Part shown: positions 1 to 64,000 of the stretch, piece by piece
How positions within the stretch are numbered: the stretch's first letter is position 1
Layout of the letters: each line of letters begins with the position of its first letter
Source of the DNA: Prevotella sp.
Lineage (GTDB): Bacteria; Bacteroidota; Bacteroidia; Bacteroidales; Bacteroidaceae
Length of the DNA: 64,000 nt
Reading direction: 5' to 3'
Assembly: GCA_017471245.1 (NCBI GenBank)
Contig: JAFUVB010000060.1
Coordinates: forward strand, 1-64,000
Translations under genes and position numbers: made by a program
Notes under the pieces: generated by a model
What the model saw: only the letters and a program-made list of their open reading frames with translations
The model's database searches: none
What the model was told of the DNA's origin: nothing

Positions 1-677
1 ACACGCTGCACCTTATTAGGTTGTGCAGGAGTTATCTTACGGATAAATGCACTCTCGTAGGCTGCATCAGGATCAATGGTCGATGACCAGAAGTAGCCGT
101 AGTCACCAATATGATACTCACTGATGCTTGCCGTACTGTAGGAAGCCAGCTGTCCGGCATAGCCGAAGTTCAGGCCGGTACCCTCTGTCCCCTGTGTGAG
201 CAGAGAGGCTGCTCCCGTTCTCCATCCTGTCTTGTCGGCTTCTTCCTTACTCATGCCGAGAGCCATTTCCAACTGTTTCCAGTCATCGTCGGTAGGCAGG
301 CGCCATCCTTCAGGACAGTTCTCGAGTGCCTGATAGTAGGTATAGTAGTTGCCGAGTGTCTGCAGACGCTGCTCGGCCTCTTCGTCATCACGGGTGTAGA
401 AATTATACTCTATGCCGTTTTCTGTCATATAAGACTGATCGTACCAGGCTTCTCCTGCCCGTGAACTCTCGGCCATCCAGTCGAGATTGCCAATGCGCAC
501 CCATTTGTATTCATTGCCGTTGCGGTCGGTCATAGTGCCTGTTGCAGAGGGGACTACGGTGGGTATTTCTTCATTATCGTCGCCACAGGCAACAAAGAAG
601 CCTGATGAGAGAATGAGAAGCATGGCATAGATGCCCGCCGCTTTCACCCTTTTTGAGATATTAATGTTGTTGTTCAT
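1..677 (-). CDS. FISUMP-domain lipoprotein, C-terminus beyond the window
   Basis: Translating back from the ATG at 677 gives about 225 residues that run off the left edge, so the gene is partial. The start has a lipoprotein signal peptide with lipobox FVAC and Cys31, followed by acidic residues (GDDNEE) of the kind that mark surface export in Bacteroidota. From about residue 50 the sequence (DRNGNEYKWVRIGNLDWMAE, then ALENCPEGWRLPTDDDW) matches the Fibrobacter succinogenes major paralogous (FISUMP) domain, a C-type-lectin-like fold found on cell-surface proteins. It is the last visible gene of the sigma/FecR/SusC/SusD operon, 32 nt after the 305-aa lipoprotein gene. A surface-exposed ligand-binding role is inferred; the ligand is unknown. 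Confidence 0.75.
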   Translation of the reverse strand, partial: MNNNINISKRVKAAGIYAMLLILSSGFFVACGDDNEEIPTVVPSATGTMTDRNGNEYKWVRIGNLDWMAESSRAGEAWYDQSYMTENGIEYNFYTRDDEEAEQRLQTLGNYYTYYQALENCPEGWRLPTDDDWKQLEMALGMSKEEADKTGWRTGAASLLTQGTEGTGLNFGYAGQLASYSTASISEYHIGDYGYFWSSTIDPDAAYESAFIRKITPAQPNKVQR

Positions 678-709
678 ACTTTTCTGCATGTTAAATCTTT
701 CATCAATGT

Positions 710-1627
710 TTATTCAATACCAAACCCCAGGTCTATAACAATCTGGCGGATCAGTGCATATTTTTCCATCATTACGCTTGATGAACCATATTTAGCCTCA
801 AACTCGGATGGAGTGATCGTCAATACCGCTTCCAGCCATTCTGCGAGGTCATCGCTTTGATAATAGAAATAATCGCCCCACCTGTCATCTTCTATATAAT
901 AGAACATACCGAGGTCCCATACTTCTTGGTCGGTGAGCGGTTCGTCCAGGTCATTACCATAGTAAGGCTTGCTGAATGCATAGAATCTGTTAATCTGTTC
1001 TTCTGGAGCCTTACTCATAGCGCCTTTTACAATGTCGAACATCATGTCGCCAAAATATGTCTCAGGGTCTTCGAATGCCTCGCCGTTGTTCATGCTGATG
1101 ACATACGACCGCAGTCCGAGCACCTTATCGATTCTCCTGATGCGGCCGCGATAATAATATTTGAGGTCGTTGACCAGGAAGAAACTAAACGGAGTGTTCT
1201 TGCCCAGTCGCTTCACGAGATATTCCTGAACATATTCAGCTGCCTTGCGCTGCTGGTTGATGTCGCTGATATATTCATAGGAGTATTCTTTGTCGTATTG
1301 CCAATCGATGCTTCCCATGATAAAATAGGTGACATCAAGCAATTCGGGGCGACCTTCGCTCGTCTTGGTGATGAGAGTGTCCTTGAATAGCAGATAACTG
1401 CCCGTCTGGCTGTAGAATTCCCTTCTCAACTGTGCTGTGGGACTGTTGTCGTTGTCAGCCGGAGCAAATCCGTTGATGTCGGCAAGACTTGGGGTGGTGT
1501 CTTCTTCCTCGCCTGAGCAGGCTGCAAACCCGCACACGAGGCATAAGGAAAAGAGAGCCAGCAGTAAGCGATATGCCGTTTTCCCAACTCCTTGGTTTCT
1601 GTTTTTATGATTGAAATTGTTGTTCAT
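710..1627 (-). CDS. Lipoprotein of a SusCD operon, resembling putative zinc-metallopeptidase family
   Basis: A 305-aa lipoprotein with lipobox FAAC and Cys37, followed by GEEED. It sits 36 nt after the susD gene in the same orientation and is part of that operon. The N-terminal third (LRREFYSQTGSYLLFKDTL) and the overall size recall the putative zinc-binding metallopeptidase lipoproteins (Peptidase_Mx1-like) often found beside SusCD pairs. However, no HExxH zinc motif can be seen, so if it belongs to that family it is probably not catalytic. Family assignment is tentative; export to the outer membrane is well supported. Confidence 0.55.
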   Translation of the reverse strand: MNNNFNHKNRNQGVGKTAYRLLLALFSLCLVCGFAACSGEEEDTTPSLADINGFAPADNDNSPTAQLRREFYSQTGSYLLFKDTLITKTSEGRPELLDVTYFIMGSIDWQYDKEYSYEYISDINQQRKAAEYVQEYLVKRLGKNTPFSFFLVNDLKYYYRGRIRRIDKVLGLRSYVISMNNGEAFEDPETYFGDMMFDIVKGAMSKAPEEQINRFYAFSKPYYGNDLDEPLTDQEVWDLGMFYYIEDDRWGDYFYYQSDDLAEWLEAVLTITPSEFEAKYGSSSVMMEKYALIRQIVIDLGFGIE

Positions 1628-1663
1628 AATTACGATTCGTTTTGATGGTTCATACTGATTGGG

Positions 1664-3328
1664 TTAATAATCATCGTCCTCGTCGTATTCGGTAACCACT
1701 TTGAACGGTTGCCGGTATGGTCTTGGGTTGCTGCCAATACTCACCTGATGGTCGCGCACTTGCTTGGGTATGTCAAGTGTGTAAGCTTCATCATTGGGTT
1801 CCAGACGATAGTAGTTGGTGTGATCCCTTACATCCACATCTTCAACCAACTTGATGAAAGTGAAGGTATGCTCAATGGTGGTAGAATAGGGATATTGGGC
1901 ATCCACCTGATAACGGCGCAGGTCAAACCACCGGTGACCTTCCAGACAGAGTTCACGCTCGCGTTCCTCGCGGATGAAAGTGATGAGGCTGGCACCGCTC
2001 AGTGAGATGTCTTCTGCATCTTCAATGCGCTTGTTCCTAAGCAAGTTTAATTGGCGGCATGCCTCGGCATCGTTGCCCATTTGTGCTTCGGCCTCTGCCA
2101 GCAAGAGATATGCCTCTGCCGTGCGCAGGCAGAATACATCACTTGCCGTATTGTAAGTATTGAAATGGGTGGTGCTGTTGTTGATTTTCTTATACGACCA
2201 GCATCTGTTGGAAATATCATCCTTATTGGTGATGTAGGCACCAATGCGTGCGTCGTTTCTGTCGTAGAGGCTGAGCAGGTGATCACTGATGGTGTAGGTG
2301 GGTGCATAAGTGTATTCACCTCCGTAGCGGTTCGCCCGGTTGGGGTACAAGAAAATAGTGTTGCCAAAACAGGAACTGCCGTTAGAGAACACCACTTCTG
2401 CACTCTCTGCGCTGATGGGATAGCCGTCGTTCCAGTTGCGCAGGTCTTGCAGGCTGCTATCCAATGCAAGAGCCTTGCGGGCATAGTCGGCAGCTTCGCT
2501 CCAGTTTTGCATAAAGGCTGCCACGCGACTGCGGAAAATATAGACTGCCAAAATGCCCACGCGATATTTGTTTTTCGGTTTTACCACTTGGGCAAGCAGC
2601 TGCTCTGCCACGTTGAGGTCATCGACAATCTGGTTGTAGACTTCCATCACACTGGAGCGTTGGAATTCAATGTCTTCAATCTCGGCTGAGGTCTTCAGTG
2701 GAATACCTGGGGTTGATGCTGCTGTGGATGGTGCATAGGGCTTGGCGTAGAGGTTTGCCAGCATGAAATAATAGTTGGCGCGCAGGAAATGGCATTCGCC
2801 CTTCACCTGATTCAGCAGCGCCTCGTCGTCTTCGTCAGCAGGAGCCATATCATCGGCAGCGGTAATCACCATGTTGCACTTACCTATTTTTTCATACCCC
2901 ATTAGCCAGTAACTCGCCTCGTCGCTCTCGTTTGAGTTGCGACCCTCTTCGTTGAGGAAACAACTCTGCTGCCAAGTGAAATAAGGATAGTAGGTTGGTG
3001 TGTAGTATTGGCTGTTGTAGGGAGGATAGTAGGTCTCCAGATTCTCTTGTAGTTCATCGCCCATAAAATGGACAATGTCGAAATTCTGGTTGCTAAGAGA
3101 ATAAGTGGAATAGGCTGTGCTTACATAGCCCAGAGGTAGCAGGCAATCGCCTGTGAGCAGTTCGTCAAGGTCGGTCACCGTCTGCACGCGTGCCATGTCC
3201 TGCGAGTACTCCTCCAAGAAGTCGGAGCAGGAAGTAAATAAAGGAAGAAATGCAAATAGCATCCACGAAAGGACGGCGGAGCCTGTTCTTCCTGCCTTGC
3301 TGATATATGTCTTTTTCATTTTTTTCAT
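1664..3328 (-). CDS. SusD/RagB-family outer-membrane lipoprotein
   Basis: A 554-aa lipoprotein; the signal peptide ends in LFTSC with Cys34, followed by SDFLEE, the typical start of SusD homologues. The body has the TPR-rich SusD pattern: a helix with LRANYYFMLANLYAKPY near residue 190, YLLLAEAEAQMGN near 405 and the C-terminal FIREERERELCLEGHRWFDLRRY block. SusD proteins cap the SusC transporter at the cell surface and bind the ligand, usually a glycan, sometimes a peptide or metal complex. It lies 17 nt downstream of its susC partner and is clearly co-transcribed with it. The substrate cannot be told from sequence. Confidence 0.93.
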   Translation of the reverse strand: MKKMKKTYISKAGRTGSAVLSWMLFAFLPLFTSCSDFLEEYSQDMARVQTVTDLDELLTGDCLLPLGYVSTAYSTYSLSNQNFDIVHFMGDELQENLETYYPPYNSQYYTPTYYPYFTWQQSCFLNEEGRNSNESDEASYWLMGYEKIGKCNMVITAADDMAPADEDDEALLNQVKGECHFLRANYYFMLANLYAKPYAPSTAASTPGIPLKTSAEIEDIEFQRSSVMEVYNQIVDDLNVAEQLLAQVVKPKNKYRVGILAVYIFRSRVAAFMQNWSEAADYARKALALDSSLQDLRNWNDGYPISAESAEVVFSNGSSCFGNTIFLYPNRANRYGGEYTYAPTYTISDHLLSLYDRNDARIGAYITNKDDISNRCWSYKKINNSTTHFNTYNTASDVFCLRTAEAYLLLAEAEAQMGNDAEACRQLNLLRNKRIEDAEDISLSGASLITFIREERERELCLEGHRWFDLRRYQVDAQYPYSTTIEHTFTFIKLVEDVDVRDHTNYYRLEPNDEAYTLDIPKQVRDHQVSIGSNPRPYRQPFKVVTEYDEDDDY

Positions 3329-3345
3329 TGTTTCTTGATGTTGTG

Positions 3346-6300
3346 TCAGAATCTTACGTTAAGACCAAAAGAGAAACTGGGACGGTCGGAGAGTTGAATG
3401 GTTGAGAATCCACCCTGCGTGGGAGTTTGTCCTTTCAGGTCAGGATCGCAGATGGTGAAGAGGTTGTAGGCTGATGCGGTCAACTCTAAGCGTGAGATGC
3501 CTATACGGCTCAGCAGCTGGCGACCGAATTCATAGGTAATGCTAATTGACTGCATTTTCAGGTAGTCGGCACTGACCACGCGATGGTTTGAATAGTCATA
3601 CATGTCCCAATAGTTGTCGGCGAGAGGATACACGTCGTTGAAATCACCGAAACTCGTCCAAAGGTTCGAGTACTCAAAATACGCGTTGCTGCTCGGCGTA
3701 ATGATGGCAGGCATCGTGGTATGCGCTTCATCTCCAGGATACTGCCACCTGTTCATGTAGTCGCGGCTGTAGTTCTTATTGGCGTAAATGGTGTTGCCGT
3801 ATCCGCCAGAGGCAGCATTACCGTACATCGCAAACAAACGGGTCTTGGCACCGAGAGAGTAGCCCAAGGTAATATTCGCACGCCAGTTCTTGTAACGGAA
3901 AGTGTTGGTCAGTGATCCCTGAATATCGGCGTCACGCTTGCCGCTGGCCTCAAGCACGGTGGTATAGAAATCAGCTTTCTCCAATCCACGTACTGATGCG
4001 ATGTTATCGAACCAATCATCAATGAGCGGACCACCGTTCACAGGCGACAGCCCCAGGAACCGGTAGCTGTAGAACGTGTTTACACTCTTACCCTTCACCA
4101 TGGCCGTACCATTGAGGAAGTTATTCAGGGTGTAGTCTTGTGCATCCGGGCGGGTATCAAGTGAGTTGATAATCTTTGAGATGGAAGTGGATAATGTCCA
4201 ACGGAAATCTTTTGTTTGGATGGGAGTTGCCGTTATGTCGAAGGAGTATCCCTTGTTGGTTACGTTGCCGCCATTAATGACATAGGATTTTACACCATTG
4301 ACGGTGGAAACCTTTTTCGACATAAAGGCATCCTGGGTCTTCTTGTAGAAGAAGGAGGCTTCCATGGCCAGACGATGATTGAAGAAACTCATATCGAGTC
4401 CCAGATTCCATGACTGAGTCTTTTCCCATTTCAAATCTGGATTCGGGTTGCTCTCGATGTTGGCGAGGAACTGGTTATAGTAGGTAGACATGCCTCCTTT
4501 CCTGATGGTCATCACAGGACTCTCGCTGTCGAGCATGTTTCCCTGAAAACCATAAGAGAGTTTCAACGTGGTGTAATCAATCCACGCGGCTTTAGCCACC
4601 AGACTGCTCAAGTCGTAACTTCCTGATGCTGACCAGATGGGCAGGAAGCGCTCGTTGCTTCGGTCGCCGAAACGGTTGGAGGCATCCACACGACCATTTA
4701 CATTCACTCGCCACAGACGCTTATAACCGAAAGAGAATGATGCGTAAGTTGAGAATTGATTGGTGAGATTATCGGAAAACGACATCGTGTTAGCTGTCTT
4801 CCATGCCGCGTAGCCCGTGTAAATGTTCGGATCAATGTCATTGGCTACCAGCAGTCCGCGGTCGCGGTAGTATCCACGCTCTTTGTAACTATGGTTGCGG
4901 TTGCGGTCGGAGTTGACTTCAACACCTGCCGTGGCATCAATGTTGTATTTTTCGTCTTCACCGAAATACTTGTTGGCATCCAATTGGAAGCGGGCTGTAT
5001 AGTTGAAATCGCGAGTGGTTGACTTTCCTATTTCCCCACCCACCGGACAGCTTGATTCTTCCAGTCTGTCGGCATCGACGGGTACTCCATATTCTGACTC
5101 ACGCAGTTTGGCAATGTGGTAAGTATTCTCTCCCCACCAGCTTTCTTGGTCGGTATTCTGGTATGTAAGTGAGAGAATGGCATTGGCGCGGAGCCAGTCG
5201 GTGAACGTAAACTGCAGGTTGGTGTTGAACGTCATAGAGTTGGTGGCCTGCTTCCTGTAAGAATTCTCCAGTTCATTCAGGATATTATAGTTGTAGTTAT
5301 ACGAATACGACCGCCCAGGGTGGTAGTAATAATACGATCCGTCTTCGTTGTATGCAGGTATGGCACGGTTGGTGGTATAGGCATAGTCCATCGGCCCAAT
5401 TTCATCCTGATAATAGCGGCGATCGGAGTGATATCCATTGAATGAGAACGAGGCCGTGAGCCACTTTGAGAACGTGTTGTCGAGGTTCAGGGCGAAGGTA
5501 TAGCGCTCGTTGTTGTTCCATTTGATTACGTCATCGTCGTTGTTGTAACCGATGGAGGCGTAGTAGCGTGAATTCTTAGAACCTCCGCTCACGCTCATCG
5601 AATGTTGTGTGCTCAGCGAGTTGTGGGTGAGCAGTTTAAACCAATCAGTGTTTTCCGACTCTGCCTTGCTGACAGCCTGAACGAATTCATCGTAGGTGAG
5701 TTTCTTGTTGTATAAGTCTGAAAGCAGTCCCTCATAACCCACTGGTGCCATGTTTCCATCATAGGGATAGTGGTCTTGATAGAGCTCGCGAGAGAACTGG
5801 ATGCGCTCTTTGGCACTCATCACGTCGACAGACCTGTCGCTGTAGCGGGGGCGCAGCTTTCCGTTCATGGAGAAGTTGTAGCTTACCTCTGGCTTGCCTT
5901 CGGAACCGCGTTTCGTGGTCACCACAATCACGCCGTTGGCTGCCTTTGTTCCGTAGATGGCAGTGGCGGCAGCATCTTTCAATACGTCAATACGGTCAAT
6001 GTCTTGCGGGTTGATGCCGGCAATGGCATTACCGATACGGTTCACGTAATCGGGATCGTTCAATTCCTCAGGCGACACATTCACCGGATCGTGGATAATG
6101 ATACCGTCGACCACCCACAGCGGCTCGCGGTTACCGATCAGCGTGCTCGTTCCGCGGATACGGATTCTCGGTGCAACACCCACCTCAGCAGAGTTGTTAC
6201 TCACCAGCAAGTCGGGGATTCGCCCTTCGAGCATCTGGTCGAGTGAGCTTACGTCGGAACGCTGTAGGTCTTCCATCTTGGCAGATGATACCGCAGAGGT

Positions 6301-6924
6301 GAGGCTGCGCTTGTTCAGAACCTGATATCCGGTAACCACCACCTCATCAAGTTCGTGACCTGATTCGAGGATGACATTCTCCGTTACAGGTTTGTTGCCG
6401 GCGGCAATCGTTACGTATTTCGTACCCATGCCCACATACGAGAACTTCAGCACGGTCTTTGAGGTGGGAATCTTAAAGGTGTAGAACCCGTCGGCATCAG
6501 TGACGGTGCACACACGCGTCTCGCCGATACATACCGGCACACCGATAAGCTCGTTTCCTTCATTGTCCCTCACCACACCCTTGACAACGCGCTCTCCGTT
6601 GTCGCGCGACTGCGGCTTGATGGTCACAATGCCGTTGTTTTCCTCGCACTTGCAGCCAATCTGCTGCATCACTTTGTTCATTACTTGCCAAGCCTTGGCG
6701 TTTGTCTCCTTGACAGTCACCCTTGGTTTGTCTTTCATTTCATCGGCGTTGTAGAGAAACTCGATCTTGGTCTGCCGTTTCACTTCGTCGAGAAATTGCT
6801 TCACAGTCACATTCTTCATGTCTACTGTGATGCGGGTGTTGTCGAGAGTCTGTGCTGGCGCAGTGATGGCTACCATGAGGATTGCCAGTAGTGCCAGACT
6901 TCTTTTCAGAATCATTTTTCGCAT
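3346..6924 (-). CDS. SusC/RagA TonB-dependent transporter with STN signalling domain
   Basis: A 1192-aa outer-membrane transporter. After the signal peptide (cleavage near residue 24) comes an STN domain (about 25-105) that contacts FecR, then a CarboxypepD_reg-like domain (about 115-195; GVVRDNEGNELIGVPVCIGE), the TonB box and plug (from about 200; VVVTGYQVLNKRSLTSAVSS), and a long beta-barrel ending in an aromatic residue (SFGLNVRF). The STN domain and the adjacent FecR and ECF sigma genes show that import is coupled to transcription: substrate binding releases the sigma factor, which activates this operon. The gap to fecR is only 15 nt. Its CarboxypepD_reg segment is nearly identical to those in the two other SusC proteins of the window. 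Confidence 0.95.
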   Translation of the reverse strand: MRKMILKRSLALLAILMVAITAPAQTLDNTRITVDMKNVTVKQFLDEVKRQTKIEFLYNADEMKDKPRVTVKETNAKAWQVMNKVMQQIGCKCEENNGIVTIKPQSRDNGERVVKGVVRDNEGNELIGVPVCIGETRVCTVTDADGFYTFKIPTSKTVLKFSYVGMGTKYVTIAAGNKPVTENVILESGHELDEVVVTGYQVLNKRSLTSAVSSAKMEDLQRSDVSSLDQMLEGRIPDLLVSNNSAEVGVAPRIRIRGTSTLIGNREPLWVVDGIIIHDPVNVSPEELNDPDYVNRIGNAIAGINPQDIDRIDVLKDAAATAIYGTKAANGVIVVTTKRGSEGKPEVSYNFSMNGKLRPRYSDRSVDVMSAKERIQFSRELYQDHYPYDGNMAPVGYEGLLSDLYNKKLTYDEFVQAVSKAESENTDWFKLLTHNSLSTQHSMSVSGGSKNSRYYASIGYNNDDDVIKWNNNERYTFALNLDNTFSKWLTASFSFNGYHSDRRYYQDEIGPMDYAYTTNRAIPAYNEDGSYYYYHPGRSYSYNYNYNILNELENSYRKQATNSMTFNTNLQFTFTDWLRANAILSLTYQNTDQESWWGENTYHIAKLRESEYGVPVDADRLEESSCPVGGEIGKSTTRDFNYTARFQLDANKYFGEDEKYNIDATAGVEVNSDRNRNHSYKERGYYRDRGLLVANDIDPNIYTGYAAWKTANTMSFSDNLTNQFSTYASFSFGYKRLWRVNVNGRVDASNRFGDRSNERFLPIWSASGSYDLSSLVAKAAWIDYTTLKLSYGFQGNMLDSESPVMTIRKGGMSTYYNQFLANIESNPNPDLKWEKTQSWNLGLDMSFFNHRLAMEASFFYKKTQDAFMSKKVSTVNGVKSYVINGGNVTNKGYSFDITATPIQTKDFRWTLSTSISKIINSLDTRPDAQDYTLNNFLNGTAMVKGKSVNTFYSYRFLGLSPVNGGPLIDDWFDNIASVRGLEKADFYTTVLEASGKRDADIQGSLTNTFRYKNWRANITLGYSLGAKTRLFAMYGNAASGGYGNTIYANKNYSRDYMNRWQYPGDEAHTTMPAIITPSSNAYFEYSNLWTSFGDFNDVYPLADNYWDMYDYSNHRVVSADYLKMQSISITYEFGRQLLSRIGISRLELTASAYNLFTICDPDLKGQTPTQGGFSTIQLSDRPSFSFGLNVRF

Positions 6925-6939
6925 CTCTCTTTATTTAGG

Positions 6940-8355
6940 TTAATTATTAATGTGAGTTTGTTTTTTTCGAATGATGAGGCTGTTTCCTTGCTGCCTGATA
7001 TCAACGTCACACACGGATGTGATGGCTTGTGTCACGCGGTCGATACCGCCATAGCGCTGCAGGCTTCCTGTGAAGTGGATTTGTCGCAGTTGTTCGTTCT
7101 CAAAGGTAATGTTCCCCATGGCATACCATTGTGCCATTACTCGCATGAGTTGCTCCAATGTGCTGTTTTCGAATACAAAGCGACCTGTATTCCAAGCTAT
7201 ATACGGTTCAACATCCACGTTTTCAACATTGACCGTTGACCGTTGACCATTGACCGTTGATGATTGACCATTGGGCGTTGGCGATTGAACATTGACCGTT
7301 GCCTGCTGACCGGGTTTTAGCATTGTCTCCTTGCCACCAGTAGGTGTAACCGATACGCTTCCCTTCACGAGAACAACGGAAGTGGTATTAGAGGTGAGAG
7401 GCAAGGGGTGAGAGGTGAGAGATTTGTCTTGCTTATGCTCACCTGTACTGACCTCTGTTCTCGTATTCACATTGAATTCTGTACCGTAAACCTTTATATC
7501 CCCATTTGGGGTATGAACGATGAAGGGACGACTCTTGTCCTTGGCGACCATGAAATAAGCTTCACCGTCAAGGATTACGTTGCGGTCGCCGCGCCCGAAC
7601 TTCTCGGGATAAATCAGACGCGTATTATAATTAAGGTGTACCAACGTGCCGTCGTCAAGTGTCAGCCAAAACTCCTTGTCGTGCTTGGTGGTGATGCGCT
7701 TCGCTGCAAGCAGCTGATCCTTGGTTAATGAAGAGGTGATATTAAGTGAAGAGTGATGAGTGAAGAGTGAAGAATGATTCGCTGGTGATTTTTCGCCTTC
7801 GCTCAACAACCCGTCTTCGCTATTCATTTTTCCAAGTGATTCTTCACTCTTCACTCTTAACTCTTCACTTACTCTTAACTCTTCACTTAACTCGGATTCT
7901 TCACTCTTCACTCTTAACTCTTCACTCAAAGCTTCCTGCTTTCCGCTTTGGATGCTCTGCTGCATGGCGAGCTGAACAGCTTCGGAGATTTCGGGCGGAG
8001 TGACTTTCGTGTATTGTGAATACCAGATTCCTGCGCCTGCAACGATAAGCACGAGAATGGCAGCGGCGTATTTGAGAACTGATAGACGGAAGACAGAGGG
8101 GCGGCTACCTGTCGTGCCATCAGAACCATTATCCTTCGCAACATGCTGCTGCAAGAACAGCTGAAGGGCTGCCTGCGTGTCGATGGATGAATATTCTTGA
8201 TACCGTTCAGTAAGGTTGTCGGCATTGGCAATTGCCTCAAATTTTTCTGCCGCATCATGATGGGATGCCAAAAACGATGATAGCGTTTTCTGCTCTTCGG
8301 GAGTAATATCTCCAGAAAGATGTTTCCGGATAAGGGTATTGATATCTGTTGTCAT
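6940..8355 (-). CDS. FecR-family anti-sigma factor with repeat-derived insertions
   Basis: A 471-aa FecR protein. Residues 1-90 form the cytoplasmic sigma-binding part (SGDITPEEQKTLSSFL), residues 92-113 a single membrane helix, and the periplasmic FecR domain follows (FWLTLDDGTLVHLNYNTRLIYP, then GEAYFMVAKDKSRPFIV and the C-terminal DUF4974-like region). It is longer than the two other FecR proteins here (356 and 377 aa). The extra length is low-complexity repeat sequence: residues 142-173 (SEELRVKSEES copies), about 194-211 (HSSLFTHHSSL), 311-325 (KSLTSHPLPLTS) and 358-380 (NGQSSTVNGQRSTVN). The same DNA repeats occur between genes elsewhere. The reading frame is open, so it is probably functional, with the insertions in periplasmic linkers and loops. 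Confidence 0.92.
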   Translation of the reverse strand: MTTDINTLIRKHLSGDITPEEQKTLSSFLASHHDAAEKFEAIANADNLTERYQEYSSIDTQAALQLFLQQHVAKDNGSDGTTGSRPSVFRLSVLKYAAAILVLIVAGAGIWYSQYTKVTPPEISEAVQLAMQQSIQSGKQEALSEELRVKSEESELSEELRVSEELRVKSEESLGKMNSEDGLLSEGEKSPANHSSLFTHHSSLNITSSLTKDQLLAAKRITTKHDKEFWLTLDDGTLVHLNYNTRLIYPEKFGRGDRNVILDGEAYFMVAKDKSRPFIVHTPNGDIKVYGTEFNVNTRTEVSTGEHKQDKSLTSHPLPLTSNTTSVVLVKGSVSVTPTGGKETMLKPGQQATVNVQSPTPNGQSSTVNGQRSTVNVENVDVEPYIAWNTGRFVFENSTLEQLMRVMAQWYAMGNITFENEQLRQIHFTGSLQRYGGIDRVTQAITSVCDVDIRQQGNSLIIRKKQTHINN

Positions 8356-8425
8356 AAAGCGTTTTTATCCCTATGACACAAAAAACGAAAAAACGGTTAC
8401 AAAAAAAACGAGAAAAAACAAAAAA

Positions 8426-8992
8426 CTATTGCGCAAGAAACGACATGAGCAACAAAAGGGCATCCTTGTCAAGGCGTTCACGCAGGAAGGCAACGGCTCT
8501 TTTCTTGTTGGTTCTCACCGTCTCAACAGCCATGTTCAGTGCTTCGGCAATCTCCCTGTTCTTATGTCCCTTCATCACCATCAGCAATACCTCGCGCTGT
8601 CGGGGCGGCATCAGGTCGATCATCAGGAACAGCTGCCGATATACCTCTTCAGAGAATACGGGTTCCTGCCCGTCGTCAGTAATCTTGAATTCTTCAAATT
8701 GTGAGGAGAGCAGCTGTATGCGCCCGCTGTCAGTCTGTAGCTGGCGGAGCTGGTTGAGGCAGCGGTTCCTCACTGTGTTATAGAGATATGCCTTTAATAC
8801 GGAAACACTTGAGAAGACCACTTTCCGCTCCCATAATGCTGCCATTGTGTCTTGCACGGTATCCTCGGCGGCATCTTTGTCTTTAAGGAACTGCAACGCA
8901 TAGCTCACCAGTGCTCCATAATAATGTTCATAGAGCATTTTTGCGGCATCAGAATCCCATCGGGCAATGGCTTCTATTGATAGTGGTTGCAT
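8426..8992 (-). CDS. ECF-type RNA polymerase sigma factor
   Basis: A 188-aa sigma-70 family protein of the ECF group. Region 2 is seen at about residues 10-80 (YEHYYGALVSYALQFLKDKDAAEDTVQDTMAALWE) and region 4 at about 125-175 (LMPPRQREVLLMVMKGHKNREIAEALNMAVETVR), an HTH that reads the -35 element. It is the first gene of the divergon with FecR and SusC and lies 70 nt upstream of fecR. A near-perfect Bacteroidales promoter stands in front of it, so the sigma gene itself is read by the housekeeping sigma factor. It probably drives the SusCD operon when FecR is triggered through the SusC STN domain. Confidence 0.93.
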   Translation of the reverse strand: MQPLSIEAIARWDSDAAKMLYEHYYGALVSYALQFLKDKDAAEDTVQDTMAALWERKVVFSSVSVLKAYLYNTVRNRCLNQLRQLQTDSGRIQLLSSQFEEFKITDDGQEPVFSEEVYRQLFLMIDLMPPRQREVLLMVMKGHKNREIAEALNMAVETVRTNKKRAVAFLRERLDKDALLLLMSFLAQ

Positions 8993-9014
8993 CTTCTTTC
9001 GTTTGTTTCGGCGG

Positions 9015-9045
9015 CAAAGATACGGAAAAACGAGAGAAGAACAAA
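9015..9045 (-). promoter_or_regulatory. Bacteroidales-type promoter for the ECF sigma gene
   Basis: On the minus strand TTTG (9042-9045), 19 nt, then TATCTTTG (9015-9022) fits the TTTG / TAnnTTTG consensus for the primary sigma factor. It lies about 25 nt upstream of the sigma gene start. Confidence 0.8.
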
Positions 9046-9206
9046 ATTATTCATTTGTTTTTTCTTCTGAGGCGGAGTAACTTCGCTATGGAATTCCCAT
9101 AGTTGCGGAAAGTAGAGAGAAGGACAAAAAAAGGTGCGACTGACTTTCTTCACAAAAAGTCAGCCGCTGTAAAATCTAATCTGTTAAAATTATGAGAGAG
9201 AGTTTC

Positions 9207-10337
9207 TTATTTTCCAAAGAGTTCGTCAAGCAAGGTGTAGAATGCCGGATCCTCGCCCACGATGGTCTTCACGATCTTTCCATCCGGACCCAAGATGATC
9301 TTGGTGGGGAATCCCTGCACACCATAATCGCTGAGCACTTTGCTGCTGCGTGGGTTGTAGACGTGCAGCCAGGGCAGTTCATTCTTCTTCACGGCATCCT
9401 TCCATTTCTGCTCGGTGTCGTTGCAGTCGATACCCAGTATCTCGAACTTGCCTTTATACTTGTTGTAATAGTTCTTCATCTCGGGGAATCCCTTGATGCA
9501 CCATCCGCACCAGCTGCCCCAGAAGTCGAGGATGACATATTTGCCGCGCAGGCTTGACAGTGCCAATGGATTGCCGTTGATGTCGTTGAGCGTGAATTCA
9601 GGAGCCTGAACGCCGGGAGCCTGCTTCTTGGCAGCCTCTTCCTCTGCCTTCTTCTGTGCCTCAGTCCTGTCGATGATGTTTTGATAGTAAGCCTTCATGC
9701 GACCGTTCTTCACCTCGTCGCTCAGCAGGGCAGCAGCCTCCTTCATCTTGTCGAGGTCTTGGAGCTCAGGTATAATGGCAGCGGCAGCCTCTGATGCAGC
9801 GTGGTTCTTGATGAAGTCGAGTATCACATTCTGCTTCTTGGCTGTGAGAACGGGCATCTGCTCTGAATAGAACTTCTGAGCGGCTTCCTGTCCCTGCTCA
9901 GCCATCATCTTGTTTGCCTTTTCCATCATGGCACTCTGCTCGTTGTTCACGGCTTCCATGGCGAGGTCGGCCTCATGATATTCCTTGTAGAACTTGGAAC
10001 CATTGATGTCGTAGCGGCTCTTCACGTCGCCCACCAGTTCCATGGTCTCACCCGGAACGGCGATAAGCTGCATCTGCACGGGATTGGCTTCGGGCTGGCG
10101 GCTCAGCAATCCTGGTGATACGATAAAGAAGCTGGTCACTTCGTCGGTAGGAAAGTCGAATTCAAACTTGCCGTCTTTCACCACTATGGTTGCAGGCTGG
10201 TTCATTGTTCTCTGCGTAAGAGCCAACAATGTGTCACCCACATTCTTCAGTTCACCCTTTACGTGAACTTTGCCGTCGGCTGCGAATCCCGCCATTGCCA
10301 CGGCGAGCATCACGATAGATAAAAGTGTTTTTTTCAT
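9207..10337 (-). CDS. Exported DUF4369 / TlpA-like thioredoxin protein
   Basis: A 376-aa protein with a signal peptide (residues 1-20, ending GFAA). Residues about 22-110 look like the DUF4369 beta-domain (GKVHVKGELKNVGDTLLAL), followed by a charged helical linker with a KKAEEEAAKK stretch, and a C-terminal thioredoxin domain from about 240 (APEFTLNDINGNPLALSSL). The redox motif is WCGWC in FWGSWCGWCIKGFPE, and the cis-proline loop is FPTKII. Such proteins act in the periplasm on disulphides, for example in cytochrome or outer-membrane protein maturation; the partner is unknown. Its C-terminal domain closely resembles the next gene upstream, suggesting duplication. Confidence 0.9.
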   Translation of the reverse strand: MKKTLLSIVMLAVAMAGFAADGKVHVKGELKNVGDTLLALTQRTMNQPATIVVKDGKFEFDFPTDEVTSFFIVSPGLLSRQPEANPVQMQLIAVPGETMELVGDVKSRYDINGSKFYKEYHEADLAMEAVNNEQSAMMEKANKMMAEQGQEAAQKFYSEQMPVLTAKKQNVILDFIKNHAASEAAAAIIPELQDLDKMKEAAALLSDEVKNGRMKAYYQNIIDRTEAQKKAEEEAAKKQAPGVQAPEFTLNDINGNPLALSSLRGKYVILDFWGSWCGWCIKGFPEMKNYYNKYKGKFEILGIDCNDTEQKWKDAVKKNELPWLHVYNPRSSKVLSDYGVQGFPTKIILGPDGKIVKTIVGEDPAFYTLLDELFGK

Positions 10338-10369
10338 TGTCGTTTAAAAGTGTTTCTATCTTTAATACG

Positions 10370-10377
10370 CAAAAATA
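10370..10377 (-). promoter_or_regulatory. Putative -7 element for the thioredoxin gene
   Basis: TATTTTTG on the minus strand fits TAnnTTTG, 32 nt upstream of the ATG. No clear TTTG is seen 19-21 nt further upstream, so the call is weak. Confidence 0.45.
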
Positions 10378-10456
10378 CCGTTTTTGGGTACACTAATGGT
10401 GTGATATTTAAAAATCGTTATGTTATTTTTAACAATCTTCTCACTCTTGCGCCTCG

Positions 10457-10945
10457 TTATTTGAGCAGTTCGTCGAGAATGGTATAGAATGCGGGGTCTT
10501 CGCCCACCACCACTTTCACCACCTTGCCTTCAGGACTGATGATCACTTTGGTGGGGAATGCCTTCACGCCATACATCACCGTCACCTGGTCGCCTTCGCG
10601 GCTCTGGCGCACATGTTTCCACGGGCAGTTGTGCTTTTCCACGGCTGCCTTCCAGCGTGCCTCCGTGTCGTTGCAGTCAACGCCCACGATTTCCATCTTC
10701 TCCTTGAACTTCTCGTAATAGGTTGCCATCTCGGGGAATCCCTTGATGCAGTTGGCGCACCACGAGCCCCAGAAGTCTAATACCACATACTTGCCGCGCA
10801 GGTCGCTCAGTTTCATGGTGCTGCCGTCGAGTTGGGGCAACGTGAACTCAGGGGCATCCTGTCCTTCTTCCACTTTCGGCGCGCTCTGAGCGCTCATGGT
10901 CAGCGCAAACATCATGGCTGCCATCATCATCATTACTTTCTTCAT
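10457..10945 (-). CDS. Exported thioredoxin-like (TlpA/ResA-type) protein
   Basis: A 162-aa single-domain protein with a signal peptide (ending MSAQ) and a complete thioredoxin fold. The entry loop is DAPEFTLPQLDGSTMKLSDL, the redox motif is WCANC in FWGSWCANCIKGFPE, and the cis-proline loop is FPTKVII. The ends of the two neighbouring thioredoxins (VVGEDPAFYTILDELLK here, IVGEDPAFYTLLDELFGK there) are almost the same, so the pair arose by duplication. It is expected to be a periplasmic thiol-disulphide oxidoreductase. The 119-nt gap between the two genes contains a possible promoter, so they may be transcribed separately. Confidence 0.9.
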   Translation of the reverse strand: MKKVMMMMAAMMFALTMSAQSAPKVEEGQDAPEFTLPQLDGSTMKLSDLRGKYVVLDFWGSWCANCIKGFPEMATYYEKFKEKMEIVGVDCNDTEARWKAAVEKHNCPWKHVRQSREGDQVTVMYGVKAFPTKVIISPEGKVVKVVVGEDPAFYTILDELLK

Positions 10946-11168
10946 GTTCTTGTTGTTTTTAGTATTTACGATTGTTGATCGGTCGCTTTTCTCGGCTCCT
11001 CTGTATAATATATACGATTAACTGGGTAAAATGTATAATCGGGTTAACATTCTTTTTGAATCCATGCCGATATGGTAACTACTCAGCACCTCCTAATAAA
11101 CCCACTCTGCGAATCTTAAAAAGAGTCGCCTACGGCGAGAACCAACGGTCGCTGGCCGAAGGGAAAAG

Positions 11169-11245
11169 CAAATCTTACAAATCTATTCAAAATCTTTCAA
11201 ATCTCTTTTTCTTTTTTGTAAGATTTGGTCAGATTTGTATGATTT
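11169..11245. repeat. AT-rich inverted repeat of AAATCT words
   Basis: The left arm (11169-11205) carries AAATCTTACAAATCT and related words. The right arm (11218-11245) carries the reverse complements (GTAAGATTT, AGATTTGTATGATTT). The RNA or DNA could fold into a long, T-rich hairpin. No gene is seen here. Confidence 0.6.
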
Positions 11246-11455
11246 CCGCCCCCCAATGGGGGCACTCTTCTTTAGGGTGCAGAGTAGTTACCCGATATGT
11301 TGGAAGAGAAACGACGCACAGAGTCAGCAGTGAGAAGCCATATCGAGATGCCGTCCAATAGGACAACAGCTGCCTTCTCCATAGCAATAAAAAAGAATTT
11401 TCCTGCACCTGAGCGCAAACTTCTGATAATTAAGCATTTAGAAGAAAACAACCTG

Positions 11456-11746
11456 CACCCGCTGCGGCACCCGCTGCGACACCCAAGGGGAAGTTAAGAG
11501 TTAAGAGTTAAGAATTAAGAAAGAATGAATTAAGAGGTGAGAGGTGAAAGGCTACAGGTAGGCGAGCGCAGCTCGGGAATGAGGATTAGAAGATTAGAGA
11601 ATACATTCGAGTACAAGTGATCAGTAGCAAGACATTCGTCTACACTCCTGCACTCCTTCACTCCTATACTCCTTAATTCTTTTTTTCTTAATTCTTAACT
11701 CTTAACTTCCCCTTGGGTGTCGCAGCGGGTGTCGCAGCGGGTGTCG
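11456..11746. repeat. Long inverted repeat with 12-bp GCTGCGNNACCC units
   Basis: The left arm (11456-11524) has two 12-bp units GCTGCG(G/A)CACCC, then AAGGGGAAG and TTAAGAG simple repeats. The right arm (about 11686-11744) is its reverse complement over about 55 bp, differing mainly by one missing 7-bp unit. The loop is about 160 bp with further GGTGAGA and ACTCC repeats and no gene. The arrangement resembles a MITE, but no target duplication can be established. Confidence 0.75.
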
Positions 11747-11880
11747 GATAATTTTGTACAAGTAATTGGTAATGAGAAAGATATGCTCAGGTGCCGTACT
11801 TTCGCGTTTTTACACCACGTAGTGTGTTGTTCTGTTGTTAAGTAGTTGGTTGATGTGACTGCCAATGTGCTGTGTAGAAA

Positions 11881-11957
11881 ACCTATGGTTTTGATAGCCG
11901 AAAACGTATTTCTTTGCGGTTGAAACCTATGCTCTTGATGGGTAGAACCTATGTTTT
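11881..11957. repeat. 22-bp phased array of ACCTATG words
   Basis: The word ACCTATG occurs at 11881, 11925 and 11947, with a variant (ACGTATT) at 11904; spacings are 23, 21 and 22 bp. The same word and spacing recur upstream of the GH51 gene at 34.3 kb. Role unknown. Confidence 0.7.
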
Positions 11958-12143
11958 TCAGAAGTGGAAGAAGCAAAAGGCACGTATGATACGCATGCTC
12001 CGTAAGAAATTCGGCGAGGATAAGTCGATGCTTCTGCTTGTCCTCTTCATTGTTTGAGAAGCTATGACAATGAATAAACAGGAAAAAACGCGTTGAAACG
12101 AAAAAAAGTTGCGTTTCGTGATACAACTTATAGAAAAAATCTT

Positions 12144-12151
12144 TATATTTG
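12144..12151 (+). promoter_or_regulatory. Putative -7 element upstream of the small ORF and GH35 gene
   Basis: TATATTTG fits TAnnTTTG and lies 73 nt upstream of the 38-aa ORF and about 215 nt upstream of the GH35 gene. No good -33 TTTG is seen at the usual spacing. Confidence 0.5.
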
Positions 12152-12223
12152 CAGCAGAACACAATAACAGATGATTTATCCAAAGCGGCACGGTGCCGCA
12201 GTTTAAAGTATGGAGGAGTAGCC

Positions 12224-12340
12224 ATGAAGAAAACAAGAAAAATGCAGCATGAAGAGGAGTACGAGTTCGACAACGTGTATAATAGCGAAGCCGATGAACT
12301 CTATTCCGTTGAATCAGAAACGTCCATTTGGTACAGCTGA
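12224..12340 (+). CDS. Small acidic protein, 38 aa, in the GH35 leader
   Basis: An ATG at 12224 follows a strong purine-rich ribosome site (GGAGGAG, 6 nt before it) and opens a 38-residue frame beginning MKKTRKMQHEEEYEFDN and ending SIWYS. It has a basic N-terminus and an acidic, serine-rich remainder, with no signal peptide or membrane helix. It stops 27 nt before the GH35 start and shares its transcript. I do not recognise a family. It could be a true small protein or a leader peptide that tunes translation of the enzyme; the clear ribosome site is the main support. Confidence 0.5.
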   Translation: MKKTRKMQHEEEYEFDNVYNSEADELYSVESETSIWYS

Positions 12341-12367
12341 TACCTTTGAAAGGGCGGAAGAATAATA

Positions 12368-14758
12368 ATGAAAAGGTTTTTCACAGTGAGTTGTCTGTTG
12401 CTGCTGATGTTCGCGGCAGCAGGCAGGGCGAAGGCAGGATCAGTCGCCTTCCAAGTAGAAAAGAACAGGTTCATGTTGGGTGGGCAGCCTTTTGTGGTGA
12501 AGGCTGCAGAGATACACTATCCCCGTATTCCCCGTCCTTACTGGGAGCATCGCATCAGAATGTGCAAGGCACTGGGCATGAACACCATCTGTATCTATGC
12601 TTTCTGGAATATCCATGAGCAGCAAGAGGGTGTTTTCGACTTCACGGGCAACAACGACATTGCCCATTTCTGCCGTTTGGCGCAGAAAAACGGTATGTAT
12701 GTCATTGTGCGTCCCGGTCCCTACGCCTGTGCCGAGTGGGAGATGGGCGGTCTGCCATGGTGGCTGCTGAAGAAAAAGGATATCCGTTTGCGTGAGCAGG
12801 ATCCCTATTTCATGGAACGCGCCGGTCGCTTTGAGCGGCAGCTGGCAGCCCAGTTGTCGCCACTCACCATTCAGAATGGCGGAAACATCATCATGGTGCA
12901 GGTGGAGAACGAATACGGCTCGTATGGTGAGGACAAGGCTTACATGGGAGCTATGCGCGACATCATCCGTGAGGCATGGGGTGATAACGTGGTGCTGTTC
13001 CAATGCGACTGGTCGAGCAACTTTTGGAAAAACGGGCTTGACGATTTGCTATGGACGATGAATTTCGGTACGGGCGCCAATATCGACGAGCAGTTCCGCA
13101 AGCTGAGAGAGATGCGCCCTGATGCCCCACTGATGTGCTCAGAGTTTTGGAGTGGGTGGTTCGACAAATGGGGCGCCCGCCACGAGACGCGCCCTGCCGA
13201 AGATATGGTGGAGGGAATCGACGAGATGCTTTCCAAGGATATTTCGTTCTCGCTGTATATGACCCATGGCGGAACCTCTTTCGGTCATTGGGCTGGTGCC
13301 AACAGTCCGGGCTTTGCACCTGATGTTACATCCTACGACTATGATGCTCCCATCAATGAATATGGTCAGCCCACAGAGAAGTTTTGGCTGTTGCGTAATA
13401 CTCTGCAGAAATACAGCAAGGCAAAACTGCCTGCCGTTCCAAAGGCTCCCATGCCCGTAATCAGCATTCCGACGTTCCAACTGACGGAATGCGCCGAGAT
13501 GATCATTGCCACTGACAGCATCTCTGTGGGCGGATTGAAAACCTTTGAGGACATGAACATGGGGTGGGGGACGATGCTCTATGTCACCGACATGCCCGAG
13601 ATACCCGTGAAGAGTGTTCTCACAATCAACGATGCGCACGACTTTGCCCAGGTGTTCATCGATGGAAAATACATTGGAACCGTTGATCGCGTGAAAAACG
13701 AAAAGAACCTTATGCTCCCGCCTGTGAAGAACAAGAACGCGCGGTTAGCCATCCTCGTAGAAGGCATGGGGCGTATCAATTTCGGCAGGGCTATCAAAGA
13801 CTATAAGGGTATCACCGACAATGTTATTATTTCAGCCGAAGTGGGCAACCATGAGATGACGTGGAAGCCAGTGAAATGGATAAACATGCGTATTCCCGAT
13901 AGTTACGAGCAGGCCTTGCAGGCGTTCAATTGGAAACAGCGGCAGCAAGCACAGCCCGATGACAAGAGAATCGTGATTCGTGGAATGCAAGATGCAGACA
14001 ATTGGTCTGGCGACCTCATGAAGCCTGCATATCATCGTGGCTTTATTAATATAAATAAGGTGGGTGATACGTTCTTGAACATGGAGCATTTCGGTAAGGG
14101 ACAGGTATGGGTGAACGGTCATGCCATCGGACGGTATTGGAACATTGGTCCGCAGCAGACGCTCTACCTTCCCGGCTGCTGGCTGAAGAAAGGCAGGAAC
14201 GAGGTAATCGTATTAGATGTCGTAGGACCGAAGGGCGATGCCACTCTCTTTGGACAAGACCATCCGGAGCTCGACAAGCTGAACATGGAGAAATCGCCAG
14301 TGCATAATGCGCCTGGCGACAAGCCCGACTTGAATTCCGCCGAGCCTGTCCATGTGGGGCAGTTCGCCATTGGCAACGGCTGGCAGCGCATCTCTTTCGG
14401 AAAGAATGCGAAGGGGCGCTATTTCGCCTTGCAGGTAATCAGTGGACACGACGGCAAAGACCGTGTCGCCATGGCTGAGTTGTATCTTTTGGATGCCAAC
14501 GGCAAGCGCATCAGTCGCGAGCCGTGGACGGTGAAGTATGCCGACAGTGAGGAAACCATCCGTGGAAACAATACCGCCGACAAGGTGTTCGACCTACAGG
14601 AAAGCACATACTGGCGCACGGTGAAAGGCGTATCGTTGCCGCATCTGTTGGTCATTGACTTGGGCAGTGAGCACGCCATCAGTGGGTTCGAATACCTTCC
14701 ACGTGCTGAGGAAGGTGCCCCAGAGAGTATCAAGGACTATCGCGTGTTCATGTATTAA
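12368..14758 (+). CDS. GH35 beta-galactosidase, secreted
   Basis: A 796-aa enzyme with a signal peptide (cleavage near residue 24). The GH35 TIM barrel spans about residues 30-345, starting with FMLGGQPFVVKAAEIHYPR. The acid/base is Glu182 in VQVENEYGSYG and the nucleophile is Glu259 in CSEFWSGWFDKWG, both in the classical family contexts. Beta-sandwich domains follow, and residues about 670-796 look like an F5/8 type C (discoidin) carbohydrate-binding module. It should remove terminal beta-galactose, with plant galactan or arabinogalactan side chains as likely sources given the GH51, GH2 and GH105 genes nearby. It is followed after 13 nt by an unrecognised exported protein, so they form an operon. 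Confidence 0.93.
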   Translation: MKRFFTVSCLLLLMFAAAGRAKAGSVAFQVEKNRFMLGGQPFVVKAAEIHYPRIPRPYWEHRIRMCKALGMNTICIYAFWNIHEQQEGVFDFTGNNDIAHFCRLAQKNGMYVIVRPGPYACAEWEMGGLPWWLLKKKDIRLREQDPYFMERAGRFERQLAAQLSPLTIQNGGNIIMVQVENEYGSYGEDKAYMGAMRDIIREAWGDNVVLFQCDWSSNFWKNGLDDLLWTMNFGTGANIDEQFRKLREMRPDAPLMCSEFWSGWFDKWGARHETRPAEDMVEGIDEMLSKDISFSLYMTHGGTSFGHWAGANSPGFAPDVTSYDYDAPINEYGQPTEKFWLLRNTLQKYSKAKLPAVPKAPMPVISIPTFQLTECAEMIIATDSISVGGLKTFEDMNMGWGTMLYVTDMPEIPVKSVLTINDAHDFAQVFIDGKYIGTVDRVKNEKNLMLPPVKNKNARLAILVEGMGRINFGRAIKDYKGITDNVIISAEVGNHEMTWKPVKWINMRIPDSYEQALQAFNWKQRQQAQPDDKRIVIRGMQDADNWSGDLMKPAYHRGFININKVGDTFLNMEHFGKGQVWVNGHAIGRYWNIGPQQTLYLPGCWLKKGRNEVIVLDVVGPKGDATLFGQDHPELDKLNMEKSPVHNAPGDKPDLNSAEPVHVGQFAIGNGWQRISFGKNAKGRYFALQVISGHDGKDRVAMAELYLLDANGKRISREPWTVKYADSEETIRGNNTADKVFDLQESTYWRTVKGVSLPHLLVIDLGSEHAISGFEYLPRAEEGAPESIKDYRVFMY

Positions 14759-14771
14759 GCGCGGTGAACAA

Positions 14772-16775
14772 ATGGTTTGGAAGATGTGGAGACTTGGTTT
14801 TACGCTGTTTTGTCTGTTGGCAATGCTCCCTGTGTTTGCCGGCGAGACAGATTCCCGCATTCAGGAAGGCTGCATGCAGTCGCTCCTGCGGTTCATGCAA
14901 TATGCCAAGAGCATCTATGTGGATGCCGGTGTTAACAGCCGGGGCGATTCCGTGGGCTATTTCAAGGCATGGAGTGCCGGGGAAAGCAATGAGGATGGAG
15001 TGCGCACCAATACCGACCTGGCAATGGTGGTGGCATTTGTCAATAAATACGGTCTGCCGTCAGCTGAAAAACAGACAGGCATCTTGCCTGCCGGTATTAC
15101 TTTTGAAGAGCTACAGACGATGGCATTGCGTGCCTTGCGCTATGCCTACAGCACCCATCGGAGCAACCGCTTAATGACGTGCACCGACGGAAAATACTGG
15201 GGTTCTTCGCCTGAAGATGACGGCTATCGTGATAAGAGACATCAATGGGAGAGTTCGCTGTGGACACTGAGCGTGGCTTTGGCAAGTGGCTTTCTCGGTG
15301 ATAAGGCACGCGACGGAAAAGACTTTGTAAAGAACGTGCTGGTGTCGGAGTGCGATTATCTGCTGATGCGCGAGGTGCCGACCGGCTATCAGGGCGATAC
15401 CAAGGCGGAAGAGAATGGATGGGAGGCGAATGTCCTGGCATGTGGTTGCGCCCTCTATCCCGATCATGAGCATGCAGAGCGGTGGCGCGAGGCATTAAAC
15501 CGCTATGCCTTCAACTGCTATACGGTGGCAGCCGACGCTCAGGACACCACGATGATAGAGGGACGGATGGCAAAAGACTGGTTTGTGGGGCAGAACCTCT
15601 ATGACGATTTCACCCTTCAGAATCATAGTTATTTCCACACCAGCTATCAGAACGTAGTGATGCAGGAACAGGCAGAAAGCATTCTTGCCCTGCATCTCTT
15701 GAACAGTTCCTTCACCCATATCAACCGCACGCTCACCTGGCATTGGCAGGAAGTGTGGGATCAGGTGCTCGCCCAGTTGTCGCTTGTTGATGGTGAGATG
15801 GCAATGCCCAACGGCAACGACTGGAGCATGTTCCTCTTCGATCAGTTGCCCGCCTATGCCGCCATGGCGACCATCATGCGCAATCCCGATGCCTTGATGC
15901 TGGAGAGTCGGTGCCTTCAGTCGCTCCTGTCGCGACAGCAGACCACCACCGACGGTTCCTATATGTTGAATTCAGACATTGGACCGCGGCGAATGGGAGT
16001 CACCGCCCATCGGGTGATGATGACCTGGCTGATGCATGAGCTGTTCCCCACCGACTTCCTTCCCAGCACATGGGATGATTTCGTGGCGCGCCATTTGGAA
16101 GCGAAGGAGTTTGCCAGCCAGCATGTGGTGCGTGGCATGTCGAAAGATCGCTTCACCTGTTTCTCATGGAGCAAGGGACTGAAGAACTGCACCGGCATCA
16201 TCGTACCGAACACGGTGGAGGCATCAAAGATCATGATTCCCTATAAGCAGGGGTTCGGTGGAAACCTGATTGGTGAGCCCGAGCGGATGGTAGAGCAGCC
16301 GGCATTCATCACGAAAGGCAATGAGTGGGTGGCATTTGCCGGCGGGTCACATCCGTTCTGCATCTGGTCTACCCCCGGCAACGCCGTCATTGTGCTCAAC
16401 TGCGGGGTGAACATGGCTCTGTCGATGGATCCTTTTACTTCTGAGGAGCGCCATATCCACTATGGCGATGGATGGATCAGCATCGACAACACCATCGGCA
16501 TTGTAGGCGGAAAAGAGGTGAAGCTTGATAAGAAAGGCGTGGTGAACTCCATCAATACCGCCGTGCTTTCTTCAGAGAAAGCCGATGCCGTGGTATATTA
16601 CTCGAATGTGACACAGCAGCAGACGTCACAGTTGGCTGGACTAATGCAGGTTAGCCGCGACGGAGACATTATCAAGGTGAAGGCAGAAGACCCGGATGGC
16701 ACGGTATATCGCATAGAGTATGACATGCAGCACCGCCATGCCAGAAAAACCACCGAAAGACAAATCATTGAATAA
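14772..16775 (+). CDS. Exported protein of unknown function, possible (alpha/alpha) toroid enzyme
   Basis: The frame is open further upstream, but the ATG at 14772 gives a proper signal peptide (MVWKMWRLGFTLFCLLAML, cleavage after FAG) and starts 13 nt after the GH35 stop, so I take it as the start (667 aa). The first two thirds are helix-rich with many Trp, Tyr and His residues (HQWESSLWTLSVALASGFLG; NHSYFHTSYQNVVMQEQAES), and the last third looks like beta-sandwich. This architecture recalls polysaccharide lyases and toroid glycosidases, but I cannot assign a family. Its place between a GH35 enzyme and a hydrolase suggests a role in the same glycan pathway. Confidence 0.8.
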   Translation: MVWKMWRLGFTLFCLLAMLPVFAGETDSRIQEGCMQSLLRFMQYAKSIYVDAGVNSRGDSVGYFKAWSAGESNEDGVRTNTDLAMVVAFVNKYGLPSAEKQTGILPAGITFEELQTMALRALRYAYSTHRSNRLMTCTDGKYWGSSPEDDGYRDKRHQWESSLWTLSVALASGFLGDKARDGKDFVKNVLVSECDYLLMREVPTGYQGDTKAEENGWEANVLACGCALYPDHEHAERWREALNRYAFNCYTVAADAQDTTMIEGRMAKDWFVGQNLYDDFTLQNHSYFHTSYQNVVMQEQAESILALHLLNSSFTHINRTLTWHWQEVWDQVLAQLSLVDGEMAMPNGNDWSMFLFDQLPAYAAMATIMRNPDALMLESRCLQSLLSRQQTTTDGSYMLNSDIGPRRMGVTAHRVMMTWLMHELFPTDFLPSTWDDFVARHLEAKEFASQHVVRGMSKDRFTCFSWSKGLKNCTGIIVPNTVEASKIMIPYKQGFGGNLIGEPERMVEQPAFITKGNEWVAFAGGSHPFCIWSTPGNAVIVLNCGVNMALSMDPFTSEERHIHYGDGWISIDNTIGIVGGKEVKLDKKGVVNSINTAVLSSEKADAVVYYSNVTQQQTSQLAGLMQVSRDGDIIKVKAEDPDGTVYRIEYDMQHRHARKTTERQIIE

Positions 16776-16776
16776 A

Positions 16777-17811
16777 ATGGAAGAAAACAGTTATATCAAG
16801 CAGTTTCCCGACATCATGAAGGGAAAGAAAATCATGTATGTTCATGGCTTCGGTTCGTCGGCACAGACTGGCACGGTGACTCGCATTCAGGAGATGCTGC
16901 CCAATGCCACGGTCATTGCCGAGGACATTCCAGTGCATCCTGCCGAGGGATTTGCCATGTTAAAGGCGATGGCAGAACGCGAACAGCCTCATCTGATCAT
17001 CGGTACTTCCATGGGCGGCATGTATACGGAGATGCTTCATGGCTTCGACCGCATCCTGATAAATCCTGCTTTCCAGATTGCCGACACGATGGGCGCACAT
17101 GGAATGACGGGCAGGCAGGTGTTCCAGAATCCCCGAAAAGACGGTGTTCAGGAGTTCATAGTGACCAAGTCGATGGTGAAGGAATACCGCGAGATGCAGG
17201 AACAGTGCTTTCAGTATATCAGTTCACCAGAAGTGTCCGATGAGGAAAAGGCAGCTGAACAGCGGCGCGTGTGGGCGCTTTTCGGCGACAAGGATGATCT
17301 TGTGGACACCTACGACCTCTATATGCAATACTATTCGCAGGGCATTTCCTTCCACGGCGAGCACCGTACTAACGACAAAGTGTTCCTCAACAGCGTGATG
17401 CCCGTCATCCGTTGGATCGACGACAGGCAGGAAGGGCGTGAGCGCCCCATCGTTTATATCTCCATCACTGCCCTGCGCGACCACCGCAACATGCAGCATT
17501 CCAGTGCCATGAAAGCCTTTCGGAGACTGTTGGAGTCGTATCAGGTATATGTCGTAGCCGATTCGCCTAACTACGATCTCGGCTATGTGAAGGCTGTTCA
17601 GGAGTGGACGCGCGAGGTGGTGAACGTGCCGGCATACCGCCATCTGATATTCACCAACCAGAAAAACCTGCTTTATGGCGACTATCTGATTGATCCTTCC
17701 AGTGAGAATGGCGCAAGCGACTTCATGGGAACCCGCATAGCCTTCGGCAGCGACACCTTTAAGACCTGGGAGGAAATCATGGAGTATTTCGAGAGGTTAG
17801 GCGGACAATAA
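16777..17811 (+). CDS. YqiA/YcfP-like alpha/beta hydrolase with extra C-terminal domain
   Basis: A 344-aa cytoplasmic protein; the ATG at 16777 overlaps the preceding stop region (1 nt gap) and gives the natural N-terminus. Residues about 18-225 form an alpha/beta-hydrolase of the YqiA/UPF0227 type: YVHGFGSSAQTGT (oxyanion region) and nucleophile elbow GTSMGGM with Ser78, with an Asp in FGDKDD and a His in FHGEHR as likely partners. The last 110 residues (from about 232) are a second domain whose end (LLYGDYLIDPSSENGASDF, then FGSDTFKTWEEIMEYF) resembles the tail of HAD-type 5'-nucleotidases, but the usual DxDxT start motif is absent. The substrate is unknown, probably a small ester. Confidence 0.8.
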   Translation: MEENSYIKQFPDIMKGKKIMYVHGFGSSAQTGTVTRIQEMLPNATVIAEDIPVHPAEGFAMLKAMAEREQPHLIIGTSMGGMYTEMLHGFDRILINPAFQIADTMGAHGMTGRQVFQNPRKDGVQEFIVTKSMVKEYREMQEQCFQYISSPEVSDEEKAAEQRRVWALFGDKDDLVDTYDLYMQYYSQGISFHGEHRTNDKVFLNSVMPVIRWIDDRQEGRERPIVYISITALRDHRNMQHSSAMKAFRRLLESYQVYVVADSPNYDLGYVKAVQEWTREVVNVPAYRHLIFTNQKNLLYGDYLIDPSSENGASDFMGTRIAFGSDTFKTWEEIMEYFERLGGQ

Positions 17812-17828
17812 TCAGAATCACGACAGAC

Positions 17829-20800
17829 ATGGCATTTGCAGCAGCAGACAAGAGTCAGTATGACAGGATGCGCTATGTGTCTGCCGACGATTTGTTCGGG
17901 CAGATACAGCAGTTGGCAGCATTCGCCAAGGAACATGCTTCTCAGGCGGAGGCATGTTCACAGTCGTGCATCCCAGTCCTCCATAAGCTGTTGGTGCTTA
18001 CCTGTCACGAAGGAATCCGCGGCACGGATCAGGCCTATGGCAATCTTTTTGCTCAAGTGGATTATCTCTGCAGGAAGCATCGCATGGCAGTGGGCGACCG
18101 TATTGCCATCCAGACCATGCGGCGACACAGCAACCGACAGCAGACACTGTCCCACGAAGAACTGATGTACGACATCCGCGCTTTATGCCTGTTTGTCTCT
18201 GCCGTGTTCGGTGTCGGCATACCGTTTGCCGTTGCTTCACTGATTCCTGCGGCAAACCGCCCGTATGAGAAAAGCGCACATATCGACTACCGCTATATCA
18301 GATGTGCCGTCAAAACGTGGGATGAGCAAACCATTACGGCATCCATCGACCAGGAACAGGAGACGGGAGAAGTAATGGTGGATTACACCGCCGACCATCT
18401 GCGCTACCTGAAGGATATGCTCCATGAGGGTATGCAGCTGAATCTGCTCGACTGCAGCAGCGACGATTCCAAAACCATCCTTCGTGTAAAGCCTTCGCTC
18501 GTCGTGGTGGAGCCCGATTTCCTTCTCGACATCAGCAGCATAGCGCGGTGCTTTGAGCAATACGGTCATCATCCGTTGAACTACACCTTGTCGCGCTTGG
18601 CGGCATCCATCTCCACGCAGCCGATACTCTTAGGAAACTTGGCAAGCAGCATTCTCGACGACACAATCAATGCCACTGCCAGTCATCCACACGACGTGAA
18701 TGCTACCATCCGAAAGAATTTCTCTCAGCGAGTGACAGCCTTCTGTACATGTCCCGACTTCAATTCCGCACAGTTCTTGCAGGATGCCCGTCGCCAGGCA
18801 GCCAACATCCGGCAGGCGGTGGACGTGCTCTTCGACTCTTTCCCCCGCAACAAGGCAATTCTCGAACCTTCGTTTGTCTGCGAGCGCTTGGGTATTCAAG
18901 GACGTGTCGACCTGATGACCACCGACTTCCAGTTGCTGGTGGAGCAGAAATCGGGCAAGAACTGGAACATCGAAACTGGTAGACGCGATGAGCATGGCAG
19001 CATGATGCTGGAGCCAAACTATGTGCAGCTGCTTTTGTATTATGGGGTGTTGCATTATAATTTCCACCTGAGTTTCGATCAGGTGAACATGCGCCTGCTC
19101 TATTCTAAATATGCCGCCGACAAAGGATTGGTGGTGGTGAACTACCTGCAGCCGCTCTTCCGCGAGGCAATCTGCCTGCGCAACCTGATCGTGGCATGGG
19201 AGCTGCACATAGCGCGCCATGGATTCGACAGCATCATCGACCTCATACAGCCGGAAACAGTGAACGTGAAGAACCTGCGCGACCGTTTCTTCCTCCAGTG
19301 GAAGCTACCAGAACTGGAAAAGATTTGTCAGCCTCTGCATGCCCTGTCGCCTATAGAAAGAGCCTATTTCTGCCGCATGATGACCTTCGTCTACCGCGAA
19401 CAGCGGGTGGGCAGATTAGGTGCATACGAGGGGACGAGCAGTTGCAGCTCCGATCTGTGGAACATGCCCCTGAGCCAGAAGCTGGAAACGGGCAACATCT
19501 TCATCGCCCTCACCGTGGCAAAACGTGAGAAGAGTAGGGAAGAAGGCGGCTACGACCTCATCACCCTCGACATTCCTCCGCAGGGTGATGCCTTCCTTCC
19601 CAACTTCCGAAAGGGCGACATGGTGTATCTCTATCACTATGAGCGTGAGCCATTGTGCACAGAGAGCATCCTCTATAAAGGAGTGCTGCTCGAAATCAGC
19701 ACACGGCAGTTGGTGGTGGCACTTGCCGACGGTCAGCAAAACCCCTCCGTCTTCGTGCCGCAGCAGCCGGGTTGCCTCTATGCCGTTGAGCATGCACCGG
19801 CTGATACCTCCACACTCTCCATCCGTTCCCTCTACACCTTCATCTCGGCACCCGCCGACCGCCGCAACCTGCTGTTGTCACAGCGCAAGCCTCGCCGCGA
19901 TGAGTCGCTCATGCTGTCGCGCTCCTATCATCCCGACTACGACGAAATATTGCTCCGTGCCAAACAGGCGCAAGACTATTTCCTGCTGGTCGGTCCTCCG
20001 GGAACAGGCAAAACCAGCATGGCGCTGCGCTTCATCGTGGAAGAAGAACTCACTTCTCCCGCCACCTCTCTCATCTCTCCAGTCAAATCTCTCACCTCTC
20101 ACCCCTCACCTCTCACCTCTAAAAACTCCTGCCTCCTCCTCATGTCATATACCAACAGGGCGGTGGACGAGATATGTGACATGCTCTCTCGAGCATCATT
20201 CCCTTATCTCCGCATAGGCAGCGAGCATCGCTGTGACGAGCGATTCAAGGATCATTTGCTGTCGGAAGCAGTGGGACAGCACCCACGGTTAGACGATATG
20301 CGCCGACTGTTGTTGTCTTCCCCTATCATCGTAGGCACCACCTCCACCATTGCAGGTCACCCCGAGCTCTTTGCCCTGAAGCATTTCTCGCTGACCATCG
20401 TTGACGAGGCAAGCCAGATTCTGGAGCCCGACATTGTGGGACTGCTCGCTCTCGCGGGTAAGTTCATCCTGATTGGTGACCACAAACAGCTGCCCGCCGT
20501 GGTGCAGCAGAGTGCCGACGACAGTAGGGTTGACGATCCCCAGCTGCAGGCGATTGGACTTACCGACTGCCGCAATTCCCTTTTCGAAAGACTCATCAGC
20601 AGTGCCAGCCCCTGCGACATTGGCATCCTGCGCCGCCAGGGACGCATGCATCCCACCATTGCAGCATTTCCCAATAGGATGTTCTATCCCCATGAGCACA
20701 TCCTGCCCGTACCCCTGCCTCACCAGAGCGAGCCTGAGGGCGATACCCCACGTGTGCTTTTCCTCCCCTCGCAGTTCTGTCTGTCACCCGGACAGTCGGA

Positions 20801-21266
20801 TCAGGTGAACACCGATGAGGCTCGCATCGTTGCCGAACATCTGTGGCGCATCTATCAGGAGCAGGGCGATGCCTTCGATCCGCACACCACCGTGGGTGTC
20901 ATTGTCCCTTTTCGCAATCAGATATCTGTCATTCGTCAGGAATTGGAGAAGCTCATTGCGCCCGCTGAACCGTCAGCCATCCATCCGCTTCAGCGCATTT
21001 CCATCGACACCGTGGAGCGCTATCAGGGCAGCCAGCGCGATGTCATCATCTTTTCCTTCACCGTTCAACGGCTTTACCAATTAGAGTTTCTCACCGCCAG
21101 CTGCTTTGTGGAGACCGATGCCGACGGCACCCGGCGCATCATCGACCGCAAGTTGAACGTGGTGCTCACCCGAGCCCGCAAGCAGCTCATCCTCACTGGC
21201 AATCCCGAAATACTCTCCCTCAATCCCATTTTCCGCGAACTCATACGGCAGTACGACCATTCTTAA
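17829..21266 (+). CDS. Dna2-like protein: PD-(D/E)xK nuclease plus superfamily 1 helicase
   Basis: A 1145-aa protein. Residues about 250-420 carry a RecB/Cas4-like nuclease core (GRVDLMTTDFQLLVEQKSG near 358-376, giving D and ExK). The C-terminal half is an SF1 DNA2/NAM7-type helicase: Walker A GPPGTGKT at about 721, motif II VDEASQ at about 857, motif III GDHKQLPA, motif V/VI VERYQGSQRDV and NVVLTRARKQ. Between Walker A and motif Ia, residues about 740-768 are an insertion of TSP/LTSHPSPLTS repeats made from CACCTCTC-type DNA also seen elsewhere. It probably handles DNA ends in repair, recombination or phage defence. It lies 17 nt after the hydrolase gene and upstream of a restriction operon, so a defence link is possible but not shown. 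Confidence 0.88.
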   Translation: MAFAAADKSQYDRMRYVSADDLFGQIQQLAAFAKEHASQAEACSQSCIPVLHKLLVLTCHEGIRGTDQAYGNLFAQVDYLCRKHRMAVGDRIAIQTMRRHSNRQQTLSHEELMYDIRALCLFVSAVFGVGIPFAVASLIPAANRPYEKSAHIDYRYIRCAVKTWDEQTITASIDQEQETGEVMVDYTADHLRYLKDMLHEGMQLNLLDCSSDDSKTILRVKPSLVVVEPDFLLDISSIARCFEQYGHHPLNYTLSRLAASISTQPILLGNLASSILDDTINATASHPHDVNATIRKNFSQRVTAFCTCPDFNSAQFLQDARRQAANIRQAVDVLFDSFPRNKAILEPSFVCERLGIQGRVDLMTTDFQLLVEQKSGKNWNIETGRRDEHGSMMLEPNYVQLLLYYGVLHYNFHLSFDQVNMRLLYSKYAADKGLVVVNYLQPLFREAICLRNLIVAWELHIARHGFDSIIDLIQPETVNVKNLRDRFFLQWKLPELEKICQPLHALSPIERAYFCRMMTFVYREQRVGRLGAYEGTSSCSSDLWNMPLSQKLETGNIFIALTVAKREKSREEGGYDLITLDIPPQGDAFLPNFRKGDMVYLYHYEREPLCTESILYKGVLLEISTRQLVVALADGQQNPSVFVPQQPGCLYAVEHAPADTSTLSIRSLYTFISAPADRRNLLLSQRKPRRDESLMLSRSYHPDYDEILLRAKQAQDYFLLVGPPGTGKTSMALRFIVEEELTSPATSLISPVKSLTSHPSPLTSKNSCLLLMSYTNRAVDEICDMLSRASFPYLRIGSEHRCDERFKDHLLSEAVGQHPRLDDMRRLLLSSPIIVGTTSTIAGHPELFALKHFSLTIVDEASQILEPDIVGLLALAGKFILIGDHKQLPAVVQQSADDSRVDDPQLQAIGLTDCRNSLFERLISSASPCDIGILRRQGRMHPTIAAFPNRMFYPHEHILPVPLPHQSEPEGDTPRVLFLPSQFCLSPGQSDQVNTDEARIVAEHLWRIYQEQGDAFDPHTTVGVIVPFRNQISVIRQELEKLIAPAEPSAIHPLQRISIDTVERYQGSQRDVIIFSFTVQRLYQLEFLTASCFVETDADGTRRIIDRKLNVVLTRARKQLILTGNPEILSLNPIFRELIRQYDHS

Positions 21267-21350
21267 TCCTCCCTCGAAGAGCCATCGGAGTTGGTTCCAA
21301 TCGGTTTTGGAAACCGCTTTTTGGGCTATTATGAAAGTAAAATCGTCAGT

Positions 21351-21445
21351 AACTGCGAGTGTTTGCATTGAAAACAGCGACTTTTCAAATCAAAAACTGC
21401 GAGTTGTTGTGCTAAAAACTCGCAGTTTTTGGCATAAAAACTTTC
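21351..21445. repeat. 22-bp phased array of AACTGCGAGT words with a terminator-like hairpin
   Basis: AACTGCGAGT begins at 21351 and 21395, with variants at 21373 (AACAGCGACT) and about 21439; an inverted copy occupies 21418-21427. Spacing is 22 bp throughout. The copy at 21395 and the inverted copy make a perfect 13-bp stem (21392-21404 with 21418-21430) ending in TTTTT, which could end transcription from the helicase gene. The 21267-21683 gap holds no gene. Confidence 0.75.
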
Positions 21446-21611
21446 ACAAACTATTTTCGCTGCCCAAACCAAGCGATATGAATCGGTTGCAAATACGGCG
21501 CAAACGCGCTGTAAATAAGAGCGTTACGGCATTTCGTTTTCAGCACTCCTGTATCTCGGTAATTGATGCAAAAAAGCTTTCTGCTTATGCCAAATTCTCA
21601 AAAAATCTTCG

Positions 21612-21619
21612 TACCTTTG
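21612..21619 (+). promoter_or_regulatory. Putative -7 element for the type I restriction operon
   Basis: TACCTTTG fits TAnnTTTG and lies 65 nt upstream of hsdM. No clear -33 TTTG is seen. Confidence 0.5.
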
Positions 21620-21683
21620 CACAGTTATGCCCTTACACACGAGCGAAAGGGTGTGACTATTACTAACAAATACATGCAACGAA

Positions 21684-23207
21684 ATGGCATTTGAATCATC
21701 ATTTAAGGCAATTGATATGACGCTGCGTCACGACGAGGGATGCAGCACTGCACTCGACTATGTTGAGCAGAGCAGTTGGGTGCTGTTTCTGAAATATCTT
21801 GATGATCTGGAAAAGACGCGTGAACAAGCGGCTGAACTTGAAGGAAAGCGGTATGAACGTATCATCAATGGCGATTATCAGTGGCACGAGTGGGCTATGC
21901 CTCTCGATGCAAAGGGCAATTACGACAGGGCGCGGGCTCTTGTCGGCGATGATCTCATAGAGTTTGTAAACCTGAAACTTTTCCCATATCTACAGAAATT
22001 CAAGGAGAACTATGCTGTAGATACCATAGAATATAAGGTAGGTGTTATCTTCTCTGAGATTAAGAACAAGATGTCGAGTGGTTACAACCTGCGCGACGTT
22101 ATAGAGAAAGTAGATGAGCTGAAGTTCCAGACGGCTGAGAATCGCCACGAAATGACTCAGATTTACGAAGACCGCCTGCGTCAGATGGGTAATGCAGGGC
22201 GTAATGGCGGCGAGTATTATACGCCACGCCCACTTATCCGAACCATCGTAAAGAGTGTGAATCCGCGAGTTGGCGAAACCATCTATGATGGTGCTTGCGG
22301 TTCGGCAGGATTCCTCTGTGAGGCTTATACCTATATGCACGATAAACCAGGACTGACCAGTAGCGAAGAAGAGGTGCTGCAAACCAAGACGTTCTATGGC
22401 AAGGAGCTGAAAGGGCTTGCTTATATCATAGCCATGATGAATATGATTCTGCATGGCGTGCAGTCACCCAATATCGTCCGCACCAATACACTATCAGAGA
22501 ATCTGGCAAATATCCAGCCCTCTGATCAGAAAGATGTGGTTCTTGCGAACCCGCCTTTCGGAGGCTCTGAGCGCGAGGAAGTGCAACAGAATTTCCCCAT
22601 TAAGAGCAGCGAGACAGCCTATATGTTCTTGCAGCATTTCATCAAAATGATGAAGGCTGGAGGCCGTGCAGGTATTGTTATCAAGAATACATTCCTTAGC
22701 AACGGCGATGCTACGGCTTTAAGGAGAAAACTGCTTGAAGAATGCAACCTTCATACGGTGCTCGATCTGCCAAGTGGCGTGTTTACCGGTGCTGGCGTAA
22801 AGACGGTGGTACTCTTCTTTACCAAAGGCGAACCTACTCAGAAGATTTGGTATTATCAGGTAGATAAGCATTTCACCAAGACCAATCCTCTGACCGAGGC
22901 CGACTTGGCGGATTTCTTAGCCAAGCAGAAGAGTTGCGAGGATAGCGAATCGTCGTGGTCTGTCGACGTTGCCGACCTTGGAGAGGATTTAGACCTCAGC
23001 GTGAAGAATCCCCACAAAGTAGAAGAGGTAGACGAGCGCACACCTGCTGAGATTTTCGATAACATCAAGAATCTGAATGACAAAGCCAGCGATCTAATAA
23101 AGGAGTGTTTAGTATGGGATCTTTGGCCAGACAATAATGATGATGGATTAGAAGATCTCTTTGCAGAGCCATACGACGATGAAGAGGATGAGGAGGTAGA
23201 GGAATGA
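21684..23207 (+). CDS. hsdM: Type I restriction-modification system, methyltransferase subunit
   Basis: A 507-aa N6-adenine methyltransferase. An N-terminal helical domain (residues about 1-150) is followed by the catalytic domain with SAM-binding motif DGACGSAGF near residue 204 and catalytic NPPF beginning at Asn289 in LANPPFGGSE. The tail is acidic (DDEEDEEVEE). HsdM works with HsdS as M2S to methylate the recognition sequence and protect host DNA. Its stop overlaps the start of the next gene (ATGA), so the four genes form one operon. Confidence 0.96.
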   Translation: MAFESSFKAIDMTLRHDEGCSTALDYVEQSSWVLFLKYLDDLEKTREQAAELEGKRYERIINGDYQWHEWAMPLDAKGNYDRARALVGDDLIEFVNLKLFPYLQKFKENYAVDTIEYKVGVIFSEIKNKMSSGYNLRDVIEKVDELKFQTAENRHEMTQIYEDRLRQMGNAGRNGGEYYTPRPLIRTIVKSVNPRVGETIYDGACGSAGFLCEAYTYMHDKPGLTSSEEEVLQTKTFYGKELKGLAYIIAMMNMILHGVQSPNIVRTNTLSENLANIQPSDQKDVVLANPPFGGSEREEVQQNFPIKSSETAYMFLQHFIKMMKAGGRAGIVIKNTFLSNGDATALRRKLLEECNLHTVLDLPSGVFTGAGVKTVVLFFTKGEPTQKIWYYQVDKHFTKTNPLTEADLADFLAKQKSCEDSESSWSVDVADLGEDLDLSVKNPHKVEEVDERTPAEIFDNIKNLNDKASDLIKECLVWDLWPDNNDDGLEDLFAEPYDDEEDEEVEE

Positions 23208-24361
23208 AAGAAACGAAGATGCAAACATATACAACGCTTTTACGCCATATCAAGCAAAGAGTGGCTCAAGGTCAACAACGCGCCATCTATTCTGCTAATG
23301 AAGAAATGTTGCGTATGTATTGGGATATTGGCGAAATGCTTATCGGCAGTCAAATGGCAGATGGATGGGGACAGAAAACCCTTGAGCGGCTGTCTGTTGA
23401 CTTGAAAAATGATTTCCCGAAGATTAAGGGATTCTCTGTACGTAATATGCAGTTCATGATGCAGTTCTACGAAGAGTACAACAAGGAACTGACATTACCA
23501 AAATGTAATACGCCAGAAATTACGAAATTGCCGATTTCACAATTGAATAAAAATACGAATATGGATAAATATCCAATCGCGCAATCGTCAATTTCGCAAT
23601 TGCCAACTTGCAATTTCGAGTTACCTGTAAAGCATCTGTCGTGGACTCACAATTTGGTGCTTATCCAGAAAGTAAAGGATATTCGTGCTCGTTATTGGTA
23701 TATGATACAATGCATCAAGTCAAACTGGAGAGTTGACTACCTGAAGGAGGTTATTGCCCGGGATGACTATGGCAAGCATGGTGCGTTAGCGAATAATTTT
23801 GCAGAAACGCTACCTTCGAATGAGGCTCATGAGGTATCATCAATGCTAAAAGACCCCTATATCTTCGACATGCTGACTTTTACAGAAGAATACAATGAGC
23901 GTGATGTGGAGATCGGGTTGGTAAAACATGTAGAGCAGTTCCTGGTAGAGATGGGTGCTGGCTTCGGTTTTATGGGCAGACAGTATCATATAGAGGTGTC
24001 GGGCGACGATTATTACATTGACCTACTGATGTATAATGCGTTTATGCACAGATATTTGGTTGTGGAATTAAAGAATACGGATTTCAAGCCCGAATACATA
24101 GGGAAACTTAATTTCTATTGTTCTGCAGTTGATGATATCCTTTGTCGCGAGGGCGATAATCGAACTATAGGTTTGCTGCTTTGTAAAACAAAGGACAAGG
24201 TCAAGGCTGAATATGCATTACGTGACATTATCAAGCCTATTGGCATCTCTGATTATGAATTAGGGCAAGTCCTTCCTAATGATTTTAGAGGCAGCCTCCC
24301 AACAATCGAGGAGATAGAGAGTGAGTTTGGCGATAGTGATAAAGTTGTGGAAGAGGTATGA
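23204..24361 (+). CDS. DUF1016 (YhcG-like) PD-(D/E)xK nuclease-fold protein inside the RM operon
   Basis: A 385-aa protein. Residues about 1-95 are the DUF1016 N-terminal helical domain (YWDIGEMLIGSQMADGWGQKTLERLS) and about 200-350 the nuclease-fold C-terminal domain (YHIEVSGDDYYIDLLMYNAFMHRYLVVELKN, giving D and ExK). It overlaps hsdM and hsdS by 4 nt at each end, so it is a fixed part of the operon. Homologues are often found in type I RM loci; their exact role is not settled. Residues about 100-142 are a low-complexity insertion with ISQL repeats (nt about 23500-23630) that splits the usual linker before HLSWTHNLVLIQKVKD. Confidence 0.9.
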   Translation: MKETKMQTYTTLLRHIKQRVAQGQQRAIYSANEEMLRMYWDIGEMLIGSQMADGWGQKTLERLSVDLKNDFPKIKGFSVRNMQFMMQFYEEYNKELTLPKCNTPEITKLPISQLNKNTNMDKYPIAQSSISQLPTCNFELPVKHLSWTHNLVLIQKVKDIRARYWYMIQCIKSNWRVDYLKEVIARDDYGKHGALANNFAETLPSNEAHEVSSMLKDPYIFDMLTFTEEYNERDVEIGLVKHVEQFLVEMGAGFGFMGRQYHIEVSGDDYYIDLLMYNAFMHRYLVVELKNTDFKPEYIGKLNFYCSAVDDILCREGDNRTIGLLLCKTKDKVKAEYALRDIIKPIGISDYELGQVLPNDFRGSLPTIEEIESEFGDSDKVVEEV

Positions 24362-25479
24362 AAAAAGGCTGGATATATAAGAAGTTTGCTGATTGTATTG
24401 ATAAAATTCCAAAGCAGCAGCAGATAAAATCAAAGGATTATAAATCTTCTGGCATGTATCCTATTGTCTCGCAAGAAAAGGAATTGATAAGCGGTTATTG
24501 GGATGATGATAGCTATTTATTTAAGCACAAAAAGCCAGTCGTCGTCTTTGGTGATCATACGAAGGAGATAAAATATATTGACTTCGATTTTGTAGTTGGA
24601 GCAGATGGAACTCAGATCTTAAGTCCAAAAGGTGATATAGATTCGAAGTTTTTCTATTATTCCCTAAAAGCTACGCATATCAGGACATTAGGATACGCTC
24701 GTCATTTTAAACTACTTAAAGAGAAAACTTTTGGCATTCCTTCATTGTCGGAACAGCAAAGAATAGTTGCTCGTCTTGATGCGGCTTTTGCGCATATTGA
24801 TGAGTTGAAGGCTAATGCAGAAAAACAACTCAACGAAGCCCGCGCCCTCTTCCAAAAATGCCTTGCCAAAGCAATGGAACCCAAAGAAGGGTGGACGACG
24901 AAAGCATTAAAGGATATAGTTGATGATAATTGTCCTATTTCATACGGAATAGTTCAGCAAGGAGATCATGTAGAAGGAGGAGTACCCGTTGTTAGGCCTG
25001 TAGATTTGAATACCAAATACGTAAGGAGAGAAGGATTGAAATGTACAGAAGATACTATCTCAAATGCTTATAAACGAACCATCCTCCGTGGCGATGAAAT
25101 ACTATTGAGTGTTCGAGGAACTACTGGAGTTTTAGCCTTGGCATCTTCTGAGTTAAGTGACTGTAATGTTAATCGAGGTGTAGTTCCATTGTATTTTAAG
25201 GAAAATATAGATAAAGATTTTTTATATTACGAAATGCTTTCACCTGACTTGCAGTCTGTGTTTGCAGAAAAGACAACAGGTTCTACTTTGAAGCAGATTA
25301 ATATTAAAAGTCTTAGACTGATAGAACTTAATTATCCCTCTCTCCAAGAGCAGCAACGCATAGTAGCTCGCCTTGATTCATTAAGCGAGAACATAAAGGA
25401 GTTGGAGGAAGTGAATCGCAAGATCATCTCTGAGTGTGATGCACTGAAACAGGCAATGCTAAGAAAAGTATTCGAATGA
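24358..25479 (+). CDS. hsdS: Type I restriction-modification system, specificity subunit
   Basis: A 373-aa HsdS with two target-recognition domains (about 1-130 and 185-320), each followed by the conserved coiled-coil spacer: SEQQRIVARLDAAFAHIDEL and LQEQQRIVARLDSLSENIKEL. The two domains set the two halves of the bipartite DNA site. The first domain is short (about 130 residues). The start overlaps the DUF1016 stop by 4 nt. AT-rich compared with its neighbours, which is usual for specificity genes that move between strains. Confidence 0.95.
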   Translation: MKKGWIYKKFADCIDKIPKQQQIKSKDYKSSGMYPIVSQEKELISGYWDDDSYLFKHKKPVVVFGDHTKEIKYIDFDFVVGADGTQILSPKGDIDSKFFYYSLKATHIRTLGYARHFKLLKEKTFGIPSLSEQQRIVARLDAAFAHIDELKANAEKQLNEARALFQKCLAKAMEPKEGWTTKALKDIVDDNCPISYGIVQQGDHVEGGVPVVRPVDLNTKYVRREGLKCTEDTISNAYKRTILRGDEILLSVRGTTGVLALASSELSDCNVNRGVVPLYFKENIDKDFLYYEMLSPDLQSVFAEKTTGSTLKQINIKSLRLIELNYPSLQEQQRIVARLDSLSENIKELEEVNRKIISECDALKQAMLRKVFE

Positions 25480-25501
25480 CCTTAAATAAAAAAAACAATC
25501 T

Positions 25502-27826
25502 ATGAATGAATCGGATACCCGTCTACACAAGATTGACCCTCAGCTGAAAGCGGCTGGTTGGGGAACAACAGATGGCAGCAGAATAACTACCGAGTACACC
25601 TTTACGAGGGGTAAGATCAGTCAGACGCAGAAAGGTAAACCCAAGCGTGCTGACTATGTGCTTATATATAAAGGTGTAAAGTTGGCGATAGTAGAAGCCA
25701 AGAGCGACGAACTGAGCTATGCCGAGGGCGTTCCCCAGGCAAAGGAGTATGCCGACATGCTGAATATCCGATTCACTTACGCTACCAATGGCAACGAAAT
25801 CTACGAAATGGATCGCCTTTCGATGGAAGAACATTTCGTGTCGGCTTATCCATCGCCTGAGGAACTTTGGCAGCGCACATACGGCGACACAGACGAATGG
25901 CGAGATAAATTCAATGCCCAGCCTTATTACGACAATGGCGTAAAACAACCAAGATATTATCAGGAAACTGCAGTAAGGCGAGTGCTTGAGGGCATAGCCA
26001 AGGGCGAGAAACGCATATTGCTTACACTCGCTACAGGTACGGGTAAAACGTTTATTGCTTTCCAGATAGCGTATAAACTATTTGAAACGCGCTGGAATCT
26101 GCGTAAGACAAATACCCGTCCAAGAATATTATTCCTTGCTGACAGAAACGTATTGGCAAACCAAGCCAAGAACGACTTCGGTGGATTTAAGGAAGACGCC
26201 ATGGTGAGGATAAAGCCAGGAAGTGTGGCTAAAGCAGGACAAGTGCCTACTAATGGCAGCGTGTTCTTTACTATATTCCAGACGTTTATGTGCGGCCCTG
26301 ACGATTCGCCTTACTTCGGGCAATATCCCAAGGATTTCTTCGACCTGATTATCATCGATGAGTGCCATCGCGGAGGTGCAAAAGACGAGAGTAATTGGCG
26401 CGGTATATTGGAGTATTTTGAGCCAGCAGTGCAGTTAGGACTTACGGCAACGCCAAGAGTAGGTCAGAATGTGAATACCTATACCTACTTTACATATCAC
26501 GCTTACGAGTATTCTCTGAAACAAGGCATAGAAGACGGATTCTTGACGCCATTCCGCCATATCAACATGAAGAGCAACATTGACGAGTATATCTATTCGC
26601 CTGATGATGAGGTAATAAGTGGAGAGGTGGAAAAAGGCAAGATCTACACAGAAGAGGACTTCTATCATGGAGATATCAAGATTCGCCAAAGAGACGAAGC
26701 CAGAGTGAAGGAGTTCTTGTCAGGGATAGGAGAGAACGAAAAAACGCTGGTGTTCTGTGCAACTCAGTCTCATGCAGCGGAGGTGCGCGATATGATTAAC
26801 GCGATACGCAAGAAGAAAGGATATTGCCAGCGTGTGACATCCAACGACGGTGAAGCTGGAGAACAATTCTTGGCAGATTTCCAAGACAACGAGAAAACTA
26901 TCCCTACAGTGCTTACCACATCGGAGAAACTTTCAACGGGTGTTGATGCACGCAACGTGAGGCACATCGTATTGCTCAGACCCGTGAACTCGATGATTGA
27001 GTTCAAGCAGATCATCGGGCGCGGGACGAGAATATATGACGGCAAATACTTTTTCACCATCTGGGATTTCGTAAGAGCCTACGAGAAGTATGCACAGCCC
27101 GATTGGGACGGTGAGCCAGTATGCCCCAAATGCGGCAATAATCCTTGTACTTGCACAGCGAGGAAGGGTAAGCCTTATGCGAAACAAGACGAAGAGGATG
27201 GCGATAACGATGTGCATGATGGTTTCCCGGAACTGGGAACGGACGTGCCGAAGCAATTAGAGATTGTGCTCTCTGACGGAAGGGCTCGTAGAATCAAGTT
27301 TGTCAATAGCATCATGTTCTGGGGAGCCGACGGCAAACCAATTAGTACGCAGCAGTTCATTGAAGAGATGTTCGGCAGGATACCCGACTTCTTCTCCTCA
27401 AGCGAAGACCTGCACCGGATATGGTCGGATCCCGAAACGCGTGAGGCATTGCTTGACAAGATGGCTGATGCGGGTTACGGCAAGGACATACTTCGTGATA
27501 TCCGTAAAATAATCGATGCTGAGCAAAGCGACTTGCTCGATGTGCTGGAATACATCGCATACGCCACGACACCGATTGAACGCAGGGTGCGTGCTGAGCG
27601 ACTGAATGGTAATTATTTGAGAAGTCTGTCGGATGCACAGCGACAGTTCGTGGCGTATCTCACTACTGCTTATGTTAAGGCAGGTGTTGATGAGCTGAGG
27701 ATGGATAAGTTGAAGACGCTGCTGGAACTGAAATTTGGCTCCATAGTAGAGGGCATCAGTGCCTTAGGCGGTGTTCCTGTCGCCCGACAGACATTCAAGG
27801 ATTTCCAGCGACATCTTTATGCCTGA
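25502..27826 (+). CDS. hsdR: Type I restriction enzyme, EcoEI-like R subunit
   Basis: A 774-aa restriction subunit. The N-terminal nuclease domain has ADYVLIYKGVKLAIVEAKS (D and ExK near residue 65). The SF2 motor has Walker A ATGTGKT at about 178, the DECH box at about 288 and LTATP at about 312, with motif VI in IIGRGTRIYDGKYFF. A small zinc-ribbon-like insertion, CPKCGNNPCTC, lies near residue 542, and an EcoEI-type C-terminal domain closes the protein. It is shorter than EcoKI-type HsdR (about 1000 aa), as is normal for the EcoEI-like group. It cuts unmodified DNA after ATP-driven translocation, together with HsdM and HsdS. Confidence 0.95.
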   Translation: MNESDTRLHKIDPQLKAAGWGTTDGSRITTEYTFTRGKISQTQKGKPKRADYVLIYKGVKLAIVEAKSDELSYAEGVPQAKEYADMLNIRFTYATNGNEIYEMDRLSMEEHFVSAYPSPEELWQRTYGDTDEWRDKFNAQPYYDNGVKQPRYYQETAVRRVLEGIAKGEKRILLTLATGTGKTFIAFQIAYKLFETRWNLRKTNTRPRILFLADRNVLANQAKNDFGGFKEDAMVRIKPGSVAKAGQVPTNGSVFFTIFQTFMCGPDDSPYFGQYPKDFFDLIIIDECHRGGAKDESNWRGILEYFEPAVQLGLTATPRVGQNVNTYTYFTYHAYEYSLKQGIEDGFLTPFRHINMKSNIDEYIYSPDDEVISGEVEKGKIYTEEDFYHGDIKIRQRDEARVKEFLSGIGENEKTLVFCATQSHAAEVRDMINAIRKKKGYCQRVTSNDGEAGEQFLADFQDNEKTIPTVLTTSEKLSTGVDARNVRHIVLLRPVNSMIEFKQIIGRGTRIYDGKYFFTIWDFVRAYEKYAQPDWDGEPVCPKCGNNPCTCTARKGKPYAKQDEEDGDNDVHDGFPELGTDVPKQLEIVLSDGRARRIKFVNSIMFWGADGKPISTQQFIEEMFGRIPDFFSSSEDLHRIWSDPETREALLDKMADAGYGKDILRDIRKIIDAEQSDLLDVLEYIAYATTPIERRVRAERLNGNYLRSLSDAQRQFVAYLTTAYVKAGVDELRMDKLKTLLELKFGSIVEGISALGGVPVARQTFKDFQRHLYA

Positions 27827-27886
27827 AACTGAATTGGTCAGTCACCGACAGCTCTGTAATGAATAAGTATAAAATCTAAACCATGC

Positions 27887-27918
27887 TTTCATTAATTCGG
27901 GATTTTTGATTATATTTG
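27887..27918 (+). promoter_or_regulatory. Bacteroidales-type promoter for the DUF2264/GH105 genes
   Basis: TTTC (27887-27890, one mismatch), 20 nt, TATATTTG (27911-27918). It overlaps the false upstream TTG start and supports the ATG at 27939. Confidence 0.65.
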
Positions 27919-27938
27919 CAGGGAATTATGATAGGGCA

Positions 27939-29252
27939 ATGAAAAAAGAGATAACGAAAGTGATGCGATTGTTGATGCTGATGCTATGCATGGGAATGAC
28001 CGTGCAGGGCGGAGGTATGGCGTGCGCTGCTCCTCCCGCTACAGCAAAAAAGAAAGTCGTGATGGAAAGCGACCGTGACTATTGGTGCCAATTGGCATAC
28101 AAGATGGCGCAGCCGGTGTTAGAGAACATGGCGAGGGGAACATTGCAGAAGAACATGCAAACGGAGTTTTCTCCCAGTTTCGACAACAGGAACCGTAAGG
28201 TGGTGTATATGGAGACTTTCGGCAGGCTGATGGCGGGCATTGCCCCGTGGCTGACGCTCCCCGATGACGACACGATAGAAGGAAGGCAGCGGCGCCAGTT
28301 GCGCGCATGGGCGCTGCAGTCATACAAGAACGGCGTGGATCCCGCATCGCCCGACTATCTGTGCTGGGGTGCCAGCGGACAGAATCTTGTGGATGCTGCC
28401 TATATTGCAGAGAGCTTCCTTCGTGGCTATGATGCCCTGTGGTTGCCTTTGGATGATGTCACCAAGCAGCGTTACATCCGTGAGTTCCAGCAGTTGCGCA
28501 AGATTGATCCTCCCTATACCAACTGGTTTCTGTTCTCATCGGTCATAGAGAGTTTCATTGCCAAGGCTGCCGGCTTGGATGCGTATGACGAGTTCCGCGT
28601 GAACACCGCTTGCCGCAAGGTGGAGGAATGGTATGCCGGCGACGGCTGGTATAGCGACGGACCAGTGTTTGCCTTTGATTATTATTCCAGCTATGTGTTC
28701 CATGCCATGTATATAGAAACGCTGCGCGCCATGGCAGATGCAGGGGCGAACACGCGCATTGACTATGCAAAATATGAGCAGCGCGCCGTGAAGAGAGCGC
28801 AGAAATATGCCATTATCCTGGAGCGGTTCATCTCGCCCGAAGGCACTTTCCCCGTGTTCGGACGTTCCATTGCCTACCGCTTGGCAGCCTTGCAGCCGTT
28901 GGCACTGCTTGCCTGGTACGGACAGTTGCCACAGGAACTGGCAAACGGACAGGTGAGGGCGGCACTGACGAAGGTGATGCACCGCATGTTCGACGGGCAG
29001 CAGAACTTCAACGCGGGCGGATTCCTCACCATCGGGTTCTGCGGCAGTCAGCCCGAGATTGCCGACTGGTATACCAACAATGGCAGCCTTTATATGACCT
29101 CGCTCTGCTTCATGCCCCTTGGCTTGGCTGCCGATGCACCATTCTGGACCGATGCCCCACAGCCATGGACGCAGATGAAGGCATGGAGCGGAGAGCCTTT
29201 CCCGAAGGATCATCGCTGGGACGATGACATTCAGACGAAAGACAAATGGTAA
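27939..29252 (+). CDS. Exported DUF2264 protein, probable glycan-active enzyme
   Basis: Start set at the ATG 27939, just downstream of the promoter; it gives a 437-aa protein with a signal peptide (cleavage near ACA). The whole length matches DUF2264 (YWCQLAYKMAQPVLENMARG, YMETFGRLMAGIAPWL, YSDGPVFAFDYYSSYVFHAMY, RSIAYRLAALQPLALLAWYG), a helical (alpha/alpha) toroid family found with uronic-acid-active enzymes; to my knowledge some members are classed as GH154 beta-glucuronidases. It lies directly before the GH105 gene (45 nt), so both probably act on an unsaturated or uronic-acid-containing oligosaccharide. The exact substrate is not visible. Confidence 0.85.
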   Translation: MKKEITKVMRLLMLMLCMGMTVQGGGMACAAPPATAKKKVVMESDRDYWCQLAYKMAQPVLENMARGTLQKNMQTEFSPSFDNRNRKVVYMETFGRLMAGIAPWLTLPDDDTIEGRQRRQLRAWALQSYKNGVDPASPDYLCWGASGQNLVDAAYIAESFLRGYDALWLPLDDVTKQRYIREFQQLRKIDPPYTNWFLFSSVIESFIAKAAGLDAYDEFRVNTACRKVEEWYAGDGWYSDGPVFAFDYYSSYVFHAMYIETLRAMADAGANTRIDYAKYEQRAVKRAQKYAIILERFISPEGTFPVFGRSIAYRLAALQPLALLAWYGQLPQELANGQVRAALTKVMHRMFDGQQNFNAGGFLTIGFCGSQPEIADWYTNNGSLYMTSLCFMPLGLAADAPFWTDAPQPWTQMKAWSGEPFPKDHRWDDDIQTKDKW

Positions 29253-29296
29253 GAAATGAACAGCCGACAGCAATGTGCGGCATAAAAAAGAATAAG

Positions 29297-30514
29297 ATGA
29301 GAAGAATAACTGTATTTCTGTTGTTGGGCTTTCTTGCCGTGATGCCGTCGGAGGCAAAGCGGTGGAGCGCGCGCGACGTGATAGAGGTGATCAGGAAGGT
29401 GAACCGTTACTGGCAGGAGAACAACCCTGCCGAGGTGAATGCGTTCTGGGACAATGCCGCCTATCACACGGGGAACATGGAAGTGTACAAGTTGCTGAAG
29501 GATGAGGCGATGCTCAACTACAGCCGCCGATGGGCTGAGCACAACCACTGGATGGGAGCCACGGATGCTAACCCGGCGAAGTGGGAGTATAGGCAGTATG
29601 GCGAAGATCAGCAGCACGTGCTGTTCGGCGACTGGCAAATCTGCTTCCAGACATACATCGACCTGTATCATATCGACCAGGGCGGTGAGCAGAAAGTGGC
29701 GCGGGCAAAGGAGGTGATGACCTTTGAGGCATACAGCCGTGAGCGCGACTACTGGTGGTGGGCTGATGCCTTGTACATGGTGATGCCCGTGATGACGAAG
29801 ATGTACCGCCTTACGGGCGACGAGCAATATCTTGAAAAGCTCTATCAGAACGTGACATTCACCGACAGCATCATGCTCGACAAGGAGACAGGACTCTATT
29901 TCCGCGACGGCAAATATGTGTTTCCCAAGCACAAGACCGCAAGTGGAAAGAAAGATTTCTGGGCGCGCGGCGCCGGATGGGTGCTGGCAGGACTTGCCAA
30001 AGTGCTGCAGGATTTGCCTGACGACAACCCTCAGCGACAGTTTTTTGTGGATAAATACGTGCGCTTGGCGCGGGCTGTTGCTGCTATTCAGCAGAAAAAA
30101 GGCTACTGGACGCGCTCGATGATGGATGCTCAGCAGGCTCCCGGTCCGGAGACCAGCGGCACTGCGTTCTTCACCTACGGTATGCTTTGGGGCATGAACA
30201 ACGGGCTGTTGAGCGAGGAAGAGTTTGCTCCAGTGGTGGAAAAGGCATGGCGTTATCTCACCAAGACGGCGTTGCAGAAAGATGGGCGAGTGGGTTTCGT
30301 GCAGCCCATTGGCGAGCGGGCAATCCCCGGACAGACGGTTGACGCATCATCGCAGGCCAATTTCGGTGTGGGCGCATTCCTGTTAGCGAGCTGCGAATAC
30401 GTGCGCTATTTAGACCGCAGGCTGGCTTCCAAGGCAAAAAAGAGCAGGCGGCACGACGGGTTTAAGCCCGGTGCATTCGTGAGCGTAGGCACTGGCGTGC
30501 AGTTATCAAGATAA
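29297..30514 (+). CDS. GH105 unsaturated rhamnogalacturonyl hydrolase-like enzyme
   Basis: The ATG at 29297 gives a clean signal peptide (MRRITVFLLLGFLAVMPSEA); a longer frame from 29246 overlaps the previous stop and is less likely. The 405-aa protein has the GH88/GH105 six-helix toroid: WWADALYMVMPVMTKMYRLTG with catalytic candidate Asp157, RGAGWVLAGLAKVL, and SGTAFFTYGMLWGMNNG. These enzymes hydrate the 4,5-unsaturated uronic acid left by polysaccharide lyases, releasing the sugar. With DUF2264 upstream and beta-galactosidase downstream it points to pectin or rhamnogalacturonan breakdown. Confidence 0.9.
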   Translation: MRRITVFLLLGFLAVMPSEAKRWSARDVIEVIRKVNRYWQENNPAEVNAFWDNAAYHTGNMEVYKLLKDEAMLNYSRRWAEHNHWMGATDANPAKWEYRQYGEDQQHVLFGDWQICFQTYIDLYHIDQGGEQKVARAKEVMTFEAYSRERDYWWWADALYMVMPVMTKMYRLTGDEQYLEKLYQNVTFTDSIMLDKETGLYFRDGKYVFPKHKTASGKKDFWARGAGWVLAGLAKVLQDLPDDNPQRQFFVDKYVRLARAVAAIQQKKGYWTRSMMDAQQAPGPETSGTAFFTYGMLWGMNNGLLSEEEFAPVVEKAWRYLTKTALQKDGRVGFVQPIGERAIPGQTVDASSQANFGVGAFLLASCEYVRYLDRRLASKAKKSRRHDGFKPGAFVSVGTGVQLSR

Positions 30515-30574
30515 GATGAAGACAACAAAAAAAGTATAACGATAAGTAGATGAACACAATTATCTTATATCAAC

Positions 30575-30647
30575 ACAACGGATTCTACGGATTTTACGGA
30601 TTCATGCAATACTGGTAAAAATCTGTTTAATCCGTGAAATCCGTTGT
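30575..30647. repeat. Inverted repeat of ACGGATT words, hairpin
   Basis: The left arm (30575-30602, ACAACGGATTCTACGGATT and one more unit) and right arm (30629-30647, AATCCGTGAAATCCGTTGT) pair over about 19 bp and are followed by TTTT. It lies after the GH105 gene and may act as a terminator. A closely related copy is at 46815-46900. Confidence 0.7.
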
Positions 30648-30697
30648 TTTGATTGAGAATATAATAGAATGTATAAACTAAATATAAATAGTTATTT

Positions 30698-33600
30698 ATG
30701 AGAAAACAATTGTTTATGACGGCTGTGATGCTGGCTGCGGCAGCAGGAGCATGGGCACAGTCGTTCAGCGAGTGGCACAACATGGCAGTGAACAGTGTGA
30801 ATGCACTGACAAAGCACACCACATTCTTTCCGTTTGAGAACGAGCAGCTGGCGCTGAAGGGCGACATGCGGCAGTCGGAACGTTTCGTTTCGCTGCATGG
30901 CGACTGGAAATTCCAGTGGGTGGAGAATGCCGACCAGCGCCCGGCAGACTTCTTCAAGACCGATTATGATGACTCCCGCTGGGGCAAGATGCCAGTGCCG
31001 GGCATGTGGGAACTCAACGGCTACGGCGATCCGCTGTATGTGAACATCGGCTTTGCATGGCGCGGACATTTCCAGAATCCCACCATGGCCGACTATAAAG
31101 AGGGCGATTTCAACATGGCGGTGCCGGTGAAAGACAATCATGTGGGCTCTTACCGTCGCACGGTAACCATCCCCGAAGGGTGGAACGGCAAGCAGGTGAT
31201 AGCCCGTTTCGGCAGCGTAACGAGCAACATCTATCTCTGGGTGAACGGCAGCTTCGTGGGTTATAGCGAGGATTCCAAGGTGGCAACAGAGTTTGATGTC
31301 ACGCCGTATGTGCATCCGGGAGAGAATCTGATTGCCTTCCAGGTGTTCCGCTGGTGCGACGGTTCTTATTGCGAGGATCAGGATTTCTGGCGGTTGAGCG
31401 GCGTGGCTCGCGACAGCTATCTGTATTGCAGCGATGCCGAGACGCATATCGATGATATCCGCATCACTCCCGACTTGGTGGACGATTATCAGGACGGCAC
31501 GCTGACGGTGAAGGTGCTTGCCCGCGGACAGGGCAATGTGCAGCTCTCGCTTTTCGACGCATGCGGCAACGAAGTGGCAAACGGCATCATCAATGCCTGG
31601 GAAGAATCCTTGCCGAAGCAGGGCGGGGTGGTGCTCACGGTGAAGAATCCGAAGAAATGGACGGCAGAGACACCTTATTTATATACGTTGGTAGCAAAGA
31701 CAATCTCAGCCTCACAGCCCAAGCGCGTGAAAGGCAAGAAACAGCAACCCGTGGCAGAAACGTGCCATGAGGTGATCACGCAGAGAGTGGGTTTCCGCAA
31801 GGTGGAGATAAAAAACGCGCAGCTGCTTGTCAACGGACAGCCGATACTGATCAAGGGTGCCGACCGCCACGAGATGGATCCCGACGGCGGCTATGTGGTG
31901 AGCCGTGAGCGCATGATTCAGGATATACGGATCATGAAGCGGTTCAACATCAATGCCGTGCGCACCTGCCATTATCCCGACGACCCCGTGTGGTACGACC
32001 TTTGCGATGAATACGGCATCTATCTCTGTGCCGAGGCGAACCAAGAGACTCACGGCTTCGGTTACAACAAGGAGAAGGCACTGAGCTATACGCCGCTCTT
32101 CGGTAAGCAGATATTGGAGCGCAACCAGCACAACGTGCAGTCGCACTTCAACCATCCGAGCATCATCATCTGGAGCCTGGGCAACGAAACGATTGACGGA
32201 CCAAACTTCACGGCTGCCAACCAGTGGATCAAGGCGCAAGACCCGAGCCGACCCATCCACTGGGAACGCGCCGCCGGAGGTGAGAACACCGACATACAAT
32301 GCCCGATGTATGCCACGCATGAATGGTGCGAGCGCTATGCCAGCGACCCGAATTCCACGAAGCCGCTCATACAGTGCGAATACAGTCATGCCATGGGCAA
32401 CAGCTCAGGAGGCTTCAAGGAATACTGGGAACTGGTGCGCAAATATCCCAAATACCAAGGTGGTTTCATCTGGGACTTCGTGGATCAGGCACTCCGCAAG
32501 GGCAATGGCTATGCCTATGGCGGCGATTACAACACCTACGACCCCTCTGACAACAACTTCAACTGTAACGGACTGATCTCTCCCGACCGCGTTCCCAACC
32601 CGCAGATGTATGAGGTGGGCTACTATTATCAGAACATCTGGGCGGAACCTGTAGACATCGCGAAAGGCAAAATCCGCGTGAAGAACGAGAATTTCTTCAA
32701 GGATCTCGCCAACGTGAGCATGGAATGGGCATTGCTTGCCGACGGAAAGACGGTGCAGCAGGGTTCCATTGACAATCTGGACATTGCCCCGCAGCAGCAG
32801 AAGGAGTTCACGCTGCCGTTGGGTTCCGACAACGAGGAGTATCTCAACAGTGAGCTCCTGCTGAACATCGACTTCCGGCTGAAACAGGCAGAGCCGCTCT
32901 TGGAGGCTGGACAGACGGTGGCCTACAATCAGTTGCCCATCAGCAAATACCTGATGAACCCCGAAGACAACTACGACCCCAGTATTAAATATAAGGTGAA
33001 AAACGACAAGAAACAGAGCATCACCACCATTTCGGCAAAGGATTTCACGGTGGCATTCAACCAGCAGACGGGGTTCCTCTGCCGCTATGATGTGGCAGGC
33101 AAGCCGATGCTCGGCGAAGGCGGAACGCTGAAACCCAACTTCTGGCGCGCCGTGACAGACAACGACATGGGTGCCGGAGCCCACCGCGACTACAAGGTGT
33201 GGCGCAATCCCACGCTGAACCTCACCCTGTTTGAGGTGAAGCAGACCAAGACAAAGCTGGGCGAGAAGGTGGTGAGCGTAAAGACGGCGTATGACATGCC
33301 CGAGGTGCATGCCACATTGAACTTCACATACGTGGTGAATTCAGCCGGAGAGATAGTCGTGCACGAGTCGATGAAGGCAACCGACGGCGTGGAAGTGCCT
33401 GATATGTTCCGCTACGGACTCATCCTGCAGATGCCCTATCAGATGGACAGAAGCCATTTCTACGGTCGCGGACCCATTGAGAGCTATGCCGACCGCAAGA
33501 TGTCGCAGCGGGTGGGCATATACAGCCAGACTGCCGACGAGCAGTTCTATCCCTACATCCGTCCGCAGGAAACAGGAACGAAGGCAGACATACGGTGGTG

Positions 33601-33889
33601 GGAACAGACCGATGCCGAAGGAAGTGGACTGCTTATCACATGCCGCAACCCCTTCTATACCTCCGCCCTCCACTATGACGTGGAAGCCCTCGACGACGGC
33701 GACGACAAAGAGCAACGCCATGTGCAGGACATTCCGAAATCGAAGTTCACCAATCTCTATATCGACCGCGAGCATGCAGGCGTGGGAGGTGTGAACAGCT
33801 GGAACAAGGATGCACTGCCACTGCCGCAATACCGCGTGAAATATGCCAACAAGCGCTTCGGCTTCGTCATATCGCCGATTAGGAAATAG
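30698..33889 (+). CDS. GH2 beta-galactosidase, LacZ type, secreted
   Basis: A 1063-aa enzyme with a signal peptide (ending AWAQ). Domains in order: sugar-binding jelly roll (about 65-245), Ig-like domain (about 250-370), TIM barrel (about 375-650) and the Bgal_small_N domain (about 780-1055). The acid/base is Glu497 in SLGNETIDG and the nucleophile is Glu561 in PLIQCEYSHAMGNSSG. It removes terminal beta-galactose; location periplasm or surface. It stands 183 nt downstream of the GH105 gene, separated by a hairpin repeat, and upstream of the GH51 arabinofuranosidase. Confidence 0.95.
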   Translation: MRKQLFMTAVMLAAAAGAWAQSFSEWHNMAVNSVNALTKHTTFFPFENEQLALKGDMRQSERFVSLHGDWKFQWVENADQRPADFFKTDYDDSRWGKMPVPGMWELNGYGDPLYVNIGFAWRGHFQNPTMADYKEGDFNMAVPVKDNHVGSYRRTVTIPEGWNGKQVIARFGSVTSNIYLWVNGSFVGYSEDSKVATEFDVTPYVHPGENLIAFQVFRWCDGSYCEDQDFWRLSGVARDSYLYCSDAETHIDDIRITPDLVDDYQDGTLTVKVLARGQGNVQLSLFDACGNEVANGIINAWEESLPKQGGVVLTVKNPKKWTAETPYLYTLVAKTISASQPKRVKGKKQQPVAETCHEVITQRVGFRKVEIKNAQLLVNGQPILIKGADRHEMDPDGGYVVSRERMIQDIRIMKRFNINAVRTCHYPDDPVWYDLCDEYGIYLCAEANQETHGFGYNKEKALSYTPLFGKQILERNQHNVQSHFNHPSIIIWSLGNETIDGPNFTAANQWIKAQDPSRPIHWERAAGGENTDIQCPMYATHEWCERYASDPNSTKPLIQCEYSHAMGNSSGGFKEYWELVRKYPKYQGGFIWDFVDQALRKGNGYAYGGDYNTYDPSDNNFNCNGLISPDRVPNPQMYEVGYYYQNIWAEPVDIAKGKIRVKNENFFKDLANVSMEWALLADGKTVQQGSIDNLDIAPQQQKEFTLPLGSDNEEYLNSELLLNIDFRLKQAEPLLEAGQTVAYNQLPISKYLMNPEDNYDPSIKYKVKNDKKQSITTISAKDFTVAFNQQTGFLCRYDVAGKPMLGEGGTLKPNFWRAVTDNDMGAGAHRDYKVWRNPTLNLTLFEVKQTKTKLGEKVVSVKTAYDMPEVHATLNFTYVVNSAGEIVVHESMKATDGVEVPDMFRYGLILQMPYQMDRSHFYGRGPIESYADRKMSQRVGIYSQTADEQFYPYIRPQETGTKADIRWWEQTDAEGSGLLITCRNPFYTSALHYDVEALDDGDDKEQRHVQDIPKSKFTNLYIDREHAGVGGVNSWNKDALPLPQYRVKYANKRFGFVISPIRK

Positions 33890-33950
33890 CGAATATAAGT
33901 GTACATGCGCGTAACGATCTGAATGCCAGAGCTGTGTATTGTTTTTAGTG

Positions 33951-34154
33951 CTACCTGCTGCGTTACCCGCAGCGTTACCTACTGCGTCATTTCATTGACC
34001 ATTGACCATTAAGCATTGACCGTTGACCATTGAGCTATATTCTATGGGCATGAACTATTCATCTACAGATACTGAGCACCCCACAATGTTCAATGGTCAA
34101 TGTACAATGGTCAATAGAAGAAAGCGCAGCGGGTAACGCAGCAGGTAACGCAGC
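33951..34154. repeat. Long inverted repeat with 12-bp GCTGCGTTACCC units and TTGACCA repeats
   Basis: The left arm (33951-34020) has units GCTGCGTTACCC, GCAGCGTTACCT and ACTGCGTC, then CATTGACC repeats. The right arm (34088-34154) has the reverse complements (GGTCAATG, GGGTAACGCAGC, AGGTAACGCAGC). The outer 12-bp unit is related to that at 11456-11746, but the inner simple repeat differs. No gene lies in the 33890-34446 gap. Confidence 0.75.
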
Positions 34155-34258
34155 TAATTCTTCAAGTTGCTGGTAGCCAATATCTTATGCATATCTACAC
34201 ATAAGTTTCTTTTTTAGCATAGGAGTAAAGAATGAAAATAATATGCTGCCGTTGTGGA

Positions 34259-34360
34259 AAACCTATATTTCTGATGTACAAAACCTATGCTTTTGGATAG
34301 TGAAACCTAAGGTTTTTTGCCACAAAAACATAGGTTTTGGCATGCAGAACCTATGTTTCT
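34259..34360. repeat. 22-bp phased array of AACCTATG words
   Basis: ACCTA occurs at 34261, 34283, 34305 and 34349, with an inverted copy (ATAGGT) near 34330-34335. Spacing is 22 bp. The order direct, direct, direct, inverted, direct is the same as in the array at 21351, though the word differs. It sits just upstream of the GH51 promoter. Confidence 0.75.
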
Positions 34361-34390
34361 GTGTATTTTTCTTCTTCATCCCGTGAATAT

Positions 34391-34421
34391 TTTGCAAAGT
34401 AAAAAAGTTTGCGTATCTTTG
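34391..34421 (+). promoter_or_regulatory. Bacteroidales-type promoter for the GH51 gene
   Basis: TTTG (34391-34394), 19 nt, TATCTTTG (34414-34421): a perfect consensus match. The predicted transcript would begin near 34427, only about 20 nt before the ATG. Confidence 0.85.
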
Positions 34422-34446
34422 TGGCGTAAAACAAAAACATCGGATT

Positions 34447-36417
34447 ATGGTGCGTAATGAAAAAAGAGTAATTAAGTATTTCAAGGCTTTGCTTTCGATG
34501 TTTCTTGTTGCCGCTTGCTTGCAGGTACAGGCGCAGCAACAGTATACGGTGAATGCGAAGAAGCCGGGGGCGCCCATTCAGCCCACGATGTATGGCATCT
34601 TCTTCGAGGATATCAACTTCGGTGCTGACGGGGGCTTGTATGCCGAGATGGTGCAGAACCGTTCTTTCGAGTTTCCGCAGCAGCTGATGGGCTGGAATGC
34701 CTTCGGGGATGTGGCGATAGAGCAGAAAGATCCTGCCTTCCCCCGCAATCCTCACTATGCGAGGCTCAGCTATAGCGGTCACCGTGAGAAACATACGGGA
34801 CTGGAAAACCACGGTTTCTTCGGTATGGGACTGAAGAAGGGCATGAAATATAACTTCACCGTATGGGCGCGAACAGCAGGCAGCGACTCGGCAAAGATAC
34901 GCGTGGAGCTGATTTCACATAAGAACGATGTGCTCTGCAAGCAGCGCGTCAGCATCAAAGGGGGCGCGTGGGAGAAATATGCAGCCACGTTGGAGTCGCC
35001 TGTCACCGATGCCAAAGGATTCATGCGCATCTTCCTCGAAGGCAAGAACGCTGCCGACATAGATCACGTGAGCATCTTCCCCGAAGACAGTTGGAAGGGA
35101 TTGCTGCGTGCCGACTTGGTGAACGATCTGAAAAACCTGCATCCCGGCATCTTCAGATTCCCCGGCGGCTGCATCGTGGAGGGTACGGAGCTTGCCACTC
35201 GCTATCAATGGAAGAACAGCGTGGGCGATGCCGAGAACCGTCCGCTCAACGAGAACCGCTGGAACTATACGTTTGCCCACAGGCTGTTTCCCAATTACTA
35301 CCAGACCTACGGCTTAGGGTTCTACGAATTCTTCCTGCTGTCGGAGGAGATTGGTGCTGCGCCGCTGCCCATCCTGAGCGTGGGGCTTTCGTGCCAATAC
35401 CAGAACAGCGACGATGATCCGCAGGCGCATGTGGCGGTGGATGACCTGCAGCCCTACATCGACGATGCCCTCGACCTGATAGAGTTTGCCAACGGCGATG
35501 TGTCAACACGCTGGGGCAGTCTGCGCGCCTCCATGGGTCATGCCGAACCCTTCAACCTGGAATATATCGGCATCGGCAACGAGCAGTGGGGTCCCATGTA
35601 TCCCGTGCGCTTGGAGAAGTTCGTGGCTGCCATCCGCGCCCGTTATCCGAAAATCAAGATAGTGGGCAGCGCCGGTCCTGCTCCCTACGACTGGGATATC
35701 AAGCAGTTCTCTTACGGGTGGGAGCAGATGCGCCGCCTGAAGGTGGATCTGGTGGATGAGCATTTCTATTGCAATCAGGACTGGTTCTTGGAAAACGCCA
35801 TGCGCTACGACCATTACGACCGCAAAGGTCCCAAGGTGTTTGCCGGTGAATATGCCTGCCATGTGAAGGAGCATGCCGCCGATTTCCCCACCGCCAAGAA
35901 CGTTTTTGATGCCGCGCTCTGCGAGGCAGCCCTGATGACCGGCTTCGAGCGCAATGCCGACGTGGTGTATATGGCGACATACGCGCCGCTCTTTGCCCAC
36001 GTGGAAGGGTGGCAGTGGCGCCCCGACCTTATCTGGATGGATAACCTTACCACCGTGCGCACACCTAATTATTATGTGCAGCAGATGTATGCCTGCAACA
36101 GCGGCACCCACGTGCTCAAGGTGGAGGGCGAGCAGAAACCGCTCTTCGTCTCTGCCGTCTACGACAAGCCCACCGATGGCTATATCGTGAAGGTGGTGAA
36201 CACCACCGACCAGCCGCAAGAGGTGACTGTCACCTTCAAGGGAGTGAAGAAATTGCGCCAAGGAACCGTCACCTCGCTGCATGCCGACCGCATGGATGCT
36301 GCCAACACCATTGAGCATCCGGATGCCGTGGTGCCGGTGACACAGGCGGCAGAAGCCGACGGCAACGTGCTCCGAGCCACCGTTCCCGCCAAGACATTCA
36401 GCCTGTACAGATTCTAA
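34447..36417 (+). CDS. GH51 alpha-L-arabinofuranosidase, secreted
   Basis: A 656-aa enzyme with a signal peptide (ending VQAQ). An N-terminal beta domain (about 90-220, CBM4/9-like) precedes the TIM barrel. The acid/base is Glu379 in GIGNEQWGPMYP and the nucleophile is Glu438 in VDEHFYCNQDWF. A C-terminal beta-sandwich closes the protein. It releases arabinofuranose from arabinan, arabinogalactan or arabinoxylan. The sigma-factor gene begins 6 nt after its stop, so the promoter here may also feed the sigma/FecR regulator. Confidence 0.94.
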   Translation: MVRNEKRVIKYFKALLSMFLVAACLQVQAQQQYTVNAKKPGAPIQPTMYGIFFEDINFGADGGLYAEMVQNRSFEFPQQLMGWNAFGDVAIEQKDPAFPRNPHYARLSYSGHREKHTGLENHGFFGMGLKKGMKYNFTVWARTAGSDSAKIRVELISHKNDVLCKQRVSIKGGAWEKYAATLESPVTDAKGFMRIFLEGKNAADIDHVSIFPEDSWKGLLRADLVNDLKNLHPGIFRFPGGCIVEGTELATRYQWKNSVGDAENRPLNENRWNYTFAHRLFPNYYQTYGLGFYEFFLLSEEIGAAPLPILSVGLSCQYQNSDDDPQAHVAVDDLQPYIDDALDLIEFANGDVSTRWGSLRASMGHAEPFNLEYIGIGNEQWGPMYPVRLEKFVAAIRARYPKIKIVGSAGPAPYDWDIKQFSYGWEQMRRLKVDLVDEHFYCNQDWFLENAMRYDHYDRKGPKVFAGEYACHVKEHAADFPTAKNVFDAALCEAALMTGFERNADVVYMATYAPLFAHVEGWQWRPDLIWMDNLTTVRTPNYYVQQMYACNSGTHVLKVEGEQKPLFVSAVYDKPTDGYIVKVVNTTDQPQEVTVTFKGVKKLRQGTVTSLHADRMDAANTIEHPDAVVPVTQAAEADGNVLRATVPAKTFSLYRF

Positions 36418-36423
36418 TATATT

Positions 36424-36960
36424 ATGGTGATGGAGAGAGAGATGACAGCAAAGCGCAGCGAAAGCGCCATCGCAGAGATAGGGCTTCTGTATAAGGAGCA
36501 CTATCGGCAGCTCTATCTCTATGCCCTTACCTTCCTGAGCAACGAGGATGAAGCGAAGGATGTGGTGAACGATGCCTTCGAGCAGGTGTGGAAGAACTGG
36601 CAGAAAGGCGACTGTCGCGAGCAAACGGTCAAGGGATTTCTCTATCGTTTGGTGCGCAATCTCTGTTTAGATATCCTGCGCCATCGCCGCGTTCACGACC
36701 GGTATGCCCAGATGAGCCTTGCAACAAGCAACTTGCAGGATGCCTCAAACGAGGATGTGATGGAATTCGAAGAGCGCATCCTCAGGCTGAGGAAGGCTGT
36801 TGACGAGCTTCCTGAGCCCGACCGCTCCATCCTGAAGTGCTGCTATTTCAAGAAACTCACCTATAAGCAGACCGCCGAGGAATTGGAGTTAACGGTGAAT
36901 GTGGTGCACAGGCACATGGTGAATGCGTTCCGGCAATTGCGGCAGATGTTAAAAATGTAG
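36424..36960 (+). CDS. ECF-type RNA polymerase sigma factor
   Basis: A 178-aa ECF sigma factor. Region 2 is at about residues 20-90 (YKEHYRQLYLYALTFLSNEDEAKDVVNDAFEQVW) and region 4 at about 120-175 (LPEPDRSILKCCYFKKLTYKQTAEEL). The start may be the ATG at 36424 or 36430. It begins 6 nt after the GH51 gene, which is unusual because such sigma genes mostly have their own promoter; here it may be cotranscribed with the enzyme. It is followed by fecR and the SusCD operon, which it probably activates. Confidence 0.93.
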   Translation: MVMEREMTAKRSESAIAEIGLLYKEHYRQLYLYALTFLSNEDEAKDVVNDAFEQVWKNWQKGDCREQTVKGFLYRLVRNLCLDILRHRRVHDRYAQMSLATSNLQDASNEDVMEFEERILRLRKAVDELPEPDRSILKCCYFKKLTYKQTAEELELTVNVVHRHMVNAFRQLRQMLKM

Positions 36961-37029
36961 AATTCCGAGCACAAACTCAATGGTGAAGCCGTATTTATAT
37001 TAAGGTAATTAGCGATAAAGCGAAAGACG

Positions 37030-38163
37030 ATGGATACAAATAAATGGAACGAAGAGGCTGAAACCTGGAGCGAGAATCCAGATTTGCAGATGAAAGAAGA
37101 AGATGCCCAGATGGATTTCGAGCTGAGAAGGGCTTCTTTGGAGGATGCCGCCGTGCCTGATGCCGATGAGGCATTCGAGCAGTTCAAGGCTGAACGATTG
37201 GGCAAACCGGAGCGCCGCGCGCTGGGCGTGCGCCTTTGGGCGGTGGCAGCCGTGGCAGCATGCCTTGCGCTGGCTGTGTTCCTGCCATGGAACCGCTGGC
37301 TGTCGCCTTCTTCGCCTGTAGCAGAAGTTTCTTCAGCAATCAATATTCCCGGAACGGTGGTCTATGAAGCTCCTGCCCCTATGGGTGACATTGCGCTCAC
37401 GGTGGGCGACAAAACCATCAACCTGCATAGCAACGATGCCCGCAAGCAGGGCTTCTCCGTGAGTCAGGATCAGATGATCCAGTTCCTGTCTCCAGAGAAC
37501 GTGTCGCCCGAAGACCGCACCACGCTTACCATTCCTCAGGGAAAGACTGCCAAGCTACAGCTGCCCGACGGCACGAAAGTGTGGCTGAGTGCGTGCAGCC
37601 GTCTCATCTTCCCCCAGAAATTCTTGGAACATGCGCCGCGCGAAGTGCGGTTGATCGGTGAGGCTTATTTCGAAGTAGCCCATGATGAGGCACGTCCGTT
37701 CATCGTTCATAGCGGAAAGGTGAGCACCACCGTGTTAGGCACGCAGTTCAACATCCGCAGTTTCGAAGGCGAGCAGCCCCGAATCACGCTGGTGAGCGGC
37801 AGTGTGCGCGTGTCGAACAGCACAAACGTCGGCGCAAGGCGCGAAGTAACGTTGGTTCCCGGCCAGCAGGCAGTGCTCGGCGCAAACAACTCGCTGCTTG
37901 TTGAAGAGGCAGATGTGGAGGGTGTGCTCAGCTGGAAGAACGGTGCTTTCTACTTCGAAGGTCAGACCCTGCGTGAGATTCTCACCGAAATAGGTCGTTG
38001 GTATAACCTGAATGTGATTTTCATCACCAACCAGCATTTGGATGATTCCTTGCATTACAACGCCGATCGCAGCTGGAAAATACAGCAGGTGGTGTCGCAG
38101 CTGAACAATATCTGCGAAACTCATATCAAGATAGAAAACAACAGCTTGGTTGTGGATGAATGA
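37030..38163 (+). CDS. FecR-family anti-sigma factor
   Basis: A 377-aa protein with a short acidic cytoplasmic N-terminus, one membrane helix near residues 72-90 (WAVAAVAACLALAVFLPW), the FecR domain (about 170-270; LQLPDGTKVWLSACSRLIFP, GEAYFEVAHDEARPFIV) and a C-terminal STN-contact region (YFEGQTLREILTEIGRWYNL). It passes the signal from SusC to the ECF sigma factor 69 nt upstream. Unlike the first FecR in the window it has no repeat insertions. Confidence 0.93.
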   Translation: MDTNKWNEEAETWSENPDLQMKEEDAQMDFELRRASLEDAAVPDADEAFEQFKAERLGKPERRALGVRLWAVAAVAACLALAVFLPWNRWLSPSSPVAEVSSAINIPGTVVYEAPAPMGDIALTVGDKTINLHSNDARKQGFSVSQDQMIQFLSPENVSPEDRTTLTIPQGKTAKLQLPDGTKVWLSACSRLIFPQKFLEHAPREVRLIGEAYFEVAHDEARPFIVHSGKVSTTVLGTQFNIRSFEGEQPRITLVSGSVRVSNSTNVGARREVTLVPGQQAVLGANNSLLVEEADVEGVLSWKNGAFYFEGQTLREILTEIGRWYNLNVIFITNQHLDDSLHYNADRSWKIQQVVSQLNNICETHIKIENNSLVVDE

Positions 38164-38244
38164 TAAATAACATTTTTTAACAGCACAACATCCCATCCCT
38201 CGCCGTAGTTTTAGCAGATTATGTTTAATTAAAGTGTTAAGATT

Positions 38245-41200
38245 ATGGCAAAAATCAAGCAATCGTTCTTGTTGCTCATGCTGCTGATGTTCGCGGTAGG
38301 TGCCTTTGCCCAGGGCAAGCGTGTCACCGTTGACTTTAAGAACACAGAAGCTGCAGCCGCACTGCGCCAGATTGAGAAGCAGTCGGGACTGAAGATGCAG
38401 TACAGCATCAAGGACATGAAATTCCGCGTTACCTATAGTGCGCGTAACGCGGAGCCTGTAAAGGTGGTGAAGGACATCGTGGGCAGTCACGGCTTCTCAG
38501 TAGGCACCGAAGGCAAGTATCTCACCATTTATCGTGCAAGTGCCGATCCCTCGCAGCTCAGCGGCCGCAAGCGCAAGGTTTCCGGCTATGTGCGTGATGA
38601 GAACGGCGACGAGTTGATGGGTGTTCCCGTGTGTATTGGCGAAGGGCGCGTGTGCACCGTCACCGATGACAAAGGCTTCTACACGTTTGAAATCCCCGTG
38701 GAGCAAATCACATTGAAGTACAGTTATGTGGGACTTGGTACGGAATACATACAGATTGCCCAGGGCAATGCCGACGTGAAGCGCGATGTTACCTTGAAAT
38801 CAAACAACACTCTGGATGAAGTGGTGGTGATCGACAACGGTCTTTTCACCCGCACTGCTGAGAGCTTCACAGGTGCAGCAACGGTGTTCAACAAAGATGA
38901 ATTGCGTATGGTGGGTAATACCAACGTATTGCAGTCGCTGAAGAACCTTGACCCTTCATTCCATTTCGCTGAGAACCTGGCTGTAGGTAGCAACCCGAAT
39001 GCCATGCCGGAGATTACCCTACGAGGTAATTCCGGATTCCCAGATCTCTATGGAGAGTACAGCACCAACCCCAATCAGCCGCTCTTCGTTGTCGATGGTT
39101 TTGAAACATCCATGACAAAGGTGATTGATATGGATATGAACCGCATTGAGAGCGTCACCATCCTGAAGGATGCCGCCGCAAAGGCCATCTACGGTTCCAA
39201 GGCTGCCAACGGCGTGGTGGTTATCGAAACCGTGAAACCAGAGTCAGGAAAACTTCGCGTCTCTTATACCGGAAGCCTGAATCTCAGTTTTCCCGACCTG
39301 AGCAGCTACGATCTCTGTAATGCTGCAGAGAAGATAGAGGTGGAGCGCTTAGCCGGTCTTTACGACTATGACGGATACAACGGTGTCATTCATTGGATAA
39401 ACGCCAACGGTCAGTATGCCTACAACCTGCAATACAACAATCTTCTCGGTCGCGTGGTTCAGGGTATTGACACCGACTGGAAGGCTCAGCCCGTGCGCAA
39501 TGCCGTAGGCCACAAACACACTGTATATGTAGAAGGTGGTAACAAGGAGTTCCAATATGGTATTGACTTGGGGTATAACGATGTGGCAGGTGTGATGAAG
39601 GGTTCCGACCGTCAGACTTACAGCGGCGGGCTCACCTTCCGTTATCACTACAAGAAACTGTTGCTGAGCGACCAGATGAGCGTCATCTACAACAAAGCCA
39701 ACAACTCTCCTTGGGGTTCTTTCTCCACTTACACATCCATGAACCCGTATTTTGAACCCTACGATGCGGATGGCAATCTGATCAAGAGTTACACACTCTA
39801 TGAGGGAACACAATACGAGACACAGTTGGCAAACCCGATGTGGAACGCATTCATCAAGACAAAAGATACGTCCAACTATCTGAATGTCACTAACAATATG
39901 TATGCTGAGCTTCGTCTTTTCGAAGGATTCCGTCTCACAGGACGTTTTACCATAGCAAGGCAGGAGAACCGCTCCGACGTATTCCTTCCCCCATCGCACA
40001 CCAACTTCATCAGCTATACATCAGAAGAGTTGCTGAAGCGACGCGGCACCTATACCTACGGTGACGGCAACAGCAGCAGTTTCTCGCTCGATGTCACTGC
40101 CAACTATTCAAAGACATTTGCGGAGAAGCACCTCATCTTCCTGAACCTCGGATGGAGCCAGAACGAGAGTTCCTCCAACTCGATGACCATGCGGGCAGAG
40201 GGATTCCCGAATGACAATTTCTCTAATATTGGATATGCAAGTGCCTATTACAAGGACTCTTCCCCCACAAGTTCAGAGACCACCGTGCGCGATGCCGGAG
40301 CCATCGGAGCTTTCAACTATTCTTTCGACAACCGTTATCTGTTTGATGCCTCTTTCCGTCTGAACGGTTCCTCACAGTTCGGTAGTGAAAACCGTTGGGG
40401 TAAGTTCTGGGCGTTAGGTATCGGATGGAACATCAACAACGAGAAGTTCCTCAAGGACACTGGCATCTTCGACCTTCTGAAGTTGCGCGCTTCCGTAGGT
40501 TTCACAGGCTCACAGAACTTCAACTCCTACCAGAGCCTTGCCACCTACACCTATTTCACCGACAGGTATTACAACAGTGCTGCAGGAACCTATCTGATGG
40601 GAATGGCAAACAATAACCTGAAATGGCAGCGCAAGATGGACCGAAACGTCGGTTTGGATGCTTCTGTCTTCAAGCGTCGCCTCAGTCTTCGCTTTGATTA
40701 CTACAACGCCATCACCGATGACCTGCTCACTAACGTTACCATTCCTTCTTCCACTGGTTTCACCACTTATAAAGAGAACCTCGGAAAAGTGGAAAACAAA
40801 GGATGGGAGGCATACGCCAATGTGCGTGTATTTGAGCAGAACAGTACCAGGAGCTACTTCAACATATATACCAGCCTGTCGCACAACTCCAATAAAATCA
40901 AGGAAATTTCCAATGCCATGGAGAGCTATAACAACAATTTGTTGCGCGGAAGGTCAACGAGTCCCGTCCTGGTTTACCAGGAAGGCGAGTCGATGACGGC
41001 CATCCGTGCCGTGCAATCCATGGGTATCGACCCGGCAACAGGTCAGGAAGTGTATATCAAGAGAGATGGAACAACCACCTTCACCTGGAGTTCTGACGAT
41101 CAGGTAATCGTGGGCGACAGCGAGGCAGACGTATATGGAAACTGCGGATTCAATGCATCTTACAAAGGATTCCAGCTGAACGTTGGAATGACCTATCAGT

Positions 41201-41577
41201 TTGGCGGGATGATCTATAATTCCACATTGGTAAGCAAGGTGGAAAACGCAAACTTGTCTAATAATGTGGATCGACGGGTATTCACTGACCGTTGGGCTCA
41301 TCAAGGCGATGTGGCACGTTTCAAGGCCATGTCTGACGAGTCTACCACATATACCACTCAGCGCTTTGTTGAGAAAAACGATGTGTGGACTTTCTCTTCC
41401 ATCAATCTCTCATACGACTTCGACCGTATCAAGGCGGTGCGCAATGCCGGATTCAGCCGCCTGCGTCTGTCATTCGATATGGCGGATATTGCCCGAATAG
41501 CCTCCATGAAGACTGAGCGCGGAACAAGCTATCCATACGCCAAGAGTTGTTCGTTCTCATTGCAGGCCATATTCTAA
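38245..41577 (+). CDS. SusC/RagA TonB-dependent transporter with STN domain
   Basis: An 1110-aa transporter: signal peptide (ending AFAQ), STN domain (about 28-98), CarboxypepD_reg-like domain (about 110-195, GYVRDENGDELMGVPVCIGE), plug (from about 200, RTAESFTGAATVFNKDEL; NPNQPLFVVDGFE) and a barrel ending FSLQAIF. The STN domain ties it to the FecR/sigma pair upstream. It is followed by susD, DUF4843, a PKD-like lipoprotein and a TlpA-type thioredoxin, a conserved set whose ligand is not established. The 82-nt gap before it is AT-rich and may hold an ECF-dependent promoter. Confidence 0.95.
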   Translation: MAKIKQSFLLLMLLMFAVGAFAQGKRVTVDFKNTEAAAALRQIEKQSGLKMQYSIKDMKFRVTYSARNAEPVKVVKDIVGSHGFSVGTEGKYLTIYRASADPSQLSGRKRKVSGYVRDENGDELMGVPVCIGEGRVCTVTDDKGFYTFEIPVEQITLKYSYVGLGTEYIQIAQGNADVKRDVTLKSNNTLDEVVVIDNGLFTRTAESFTGAATVFNKDELRMVGNTNVLQSLKNLDPSFHFAENLAVGSNPNAMPEITLRGNSGFPDLYGEYSTNPNQPLFVVDGFETSMTKVIDMDMNRIESVTILKDAAAKAIYGSKAANGVVVIETVKPESGKLRVSYTGSLNLSFPDLSSYDLCNAAEKIEVERLAGLYDYDGYNGVIHWINANGQYAYNLQYNNLLGRVVQGIDTDWKAQPVRNAVGHKHTVYVEGGNKEFQYGIDLGYNDVAGVMKGSDRQTYSGGLTFRYHYKKLLLSDQMSVIYNKANNSPWGSFSTYTSMNPYFEPYDADGNLIKSYTLYEGTQYETQLANPMWNAFIKTKDTSNYLNVTNNMYAELRLFEGFRLTGRFTIARQENRSDVFLPPSHTNFISYTSEELLKRRGTYTYGDGNSSSFSLDVTANYSKTFAEKHLIFLNLGWSQNESSSNSMTMRAEGFPNDNFSNIGYASAYYKDSSPTSSETTVRDAGAIGAFNYSFDNRYLFDASFRLNGSSQFGSENRWGKFWALGIGWNINNEKFLKDTGIFDLLKLRASVGFTGSQNFNSYQSLATYTYFTDRYYNSAAGTYLMGMANNNLKWQRKMDRNVGLDASVFKRRLSLRFDYYNAITDDLLTNVTIPSSTGFTTYKENLGKVENKGWEAYANVRVFEQNSTRSYFNIYTSLSHNSNKIKEISNAMESYNNNLLRGRSTSPVLVYQEGESMTAIRAVQSMGIDPATGQEVYIKRDGTTTFTWSSDDQVIVGDSEADVYGNCGFNASYKGFQLNVGMTYQFGGMIYNSTLVSKVENANLSNNVDRRVFTDRWAHQGDVARFKAMSDESTTYTTQRFVEKNDVWTFSSINLSYDFDRIKAVRNAGFSRLRLSFDMADIARIASMKTERGTSYPYAKSCSFSLQAIF

Positions 41578-41605
41578 GTGAATTGAAAAAAGAAAACTAT
41601 CGATT

Positions 41606-43087
41606 ATGAAAAGTATTATATATAATAAGGTGTTAAAGGGAGTGTTCTCTCTCTCCTTGATGCTGACTTCCTGCACAATGTTGTTCACATCGTGTGACGA
41701 TTGGCTTTCCATTCAGCCAGAGGCAGAGATCGAGGGTACGGATCTTTTCTCGTCAGAGAGCGGGTTCAAGGATGCACTTACGGGTATCTACATCAAGATG
41801 GGAAACTATAGTATGTATGGTCGTGAGATGACCTTTGGCTTCCTGGATGTTATCGGTGACTGCTACTACAGCGCCGGTCCGAGCGGATCTGCTTATTATA
41901 ATGTTGCAAATAACTATGATTATACCAGTTCTTCAATTACTGCCTATTGCAACATGATCTGGTCGAACACGTACAATACGTTGTCAAACCTGAACTATCT
42001 GATTGAGAATCTGGAAAACGCTGATCCGAGTTCGTTCTCTCGCGACAACTACAACGTAATAAAGGGTGAGGCATTGGGCCTGCGTGCGTTCCTGCATTTC
42101 GACCTGTTGAGGCTTTTCGCTCCTTCGTGGACGGTAGACAAGGATGCCCCTGCCATTCCATACATTACAAAATATACTTATGTTGTTACGGAGACATCCA
42201 CTGTTTCACAGGTAATGGATTGCATCCTGAAAGACTTGAACGAGGCAATCGAACTGCTGCGCGTTTCTGATCCGATCAAGACCGGTCGTGAAATCACTTC
42301 GAAAGATGATAATTACTATCTCACCAACCGCCAGTTCCATTTCAACTACTATGCCGCCATTGCAACTTTGGCGCGTGTGGCACTTTGGAAGTATGACTAC
42401 GCAACAGCAAAGCAGTGCGCTCAGGAGGTAATCGACAGCGAGGAATTCCGCTGGACACGTGCAGAGGAAATTGCCACTACCTCGGATGCATCTCGCGACC
42501 GCACCTTTAAGAACGAGCATGTCTTTGCACTGAATATTGACAATTTGGAGAATAACGTTGACCGTTATCTCTACGGTGCCACTTCTTATAATTCGTACCT
42601 GGCTTTCTCTCTCTATGCCATGAACAACGGATTGTTCCCGACATCGACCCACTCTACCGACTGGCGAAGGGTCTATCTGATGAGCAATGAGTATACAAGT
42701 ATGACATCATACTATACCAACAAGAAACTGTTGCAGGAGGGTATGGATGACAATATGGTGAAGCGCATGCCGATCATCCGTCTGCCGGAGATGTATCTCA
42801 TCAAGGCTCAGGCTGACATTGAGAACTCTGCTGAATACCTGAACACGATACGCGAGAACAGAGGCGTAACGGCCAAGGTGGCACAGAGCGACTCCACGGT
42901 GATGCAAGAAGAGATTCTGAAGGAAACATGCCGTGAATTCATGTGCGAGGGATACTTGTTCTATTATTACAAACGGCTGAACATGACTCGTCATCGCTAC
43001 ATGTACTGGACTTCATGGAAGACGTTTGACCCTGAGAAATATGTGCTTCCTTTACCTGAGGAGGAGAAAGAATTTGGTAACAGATAA
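41606..43087 (+). CDS. SusD/RagB-family outer-membrane lipoprotein
   Basis: A 493-aa lipoprotein with lipobox FTSC (Cys31) followed by DDWLSIQPE. The SusD pattern is clear: LFSSESGFKDALTGIYIKMG, then ALGLRAFLHFDLLRLFAPSW, MPIIRLPEMYLIKAQADIE and CREFMCEGYLFYYYKRLN. It pairs with the SusC 28 nt upstream as the surface lid and ligand binder. Confidence 0.94.
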   Translation: MKSIIYNKVLKGVFSLSLMLTSCTMLFTSCDDWLSIQPEAEIEGTDLFSSESGFKDALTGIYIKMGNYSMYGREMTFGFLDVIGDCYYSAGPSGSAYYNVANNYDYTSSSITAYCNMIWSNTYNTLSNLNYLIENLENADPSSFSRDNYNVIKGEALGLRAFLHFDLLRLFAPSWTVDKDAPAIPYITKYTYVVTETSTVSQVMDCILKDLNEAIELLRVSDPIKTGREITSKDDNYYLTNRQFHFNYYAAIATLARVALWKYDYATAKQCAQEVIDSEEFRWTRAEEIATTSDASRDRTFKNEHVFALNIDNLENNVDRYLYGATSYNSYLAFSLYAMNNGLFPTSTHSTDWRRVYLMSNEYTSMTSYYTNKKLLQEGMDDNMVKRMPIIRLPEMYLIKAQADIENSAEYLNTIRENRGVTAKVAQSDSTVMQEEILKETCREFMCEGYLFYYYKRLNMTRHRYMYWTSWKTFDPEKYVLPLPEEEKEFGNR

Positions 43088-43099
43088 AACTAAGGCAAC

Positions 43100-43864
43100 A
43101 TGAAAAAAATATTTATATTCTCTTTCCTGACACTCGTTGCGGCGCTGTTCCTGACGACAGCCTGCGAGAACGATGAGTATCTGTATCAGGATATAGACAA
43201 GATATGGCTGGCTGGAGAGCCTGATGAGAATGCAACCGCTGACTCTACGTTCTTCTCATTCCGTGCCTATAGCTACGAGACAACAGACACCACGCTCCAC
43301 GTTATCGTGAAGCTCACCGGTCATGCAGCCGATCGCGACCGCAAGTTTCAGTTGATTCGTGTGGACTCACTGAGCAACGTGGATGAATCAGCATACGAGT
43401 TAGGCGACTTGACACTGCCTGCTGGAAAATATGAAGTATCGGTTCCTGTCAAGATTAAGCGGAATGTTGCCGGTGTCGACATTACGGAGAAGAATGCAGA
43501 ACTGACGTTGCGCGTGGTTGCAACCGAAGATCTCGGCACCAGTGTTGAGGATGCGCTTGATTATAAGATCGTGTGGTGCGACTATCTTACGAAACCTGCC
43601 ACATGGTCATCGTGGTCTGCTTTCCAGAACTATATCGGTCCGTTCACGCAGGCTCGCTATAAGTTCATCATCGACTTCACCGGCTATACGGAATTCAGCA
43701 TGTTTGCCAACAACTACAACCTGCTGTTCTGGTTCCAGGGACACCTTAACCAGCTACTCAATGAATACAACAGCGATCCTGCCAATGCCAACCGTCCTGA
43801 GGGATGGCCTTATCAGAATGACAATGGAGAGCCTCTTCAGTTTGGCTATGGATTGCGTTATTAA
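43100..43864 (+). CDS. DUF4843 lipoprotein
   Basis: A 254-aa lipoprotein (lipobox TTAC, Cys22, followed by ENDEYLYQ). The body matches the DUF4843 family found next to SusCD in Bacteroidota: DIDKIWLAGE, FSFRAYSYETTDTTLHVIVKLTG, a beta-rich first half with PAGKYEVSVPVKIKR, and a C-terminal part FTQARYKFIIDFTGYTEFSMF. The function is not known; a surface-exposed accessory to the transporter is likely. It lies 12 nt after susD. Confidence 0.88.
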   Translation: MKKIFIFSFLTLVAALFLTTACENDEYLYQDIDKIWLAGEPDENATADSTFFSFRAYSYETTDTTLHVIVKLTGHAADRDRKFQLIRVDSLSNVDESAYELGDLTLPAGKYEVSVPVKIKRNVAGVDITEKNAELTLRVVATEDLGTSVEDALDYKIVWCDYLTKPATWSSWSAFQNYIGPFTQARYKFIIDFTGYTEFSMFANNYNLLFWFQGHLNQLLNEYNSDPANANRPEGWPYQNDNGEPLQFGYGLRY

Positions 43865-43883
43865 CAAAAAAACAACACGACGT

Positions 43884-45368
43884 ATGAATATGAACAAAAT
43901 ATTATTGAAACTCGCATTCTTCGTTGTTTGCGTCTGTTCAATGACAGCCTGCTTCGAGGATGAAGGAAACTACGACTACACGCCACTGCCTGTATTCTAT
44001 GTAGATACAACCGGCGTGCAGACGGAATATACCGTGACTCAGCATTCCACCATGACAATGCCCTCCCACCTCGTATATGATGGAAACAAGTCTGAGCTCA
44101 CATATGCATGGTCTATCTATGAAGCCAGTTCAGGGCAATATGACAACCCGGCTGATACATTATGCACTACTGAGGATTTCAACGGGCAGATTTCCGTTGA
44201 CCCAGGCACTTATGTGTTAGAGTTCAGTGCCATCCGACCAGATGGTTACAAGGCATTCATGCAGTATGAATTGAAAGTAGAGGGTATCGTAGGGGTCGGT
44301 GAACTTGTTCTTTACGAAAGAAACGGGCAGGTGGACATTGATATTGTGAAGAGCACACGGCAGATCGGATCGCTGGAATCAAGCTCTGTGCTGCGTAATC
44401 TTTATACCAACATGAATGCCCAGTATCCTCTGCGAGGAACGCCCGTGGCAATTTCAGTAGCCAGCGACTTCGTGAGCATCTTCACCGAGAATGATGGCAT
44501 GCGTGTGTTCGGAGATGATCTGCGTCACATGTACACCTTCGATGAGATGTTCCTCACCCCGCCGTCAACAAGGAAAGTGGAAGGTGTTTTCACTGATAGT
44601 GGTACCGATGCGGTGGTCAATGATGAGCAGGTTTATGTCAACCTGTTGAATTGGTCTGGCGGTCTGCCCCTCTATCCTTCCCCCAAAGTGCTAATGAACA
44701 GCTCCTATAAGGCAGATGGCCATATAGCACCGGGAGGAGCTGGAGCCATGCTCGGTTACGACAAGAGCCAAGGTCGTTTCCTGTTTGCCACTATGTATGG
44801 CAGCGAGTTTGAGGCTTGCACTGCTACTGGTATGTCTGGACTCGACAAAGACTTGTTGGCTTTCCAAAGCGGTTACAACTATTATGTTTACGCATATATG
44901 GAAGACCATGTAAGCAAGGAGCGCAGCATTCTGGTGATGCAAACGGGAAGATATGAGAACAACCATCTTCCGCTGACCGATCTCAATCTGCAGTCTTGCC
45001 CGGAGATAGCTGATGCTAAATGGTTCACCAACAACTCGTTGTCGCCAGTGCTGCATTATGCCACCCCGAAGAGCATCTACCGTGTCACATTCGATGTCGC
45101 CACTTCAACCGTTACTCCTGATGCTACACCATCATGGACAGCACCGGATGGCGAAGAAATAACACTGATGCGTATGACAACCGACGCGGGTATCGATGTT
45201 TCAGACAGTCCTGCCAATAAAGTGCTTTTCGTGGCTACTTGGAATGGCAGTGAAGGAAAACTCTACTATTTGGATGTCAACGTTACATCCGGTGTGGTTA
45301 CATCTACTCCTATAGAAGTATTCACTGGATTTGGAAAGATTTACGACATTAAATTCAAGAGACGATAA
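43884..45368 (+). CDS. PKD-like family lipoprotein
   Basis: The frame is open far upstream, but the ATG at 43884, 19 nt after the DUF4843 stop, gives a proper lipoprotein signal (lipobox MTAC, followed by FEDEGNYDY). The 494-aa protein starts with PKD/Ig-like beta repeats (HLVYDGNKSELTYAWSIYE; PGTYVLEFSAIRPDGYKAFMQYELKV) and continues with a beta-propeller-like region. PKD-like lipoproteins of this length are typical partners of SusCD-DUF4843 loci. They probably bind ligand or partner proteins at the surface. Confidence 0.87.
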   Translation: MNMNKILLKLAFFVVCVCSMTACFEDEGNYDYTPLPVFYVDTTGVQTEYTVTQHSTMTMPSHLVYDGNKSELTYAWSIYEASSGQYDNPADTLCTTEDFNGQISVDPGTYVLEFSAIRPDGYKAFMQYELKVEGIVGVGELVLYERNGQVDIDIVKSTRQIGSLESSSVLRNLYTNMNAQYPLRGTPVAISVASDFVSIFTENDGMRVFGDDLRHMYTFDEMFLTPPSTRKVEGVFTDSGTDAVVNDEQVYVNLLNWSGGLPLYPSPKVLMNSSYKADGHIAPGGAGAMLGYDKSQGRFLFATMYGSEFEACTATGMSGLDKDLLAFQSGYNYYVYAYMEDHVSKERSILVMQTGRYENNHLPLTDLNLQSCPEIADAKWFTNNSLSPVLHYATPKSIYRVTFDVATSTVTPDATPSWTAPDGEEITLMRMTTDAGIDVSDSPANKVLFVATWNGSEGKLYYLDVNVTSGVVTSTPIEVFTGFGKIYDIKFKRR

Positions 45369-45375
45369 TCAGGAT

Positions 45376-46563
45376 ATGAGATCATTTTCTGTCATTACAA
45401 TGTTTCTGGCTTCCACCTTGATGCTGCATGCGCAGAGCTTCAAGGTGGAGGTTTCCACGGGAACCACTGCCGACGGGCAAACACTGGTAATGAAACCAAG
45501 CAACCATGCACAGTTGCCATCGTTGTCGGAAGCCGTGGTCAAGAAAGGCAAATGTGTGCTCAAGGGCAAGCTGCCTGCCAACGACACCGTATGTGTTGAG
45601 CTCTCCGTAAAGGACACTTATGGCTATACCAACATCGTCATCGCCCCAGGTGATGAGTTGAAGGCAAGCTGTCAGCTCGAAATGAGCGGAAAAGGGAGGA
45701 ACGATGTCCCCATCTACCACTTTAAGGACTTCAAGGTGGAGAACTCACCGCTCACAGAGAAATTCCAGAGTATCCTGCTTGATTATAACAGGCTCAGGGA
45801 TCAGTTCAGTCAGCGAAGGCAAAAAATCAGCAAGTATAGTCAGGCTGTACTCGACGAGGTGACAAAAGCCAACAAGGAGAATAACCTGCGCCGTGTGGGT
45901 GAATTGTACAAGACACCTGACTACCGTGTGTATGCTTTGGCTGACAGTGTCTACTATCGCGACTTCACGAATCAGTCTCAACAACTCTTGCTCAAGCATG
46001 GTGACGGTTGCTGGGGACCCATGATGATGGTGCGTTTCTACAATTTCCTCACCCCGAAGGAGCGCCTTGTCTTTGACCAATTCTCTGATCAGGCCAAGAA
46101 TTCTTATCACGGGCAACTGGCAGCGGCGGAATTGTATCCCGGCGGACAGGCAGGGCAAATGGCGCGCCCGTTCACCATCACAGACAGTCAGGGTAAGAAG
46201 ATTTCGTTGTCGGAATTCCGAAAGGGCAAGAAATACCTGCTGCTCGACTTCTGGGCATCGTGGTGCGTGCCTTGCCGAAGGGAGATCCCCAACGTGAAGA
46301 AGCAGTATGAACTCTACAAGGACAAGGGCTTTGAGGTGGTGAGCATCTCCATCGACAAGGATGCTAATGCTTGGAAGAAGGCTCTTGATCAAGAGAAACT
46401 GCCTTGGCCTAATTTCCTTGACAATGGTGAGGTAGCAGATATTTATAATGTGAAAGCTATACCCGCCATGTTCCTCATGGATGCCAATGGAAAACTCATC
46501 GCCACGGGTGAAGACGCTCGCGGGCAGAAACTGGCAGCCAAGCTTGCCGAACTGCTGAAATAG
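45376..46563 (+). CDS. TlpA-family thioredoxin-like protein
   Basis: The ATG at 45376, 7 nt after the preceding stop, gives a 395-aa protein with a signal peptide (ending LHAQ). The N-terminal half is a DUF4369-like beta domain plus helices, and the C-terminal domain (from about 255) is a TlpA-type thioredoxin with FWASWCVPCRREIPNVKKQY (WCVPC redox pair) and cis-proline loop IPAMFLM. It ends the SusCD-DUF4843-PKD operon and probably reduces disulphides in periplasmic or outer-membrane partners of that system. Confidence 0.91.
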   Translation: MRSFSVITMFLASTLMLHAQSFKVEVSTGTTADGQTLVMKPSNHAQLPSLSEAVVKKGKCVLKGKLPANDTVCVELSVKDTYGYTNIVIAPGDELKASCQLEMSGKGRNDVPIYHFKDFKVENSPLTEKFQSILLDYNRLRDQFSQRRQKISKYSQAVLDEVTKANKENNLRRVGELYKTPDYRVYALADSVYYRDFTNQSQQLLLKHGDGCWGPMMMVRFYNFLTPKERLVFDQFSDQAKNSYHGQLAAAELYPGGQAGQMARPFTITDSQGKKISLSEFRKGKKYLLLDFWASWCVPCRREIPNVKKQYELYKDKGFEVVSISIDKDANAWKKALDQEKLPWPNFLDNGEVADIYNVKAIPAMFLMDANGKLIATGEDARGQKLAAKLAELLK

Positions 46564-46588
46564 CCGTTGCACGCGGAATCATTCTCTC

Positions 46589-46795
46589 GCCGAAGCAATG
46601 CTTTTCTCGCCCGAAAGCGGCATTTTTTGAAGACGTAGGCGGCACTTCCCGAAAGTAAATCAAATTAATTTACCGCGCAAATTAATTTGATTTACTTTTC
46701 AATTTAACTTGATTTACTCAGCAAATTAAATTGATTTACTTTTCCAAAGCGTCGATGTGAAACGACGAAAACATTGATATGGAACGACAAAAGAG
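46589..46795. repeat. Phased arrays of AATTTGATTTACT, AACGAC and CCGAAAGC words
   Basis: AAATTAATTTGATTTACT-type words start near 46679, 46701 and 46723 (22-bp spacing), with an inverted copy at 46654-46671. A second word, GAAACGACAAAA-like, occurs twice with AACGAC at 46761 and 46783 (22 bp). A third, CCGAA(A)GC, occurs near 46590 and 46611. No gene lies in the 46564-46980 gap. Confidence 0.7.
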
Positions 46796-46814
46796 GGCGT
46801 TTCAAAAAGAAACT

Positions 46815-46900
46815 ACAACGGGTTTCACGGATTTTACGGATTTAAGTCATGCCGATAATCGGGAACTAAAATAATCCGTAAAATCCGTGAAATCCGTTGT
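46815..46900. terminator. 28-bp inverted repeat of ACGGATT words, likely bidirectional terminator
   Basis: The arms 46815-46842 and 46873-46900 pair over 28 bp with one mismatch. It lies between convergent genes (TlpA and GH2) and is closely related to the hairpin at 30575-30647. Confidence 0.65.
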
Positions 46901-46980
46901 TTCTATAGGAATGTCTGTATGATGACACGCCCTCTTTTGTGGTTCTTTCAGAGGTTTTCTGCTGCTGAGGGGGGCGTGGA

Positions 46981-48783
46981 TTATTTCTTCTTCGTGTCGC
47001 GCCCCTTGTATTTATAGTAGTTCTGCAAGACGTAGAATGCCTGCTTGGTCTGGCCTGTTTCCGTTACGAGACCTTTGCGGTTGAAGTAGTTCTGCGTGTC
47101 GTGGTTCTGTCGGCGCGGCGAGCGGAAGTCCATCAGTATCCACGGCGAGCAGCCCACGAAGCCCGGTAGGCGGTCGAACATGGCGATGGTGTGGCGATAT
47201 ACTTCTGCCTGGTATTCCTCCGTCCATTTCTCGGTCTTGTCGCCGAAACGCCCGGCAACGGCTCCGGCACCGAACTCGCTCACAAAGAAGGGCTTGTTCT
47301 TGGGCAGTTTCCATTGGCGGGTGTCGCAGTCGGAAGGCTTTCCGCCATACCATCCAAGGTAGCAGTTGAAGCTGAGGATGTCAACCAGTTGGATGAGCGG
47401 GTCGTTGATGGTGGATACGTTGTCTTTCGTGTCCACCTCCATTGCCATGCTGACGAGTCGCTCGTCGTCGCGCAAGCGCACCTGGTTCACCAGAGCGGTG
47501 AGGAATCTGTCGCGTGCCTCGCTGCGTGGTGTCTCGTTGGCAATGCTCCAGATGATGATGGAGCAGCGGTTGTGGTCGCGGTCGATGCTCTCGTTCAGCT
47601 GTCGCGCCGCGTTGGCATAGGTGTCGGCATTGCTCCAGTCGATGGTCCAATAGACGGGTATTTCGCTCCATAGCAGCAGCCCCATTCGCTCGGCCATTCG
47701 CACCATCTGCTCGTTGTGCGGGTAGTGGGCGAGGCGAAGGAAGTTGCATCCGATGAAGCGCGCCCACGAAATCAGCGTGCTGTCGTCTTGCTCTGTGGTG
47801 CAGCGGCCGGTGCGGTAGGGAGCCTCTTCGTGCACGGATACACCTTTCAGGAAGAAGGGTTTGCCGTTGAGGAACAGCTGCCTGCCGCGCGCTTCGATGT
47901 GGCGGAAGCCTATCTGGTCGGTGATTTTCTCTCCCTCGCATTTGATTTCCACGTCATAGAGGTGGGGATGTTCAGGCGACCATAGGTCGGGAGTCTTGTT
48001 GATGATTGCTTCAGCAAAGCCGGTGTTGTCGGTCACCAGCTTTTCGGAAAGCTTGAGATTCGGGATCTTCACCTCCACCTTCACGCCCGCCACGGGCAGG
48101 TTCAGCTTGACGCGCAGGAGCACCTGGTCGTAGCTTTCCTTGGGCATGCGAATCTCATAGTCGTCGACGTTGCACATGGGAGTTTCCACCAGCATCACGT
48201 CGCGCGTCAGTCCGCCGTAGTTCCACCAGTCGCTGTTCATCGTTGGCACGCCTTCGGGCTTGCGCACGTTGTTCAATCTCACGATGACGGTGTTCTTGCC
48301 CCGCTTCACCTTGTCGGTGATGTCGAAGAAGAAAGGCGTGAACCCGCCGATGTGCATGCCCAGTTTCTCGCCGTTGAGATACACCTCGGTCTGATAGTTG
48401 GAGGCGGCGAAATAGAGATAGAGTATGCGCTCTTTCTTCAGGTTGTATTCAAATTCTTTCTTATACCACACCGATCCCTCGTAGAAGAACAGCTGCGGGC
48501 GCTGCGTGTTCCAGTCGCCCGGCACGCGCAAGGTCTCCTTGTCGGAGAAGGTGTATTCCACATGATCCGCCGGCGACTGCGGCTGTCGGTCTTTGAAATA
48601 GCCGTCGGTCGACTCGTTCATGCGGTAGTCGTAGTAGCCCGCGTCGTAGGGATCCACGATGGTTTGCCATTCGCCGTTGAGCGAAGTGGTCTTTCTTCCG
48701 TATACATTGTGAAGGATGTTGGCAGCCTGGATGGCTGTCGAAAGCAGGAGCATGCCGATGAGCATGGATAGCGATTGTTTCAT
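46981..48783 (-). CDS. GH2 enzyme with beta-glucuronidase-type NxKG motif
   Basis: The frame starts with a TTG at 48804, which lies inside the promoter; the ATG at 48783 (MKQSLSMLIGMLL) is the likely start, giving 600 aa with a signal peptide. It has the GH2 jelly roll (about 30-200), Ig-like domain and TIM barrel (from about 295). The acid/base is Glu417 in WSIANETPR and the nucleophile is Glu503 in FFVSEFGAGA. The motif NRKG at about 568-571 matches the NxK motif that holds the carboxylate in gut bacterial beta-glucuronidases, so a beta-glucuronide or related uronide is the likely substrate. A galactosidase cannot be ruled out. Confidence 0.87.
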   Translation of the reverse strand: MKQSLSMLIGMLLLSTAIQAANILHNVYGRKTTSLNGEWQTIVDPYDAGYYDYRMNESTDGYFKDRQPQSPADHVEYTFSDKETLRVPGDWNTQRPQLFFYEGSVWYKKEFEYNLKKERILYLYFAASNYQTEVYLNGEKLGMHIGGFTPFFFDITDKVKRGKNTVIVRLNNVRKPEGVPTMNSDWWNYGGLTRDVMLVETPMCNVDDYEIRMPKESYDQVLLRVKLNLPVAGVKVEVKIPNLKLSEKLVTDNTGFAEAIINKTPDLWSPEHPHLYDVEIKCEGEKITDQIGFRHIEARGRQLFLNGKPFFLKGVSVHEEAPYRTGRCTTEQDDSTLISWARFIGCNFLRLAHYPHNEQMVRMAERMGLLLWSEIPVYWTIDWSNADTYANAARQLNESIDRDHNRCSIIIWSIANETPRSEARDRFLTALVNQVRLRDDERLVSMAMEVDTKDNVSTINDPLIQLVDILSFNCYLGWYGGKPSDCDTRQWKLPKNKPFFVSEFGAGAVAGRFGDKTEKWTEEYQAEVYRHTIAMFDRLPGFVGCSPWILMDFRSPRRQNHDTQNYFNRKGLVTETGQTKQAFYVLQNYYKYKGRDTKKK

Positions 48784-48801
48784 AGTTTGCGTATTTTTCT
48801 G

Positions 48802-48809
48802 CAAAATTA
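48802..48809 (-). promoter_or_regulatory. Putative -7 element for the GH2 glucuronidase-like gene
   Basis: TAATTTTG on the minus strand fits TAnnTTTG, 18 nt before the ATG at 48783. No clear -33 element. It argues against the upstream TTG start. Confidence 0.55.
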
Positions 48810-48906
48810 CGAAAATAAATCCATAAAAGCGTCATCACGATGGGTAATACACGCTGTAGTCAACCGTTAAAAAACAATAACAGACGGTTGTTTTCGCTTT
48901 TCTCCC

Positions 48907-48937
48907 TTTGATTATTTATTCTGAATCCTTATTTTTG
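48907..48937 (+). promoter_or_regulatory. Bacteroidales-type promoter for the third ECF sigma gene
   Basis: TTTG (48907-48910), 19 nt, TATTTTTG (48930-48937): a perfect match, 43 nt upstream of the sigma gene. Confidence 0.85.
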
Positions 48938-48980
48938 CAGACGAATCAGAGTCGCAGGGAGGGAGACAGAAAACCAAGTC

Positions 48981-49478
48981 ATGGAGAATTCAAGAGAGCA
49001 GTTGTTCGAACAGATTTATCGCAAGAACTATTTGCGACTCTATCGCTATGCGCTCTCTTGGCTTGACGACGAGGAAGCCGCGAAGGACATCGTGGGTGCT
49101 CTGTTCAGCGACCTGTGGGACGACGGCACGGTGCTGATACCCGAAACTGCCGAAGTCTATCTGGCGCGGGCCGTGAAGAACCGCTGCGTGAACTATCTGC
49201 GCCACAAGCAGGTGGAGCGCAAAGCCGTGGAGGAATTCATTGCCGACAAGGAATTGCTGATACCCGACAGCCCTGAACTGATGGAGGAGCGCATGGCTGT
49301 GGTGTCGCAGGTGATGGAAGAGATGAATGCCAAGATGCGCTTCGTGGTGGAACAACACTACATTGAGGGCAAGAAATATGCCGAACTTGCCGAAATCATG
49401 GACACTTCGTCGGCGATGATTCATAAGTATGTGAGCGGTGCCCTGGCAAAGTTCCGTGAAGTTTTTAGCAAAAAATAA
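48981..49478 (+). CDS. ECF-type RNA polymerase sigma factor
   Basis: A 165-aa ECF sigma factor: region 2 at about residues 10-75 (YRKNYLRLYRYALSWLDDEEAAKDIVGALFSDLWDD) and region 4 at about 105-160 (MNAKMRFVVEQHYIEGKKYAELAEIM). It has its own promoter and heads a third sigma/FecR/SusC locus. The susC it should control has been broken by the prophage. Confidence 0.92.
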   Translation: MENSREQLFEQIYRKNYLRLYRYALSWLDDEEAAKDIVGALFSDLWDDGTVLIPETAEVYLARAVKNRCVNYLRHKQVERKAVEEFIADKELLIPDSPELMEERMAVVSQVMEEMNAKMRFVVEQHYIEGKKYAELAEIMDTSSAMIHKYVSGALAKFREVFSKK

Positions 49479-49549
49479 CATGCAATGGAGGTACTGATTC
49501 AGCGCCGCAATTGTATTTAGTAATAAAAAAGGTAAAGAAACAAGCAGAA

Positions 49550-50620
49550 ATGGCAGAGATGGAGAACATGGAAGAACGGCAGATGGGCGAGTTGGTGAGG
49601 ATGAACCATCGGTTGAACTCCGCCAAGATGCCCGACGTGGATGCCGAATGGGAAGCCTTCCGCAAGCAGAAAGGTTTCTCAAAGCAGGAGGCAGCCCACG
49701 ACGAACAGCCTGTGGCAGAGCGGACAAAGCGTCCTCTCTGGCATCTCTATGTGTCTGCATTGGCGGGTGCCGCTGCCATGTTGCTTGTGGTCTTCACACT
49801 GCGCCATCAGCTGTTCCCCGAACAGCATCCGTCAACATCACCCAACGACGTGATGGCAATGGTATACGATGAGGGACCGCAGCGCGTTGCCTTGCAGAGC
49901 GAAGGATCCAAGGCTGTTGACATCACCCAGCGCGATTCCATCTCTTTTTATCCTGCTGCACAATCGCCGTCGCTCATTGCCAAGAGCAATGCTGTCGGCT
50001 ACAAGATGCAGCATTTGTCCACTCCACGTGGCATGGACTATAAGGTGATTCTTGCCGACGGCACCGAGGTGTGGCTCAATGCCGAGAGTCACATTGAGTT
50101 TCCCAGCAATTTCCAGGGAAAGGAGCGCCGGGTGAAGCTGTTGGGCGAAGCCTACTTCAAGGTGGCACGCAATGAGCAGGCACCGTTTATCGTGAGCACC
50201 GAGCAGATGGAGGTGAAAGTGTTAGGCACCGAGTTTAACCTGAAGAGCTATTCCAAGGAGGCTGCCCATGTCACGTTGGTGAAAGGCAGCGTGGAGGTTG
50301 GCGACACGAAGCTCGTTCCCGGAGAGGATGCCTGGTACGACAAAGACGGCCGTTTGCAGGTAGCCGAGGTGGATGTATATGATGTGGTGCAGTGGAAAGA
50401 CGGTTTCTTCTATTTCAACGACCAGTCGCTCGTCACCGTTCTGCGCGAGCTGGGTCGCTGGTACAACCTGGGCGTAGTGTTCCGCAATGCCAGCGCCATG
50501 AAACAGAAAGTGCATTTCTCCGCCCTTCGCGAGGGTACTATCGGCGATGCGCTGAGCAGCCTGAACGGTTTGCGCAAGGTGAAAATCACGCTGCAAGACA
50601 ACAATATCGTGGTGGAGTAG
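49550..50620 (+). CDS. FecR-family anti-sigma factor
   Basis: The upstream frame begins with TTG; the ATG at 49550 (MAEMENMEERQMGELVRM) is the better start, giving 356 aa. There is a charged cytoplasmic N-terminus, one membrane helix near residues 70-88 (LYVSALAGAAAMLLVVFTL), the FecR domain (ILADGTEVWLNAESHIEFP; GEAYFKVARNEQAPFIV) and a C-terminal region (YFNDQSLVTVLRELGRWYNL). It links the sigma factor 71 nt upstream to the following susC. Confidence 0.92.
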   Translation: MAEMENMEERQMGELVRMNHRLNSAKMPDVDAEWEAFRKQKGFSKQEAAHDEQPVAERTKRPLWHLYVSALAGAAAMLLVVFTLRHQLFPEQHPSTSPNDVMAMVYDEGPQRVALQSEGSKAVDITQRDSISFYPAAQSPSLIAKSNAVGYKMQHLSTPRGMDYKVILADGTEVWLNAESHIEFPSNFQGKERRVKLLGEAYFKVARNEQAPFIVSTEQMEVKVLGTEFNLKSYSKEAAHVTLVKGSVEVGDTKLVPGEDAWYDKDGRLQVAEVDVYDVVQWKDGFFYFNDQSLVTVLRELGRWYNLGVVFRNASAMKQKVHFSALREGTIGDALSSLNGLRKVKITLQDNNIVVE

Positions 50621-50633
50621 AAAAAATTTTACT

Positions 50634-50651
50634 GTTTCGGGGTACCGAAAC
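50634..50651. other. Small perfect hairpin before susC
   Basis: GTTTCGG (50634-50640), loop GGTA, CCGAAAC (50645-50651). It lies 58 nt upstream of the susC start, in the fecR-susC gap. A translational or promoter role is possible; there is no T-run, so it does not look like a terminator. Confidence 0.4.
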
Positions 50652-50708
50652 CGCCACCACTTTGTATTCTTGATAAAAACAACATTATTTAATCCTAAAA
50701 CTGTTTTT

Positions 50709-53006
50709 ATGAAGAAGCCAATTCCTAAACAACGAATCGCAGTGGGCAGAATGGTTCTGCTGCTGTTGTGTGTGCTTTCATGGTCAGTGGCAGTGGCACA
50801 GAATGCCGGTGGCAAGCTGATCACCTACAAGTGTAGCAACGAGAAATTGCAGAAAGCCTTGGTCGCCGTGGAGCGGCAGTCGGGCTATTACCGCATCCAG
50901 TATGCCATCGACGATGTGGCTCCCTACACCGTGACGGTGAACGTGAAAAACCAGACCGCAGAGGAAACCGTGAAGCAGCTGCTGCGCAACACCTCGCTCC
51001 ACTACGAGATGAACGGCCGTTTCATCCAAGTGTTTGCCAGCAAGCAGAAGTTGAGCGGCCGCATGCGTACCATCAAGGGCGTGGTTCGCGACAGCGACGG
51101 AGAGCTCTTGATGGGTGTGCCTGTCTGCATTGGTGAAACGCGCGTATGCACCGTTACCGATGCCGACGGTTTCTACACCTTCAAGATTCCCGTGGAGGCA
51201 ACCACCCTGAAGTTCTCGTATGTGGGAATGAAGACTGCCTACATCACCATTGCGCAAGGAAACGGCGACGTGACGCGCGATATCGTGATGAAATCCGACG
51301 TGGTGCTCGATGAGGTGCTTGTTACTGGTTATCAGCAGATAGAGAAAGGACGGGCCACTGGCTCGTTTGAAGTTGTCAAACCGGAGCAGTTGAAGAGCAT
51401 TGTGTCAACAGATGTAGTGGACAATCTTGAAGGAATCGTACCCGGACTTGCCGTCGACGGAGATGGCAATCTTATGGTTCGCGGGCAGGCAACCATCTAC
51501 GCAGAGACCAAGCCGCTCATCGTGGTTGACGGTTTCCCCATGGAGTATGGCACTTTCAATGTGAACCCGCAAGACATTGAGAGCATCTCAGTGTTGAAAG
51601 ATGCCGCTGCTGCATCCATTTGGGGTGTCAGGGCTGCCAATGGTGTGCTTGTCATTACTACTAAAAAAGGCAAGATGAACCATAAGACAGAAGTATCCTA
51701 TAATGGTAGTTTGAAGATTGGTTCACGTTTTGATGTTGGCTCAATGAACCTCATGGGGGCTGCCGATCAGATTGCTTGGGAGCGTGAGCATATCGTCAAC
51801 AATGCGAGTTTTATTGAACGAAGAGAGAGTTACGGCTCCTATTACAGTGAGGCTACAGATATTGAACGACTCTATGAGTCAGGGCAGATTTCTGACAGTG
51901 AGCGTGATTCCCGCTTTGCTGCATTAGCCTCTTATGACAATGCGAAAGATATAGAGAAAGAGTTCTACCGTCCGTCATTACTGCAGATACATAATATTAC
52001 CGTATCTGGAGGTGGTGCCAATATATCCAATTACCTGTCATTTAATTTTGAGAACAATCTTGCAACACTAAAAGGCAATGAACTTAATCGTGCCGGTGTT
52101 CAGTGGAATGGCATTGTCAATCTTTGGAAGAATATTAAAATGACAACCGGAGTACGTGGTAACTACAGTTCACAAGACAATTATTCTTTCTCTCCAAAGA
52201 AGATCATGCCATATGTTCACCTGAAAGACGCCCAAGGAAACTATGTCAATGAGTATCGTGGTGTAGCTCAGAGTTGGAAAGATCGATTGGAGGGGGAGGG
52301 ATATGTAGACTGGAGTTATAATCGCCTAAGAGACCGTGATCTGGTTTCAGATAATGTGAAGCACTATAATGTACAGACCAATCTGCAGTTCGATTTTACA
52401 CTCCCCTTCGGTTTTGTGTTTACAACAAGTGGAATGTTTGCTATCGACCATAGTGGTGAAGAGGTTCTTAGCGATCGCCTTTCTTACACTGTGCGTAATC
52501 AGTTTAATGAGTTTACGGCAAACCAAAATGGAGTGCTTACCCACTATATGCCTGAGGGAGCAACACTGAACAAGATTGATATTAACTCTACCAGTTATAC
52601 ATGGCGTAATGTGCTCAACTGGAATTATGAGAAGGACGACTGGTATGCAACAGCACTGGCTGGATGTGAGATGTTTGCCATCCATACTAAAATGAACAAC
52701 GACACTTTCTACGGCTTTGATCCACAGGCAATGACTTATGCCAATAGTGCAATGAATTTTGAGCAATTAAGACTGGGTGTGATGGGTTATAATCCTACAA
52801 GTACTTCATCACTCTTTTACAATCCTGTGTTAAGTGATTCTGAGGATCGCTATTTCTCTACATTCTTCACAGGGAGCACAACGTATAAAGATCGCTATAT
52901 AATCCGCAAAACGAAATGTTTTCGCATTTTCAAACGAAACGCAACTTTCCCAAAAACGAAACGTCCTTTGAATTTCCTGTTTGAATATCGTTTAAACATT
53001 AACTAA
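50709..53006 (+). pseudogene. susC gene truncated by prophage insertion
   Basis: The ATG at 50709 starts a normal SusC: signal peptide (ending VAVAQ), STN domain (about 28-105), CarboxypepD_reg-like domain (about 118-200), plug (about 205-330) and the first part of the barrel. The match to SusC stops after TTYKDRYI near 52900; other SusC proteins continue at this point with roughly 300-400 more barrel residues. Here the frame enters phage-end DNA, adds about 35 unrelated residues and stops at 53006. The barrel is therefore incomplete and the protein should not work. The missing 3' part is expected on the other side of the prophage, beyond the window. Confidence 0.9.
52907..52963. repeat. Phage-end repeats, probable transposase binding sites
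   Basis: The word AAACGAAA(T/C)G appears three times, with AACGAAA at 52910, 52933 and 52955, i.e. 23 and 22 bp apart. This is the spacing of two helical turns and the arrangement expected of MuA-type sites at a transposon end. Confidence 0.65.
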
Positions 53007-53042
53007 AACGGCTCGAAATAATAACTTATTTTAAGCCGTTTT
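53005..53042 (+). terminator. Strong hairpin at the prophage end
   Basis: AAAACGGCT (53005-53013) pairs with AGCCGTTTT (53034-53042); an inner stem AAATAA/TTATTT extends it to about 15 bp with one internal loop. A and T runs on both sides make it a possible bidirectional terminator insulating phage and host transcription. Confidence 0.65.
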
Positions 53043-53069
53043 CTTGTAAGTTTTTAGTAATTTTGCACC

Positions 53070-53243
53070 ATGAGAGTAACAATTACTGAGGACGAATTTG
53101 AGGCAATCTGTTTTGCCGAAGATTTAATCAATACAAATATCGAATCTGCTGATGACGATTTTGCTCACGATGCTTCTGTGCATTGTAATTGCTTGCTGAA
53201 TTTGATTGCAAAACTTCGAGGTGCAAGGGGCGAAAGATCGTGA
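53070..53243 (+). CDS. Small hypothetical protein, 57 aa
   Basis: An ATG at 53070 opens a 57-residue frame beginning MRVTITEDEFEAICFAED, acidic in the first half, with two close cysteines (HCNC) near residue 40 and a basic end (GARGERS). A TAATTTTG box at 53058-53065 is so close that the message would be almost leaderless. It is the first plus-strand gene inside the phage end. I do not recognise a family. Confidence 0.5.
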   Translation: MRVTITEDEFEAICFAEDLINTNIESADDDFAHDASVHCNCLLNLIAKLRGARGERS

Positions 53244-53364
53244 GTTAGCAAGTCTTTATCAACTCGCAAAAGAAATGTACCCAGGCGAAAGCCCAGGCAC
53301 TTGGAGAAAACTTGCCAGAAAGTCTTTGACTATACAAAGGGCTACACGTTCAGCTCAAACTTAA
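53221..53364 (+). CDS. Possible small protein, 47 aa, overlapping the previous ORF
   Basis: A GTG at 53221 opens a 47-codon frame (beginning VQGAKDRELASLYQLAKEMY) in another frame from the preceding ORF, overlapping it by 23 nt. The composition is protein-like and helical, with a basic end (TWRKLARKSL). It overlaps the 3' end of the convergent thymidylate-synthase-like gene by 23 nt. Start uncertain; it may not be real. Confidence 0.3.
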   Translation: MQGAKDRELASLYQLAKEMYPGESPGTWRKLARKSLTIQRATRSAQT

Positions 53365-53983
53365 CGTCATCACCGTTGAGCAACTGCTGTGTTCGTTCAA
53401 TGTTATTCTCGTAAATGTGAACGTTTCCGAGGTTGAGCGTTATGGATTTCAATGGCAGATCTATTTGACGAGCCATCAAATACAAATGGTAAATGTCAGC
53501 AGGCAAGCCCAGATTTGCGTCGCTGCTTCTTTGGTATGCTGACAAAACCAGTTCGTCGTCATCAATCTGGAATTGCACCAGGCTCAAGCAAGGTGCTTGG
53601 TTGCTCTCCGCTCCTGTTTCGCCAAGGAAAAGCACGTAGTTCTTGCTGTTGCGCTTCTCACGATTGATTTTCTCAATGAGCCGTGGCAACCGTTCAAAAT
53701 ACGTTGGATAACTGTTAACCAGGATTGACCCGCAATAATCCCACCAGTTTATGCCTACGTCTCTGTAACGCTCCACGTTCCGCTCGCCCTGCATAAACAA
53801 CTGGAGTTCGCTTTTAAGTTTCTTACGGGCTATGCCGTGACTCTCGAAGATGTCGAGCAGGTCAGCCGGTGTCAGGCTCAGCCGCTCGTTAAGGAGGTAC
53901 TTAATGTTTCCCTTCTTGTTGTGCTGCATCTTACCCTTGGCAAGAATGTCAGCCAGAATCTGATAATACTTGTTCTGTGCCAT
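53342..53983 (-). CDS. Thymidylate synthase-fold protein, predicted dCMP-type (hydroxy)methylase
   Basis: A 213-aa protein that aligns along its length with thymidylate synthase: ELQLFMQGERNVERYRDVGINWWDY (TS: ELLWFLQGDTN...), APCLSLVQF with the catalytic Cys132, YQRSSDANLGLPADI and NVHIYENNIE near the end. It is shorter than ThyA (264 aa) and lacks the N-terminal Arg loop. At the position of E. coli TS Asn177 (GLPFN) it has Asp163 (GLPAD), the change that marks dCMP hydroxymethylases such as T4 gp42. I infer a preference for dCMP and a role in modifying phage nucleotides; the cofactor product is unknown. A TACCTTTG box precedes it. Confidence 0.78.
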   Translation of the reverse strand: MAQNKYYQILADILAKGKMQHNKKGNIKYLLNERLSLTPADLLDIFESHGIARKKLKSELQLFMQGERNVERYRDVGINWWDYCGSILVNSYPTYFERLPRLIEKINREKRNSKNYVLFLGETGAESNQAPCLSLVQFQIDDDELVLSAYQRSSDANLGLPADIYHLYLMARQIDLPLKSITLNLGNVHIYENNIERTQQLLNGDDVKFELNV

Positions 53984-54007
53984 TGTTTTTCTCTTTGCTT
54001 AACACTG

Positions 54008-54015
54008 CAAAGGTA
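54008..54015 (-). promoter_or_regulatory. Putative -7 element for the thymidylate-synthase-like gene
   Basis: TACCTTTG on the minus strand, 24 nt before the ATG at 53983. No clear -33 TTTG. Confidence 0.55.
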
Positions 54016-54049
54016 GCAAACTTTCAGCGCGACACGGGCGAAATCTGGA

Positions 54050-54295
54050 CTATTCTGCTGCAAACGGTTTGCAGTCGCTCCTAAACCTTTTTATCAGGCT
54101 ATACACTTTCCTCTCGCTGATGTGGTAACGGTCGGCAAGAGCCGCCACAATATATGACACCTTGTTACCTTCAGCACACATCTGGATATATTCATCATAA
54201 AGGGCAATATATTGTGCATCGTCAAGCCTGATGCCTGCCGAAAGTAGGTTTTTTAATAGCCCAGAATTAAATTTTATCGCCTCAATTACCTTCAT
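54050..54295 (-). CDS. Small HTH protein, Mor-like
   Basis: The frame extends up to 54325, but that start overlaps a plus-strand promoter box; the ATG at 54295 (MKVIEAIKFNSG) gives 81 aa. The C-terminal half is a helix-turn-helix: SYIVAALADRYHISERKVYSLIKRF. The pattern resembles the DNA-binding part of Mu Mor/C-type activators, but it is shorter than those (about 130 aa). It could regulate the phage end or the adjacent hairpin RNA. Placement between the TS-like gene and the hairpin locus is all the context available. Confidence 0.6.
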   Translation of the reverse strand: MKVIEAIKFNSGLLKNLLSAGIRLDDAQYIALYDEYIQMCAEGNKVSYIVAALADRYHISERKVYSLIKRFRSDCKPFAAE

Positions 54296-54310
54296 ATCCA
54301 AATTATTTCG

Positions 54311-54318
54311 TACCTTTG
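54311..54318 (+). promoter_or_regulatory. Putative plus-strand -7 element for a hairpin RNA
   Basis: TACCTTTG on the plus strand; transcription would start near 54324, exactly at the base of the long hairpin 54323-54424. No clear -33 element. Confidence 0.5.
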
Positions 54319-54322
54319 CACC

Positions 54323-54424
54323 CATCTCACTTACATGTCGATAAAAATAGCGCGAACCGCGACGAGGGTCTATGCCCCCAGTCGTGCGGTTTGCGCATTT
54401 GGATATTAATATGTAGGTGAGATG
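54323..54424 (+). ncRNA. Candidate structured RNA, about 102-nt hairpin
   Basis: The outer stem pairs CATCTCACTTACAT (54323-54336) with ATGTAGGTGAGATG (54411-54424), 14 bp with one G-U. The inner stem pairs GCGCGAACCGC (54350-54360) with GCGGTTTGCGC (54386-54396), 11 bp with one G-U; GAC/GTC and GGG/CCC pairs close the tip. G-U pairs would break a DNA cruciform but fit RNA. A 24-codon frame (MSIKIARTATRVYAPS...) lies inside. A second small stem, CTGGGG/CCCCAG (54438-54459), follows. It fills the gap between two minus-strand genes. Confidence 0.5.
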
Positions 54425-54468
54425 ACTATTAATCCGGCTGGGGGCTTTTATATCCCCAGGCGCATTTG

Positions 54469-54870
54469 CTAAGAGAGCCAGCGGTCCACGTAGCCGATGG
54501 CGGCTGTGCGTACACTGTTAAAGTCAGTCCACTCCTGGTTATACTCAGCTTTCTTGGCCGTGTCTGTGACCTCCTTTCCGAGCACTTGCAGGCGATGGGT
54601 CTTGATGGCATCTTCCTCCGTCTGGCTGTACTGGCTGCGGATTATGCCATTGGCCAGACTGTCACGGTCTGCCTCTGTAGCCTCAATCAGCGTGCCGCCG
54701 TCGGCCATCGGTCCCTGGTAGGCATAGCCGGTTGTCGGTTCTGGCTGTTGCTGGCCGTCCATCACTTCCGGCACATAGTCCGGGATGACCTCCTCGTTCA
54801 GATAGGCAATAAAGTGCTTATCGTCGTACTTCTCAAATGTTCTGCGCTCTGTGTAGATTACTCTGTTCAT
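54469..54870 (-). CDS. Phage protein of unknown function, next to RT; possible tail-fibre accessory
   Basis: A 133-aa protein starting MNRVIYTERRTFEKYDDKHF. The middle (TTGYAYQGPMADGGTLIEATEADRD) and the helical end (EYNQEWTDFNSVRTAAIGYVDRWLS) recall small fibre-associated proteins of Bacteroides phages. It starts 3 nt after the RT stop, so it is co-transcribed with RT. It is acidic and does not look like the basic four-helix Avd accessory protein of classical DGRs, so Avd is not seen here. Function unknown. Confidence 0.7.
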   Translation of the reverse strand: MNRVIYTERRTFEKYDDKHFIAYLNEEVIPDYVPEVMDGQQQPEPTTGYAYQGPMADGGTLIEATEADRDSLANGIIRSQYSQTEEDAIKTHRLQVLGKEVTDTAKKAEYNQEWTDFNSVRTAAIGYVDRWLS

Positions 54871-54873
54871 TGT

Positions 54874-56523
54874 TCAAGTGAATTTCAGGAATTTCTTTCC
54901 TTGTTTGTTGGTGTATTCCGTTATTACCGTAGGACAGGGCAAATCCTCCTTTGTGAAGTCATTGCCCGCCTGATCGAGCAGTACCGAGCTACCGGAATAT
55001 GAGTACCATTCTGCATCCCTGCCTGTCGGCTGGCCAGTCTTCTTGTCAATCTCCGGCTCAAACTCGTAGGTCTCAACTTCCTCGCCTTCGTCATTGACGG
55101 CTGCCGTCGTCTTGACGATCCGCTTGTAACGGATGGCAAGTCGTTTCTTCGGGCGTGTCTGCTGTTCCGTTTTTGTTCCGCCGTTACCGTCTGGAACTTG
55201 CACTAACACTGTTTCCTTCTCGATGGTGCTGTCATCCTCGATGAAGTCCACCAGCAGAATCTTGTAGGGCGTTTCATCCTGCCCGTCCTTGCATACGATC
55301 TCAGAAAACGTGCGTTTCTGGTCGTAGCGCATCCCCTTGAAGGGAATGTTCACTTTACGGTTCTTAATGACCGTTCCAAGTCTTTTCTCCATATTAATAT
55401 CTAATTTACGTAAAAGGTTGTTCGTGTCAGCATGTGAGGCAAAACCTATCCGGCTTGCACACCTGAGGCGTGTTTCCTCCGGACTGAGCCCCTTTTTCTT
55501 GCACTTGGCCACCTCGCGGCAGAGGGCCTTCTTGTTGCGTTTCCTGAGCCTGATATGGTCGTGAAAGAACACATATCCGCAAACGTCGATGCCACCGGCA
55601 TCCACCGGCCTGACGTTCCAGTTCTTGTTGACGTCGATGTAGTAGTCACGGGCCAGCACCATAATCTGCATTTCCGTCACCAGATGAAGAAACACCTTGT
55701 CACCGTGCTCCGTCACCATATTGTCGGCAAAGCGCTGATAGCGGTTGTTCAGGCCCTCGGCCACAAACCCGTCGAATTTCCTGTTTAGATACTCCACCCC
55801 CTTGGCCAGTTCCGCCGCCTGCGCCTCAGTCCTGCACGTCAGGAAACAGTCTGTCACGTAGCGGCTGCGCCAGTAGGCCATTTTCTCAGGATCCTTGGCT
55901 ATGTCGAATATCCTTATGACATCATGGTCAAACTTTGCCAGAAAGAAATTCGCCAGGATCTGTGAGAGTTTCACGCCAAGGGGCAGCCCCAGATAGTAAC
56001 TGTCAATAAACTCATCGAGGAAAGCCAGCAGTTTCGGGTCCTTAATCTTTGTCCGGATCCGTTCCTTCATCAGGCTGTGGAGGATATGCTGGAAATAGTG
56101 GTGCGCATCCAACTGGACGAAATAGTATGTGCCCAGATAGTCACGTTCAAGGTCGGCCTTAAGTAGTTTCATAAAGTCGTGGGTGCCACGCCCCTTTACG
56201 CAGGAGCAACTGCGCCGTATATATGTGCCGCACAAAAGCGGCTCGACGTGTTGACAGGCAGCCCATTGAATAACATGGTCGTCAATGGGCACTTTGCTGA
56301 TAGTCCTGGTCTTGTGCTCGTGGATTACGTCATCCCTGTATTCTGAGGTTCTCCATGTACCCGAAATATAGGCATCGAGAAGCCTGTCAAGGTTGGCTTC
56401 AAGGTCGGCCTCAAATTTGCGGACGGCTGCACGCCTGTGCTTACCGTCCGCAAACCCATCGAAGGCCTTTTCAAAATTCAGCCTCGTTTCGATGAGGGGG
56501 GAAATAAAGCCTCTTCGTTTCAT
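54874..56523 (-). CDS. DGR reverse transcriptase with C-terminal extension
   Basis: A 549-aa reverse transcriptase of the DGR class. Seen: finger region with RTISKVPIDDHVIQWA, catalytic Asp139 in VQLDAHHYF, the DGR-type SQ motif PLGVKLSQ (181-188), the active-site box FADN (265-268; most RTs have YxDD), GIDVCGYVFF (about 311-320) and the thumb RLRCASRIGFASHADTNNLL (353-370). Residues about 412-549 are an extra acidic/beta-rich domain absent from usual DGR RTs of 350-400 aa. The gene starts 158 nt after the TR on the same strand. It copies the TR RNA with errors at adenines and the cDNA replaces the VR in the fibre gene. The Asp-to-Asn change at the second box residue is notable. Confidence 0.93.
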   Translation of the reverse strand: MKRRGFISPLIETRLNFEKAFDGFADGKHRRAAVRKFEADLEANLDRLLDAYISGTWRTSEYRDDVIHEHKTRTISKVPIDDHVIQWAACQHVEPLLCGTYIRRSCSCVKGRGTHDFMKLLKADLERDYLGTYYFVQLDAHHYFQHILHSLMKERIRTKIKDPKLLAFLDEFIDSYYLGLPLGVKLSQILANFFLAKFDHDVIRIFDIAKDPEKMAYWRSRYVTDCFLTCRTEAQAAELAKGVEYLNRKFDGFVAEGLNNRYQRFADNMVTEHGDKVFLHLVTEMQIMVLARDYYIDVNKNWNVRPVDAGGIDVCGYVFFHDHIRLRKRNKKALCREVAKCKKKGLSPEETRLRCASRIGFASHADTNNLLRKLDINMEKRLGTVIKNRKVNIPFKGMRYDQKRTFSEIVCKDGQDETPYKILLVDFIEDDSTIEKETVLVQVPDGNGGTKTEQQTRPKKRLAIRYKRIVKTTAAVNDEGEEVETYEFEPEIDKKTGQPTGRDAEWYSYSGSSVLLDQAGNDFTKEDLPCPTVITEYTNKQGKKFLKFT

Positions 56524-56680
56524 TTCGGTGTCTAATCGGTGTCATTGCAGTGTCTTGGATTCTGCTTTTTTTGTTTGGCCTCAGAAATTTCGGCTTGGCT
56601 TCCGCCAATCTACTATAACTTCCACCAGAGTTTATTTTCCGCCGTGGGGCGAGGTCCCGCGCCTCATAACCATTGTAAAA

Positions 56681-56804
56681 GTTGAGAGGCGACCCGATGT
56701 TCGCATTGGAGTTCGAGACGGCATTGTTCACGTTGACATCAGCAGACCCCGCATTGGCCCCGTTGTTCGCATTACAACCACGAAGCACCAGCCGGAAGCC
56801 AGAA
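56681..56804 (-). repeat. DGR template repeat (TR)
   Basis: 124 bp that match 57046-57169 except at 12 positions. On the coding (minus) strand every difference is an A in this copy. It is rich in AAC/AAT codons, the classical DGR template design, and lies between the fibre gene and RT, in the same direction. A spurious frame (56471-56842) reads through it. It stays constant and supplies the RNA template. Confidence 0.96.
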
Positions 56805-56839
56805 CACCGAATCAGAGGCACGGCCACTTTTTCAGGCTG

Positions 56840-56847
56840 CAAAGGTA
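56840..56847 (-). promoter_or_regulatory. Putative promoter box for the TR-RT transcript
   Basis: TACCTTTG on the minus strand. The transcript would start near 56834, 30 nt before the TR, so the template RNA and RT have their own promoter. The -33 element is poor. Confidence 0.6.
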
Positions 56848-56901
56848 CTCAATTTATCCCGATTATCAGATAAAATATGGAAAAAAGTCAAAGATCGCCA
56901 T

Positions 56902-56922
56902 ATAAAAAACCGCTTCGCGGTT
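56902..56922 (-). terminator. Rho-independent terminator after the fibre gene
   Basis: On the minus strand AACCGC, loop GAA, GCGGTT followed by TTTTTAT. It would stop transcription from the fibre gene before the TR promoter, separating the two units. Confidence 0.7.
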
Positions 56923-56994
56923 GTTGATGGGGGTGGCCTGACGGCCACGGGTTCTTTTGTTTCCCACGAACACCTTAGGCCACCTATGCCCACA

Positions 56995-58473
56995 TTAGGC
57001 CGCTTGTGCATACACTGGTTCCACCGGCCACTCCTCTTCTGCTTCGCAGAGAGGCGACCCGATGTACGCATAGGAGTACGAGACGGCATTGAGCACGTAG
57101 ACAACAGCAGACCCCGCATAGGCCCCGTTGCTCGCATGACAACCACGAAGCACCAGCCGGAAGCCAGAAGTAGCTCCAGAAATATTCCAGAAATAGTCAC
57201 AGTGATAGGTCGAGGCGCTGCCGCCTGTCTCTGTCGGCCAGATTTCCAGGTTATCATAGCTCAGCACCTTTATATAGCTGCTGCCTTGTGTCGGACTTGT
57301 CGAATAAGCCACCATCCCCGTCTCCACTCCGATGGTCCAGGTGCCATAGATGGAAGGTGCCACAAGATGCGTTATGCTGGTGTCCTCGTTGACCTTGCCA
57401 AATTCATCGTCCTGATGCCGCCAGAGATAGGCAAAGGCATTCTTAAGGCCAAAGAAAACCGGAACGGGTGCCGTGTAGATGGTCGCACCGTCTTCGCCCT
57501 TTACCTCGTAGTTCACCACGCCGCAACTGTCACCCAGTTCCACGCCTACACTTGTCGGAAGGAACGGGTTGTACCCATTATGATTATTCCATGCCGTACC
57601 ATTCCAAGTTGACACACCATTGCCAAGGCCACCTTGATAGAGTCCGTCGCTGTCACGGGCCGCATTGAACGCGTCCTGAATGTTACGCGTGCCGAAGATG
57701 ACCTCAAAGAGGATCTTCACGGCCGCATTATGGCGCATCGTTCCGCAGAGCCACCCCGTGCCGTTCTTGCGGGCCGCCTTGCGCATATTCTCGCAGGTCA
57801 TTCCCGTTACGGCCATGCCCAGCTCTGACCTGTAGGTGCCGTCACGGTCAGAATGGTTCTGACCGCCCCGGTAGTTCGGATCATCGTTGATGTAGCTGAC
57901 CAAAGTCTGAGTGTCACGCTCCAGGCTTGCAAAGCCATGAGCCGACAATGAGCCAACCGGAATGACATAGTTGTACTGGCCGGGAATAGGGGTCAGGCTT
58001 ATGGCCTCGTGGAAAAGGCCGCCTGCCAGCCAGAAGGCAACATACCATTTGACACCCCATCCCCATTGATAGTGCCCCATCGACCCGTCCAGCTTGGCGG
58101 TCTCGCCATTGGCAAAGCGGTAATGATTCGTCGGGTCAAGTTTCCGGCGACTGTGGTCATTCTTAACCAGGTAGCAGCCCAGTTTAAGTATGTCCGGCAA
58201 GTTCTGCCCCATTGACAGGCTGCCGCCCCACGTTGCCGCCTTCGGTGTGCTCACCGCCGTGTTCCAAACGCGCTCAAAATAGGGGGCGCTTGCCATTGTC
58301 ACGGCCTCGCGGAGTGGCATCCGCTCACTCTCACCCGTCCTGGAGTTGAACACCTCGATGCTCTTGTCCTGGACATCATTGCTGCCCAGGGGCAGGTCGT
58401 CCACCTGCTCCCCAGTGTCAAACGCGGTCATAATCGCCCGCAGTTTGGTTTCTTCTGCATCTGTAAATGCCAT
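56995..58473 (-). CDS. DGR target protein: tail-fibre with C-type-lectin-like variable end
   Basis: A 492-aa phage fibre protein. The N-terminus (about 1-75) contains a short attachment/coiled region; the middle and C-terminus (WGWGVKWYVAFWLAGG, YNGTAWNNHNGYNPF-like blocks, SGFRLVLRGC) have the pattern of DGR-type C-type-lectin variable proteins. Residues 435-476 are encoded by the VR. Ten residues differ from the template: His446, Ser448, Tyr452, Val457, Tyr459, Leu461, Tyr466, Tyr468, Tyr470 and Cys476, where the template gives Asn (Asp at 457). Two template Asn codons are unchanged. Likely receptor-binding tip, varied to follow changing host surfaces. Confidence 0.92.
   Translation of the reverse strand: MAFTDAEETKLRAIMTAFDTGEQVDDLPLGSNDVQDKSIEVFNSRTGESERMPLREAVTMASAPYFERVWNTAVSTPKAATWGGSLSMGQNLPDILKLGCYLVKNDHSRRKLDPTNHYRFANGETAKLDGSMGHYQWGWGVKWYVAFWLAGGLFHEAISLTPIPGQYNYVIPVGSLSAHGFASLERDTQTLVSYINDDPNYRGGQNHSDRDGTYRSELGMAVTGMTCENMRKAARKNGTGWLCGTMRHNAAVKILFEVIFGTRNIQDAFNAARDSDGLYQGGLGNGVSTWNGTAWNNHNGYNPFLPTSVGVELGDSCGVVNYEVKGEDGATIYTAPVPVFFGLKNAFAYLWRHQDDEFGKVNEDTSITHLVAPSIYGTWTIGVETGMVAYSTSPTQGSSYIKVLSYDNLEIWPTETGGSASTYHCDYFWNISGATSGFRLVLRGCHASNGAYAGSAVVYVLNAVSYSYAYIGSPLCEAEEEWPVEPVYAQAA
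57034..57053 (-). other. Hairpin at the 3' end of the VR
   Basis: On the coding strand CTCTCTGC, loop GAA, GCAGAAGAG (57053-57034): 8 bp with one bulged A. It is absent from the TR. A short GC-rich hairpin just after the VR is required for efficient retrohoming in the BPP-1 phage DGR, so this is a probable homing element. Confidence 0.6.
57046..57169 (-). repeat. DGR variable repeat (VR)
   Basis: 124 bp at the 3' end of the fibre gene, equal to the TR except at 12 sites. On the coding strand the changes are template A to T (8), to C (2) and to G (2). No other base of the template differs in the repeat. Confidence 0.96.
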
Positions 58474-58491
58474 TTTGATTCTGTTTAAACG

Positions 58492-59937
58492 TTATACAAT
58501 TCTTATCTTCCCCTTGTTCAGGCGCATCTTCCCGGAACTCGTCAGACGGATGCGCGGGCCTCTTACGTTCACGCTCACCTGCTGCCATAATTCCGTGTTC
58601 TGGGGCGGGATGACCCAAAAGACACTCTCACCCGTTCCCGTCACTATGATGCCCCCTGACGGGTCAACCATTGCCGACGTGCCTGAGACTTTCTGATAAA
58701 GCACGTTCTGCATCACATAGGTAGGATATAACTGCACACTGATGCGCTGCTTCTCCTTGTTCTTCGTGCTGATGGTGCCAAGTACGCCCACGGCCATCTT
58801 CACGGGTGCCGCTGAGCTCTCACCGCTGATGCTCCTGACAAGCGCATCAATCTCCACCATTTTCTCTCCCGCGTTCTGGGCGGCTGTCTGGGCGGCACCG
58901 GTGGCGTCAAGGCAGTCGCTTTTCAACTTGCCCAGGTTCTGCGCTTCGGCATTGGCGGCTGATGCCGCAAGTGCGGCCTTCTCTGCCTGGGAACTGGCTG
59001 CTGTCGCCGCATTGTTGGCAGCGGAGGTGGCCGCCTGGCTGTCGGTCTTCAGGCGGGCAAACTCAGCCACACGGGCATCCTCGGCAGACTCACGGCCGGA
59101 CTCGGCAGACACGCGTCCCTTTTCTGCTGAAATGCGGGCATCCTCATTGCCTTGTCGGGTGGTTTCCTGATTCTGGCGGGTGGTCTCGTTGCCCTTGCGA
59201 GTGGTTTCGTTGCCTTGCCTGGTCGTTTCCTGACTTTGGCGGGTGGTCTCATTGGTCTGGCGGGTGGTCTCGTTACTTTTCCGTGTGGACTCGTTGGTCT
59301 GCCGTGTGGACTCCTGGCTTTGGCGCGTGGACTCCGCTGTTTGTCTGTCGGTTTCTGCCTCCTGGGCGGCAGCCAGCCAAGTGTCGTATGCGGCCTTGAC
59401 TCCATTGTACCATTCCGGCCATTCCGCTTTCCGGGCATTAAACCAGGTGGTCCAGTCGCCTTTCGTGGCTTCAAACCAAGTCGTCCAGGCGGGGCTCACG
59501 CTCTCATACCAGGCCTTGACGGTCTGGTATATGGAGTTTGCCAGGTCAGCCTTTCCATTGGCGTTCTGAGCGGCCTCCACGGCTGCCGTCTTGGCTGCCG
59601 TTATGTCCAGCACGGCGGCTGTCACCTGGGCAGCCTTGTCGCTGGCATTCTGGGCGGCTGCATTTGCCTTGCCCGCAGCCGTGTTGGCGGCATCAGCGGC
59701 ATCGTTCGCCCGCTGCTCGGCCTCTGCGACATTGGCGGTCATCATATTCAGAGGAACACGCACAACCTTCACCACACCCCCAATTTCCTGGAGGCATTGC
59801 ATCGAGGAAATCCCCAGCAATGATGTTGCCAGCTCAATCCCCTCTACCGTGGAGCTGTGCTGCTTCACGTAGTCGAGGAACGCCGGCAATACCATTGCAA
59901 AGAACGCCTCATTTTCTGCTTGTGTCGTCTGATACAT
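58492..59937 (-). CDS. Phage fibre-shaft protein with tandem heptad repeats
   Basis: A 481-aa protein, probably a fibre or baseplate component. Residues about 75-150 are an Ala-rich helix, about 197-265 a run of 7-residue repeats of the form E(S/T)TRQxN coded by 21-bp DNA repeats, and about 265-340 more Ala-rich helix, together a long coiled-coil shaft. The C-terminus (from about 370) is beta-rich (KEKQRISVQLYPTYVMQNVL; VSVNVRGPRIRLTSSGKMRL). It lies 18 nt upstream of the fibre target gene in the same operon. It could connect the tail to the receptor-binding fibre. Confidence 0.8.
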   Translation of the reverse strand: MYQTTQAENEAFFAMVLPAFLDYVKQHSSTVEGIELATSLLGISSMQCLQEIGGVVKVVRVPLNMMTANVAEAEQRANDAADAANTAAGKANAAAQNASDKAAQVTAAVLDITAAKTAAVEAAQNANGKADLANSIYQTVKAWYESVSPAWTTWFEATKGDWTTWFNARKAEWPEWYNGVKAAYDTWLAAAQEAETDRQTAESTRQSQESTRQTNESTRKSNETTRQTNETTRQSQETTRQGNETTRKGNETTRQNQETTRQGNEDARISAEKGRVSAESGRESAEDARVAEFARLKTDSQAATSAANNAATAASSQAEKAALAASAANAEAQNLGKLKSDCLDATGAAQTAAQNAGEKMVEIDALVRSISGESSAAPVKMAVGVLGTISTKNKEKQRISVQLYPTYVMQNVLYQKVSGTSAMVDPSGGIIVTGTGESVFWVIPPQNTELWQQVSVNVRGPRIRLTSSGKMRLNKGKIRIV

Positions 59938-59948
59938 AGGCCCGGCTT

Positions 59949-60245
59949 TTATTCAGCAGACTCCAGTACGCCATTGACCTCGCCCACGATGTCCTCGGCC
60001 ACGGCATTCAGTATGCCCTTGGCCTCTTCTGTGGTGAGCAACTTGAATTTCTTCAAGTCAACCAGCAGATAGCCGCCGTCGCTGTCATAACTGATGTTGG
60101 CCACATCCTCGTCGCCCTTCTTGATGCGGCTGTGAATCGTCACGCTGTTCTTCGACGTGGTCTTGGTTGTCAACATGGCCAGGGTCTGGCCGATCTCGTT
60201 CTCAAACTTCTCCGTTGCATTTGCGGAAACTTTCTTCAGTGCCAT
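59949..60245 (-). CDS. Small phage protein, function unknown
   Basis: A 98-aa protein (MALKKVSANATEKFENEIGQ), with a helical start, a beta middle (VTIHSRIKKGDEDVANISY) and an acidic helical end. It sits 11 nt before the fibre-shaft gene. Family not recognised; its place in the tail operon suggests a structural or assembly role. Confidence 0.7.
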   Translation of the reverse strand: MALKKVSANATEKFENEIGQTLAMLTTKTTSKNSVTIHSRIKKGDEDVANISYDSDGGYLLVDLKKFKLLTTEEAKGILNAVAEDIVGEVNGVLESAE

Positions 60246-60257
60246 AATTCTTTGGTT

Positions 60258-60539
60258 TTAAAAGTTGAACATTTTGTTTATTTCTCTCTTGATGAAAGCC
60301 AATAGGTTGCTATTCGCAAGGATGGCCCAGACAATTTTCGCCTGGCTGTCCGCCATCGGGGCCTTGCCCTCCTTGTAGATCTGCCTGGCAATCTCGTCGA
60401 TGCCAAGGTCATCCGTTCCCTTGTGGATAATATTACCCACCGTCTTCGACACGTCCATTTCCTGGAACCTGTCAAACTCCACCTCAACCGTAATGGCTGA
60501 GAAGTCGTACTCCTTTGTTTTCTGATTTTCTTTCCCCAT
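60258..60539 (-). CDS. Small phage protein, function unknown
   Basis: A 93-aa protein (MGKENQKTKEYDFSAITVEVEF), with a beta-strand start and a helical end (IVWAILANSNLLAFIKREINKMFNF). It begins 3 nt after the large tail protein and is followed after 12 nt by the 98-aa gene. Not recognised; probably tail assembly. Confidence 0.7.
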   Translation of the reverse strand: MGKENQKTKEYDFSAITVEVEFDRFQEMDVSKTVGNIIHKGTDDLGIDEIARQIYKEGKAPMADSQAKIVWAILANSNLLAFIKREINKMFNF

Positions 60540-60542
60540 TGC

Positions 60543-63500
60543 TTAATAGATATAATTTGACCAAACATTTACGCTTTTCTTCACCACACCGTTCTGGATG
60601 ATCCTCAGGTTCGCACAATAGACCGGCATGGACCCACCCCAGACTACCTTGGTTGCATAGCTGCCCGAATAGGCTTCATAACTGCCGTCAGGGCAGCTCT
60701 GGAGGCGGGTGTTAGGGGAATTCCCGCCGGAGTCAAACAACCTTGTGGCGCCATTGACCTTTGAGGTGGTGTTAACCTTGCCCTGCGCTGTGAATAGTTT
60801 CTGGTCTGCCATCTGGGCCTCAGATGCGGTGTCTGCATAGGTGCCTTCATGATAGACCGTACTGCCATCCGTAGTGGTCTTCTTTGCCCTGTAGCGATAA
60901 TATGTGTTTGCCGACGATGACCTTGTAAAGAGCTTCGCCAATAGGCTGCTGCTGGATAGCACGCTCTTGATTGCCGCCTCGACGTCATCTGTGCTGCCAA
61001 TACTCTTAATCAGCAGTTCCGTCCTAACCGCCACGAATGCCTCAGAGGTGTTATTTATGCTTGTAAGGCCCGTAGGCCCCAGGTCATACAGTTTCATCCC
61101 TGTATTGTCATAATAGCTCAGAACGGCCTCGCCGTTTGCATCTACTCCAAAACGCCAGTTGGCAATTCCGGAAGGGCCGATAATATTCACGACACCATCA
61201 AAGATCTCCACATGAATGCCGGTTTCCCCGCCATCCGTAAGCAGCTTCCTTACAATGAAATTGCCTGTTGCCTCGGCCGTCTCGGCATCCAGCACAATCT
61301 TTCCCTTTGTTATGTCAATACCTGCACGGCTCAGACCCATCATGTTTTCGTCATAGCCGTGGGCCTCCATCCCAAGTTCCAGCCTCGGCATCGTTATATA
61401 GGCATCGCTGTATTGCGCAAGGCGGAACAGGATTCTCTGGCTTTCGTAGTATGTCCTGTTATTGTTATAGAACGTCGATTCATCAAGCGTCTTGAACGTA
61501 TAGGTGTGGCGTGCCCAGTTACTCGTCAGGTTCCAGACAGCATATCCGTCAACGGTGCAGACTGACTCAACACCGTCAATATAGCATTTCCCGCCCCTGT
61601 CGGCACAGCCTGGGTAAAAGAACGTCTTTAATGTTCCAGAGCCTTTAGCATAGAAACTCAGGGTGTACCACCTGTTCCTGGCTATTTTCTTTATAACACC
61701 GTCCGAAGGCTGCCAAATGGTCTGCTCCAGCAAGTCAAGCTCATTGATTCCTGAATATCCATAATAACTATAGTGGTTAGCGTACATGTTTGACGTGTTC
61801 ACGCTGCCGTTGGCCTTTGTCCAGGCGTCAATGTGGTATGGAACGAAATCTGCATCGTCCAGAAGCTGGCAATAACCCTCCGAAGTCTCTAAAACCTCCA
61901 TTGACAACCGGTCTGCGGTCATATTGAACTTTGATTCCATTGCCACGACATCAGATGATTTTGCCAGCCCTACAACTGCGTTGCTGATGGCCTGTGACGT
62001 CTGGGTGGTGGTCGAATAGCCTATCAGGTTGCCGTCCTTGTCCCACTTGCCGGCAATGGCCGTGATACGGTCGGAGGTCTGCTGCTGCCAGGTGGCAAGC
62101 GCCGCCGCACGGTCGTCATTCTCCTTCGACTCCGCATCGAGATTGTCACCAAGGGTCTTGACCTTGCCGTCAAGGGTGCCCAGACTTCTGTTGATGGCGG
62201 CAATGTCATCGTCAATCTTCTTATCCAGCCCCTCCGTATCAGTTTTCAGACTCTTTACGTCGGACTGAATGCCCTCGGCGGTTATCTGGAGACTGCTGAT
62301 GGCCTTTTCGTTGGCTGATATTCTCTTGACGGCCGCCGTGATGTCCGAGGCGGCCTGACTGATCCTTGACGATAATTCCTCGTCATTGCCTTCCATATCC
62401 TTCCGAAGCCTCGTCACGTCTGCGGTGATGCCGTCAGCGGTTATCTTCAGCTGGGCAATCGCCGTTTCGTTGGCTGTCACCCGGTTGGCGGTCAGGGTGA
62501 TATTCTTGGCCGTCTGGATGATCTGGGTACTGTATTCTTTCTTAAACTCTGCCAGCGGCTCGTCTGTCAATGACAGCAGCGAGAAATAGGCCTCGCCCGT
62601 GAAACCAATCACAAAGTCACCCTTGCCGTCCCACGTGCCTTCCCATTCCATTACCTGCCAGTCCGTGGCCTTCTCTACGTCCAGGGCAATTTTTGGCAGA
62701 CTGCCCGCCACATTCTCAGCAGCGGGGAATCCAAGGGTAAGGCGGCCGCTCTTCATCACCTTCATCTTCACACTCAGGTAAAGGGTGTCCTTTGCGGTCG
62801 AATAGTCTGCCGTGGCCTCTGTCGTCGGCTCCCTGTACACCTTATGGGTGCCTGGCTTTCTGATGACGCCGTTTTCCTGTGTCAGCGTGTTATTCACTAT
62901 CTGGAGCACCTTTTTCCCGTCAACCTCCACCAGCCTTGCAACCTTGGCAACGTTCCCCATCAGCGACGTGTTCTCATAGAGGGGCAGCCCCGCCAGGGTG
63001 TAGAACGTAACGCCATCGGCACCAGCCTTCCAGTGCCTGAACTGCCCGTCGTCGGCCATTTCCGAAAAGGTCGCATTCTGTAGGTAGTTGTTTTCATCGG
63101 TAATGTCGAGCACCGTCTGTGCATAGTTCGTGCTCAGCAGACCGCGCAGGGCCTCTATCTGGGCTTCAAGGTTCTCGCCGGTATTGCGCAGGCGGAAGTC
63201 ACCGACGGCATAAAGGTTCATCAGCAGCTCGCCGAATCCCTCCAGCCAGCCGAAAAGATGATGCCTGATACCTGACAGGTTGCCAATCCTTCCCTTCAAG
63301 GCATTGTCTGGGTCTGTCTTAGCCCCGTGCATAATGTCTATATACGGTGTCTGAGGCCCAACAGTGGTGATACTGATCAGGCCCTTACGCTCAGCGTCTG
63401 TCTTGTTGTCCCACCGTGTAAAGGTGTCACCCGCGCTGATAATCTCAGAGGGCACAAGCCCTGACGGGCTGAGGTTCTTGATAGTCACCCAGTCCACCCG

Positions 63501-64000
63501 CTCGCCCTTCTCATAGCCGCTATATATCTCTGCTATCAGCAGTTCATAGCTCTTGATGATGTAGCCGTCACCTCCAGCCGGGTTGTACTGCTGCACCCTT
63601 ATATAGTCATCCTTACGGAACGGGTTGTAGAGCCTGCCGCCCTTGTTGTCGAAATACACCCTGCCCGTGGCGGCATCGTAGTGGTCCACTTCCATCATCG
63701 CAGTGAACACGCGGTTGTCATTCTCACCAAGCAGCTGGCTGATGATCATTTCATACACCCGCATCTGGCCGCGCACGGTCAGCTTGTCTATCTCCAGGTG
63801 GTATTTCGTTTCCACCACGCCCAGGGCGTTTTCCACATCCTCCTTGGTGATTCCCCAGCCTTTCCCGGCAACGAAGCCGCTGATAAAGTCAAGGCTTGAT
63901 GCCCTGTTTCTGAAAACGGCATCGCCCGTGTCCAGCTCTCCCGTCGTGGTCTTGCCTACAATACTTGCATTGCCGCCTATACCTGCATTTTTGCCAACAC
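60543..64000 (-). CDS. Very large phage tail protein, N-terminus beyond the window
   Basis: The frame remains open from the stop at 60543 past the right edge. A GTG at 63836 is not a true start: residues before it (GWGITKEDVENALGVVE...) continue without a break to 64000, giving at least 1152 aa. The visible part has a beta-rich N-terminal region (YDAATGRVYFDNKGGRLYNPF), long coiled-coil segments (about nt 62050-62550; ITANRVTANETAIAQLKI and related repeats), a carbohydrate-binding-like middle with WNLTSNWARHTYTF, and a C-terminal tip (YSGSYATKVVWGGSMPVYC). It is probably the central tail fibre or tip protein linking tail to fibres. Confidence 0.85.
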   Translation of the reverse strand, partial: VGKNAGIGGNASIVGKTTTGELDTGDAVFRNRASSLDFISGFVAGKGWGITKEDVENALGVVETKYHLEIDKLTVRGQMRVYEMIISQLLGENDNRVFTAMMEVDHYDAATGRVYFDNKGGRLYNPFRKDDYIRVQQYNPAGGDGYIIKSYELLIAEIYSGYEKGERVDWVTIKNLSPSGLVPSEIISAGDTFTRWDNKTDAERKGLISITTVGPQTPYIDIMHGAKTDPDNALKGRIGNLSGIRHHLFGWLEGFGELLMNLYAVGDFRLRNTGENLEAQIEALRGLLSTNYAQTVLDITDENNYLQNATFSEMADDGQFRHWKAGADGVTFYTLAGLPLYENTSLMGNVAKVARLVEVDGKKVLQIVNNTLTQENGVIRKPGTHKVYREPTTEATADYSTAKDTLYLSVKMKVMKSGRLTLGFPAAENVAGSLPKIALDVEKATDWQVMEWEGTWDGKGDFVIGFTGEAYFSLLSLTDEPLAEFKKEYSTQIIQTAKNITLTANRVTANETAIAQLKITADGITADVTRLRKDMEGNDEELSSRISQAASDITAAVKRISANEKAISSLQITAEGIQSDVKSLKTDTEGLDKKIDDDIAAINRSLGTLDGKVKTLGDNLDAESKENDDRAAALATWQQQTSDRITAIAGKWDKDGNLIGYSTTTQTSQAISNAVVGLAKSSDVVAMESKFNMTADRLSMEVLETSEGYCQLLDDADFVPYHIDAWTKANGSVNTSNMYANHYSYYGYSGINELDLLEQTIWQPSDGVIKKIARNRWYTLSFYAKGSGTLKTFFYPGCADRGGKCYIDGVESVCTVDGYAVWNLTSNWARHTYTFKTLDESTFYNNNRTYYESQRILFRLAQYSDAYITMPRLELGMEAHGYDENMMGLSRAGIDITKGKIVLDAETAEATGNFIVRKLLTDGGETGIHVEIFDGVVNIIGPSGIANWRFGVDANGEAVLSYYDNTGMKLYDLGPTGLTSINNTSEAFVAVRTELLIKSIGSTDDVEAAIKSVLSSSSLLAKLFTRSSSANTYYRYRAKKTTTDGSTVYHEGTYADTASEAQMADQKLFTAQGKVNTTSKVNGATRLFDSGGNSPNTRLQSCPDGSYEAYSGSYATKVVWGGSMPVYCANLRIIQNGVVKKSVNVWSNYIY

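What the first reader, a model, noticed from the sequence alone, without database searches (positions are those of the whole stretch)
56681..57169. Active-looking diversity-generating retroelement: all 12 TR/VR differences are at template adenines
Seen: two 124-bp repeats 365 bp apart differ at 12 positions, all A in the template copy on the coding strand (A to T 8, A to C 2, A to G 2), and 10 codons change. Known: adenine-specific mutagenesis by an RT is the hallmark of DGRs. Inference: the fibre tip is being or has been diversified. Two template Asn codons remained unchanged.
Basis: partly seen in the sequence, partly recalled or inferred. Interest (0 to 1): 0.88.

Follow-up and report, generated by a model that had tools for sequence, protein, structure and literature searches.

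The report
Tail-fibre mutator with altered polymerase motif
A prophage of a Prevotella-like bacterium carries a genuine tail-fibre diversifying retroelement, and its copying enzyme belongs to a group in which a catalytic residue thought to be indispensable is replaced, although near-identical relatives show that such elements are active.

Summary
In detail: on the minus strand 56681-56804 and 57046-57169 differ only at template adenines. It is a DGR cassette in a Mu-like prophage: tail-protein target with VR near its end, A-free IMH-like end, inverted repeat, TR, structured spacer, DGR-type RT.

Activity is shown in relatives, not in this prophage: two contigs with different metagenome ids are identical over 13,288 bp outside the repeats, yet their VRs differ at 15 of 23 template A and 0 of 98 other sites.

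Unexpected: RT motif C is F-A-D-N, not YxDD. The Asn is present in 80 of 80 readable loci (47 of 47 relatives from scans that did not use that motif), with a His-His in motif A. A 2012 survey calls both Asp 100% conserved in DGR RTs. The RT carries a ~150-aa C-terminal domain; no Avd was found among the neighbours scanned. In a sister subclade a poly-G tract (G7-G16) sits at the RT/domain junction, in frame 0/+1/+2 in 10/18/9 of 37 loci, the domain open in 27 of 27 out-of-frame copies: a candidate phase switch.

The parts
57049..57169 (-). variable repeat (VR), last part of the target gene; 10 bases differ from TR (57138, 57131, 57120, 57104, 57099, 57093, 57092, 57078, 57072, 57066)
56684..56804 (-). 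template repeat (TR), 22 adenines
57049..57062 (-). IMH-like A-free 14-bp end of VR (TCGGGTCGCCTCTC), identical at the end of TR (56684-56697)
57033..57054 (-). inverted repeat directly behind VR; in some relatives a perfect 8-bp stem with 4-nt loop
   Evidence: window -6.7 kcal/mol, z -1.96; three relatives z -4.1 to -5.0; two others z -1.9 and -0.2
56995..58473 (-). target gene, 492-aa tail protein (phrog_5302), VR near the C-terminus
54874..56523 (-). reverse transcriptase fused to a C-terminal domain, 549 aa
55720..55731 (-). motif C of the RT: F265-A-D-N268 in place of YxDD
56092..56109 (-). motif A of the RT: D139-A-H-H-Y-F144 with His-His
54877..55326 (-). C-terminal domain of the RT (about residues 400-549), ends ...FLKFT
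   Evidence: no family in NCBIfam and no convincing PDB sequence match when given alone; the Pfam scan of the whole RT matched only the RT part
56561..56568 (-). spacer segment AAAGCAGA, complementary to the end of TR and its flank (56678-56685); candidate cDNA priming region
56639..56652 (-). short stem-loop in the TR-RT spacer with one compensated pair
54469..54870 (-). 133-aa ORF directly behind the RT, with likenesses behind the RT of relatives (function unknown)

Best explanation
A phage-borne diversity-generating retroelement. TR RNA, folded with its spacer, is copied by the element's RT into cDNA that carries random bases opposite template adenines; the cDNA replaces VR near the 3' end of the tail-fibre gene, guided by the IMH-like end and the inverted repeat, so that progeny carry different fibre tips. 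The RT belongs to a clade of Bacteroidales phages and prophages with a rearranged active site: one Asp then Asn in motif C, plus a His-His in motif A, together with a C-terminal domain of its own. I think the clade polymerises with this xDN centre. Shown: A-only TR/VR; cassette anatomy; the Asn in every readable relative; VR-only, A-only divergence between near-identical relatives. Inferred: that this RT itself does the synthesis, that the His residues help to compensate, that the C-terminal domain serves RNA or cDNA handling in place of Avd.
For: (10 of 10 core differences at A, P 5e-9); 883 of 891 TR/VR differences in 73 of 82 loci (window included) are at template A (only pairs with at least 70% A bias and at least 3 differences were kept; in the 9 other loci the script listed no repeat pair). 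L059/L067 and L003/L010 identical elsewhere (13,288 and 6,024 bp), VR differ at 15/23 and 11/23 A and at 0/98 and 0/96 other sites, TR identical. FADN 40, FVDN 40 of 80 readable loci (window included; 2 of 82 not covered); 47 of 47 readable relatives, whose patterns did not use motif C; 11 of 11 loci of a protein search without patterns have both DN and HH; the HMM alignment puts the motif on YMDD of PDB entry 8ub7; 11 of 11 other phage DGR RTs have DD there and no HH in motif A; 47 of 47 xDN tree rows that cover motif A have HH; xDN one side of a branch, support 100/99; a search of the window's own genome with phrog_1423 listed only this RT.
Against: No near-identical copy of this prophage was available: the nearest RTs are 90-91% identical and the surrounding DNA about 18% different, so present activity here is untested. 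No biochemistry of an xDN RT. A second RT acting in trans cannot be fully excluded (one search scored only 2 of 5 candidates in G000). In HIV-1 RT the double change D185N/D186N abolishes activity, though the same paper reports residual activity in a drug-resistant variant (PMC5498913, passages). The HH count is biased, since the patterns included motif A. Pfam RVT_1 scores 29.2, just under its cut-off of 29.6. Structure prediction could not be run.
Confidence: 0.85

Rival explanations
1. The element is a DGR, but the xDN RT is catalytically dead or specialised, and the mutagenic copying is done in trans by a canonical YxDD RT of host or phage.
For: The Asn replaces a residue that a survey found 100% conserved in DGR RTs (PMC3521204, passages). 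In BPP-1 an RT with YMDD changed to SMAA is inactive (PMC12875486, passages).
Against: The Asn is found throughout a deep clade, and the RT is constrained where I measured it, in the FVDN subclade (dN/dS median 0.057, range 0.024-0.155, 50 pairs). The cassettes found have their own TR next to their own RT (73 of 82). The own genome gave no other phrog_1423 match at E 1e-15 (2 of 5 candidates scored). Birnavirus RdRps have ADN in motif C (PMC3121795, passages).
Confidence: 0.12
2. Fossil: the window's DGR is inactive and its VR differences are old.
For: No population data for this prophage. Some relatives look broken (L028 and L069 frameshifted inside the RT; a stop flagged upstream of the checkpoint in L039, L049, L052 and L095; L049 is covered only in part).
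Against: RT ORF intact, no non-A difference between TR and VR, and relatives with no divergence elsewhere have different VRs.
Confidence: 0.1
3. For the sister subclade: the poly-G frame differences are homopolymer errors of sequencing or assembly, and the protein is always fused.
For: Many records are metagenome assemblies; no reads were examined.
Against: In 46 of 46 non-redundant loci without a tract the frame is kept, in 27 of 37 with a tract it is not (4 of the 37 came from scans that asked for a G run, and the other 33 give 8, 16, 9 for frames 0, +1, +2). In 16 of 39 listed tract rows, duplicates included, a stop codon directly follows the tract in the RT frame. Copies with the same flanks differ in length between records (G9 in L036 and L058, G8 in L071). 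L028 and L069, frameshifted elsewhere, did not enter the count.
Confidence: 0.15
4. For the sister subclade: the tract causes transcriptional slippage or ribosomal frameshifting, so both products are always made, and the genomic frame hardly matters.
For: Out-of-frame C-terminal domains stay under purifying selection (dN/dS median 0.052, range 0 to 0.126, 52 of 56 pairs computable).
Against: All three frames occur (10, 18, 9 of 37), which no single frameshift direction explains.
Confidence: 0.35

Closest known systems
BPP-1 diversity-generating retroelement (Bordetella phage)
   Same: A-only TR/VR, IMH, stem-loop behind VR, spacer RNA between TR and RT (anatomy as in PMC12875486, passages); RT homologous by sequence to PDB 8ub7, which names only 'Reverse transcriptase' (that it is the BPP-1 enzyme is recalled)
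   Different: RT motif C is FADN with HH in motif A instead of YMDD with DFSKF; 549 aa with a C-terminal domain instead of 328 aa; no Avd found among the neighbours scanned
Hankyphage p00 DGR (Bacteroides, BK010646)
   Same: order target-TR-RT-small ORFs-ThyA, no annotated Avd in the stretch shown, A-only TR/VR (9 of 9); ThyA DNA of hankyphage-type records about 78% identical
   Different: RT is canonical YCDD/DITKF, 27% identical over 68%; C-terminal part not recognisably related (hhalign probability 0.2%)
crAssE-Sib DGR RT with GxxxSP (PMC11054128, passages)
   Same: a DGR RT with an unusual motif
   Different: there motif 4 is changed and YxDD kept; here motif C is changed and LGxxxSQ (or AQ) kept
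birnavirus RdRp (motif C ADN; PMC3121795, passages)
   Same: Asn at the last motif C position in a natural polymerase
   Different: RNA virus polymerase with re-ordered motifs, unrelated system

Membership tests
diversity-generating retroelement | TR and VR that differ (almost) only at template adenines | tested here: met
   10 of 10 core differences; family 883 of 891 after an A-bias filter
diversity-generating retroelement | VR varies between near-identical copies while TR does not | tested here: met
   relatives only: of 5 pairs (among 20 compared) with at most 0.06% divergence elsewhere, 3 differ at 11-15 A sites, one at 1, one at none; TR identical in all 5
diversity-generating retroelement | RT of the DGR clade with (I/V/L)GxxxSQ | tested here: met
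   LGVKLSQ in the window; a large part of the family has AQ, a variant listed in PMC3521204 (passages); best PDB sequence match is 8ub7, a DGR RT by recall
diversity-generating retroelement | YxDD with both Asp in motif C | tested here: not met
   FADN; 80 of 80 readable loci are xDN. Stated as 100% conserved in a 2012 survey; I treat it as a usual, not a defining, feature because the criteria at the level of the retroelement are met
diversity-generating retroelement | IMH and inverted repeat at the end of VR | tested here: met
   A-free 14 bp and inverted repeat; the window hairpin (z -1.96) is weaker than in three relatives, and two further relatives gave z -1.88 and -0.23
diversity-generating retroelement | structured spacer RNA between TR and RT | tested here: met
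   11 pairs on 16 sequences, 99.4% of cells paired against 91.1% in shuffles; covariation score above 500 of 500 shuffles, but the number of doubly changed pairs (3) is not (258 of 500 reach it)
diversity-generating retroelement | accessory protein Avd (not universal, by recall) | tested here: inconclusive
   no Avd match in the 133-aa and 91-aa neighbours or the RT; the other small ORFs of the prophage were not scanned for it
diversity-generating retroelement | C-type lectin fold of the variable domain | not tested
   structure server busy in 28 attempts (first, last)
Mu-like (transposable) phage | Mu-type portal, transposase/ATPase pair, insertion with short target duplication | tested here: inconclusive
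   Portal_Mu E 1.3e-70 and an AAA ATPase; the 671-aa transposase candidate has no Pfam transposase hit; a scored search for 5-bp duplications gave no clear ends, a GCTA repeat was then seen by eye

The most novel reading that the evidence does not exclude
A clade of DGR reverse transcriptases works with a remodelled metal site (D-x-His-His in motif A, one Asp then Asn in motif C). In its sister subclade the mutator is itself under a contingency switch: slippage of a poly-G tract toggles between RT alone and RT fused to a C-terminal domain, so a phage population randomly turns fibre hypermutation up or down.
Probability: 0.4. Interest if true: 0.85.

Novelty: new variant of a known kind. Interest (0 to 1): 0.62.

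Why it matters
The second Asp of motif C is commonly treated as indispensable in reverse transcriptases and was reported as invariant in DGR RTs; a natural, active clade without it would make the catalytic role of that residue, and any link to adenine-specific infidelity, directly testable. Motif-based searches for DGRs or RTs may miss such elements. A phase switch on a hypermutation enzyme would join two kinds of programmed variation, slipped-strand phase variation and DGR mutagenesis, in one gene.

Tried and rejected
C-terminal domain as a relative of the Hankyphage or crAss RT tails: the ends look alike by eye, but hhalign gave 0.2% probability for both (only two sequences on the other side each time); left open. 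C-terminal domain among PDB sequences: best E 0.3, taken as chance. A PADLOC match of the C-terminal domain to GajA (E 0.0035) was taken as chance; the many RT matches there only say that it is an RT.

A single programmed frameshift at the poly-G tract: rejected because all three frames occur. Poly-G flanks as a widespread mobile element: three other contigs (L110, L112, L116) carry similar elements outside RT genes; not resolved. Of 21 hits of the second pattern 15 had no RT; 14 of these had only G6 or G7 and were taken as chance, L137 has G9.

Five-bp target duplications: the scored search gave no clear prophage ends; the GCTA repeat was picked by eye. A third stem predicted in the spacer (7 of 18 pairs), with several broken pairs, was left out of the count.

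Literature: no paper was found that holds the DGR term together with an xDN spelling (0 papers). Searches for DGR with phase variation or poly-G and frameshift and for Bacteroides phages with poly-G tracts were seen as listings only; I saw no title or abstract on a phase-variable RT. Many subscription papers are not held, among them the 2018 large DGR survey (recalled only), so 'not in print' is not claimed. brought the birnavirus lead; PMC5850383 had no GDN or ADN.

Full report
Observation. On the minus strand the copies at 56681-56804 and 57046-57169 are 365 bp apart and differ at 12 positions, all A in the template copy. Relatives show where the repeat ends: at the place of the last three bases VR has TGC or TGT in 68 of 68 loci, while TR has AAC (42), AAT (8), CAC (4) or other triplets, and TGC in 3 (one search shows the sequences). 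The last two differences are therefore fixed flank. The true repeat is 121 bp with 10 differences, all at A (10 of 22 template A; chance 5e-9), in 9 codons.

Cassette. Reading along the minus strand: target gene 56995-58473 (tail protein, phrog_5302, E 2e-63) with VR near its end; an A-free 14-bp end (IMH-like) and an inverted repeat directly behind VR; TR; a spacer of about 160 nt; the RT at 56523-54874; a 133-aa ORF; a small HTH gene; thymidylate synthase. The inverted repeat is a perfect 8-bp stem with a 4-nt loop in three of the five relatives folded (z -4.1 to -5.0), weaker in the window (-6.7 kcal/mol, z -1.96), and z -1.88 and -0.23 in the two others. In an alignment of 16 sequences (window and 15 relatives) the end of TR and its flank can pair with AAAGCAGA in the spacer, with two compensated pairs in four sequences of one sub-lineage; a second stem has one compensated pair. 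I counted these 11 pairs and left out 7 weaker ones: 99.4% of cells are paired against 91.1% in shuffles and 37-53% in slid versions, and the covariation score exceeds all 500 shuffles, but the number of doubly changed pairs does not stand out (258 of 500 shuffles reach it). It looks like the spacer RNA that primes cDNA synthesis in BPP-1 (PMC12875486, passages); that it is the priming site here is inference.

Context. The contig continues beyond the window. A Mu-type portal (E 1.3e-70) and an AAA ATPase lie downstream. A scored search for 5-bp duplications gave no clear ends; by eye a GCTA repeat flanks a stretch of about 37 kb (52894 and 90100 on the contig). The gene on both sides reads like one SusC-type receptor gene split by the insertion; that is my reading of the translation, not a family match. 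The nearest RTs are L008 (91%, unnamed viral contig) and L021 (90%, a Prevotella MAG). In the host's genus 11 of 299 genomes, the own one included, had a match at E 1e-40. Two of them carry contigs of the same length as named Prevotella or Prevotellaceae records, so I take the host to be Prevotella-like. A 106,882-bp record of Phocaeicola massiliensis carries a 65% identical full-length RT with FADN and a TR/VR pair with 9 of 9 differences at A.

Activity. In 73 of 82 loci examined (window included) a TR/VR pair was found next to the RT; 883 of 891 differences are at template A (the script kept only pairs with at least 70% A bias and at least 3 differences; for the 9 other loci it listed no repeat pair). 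A listing of the first 19 relatives without that filter gave the same, while other repeats in the same loci had mixed spectra. Twenty pairs were compared: 18 picked by hand from the list, two with the window. Five pairs diverge by at most 0.06% elsewhere. L059/L067: 0 of 13,288 elsewhere, VR 15 of 23 A and 0 of 98 others. L003/L010: 0 of 6,024, 11 of 23 and 0 of 96. L036/L071: 4 of 7,052, 11 of 15 and 0 of 63. L063/L081: 0 of 13,132, 1 of 26. L036/L058: identical throughout. TR is the same within each of the five. The window against L008 and L021 differs by about 18% elsewhere and shows A-site changes (15 of 22, 14 of 23) mixed with ordinary ones (6 of 99, 4 of 98).

RT. Motif C is F-A-D-N. 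A profile of the family aligns it with YMDD of PDB entry 8ub7 (one search names it only 'Reverse transcriptase'; that it is the BPP-1 DGR enzyme is recalled). Of 82 loci, window included, 80 are readable there: FADN 40, FVDN 40. The scan used the motif as a pattern and is biased; the relatives, found without it, give 47 of 47 readable. A protein search of genomes without patterns gave 11 of 11 loci with DN. The phage record MT835875 has FMDN. Motif A is D-x-H-H-Y/F-F in 47 of 47 tree rows that cover it and in the 11 of 11 loci just named; the patterns included this motif, so the first count is biased, the second is not. The 11 canonical phage DGR RTs compared have D-x-x-K/R-F/Y and xxDD (four of 15 fetched references were left out, one being of the xDN kind and three broken by stops). 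In the host's order, of the 30 loci returned by a phrog_1423 search (all kinds of RT), 28 show YADD, YVDD or YMDD and two no recognisable motif C; other matches of the loose pattern I read as lying outside motif C. The xDN rows form one side of a branch with support 100/99 (long branches are flagged there). DiGReF states that both Asp are 100% conserved in DGR RTs (PMC3521204, passages). HIV-1 RT with both Asp changed to Asn is dead, with residual activity reported for a drug-resistant variant (PMC5498913, passages). Birnavirus RdRps have ADN in motif C (PMC3121795, passages). Together with activity in nature I take the xDN centre to be functional; biochemistry is missing.

C-terminal domain and poly-G tract. 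The RT runs on into a domain of about 150 aa that ends in KFT in 83 of 83 non-redundant loci and has no match in NCBIfam or a convincing one among PDB sequences. In the FVDN subclade many genes carry a run of 7-16 G at the junction. Among the 83 loci the frame is kept in 46 of 46 without a tract; with a tract it is 0, +1, +2 in 10, 18, 9 of 37, and the domain stays open to its end in 27 of 27 out-of-frame copies. Four of the 37 came from scans that asked for a G run; the other 33 give 8, 16, 9. Domain dN/dS among out-of-frame pairs has a median of 0.052 (52 of 56 pairs computable; RT 0.057, 50 pairs, which replaces the median printed). L036/L058 (G9, in frame) and L071 (G8, out of frame) are otherwise 99.8% identical; L040/L060 are G13/G9 and L070/L076 G7/G8 at about 97%. 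This fits slipped-strand phase variation best, with slippage during expression as rival. The window's own RT has no tract and is fused. Two FADN loci (L028, L069) are frameshifted inside the RT and did not enter the count; four more (L039, L049, L052, L095) have a stop flagged upstream of the checkpoint.

Verdict. A genuine DGR, new variant of a known kind. The ordinary part is the DGR itself; the unusual parts are the xDN active site with evidence of activity in relatives, and the candidate phase switch in the sister subclade.

Noticed in passing
L110 4136 and 5036; L112 (reverse strand) 9474 and 10398; L116 5479: Poly-G runs (G9-G12) with flanks like AANTGTTAAY..TAAAC also occur outside RT genes, in front of or behind tail-fibre-like genes of other phage contigs; what looks like the same place has G12 in L110 and G10 in L112.
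   Followed up: partly
L128 3965 and 4018: Two poly-G runs (G16 and G14) close together at the RT/domain junction of one phage.
   Followed up: no
window about 52894 to contig position about 90100: The Mu-like prophage appears to split a SusC-like gene, with a GCTA repeat at both ends (read by eye).
   Followed up: partly
window 54469-54870 and relatives L084, L085, L142, L128: A 127-138-aa ORF directly behind the RT, alike in several relatives; the window's copy has no family match in Pfam, PHROGs or NCBIfam. A candidate accessory gene of this DGR type.
   Followed up: partly
L085 and L094 (both genome G076): One genome carries both DGR kinds, a FADN RT without tract and an FVDN RT with a G8 tract.
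   Followed up: no
window 58492-59937: 481-aa fibre-like protein next to the DGR target (matches to phage tail and unknown families) with an internal repeat near 59207-59334.
   Followed up: no
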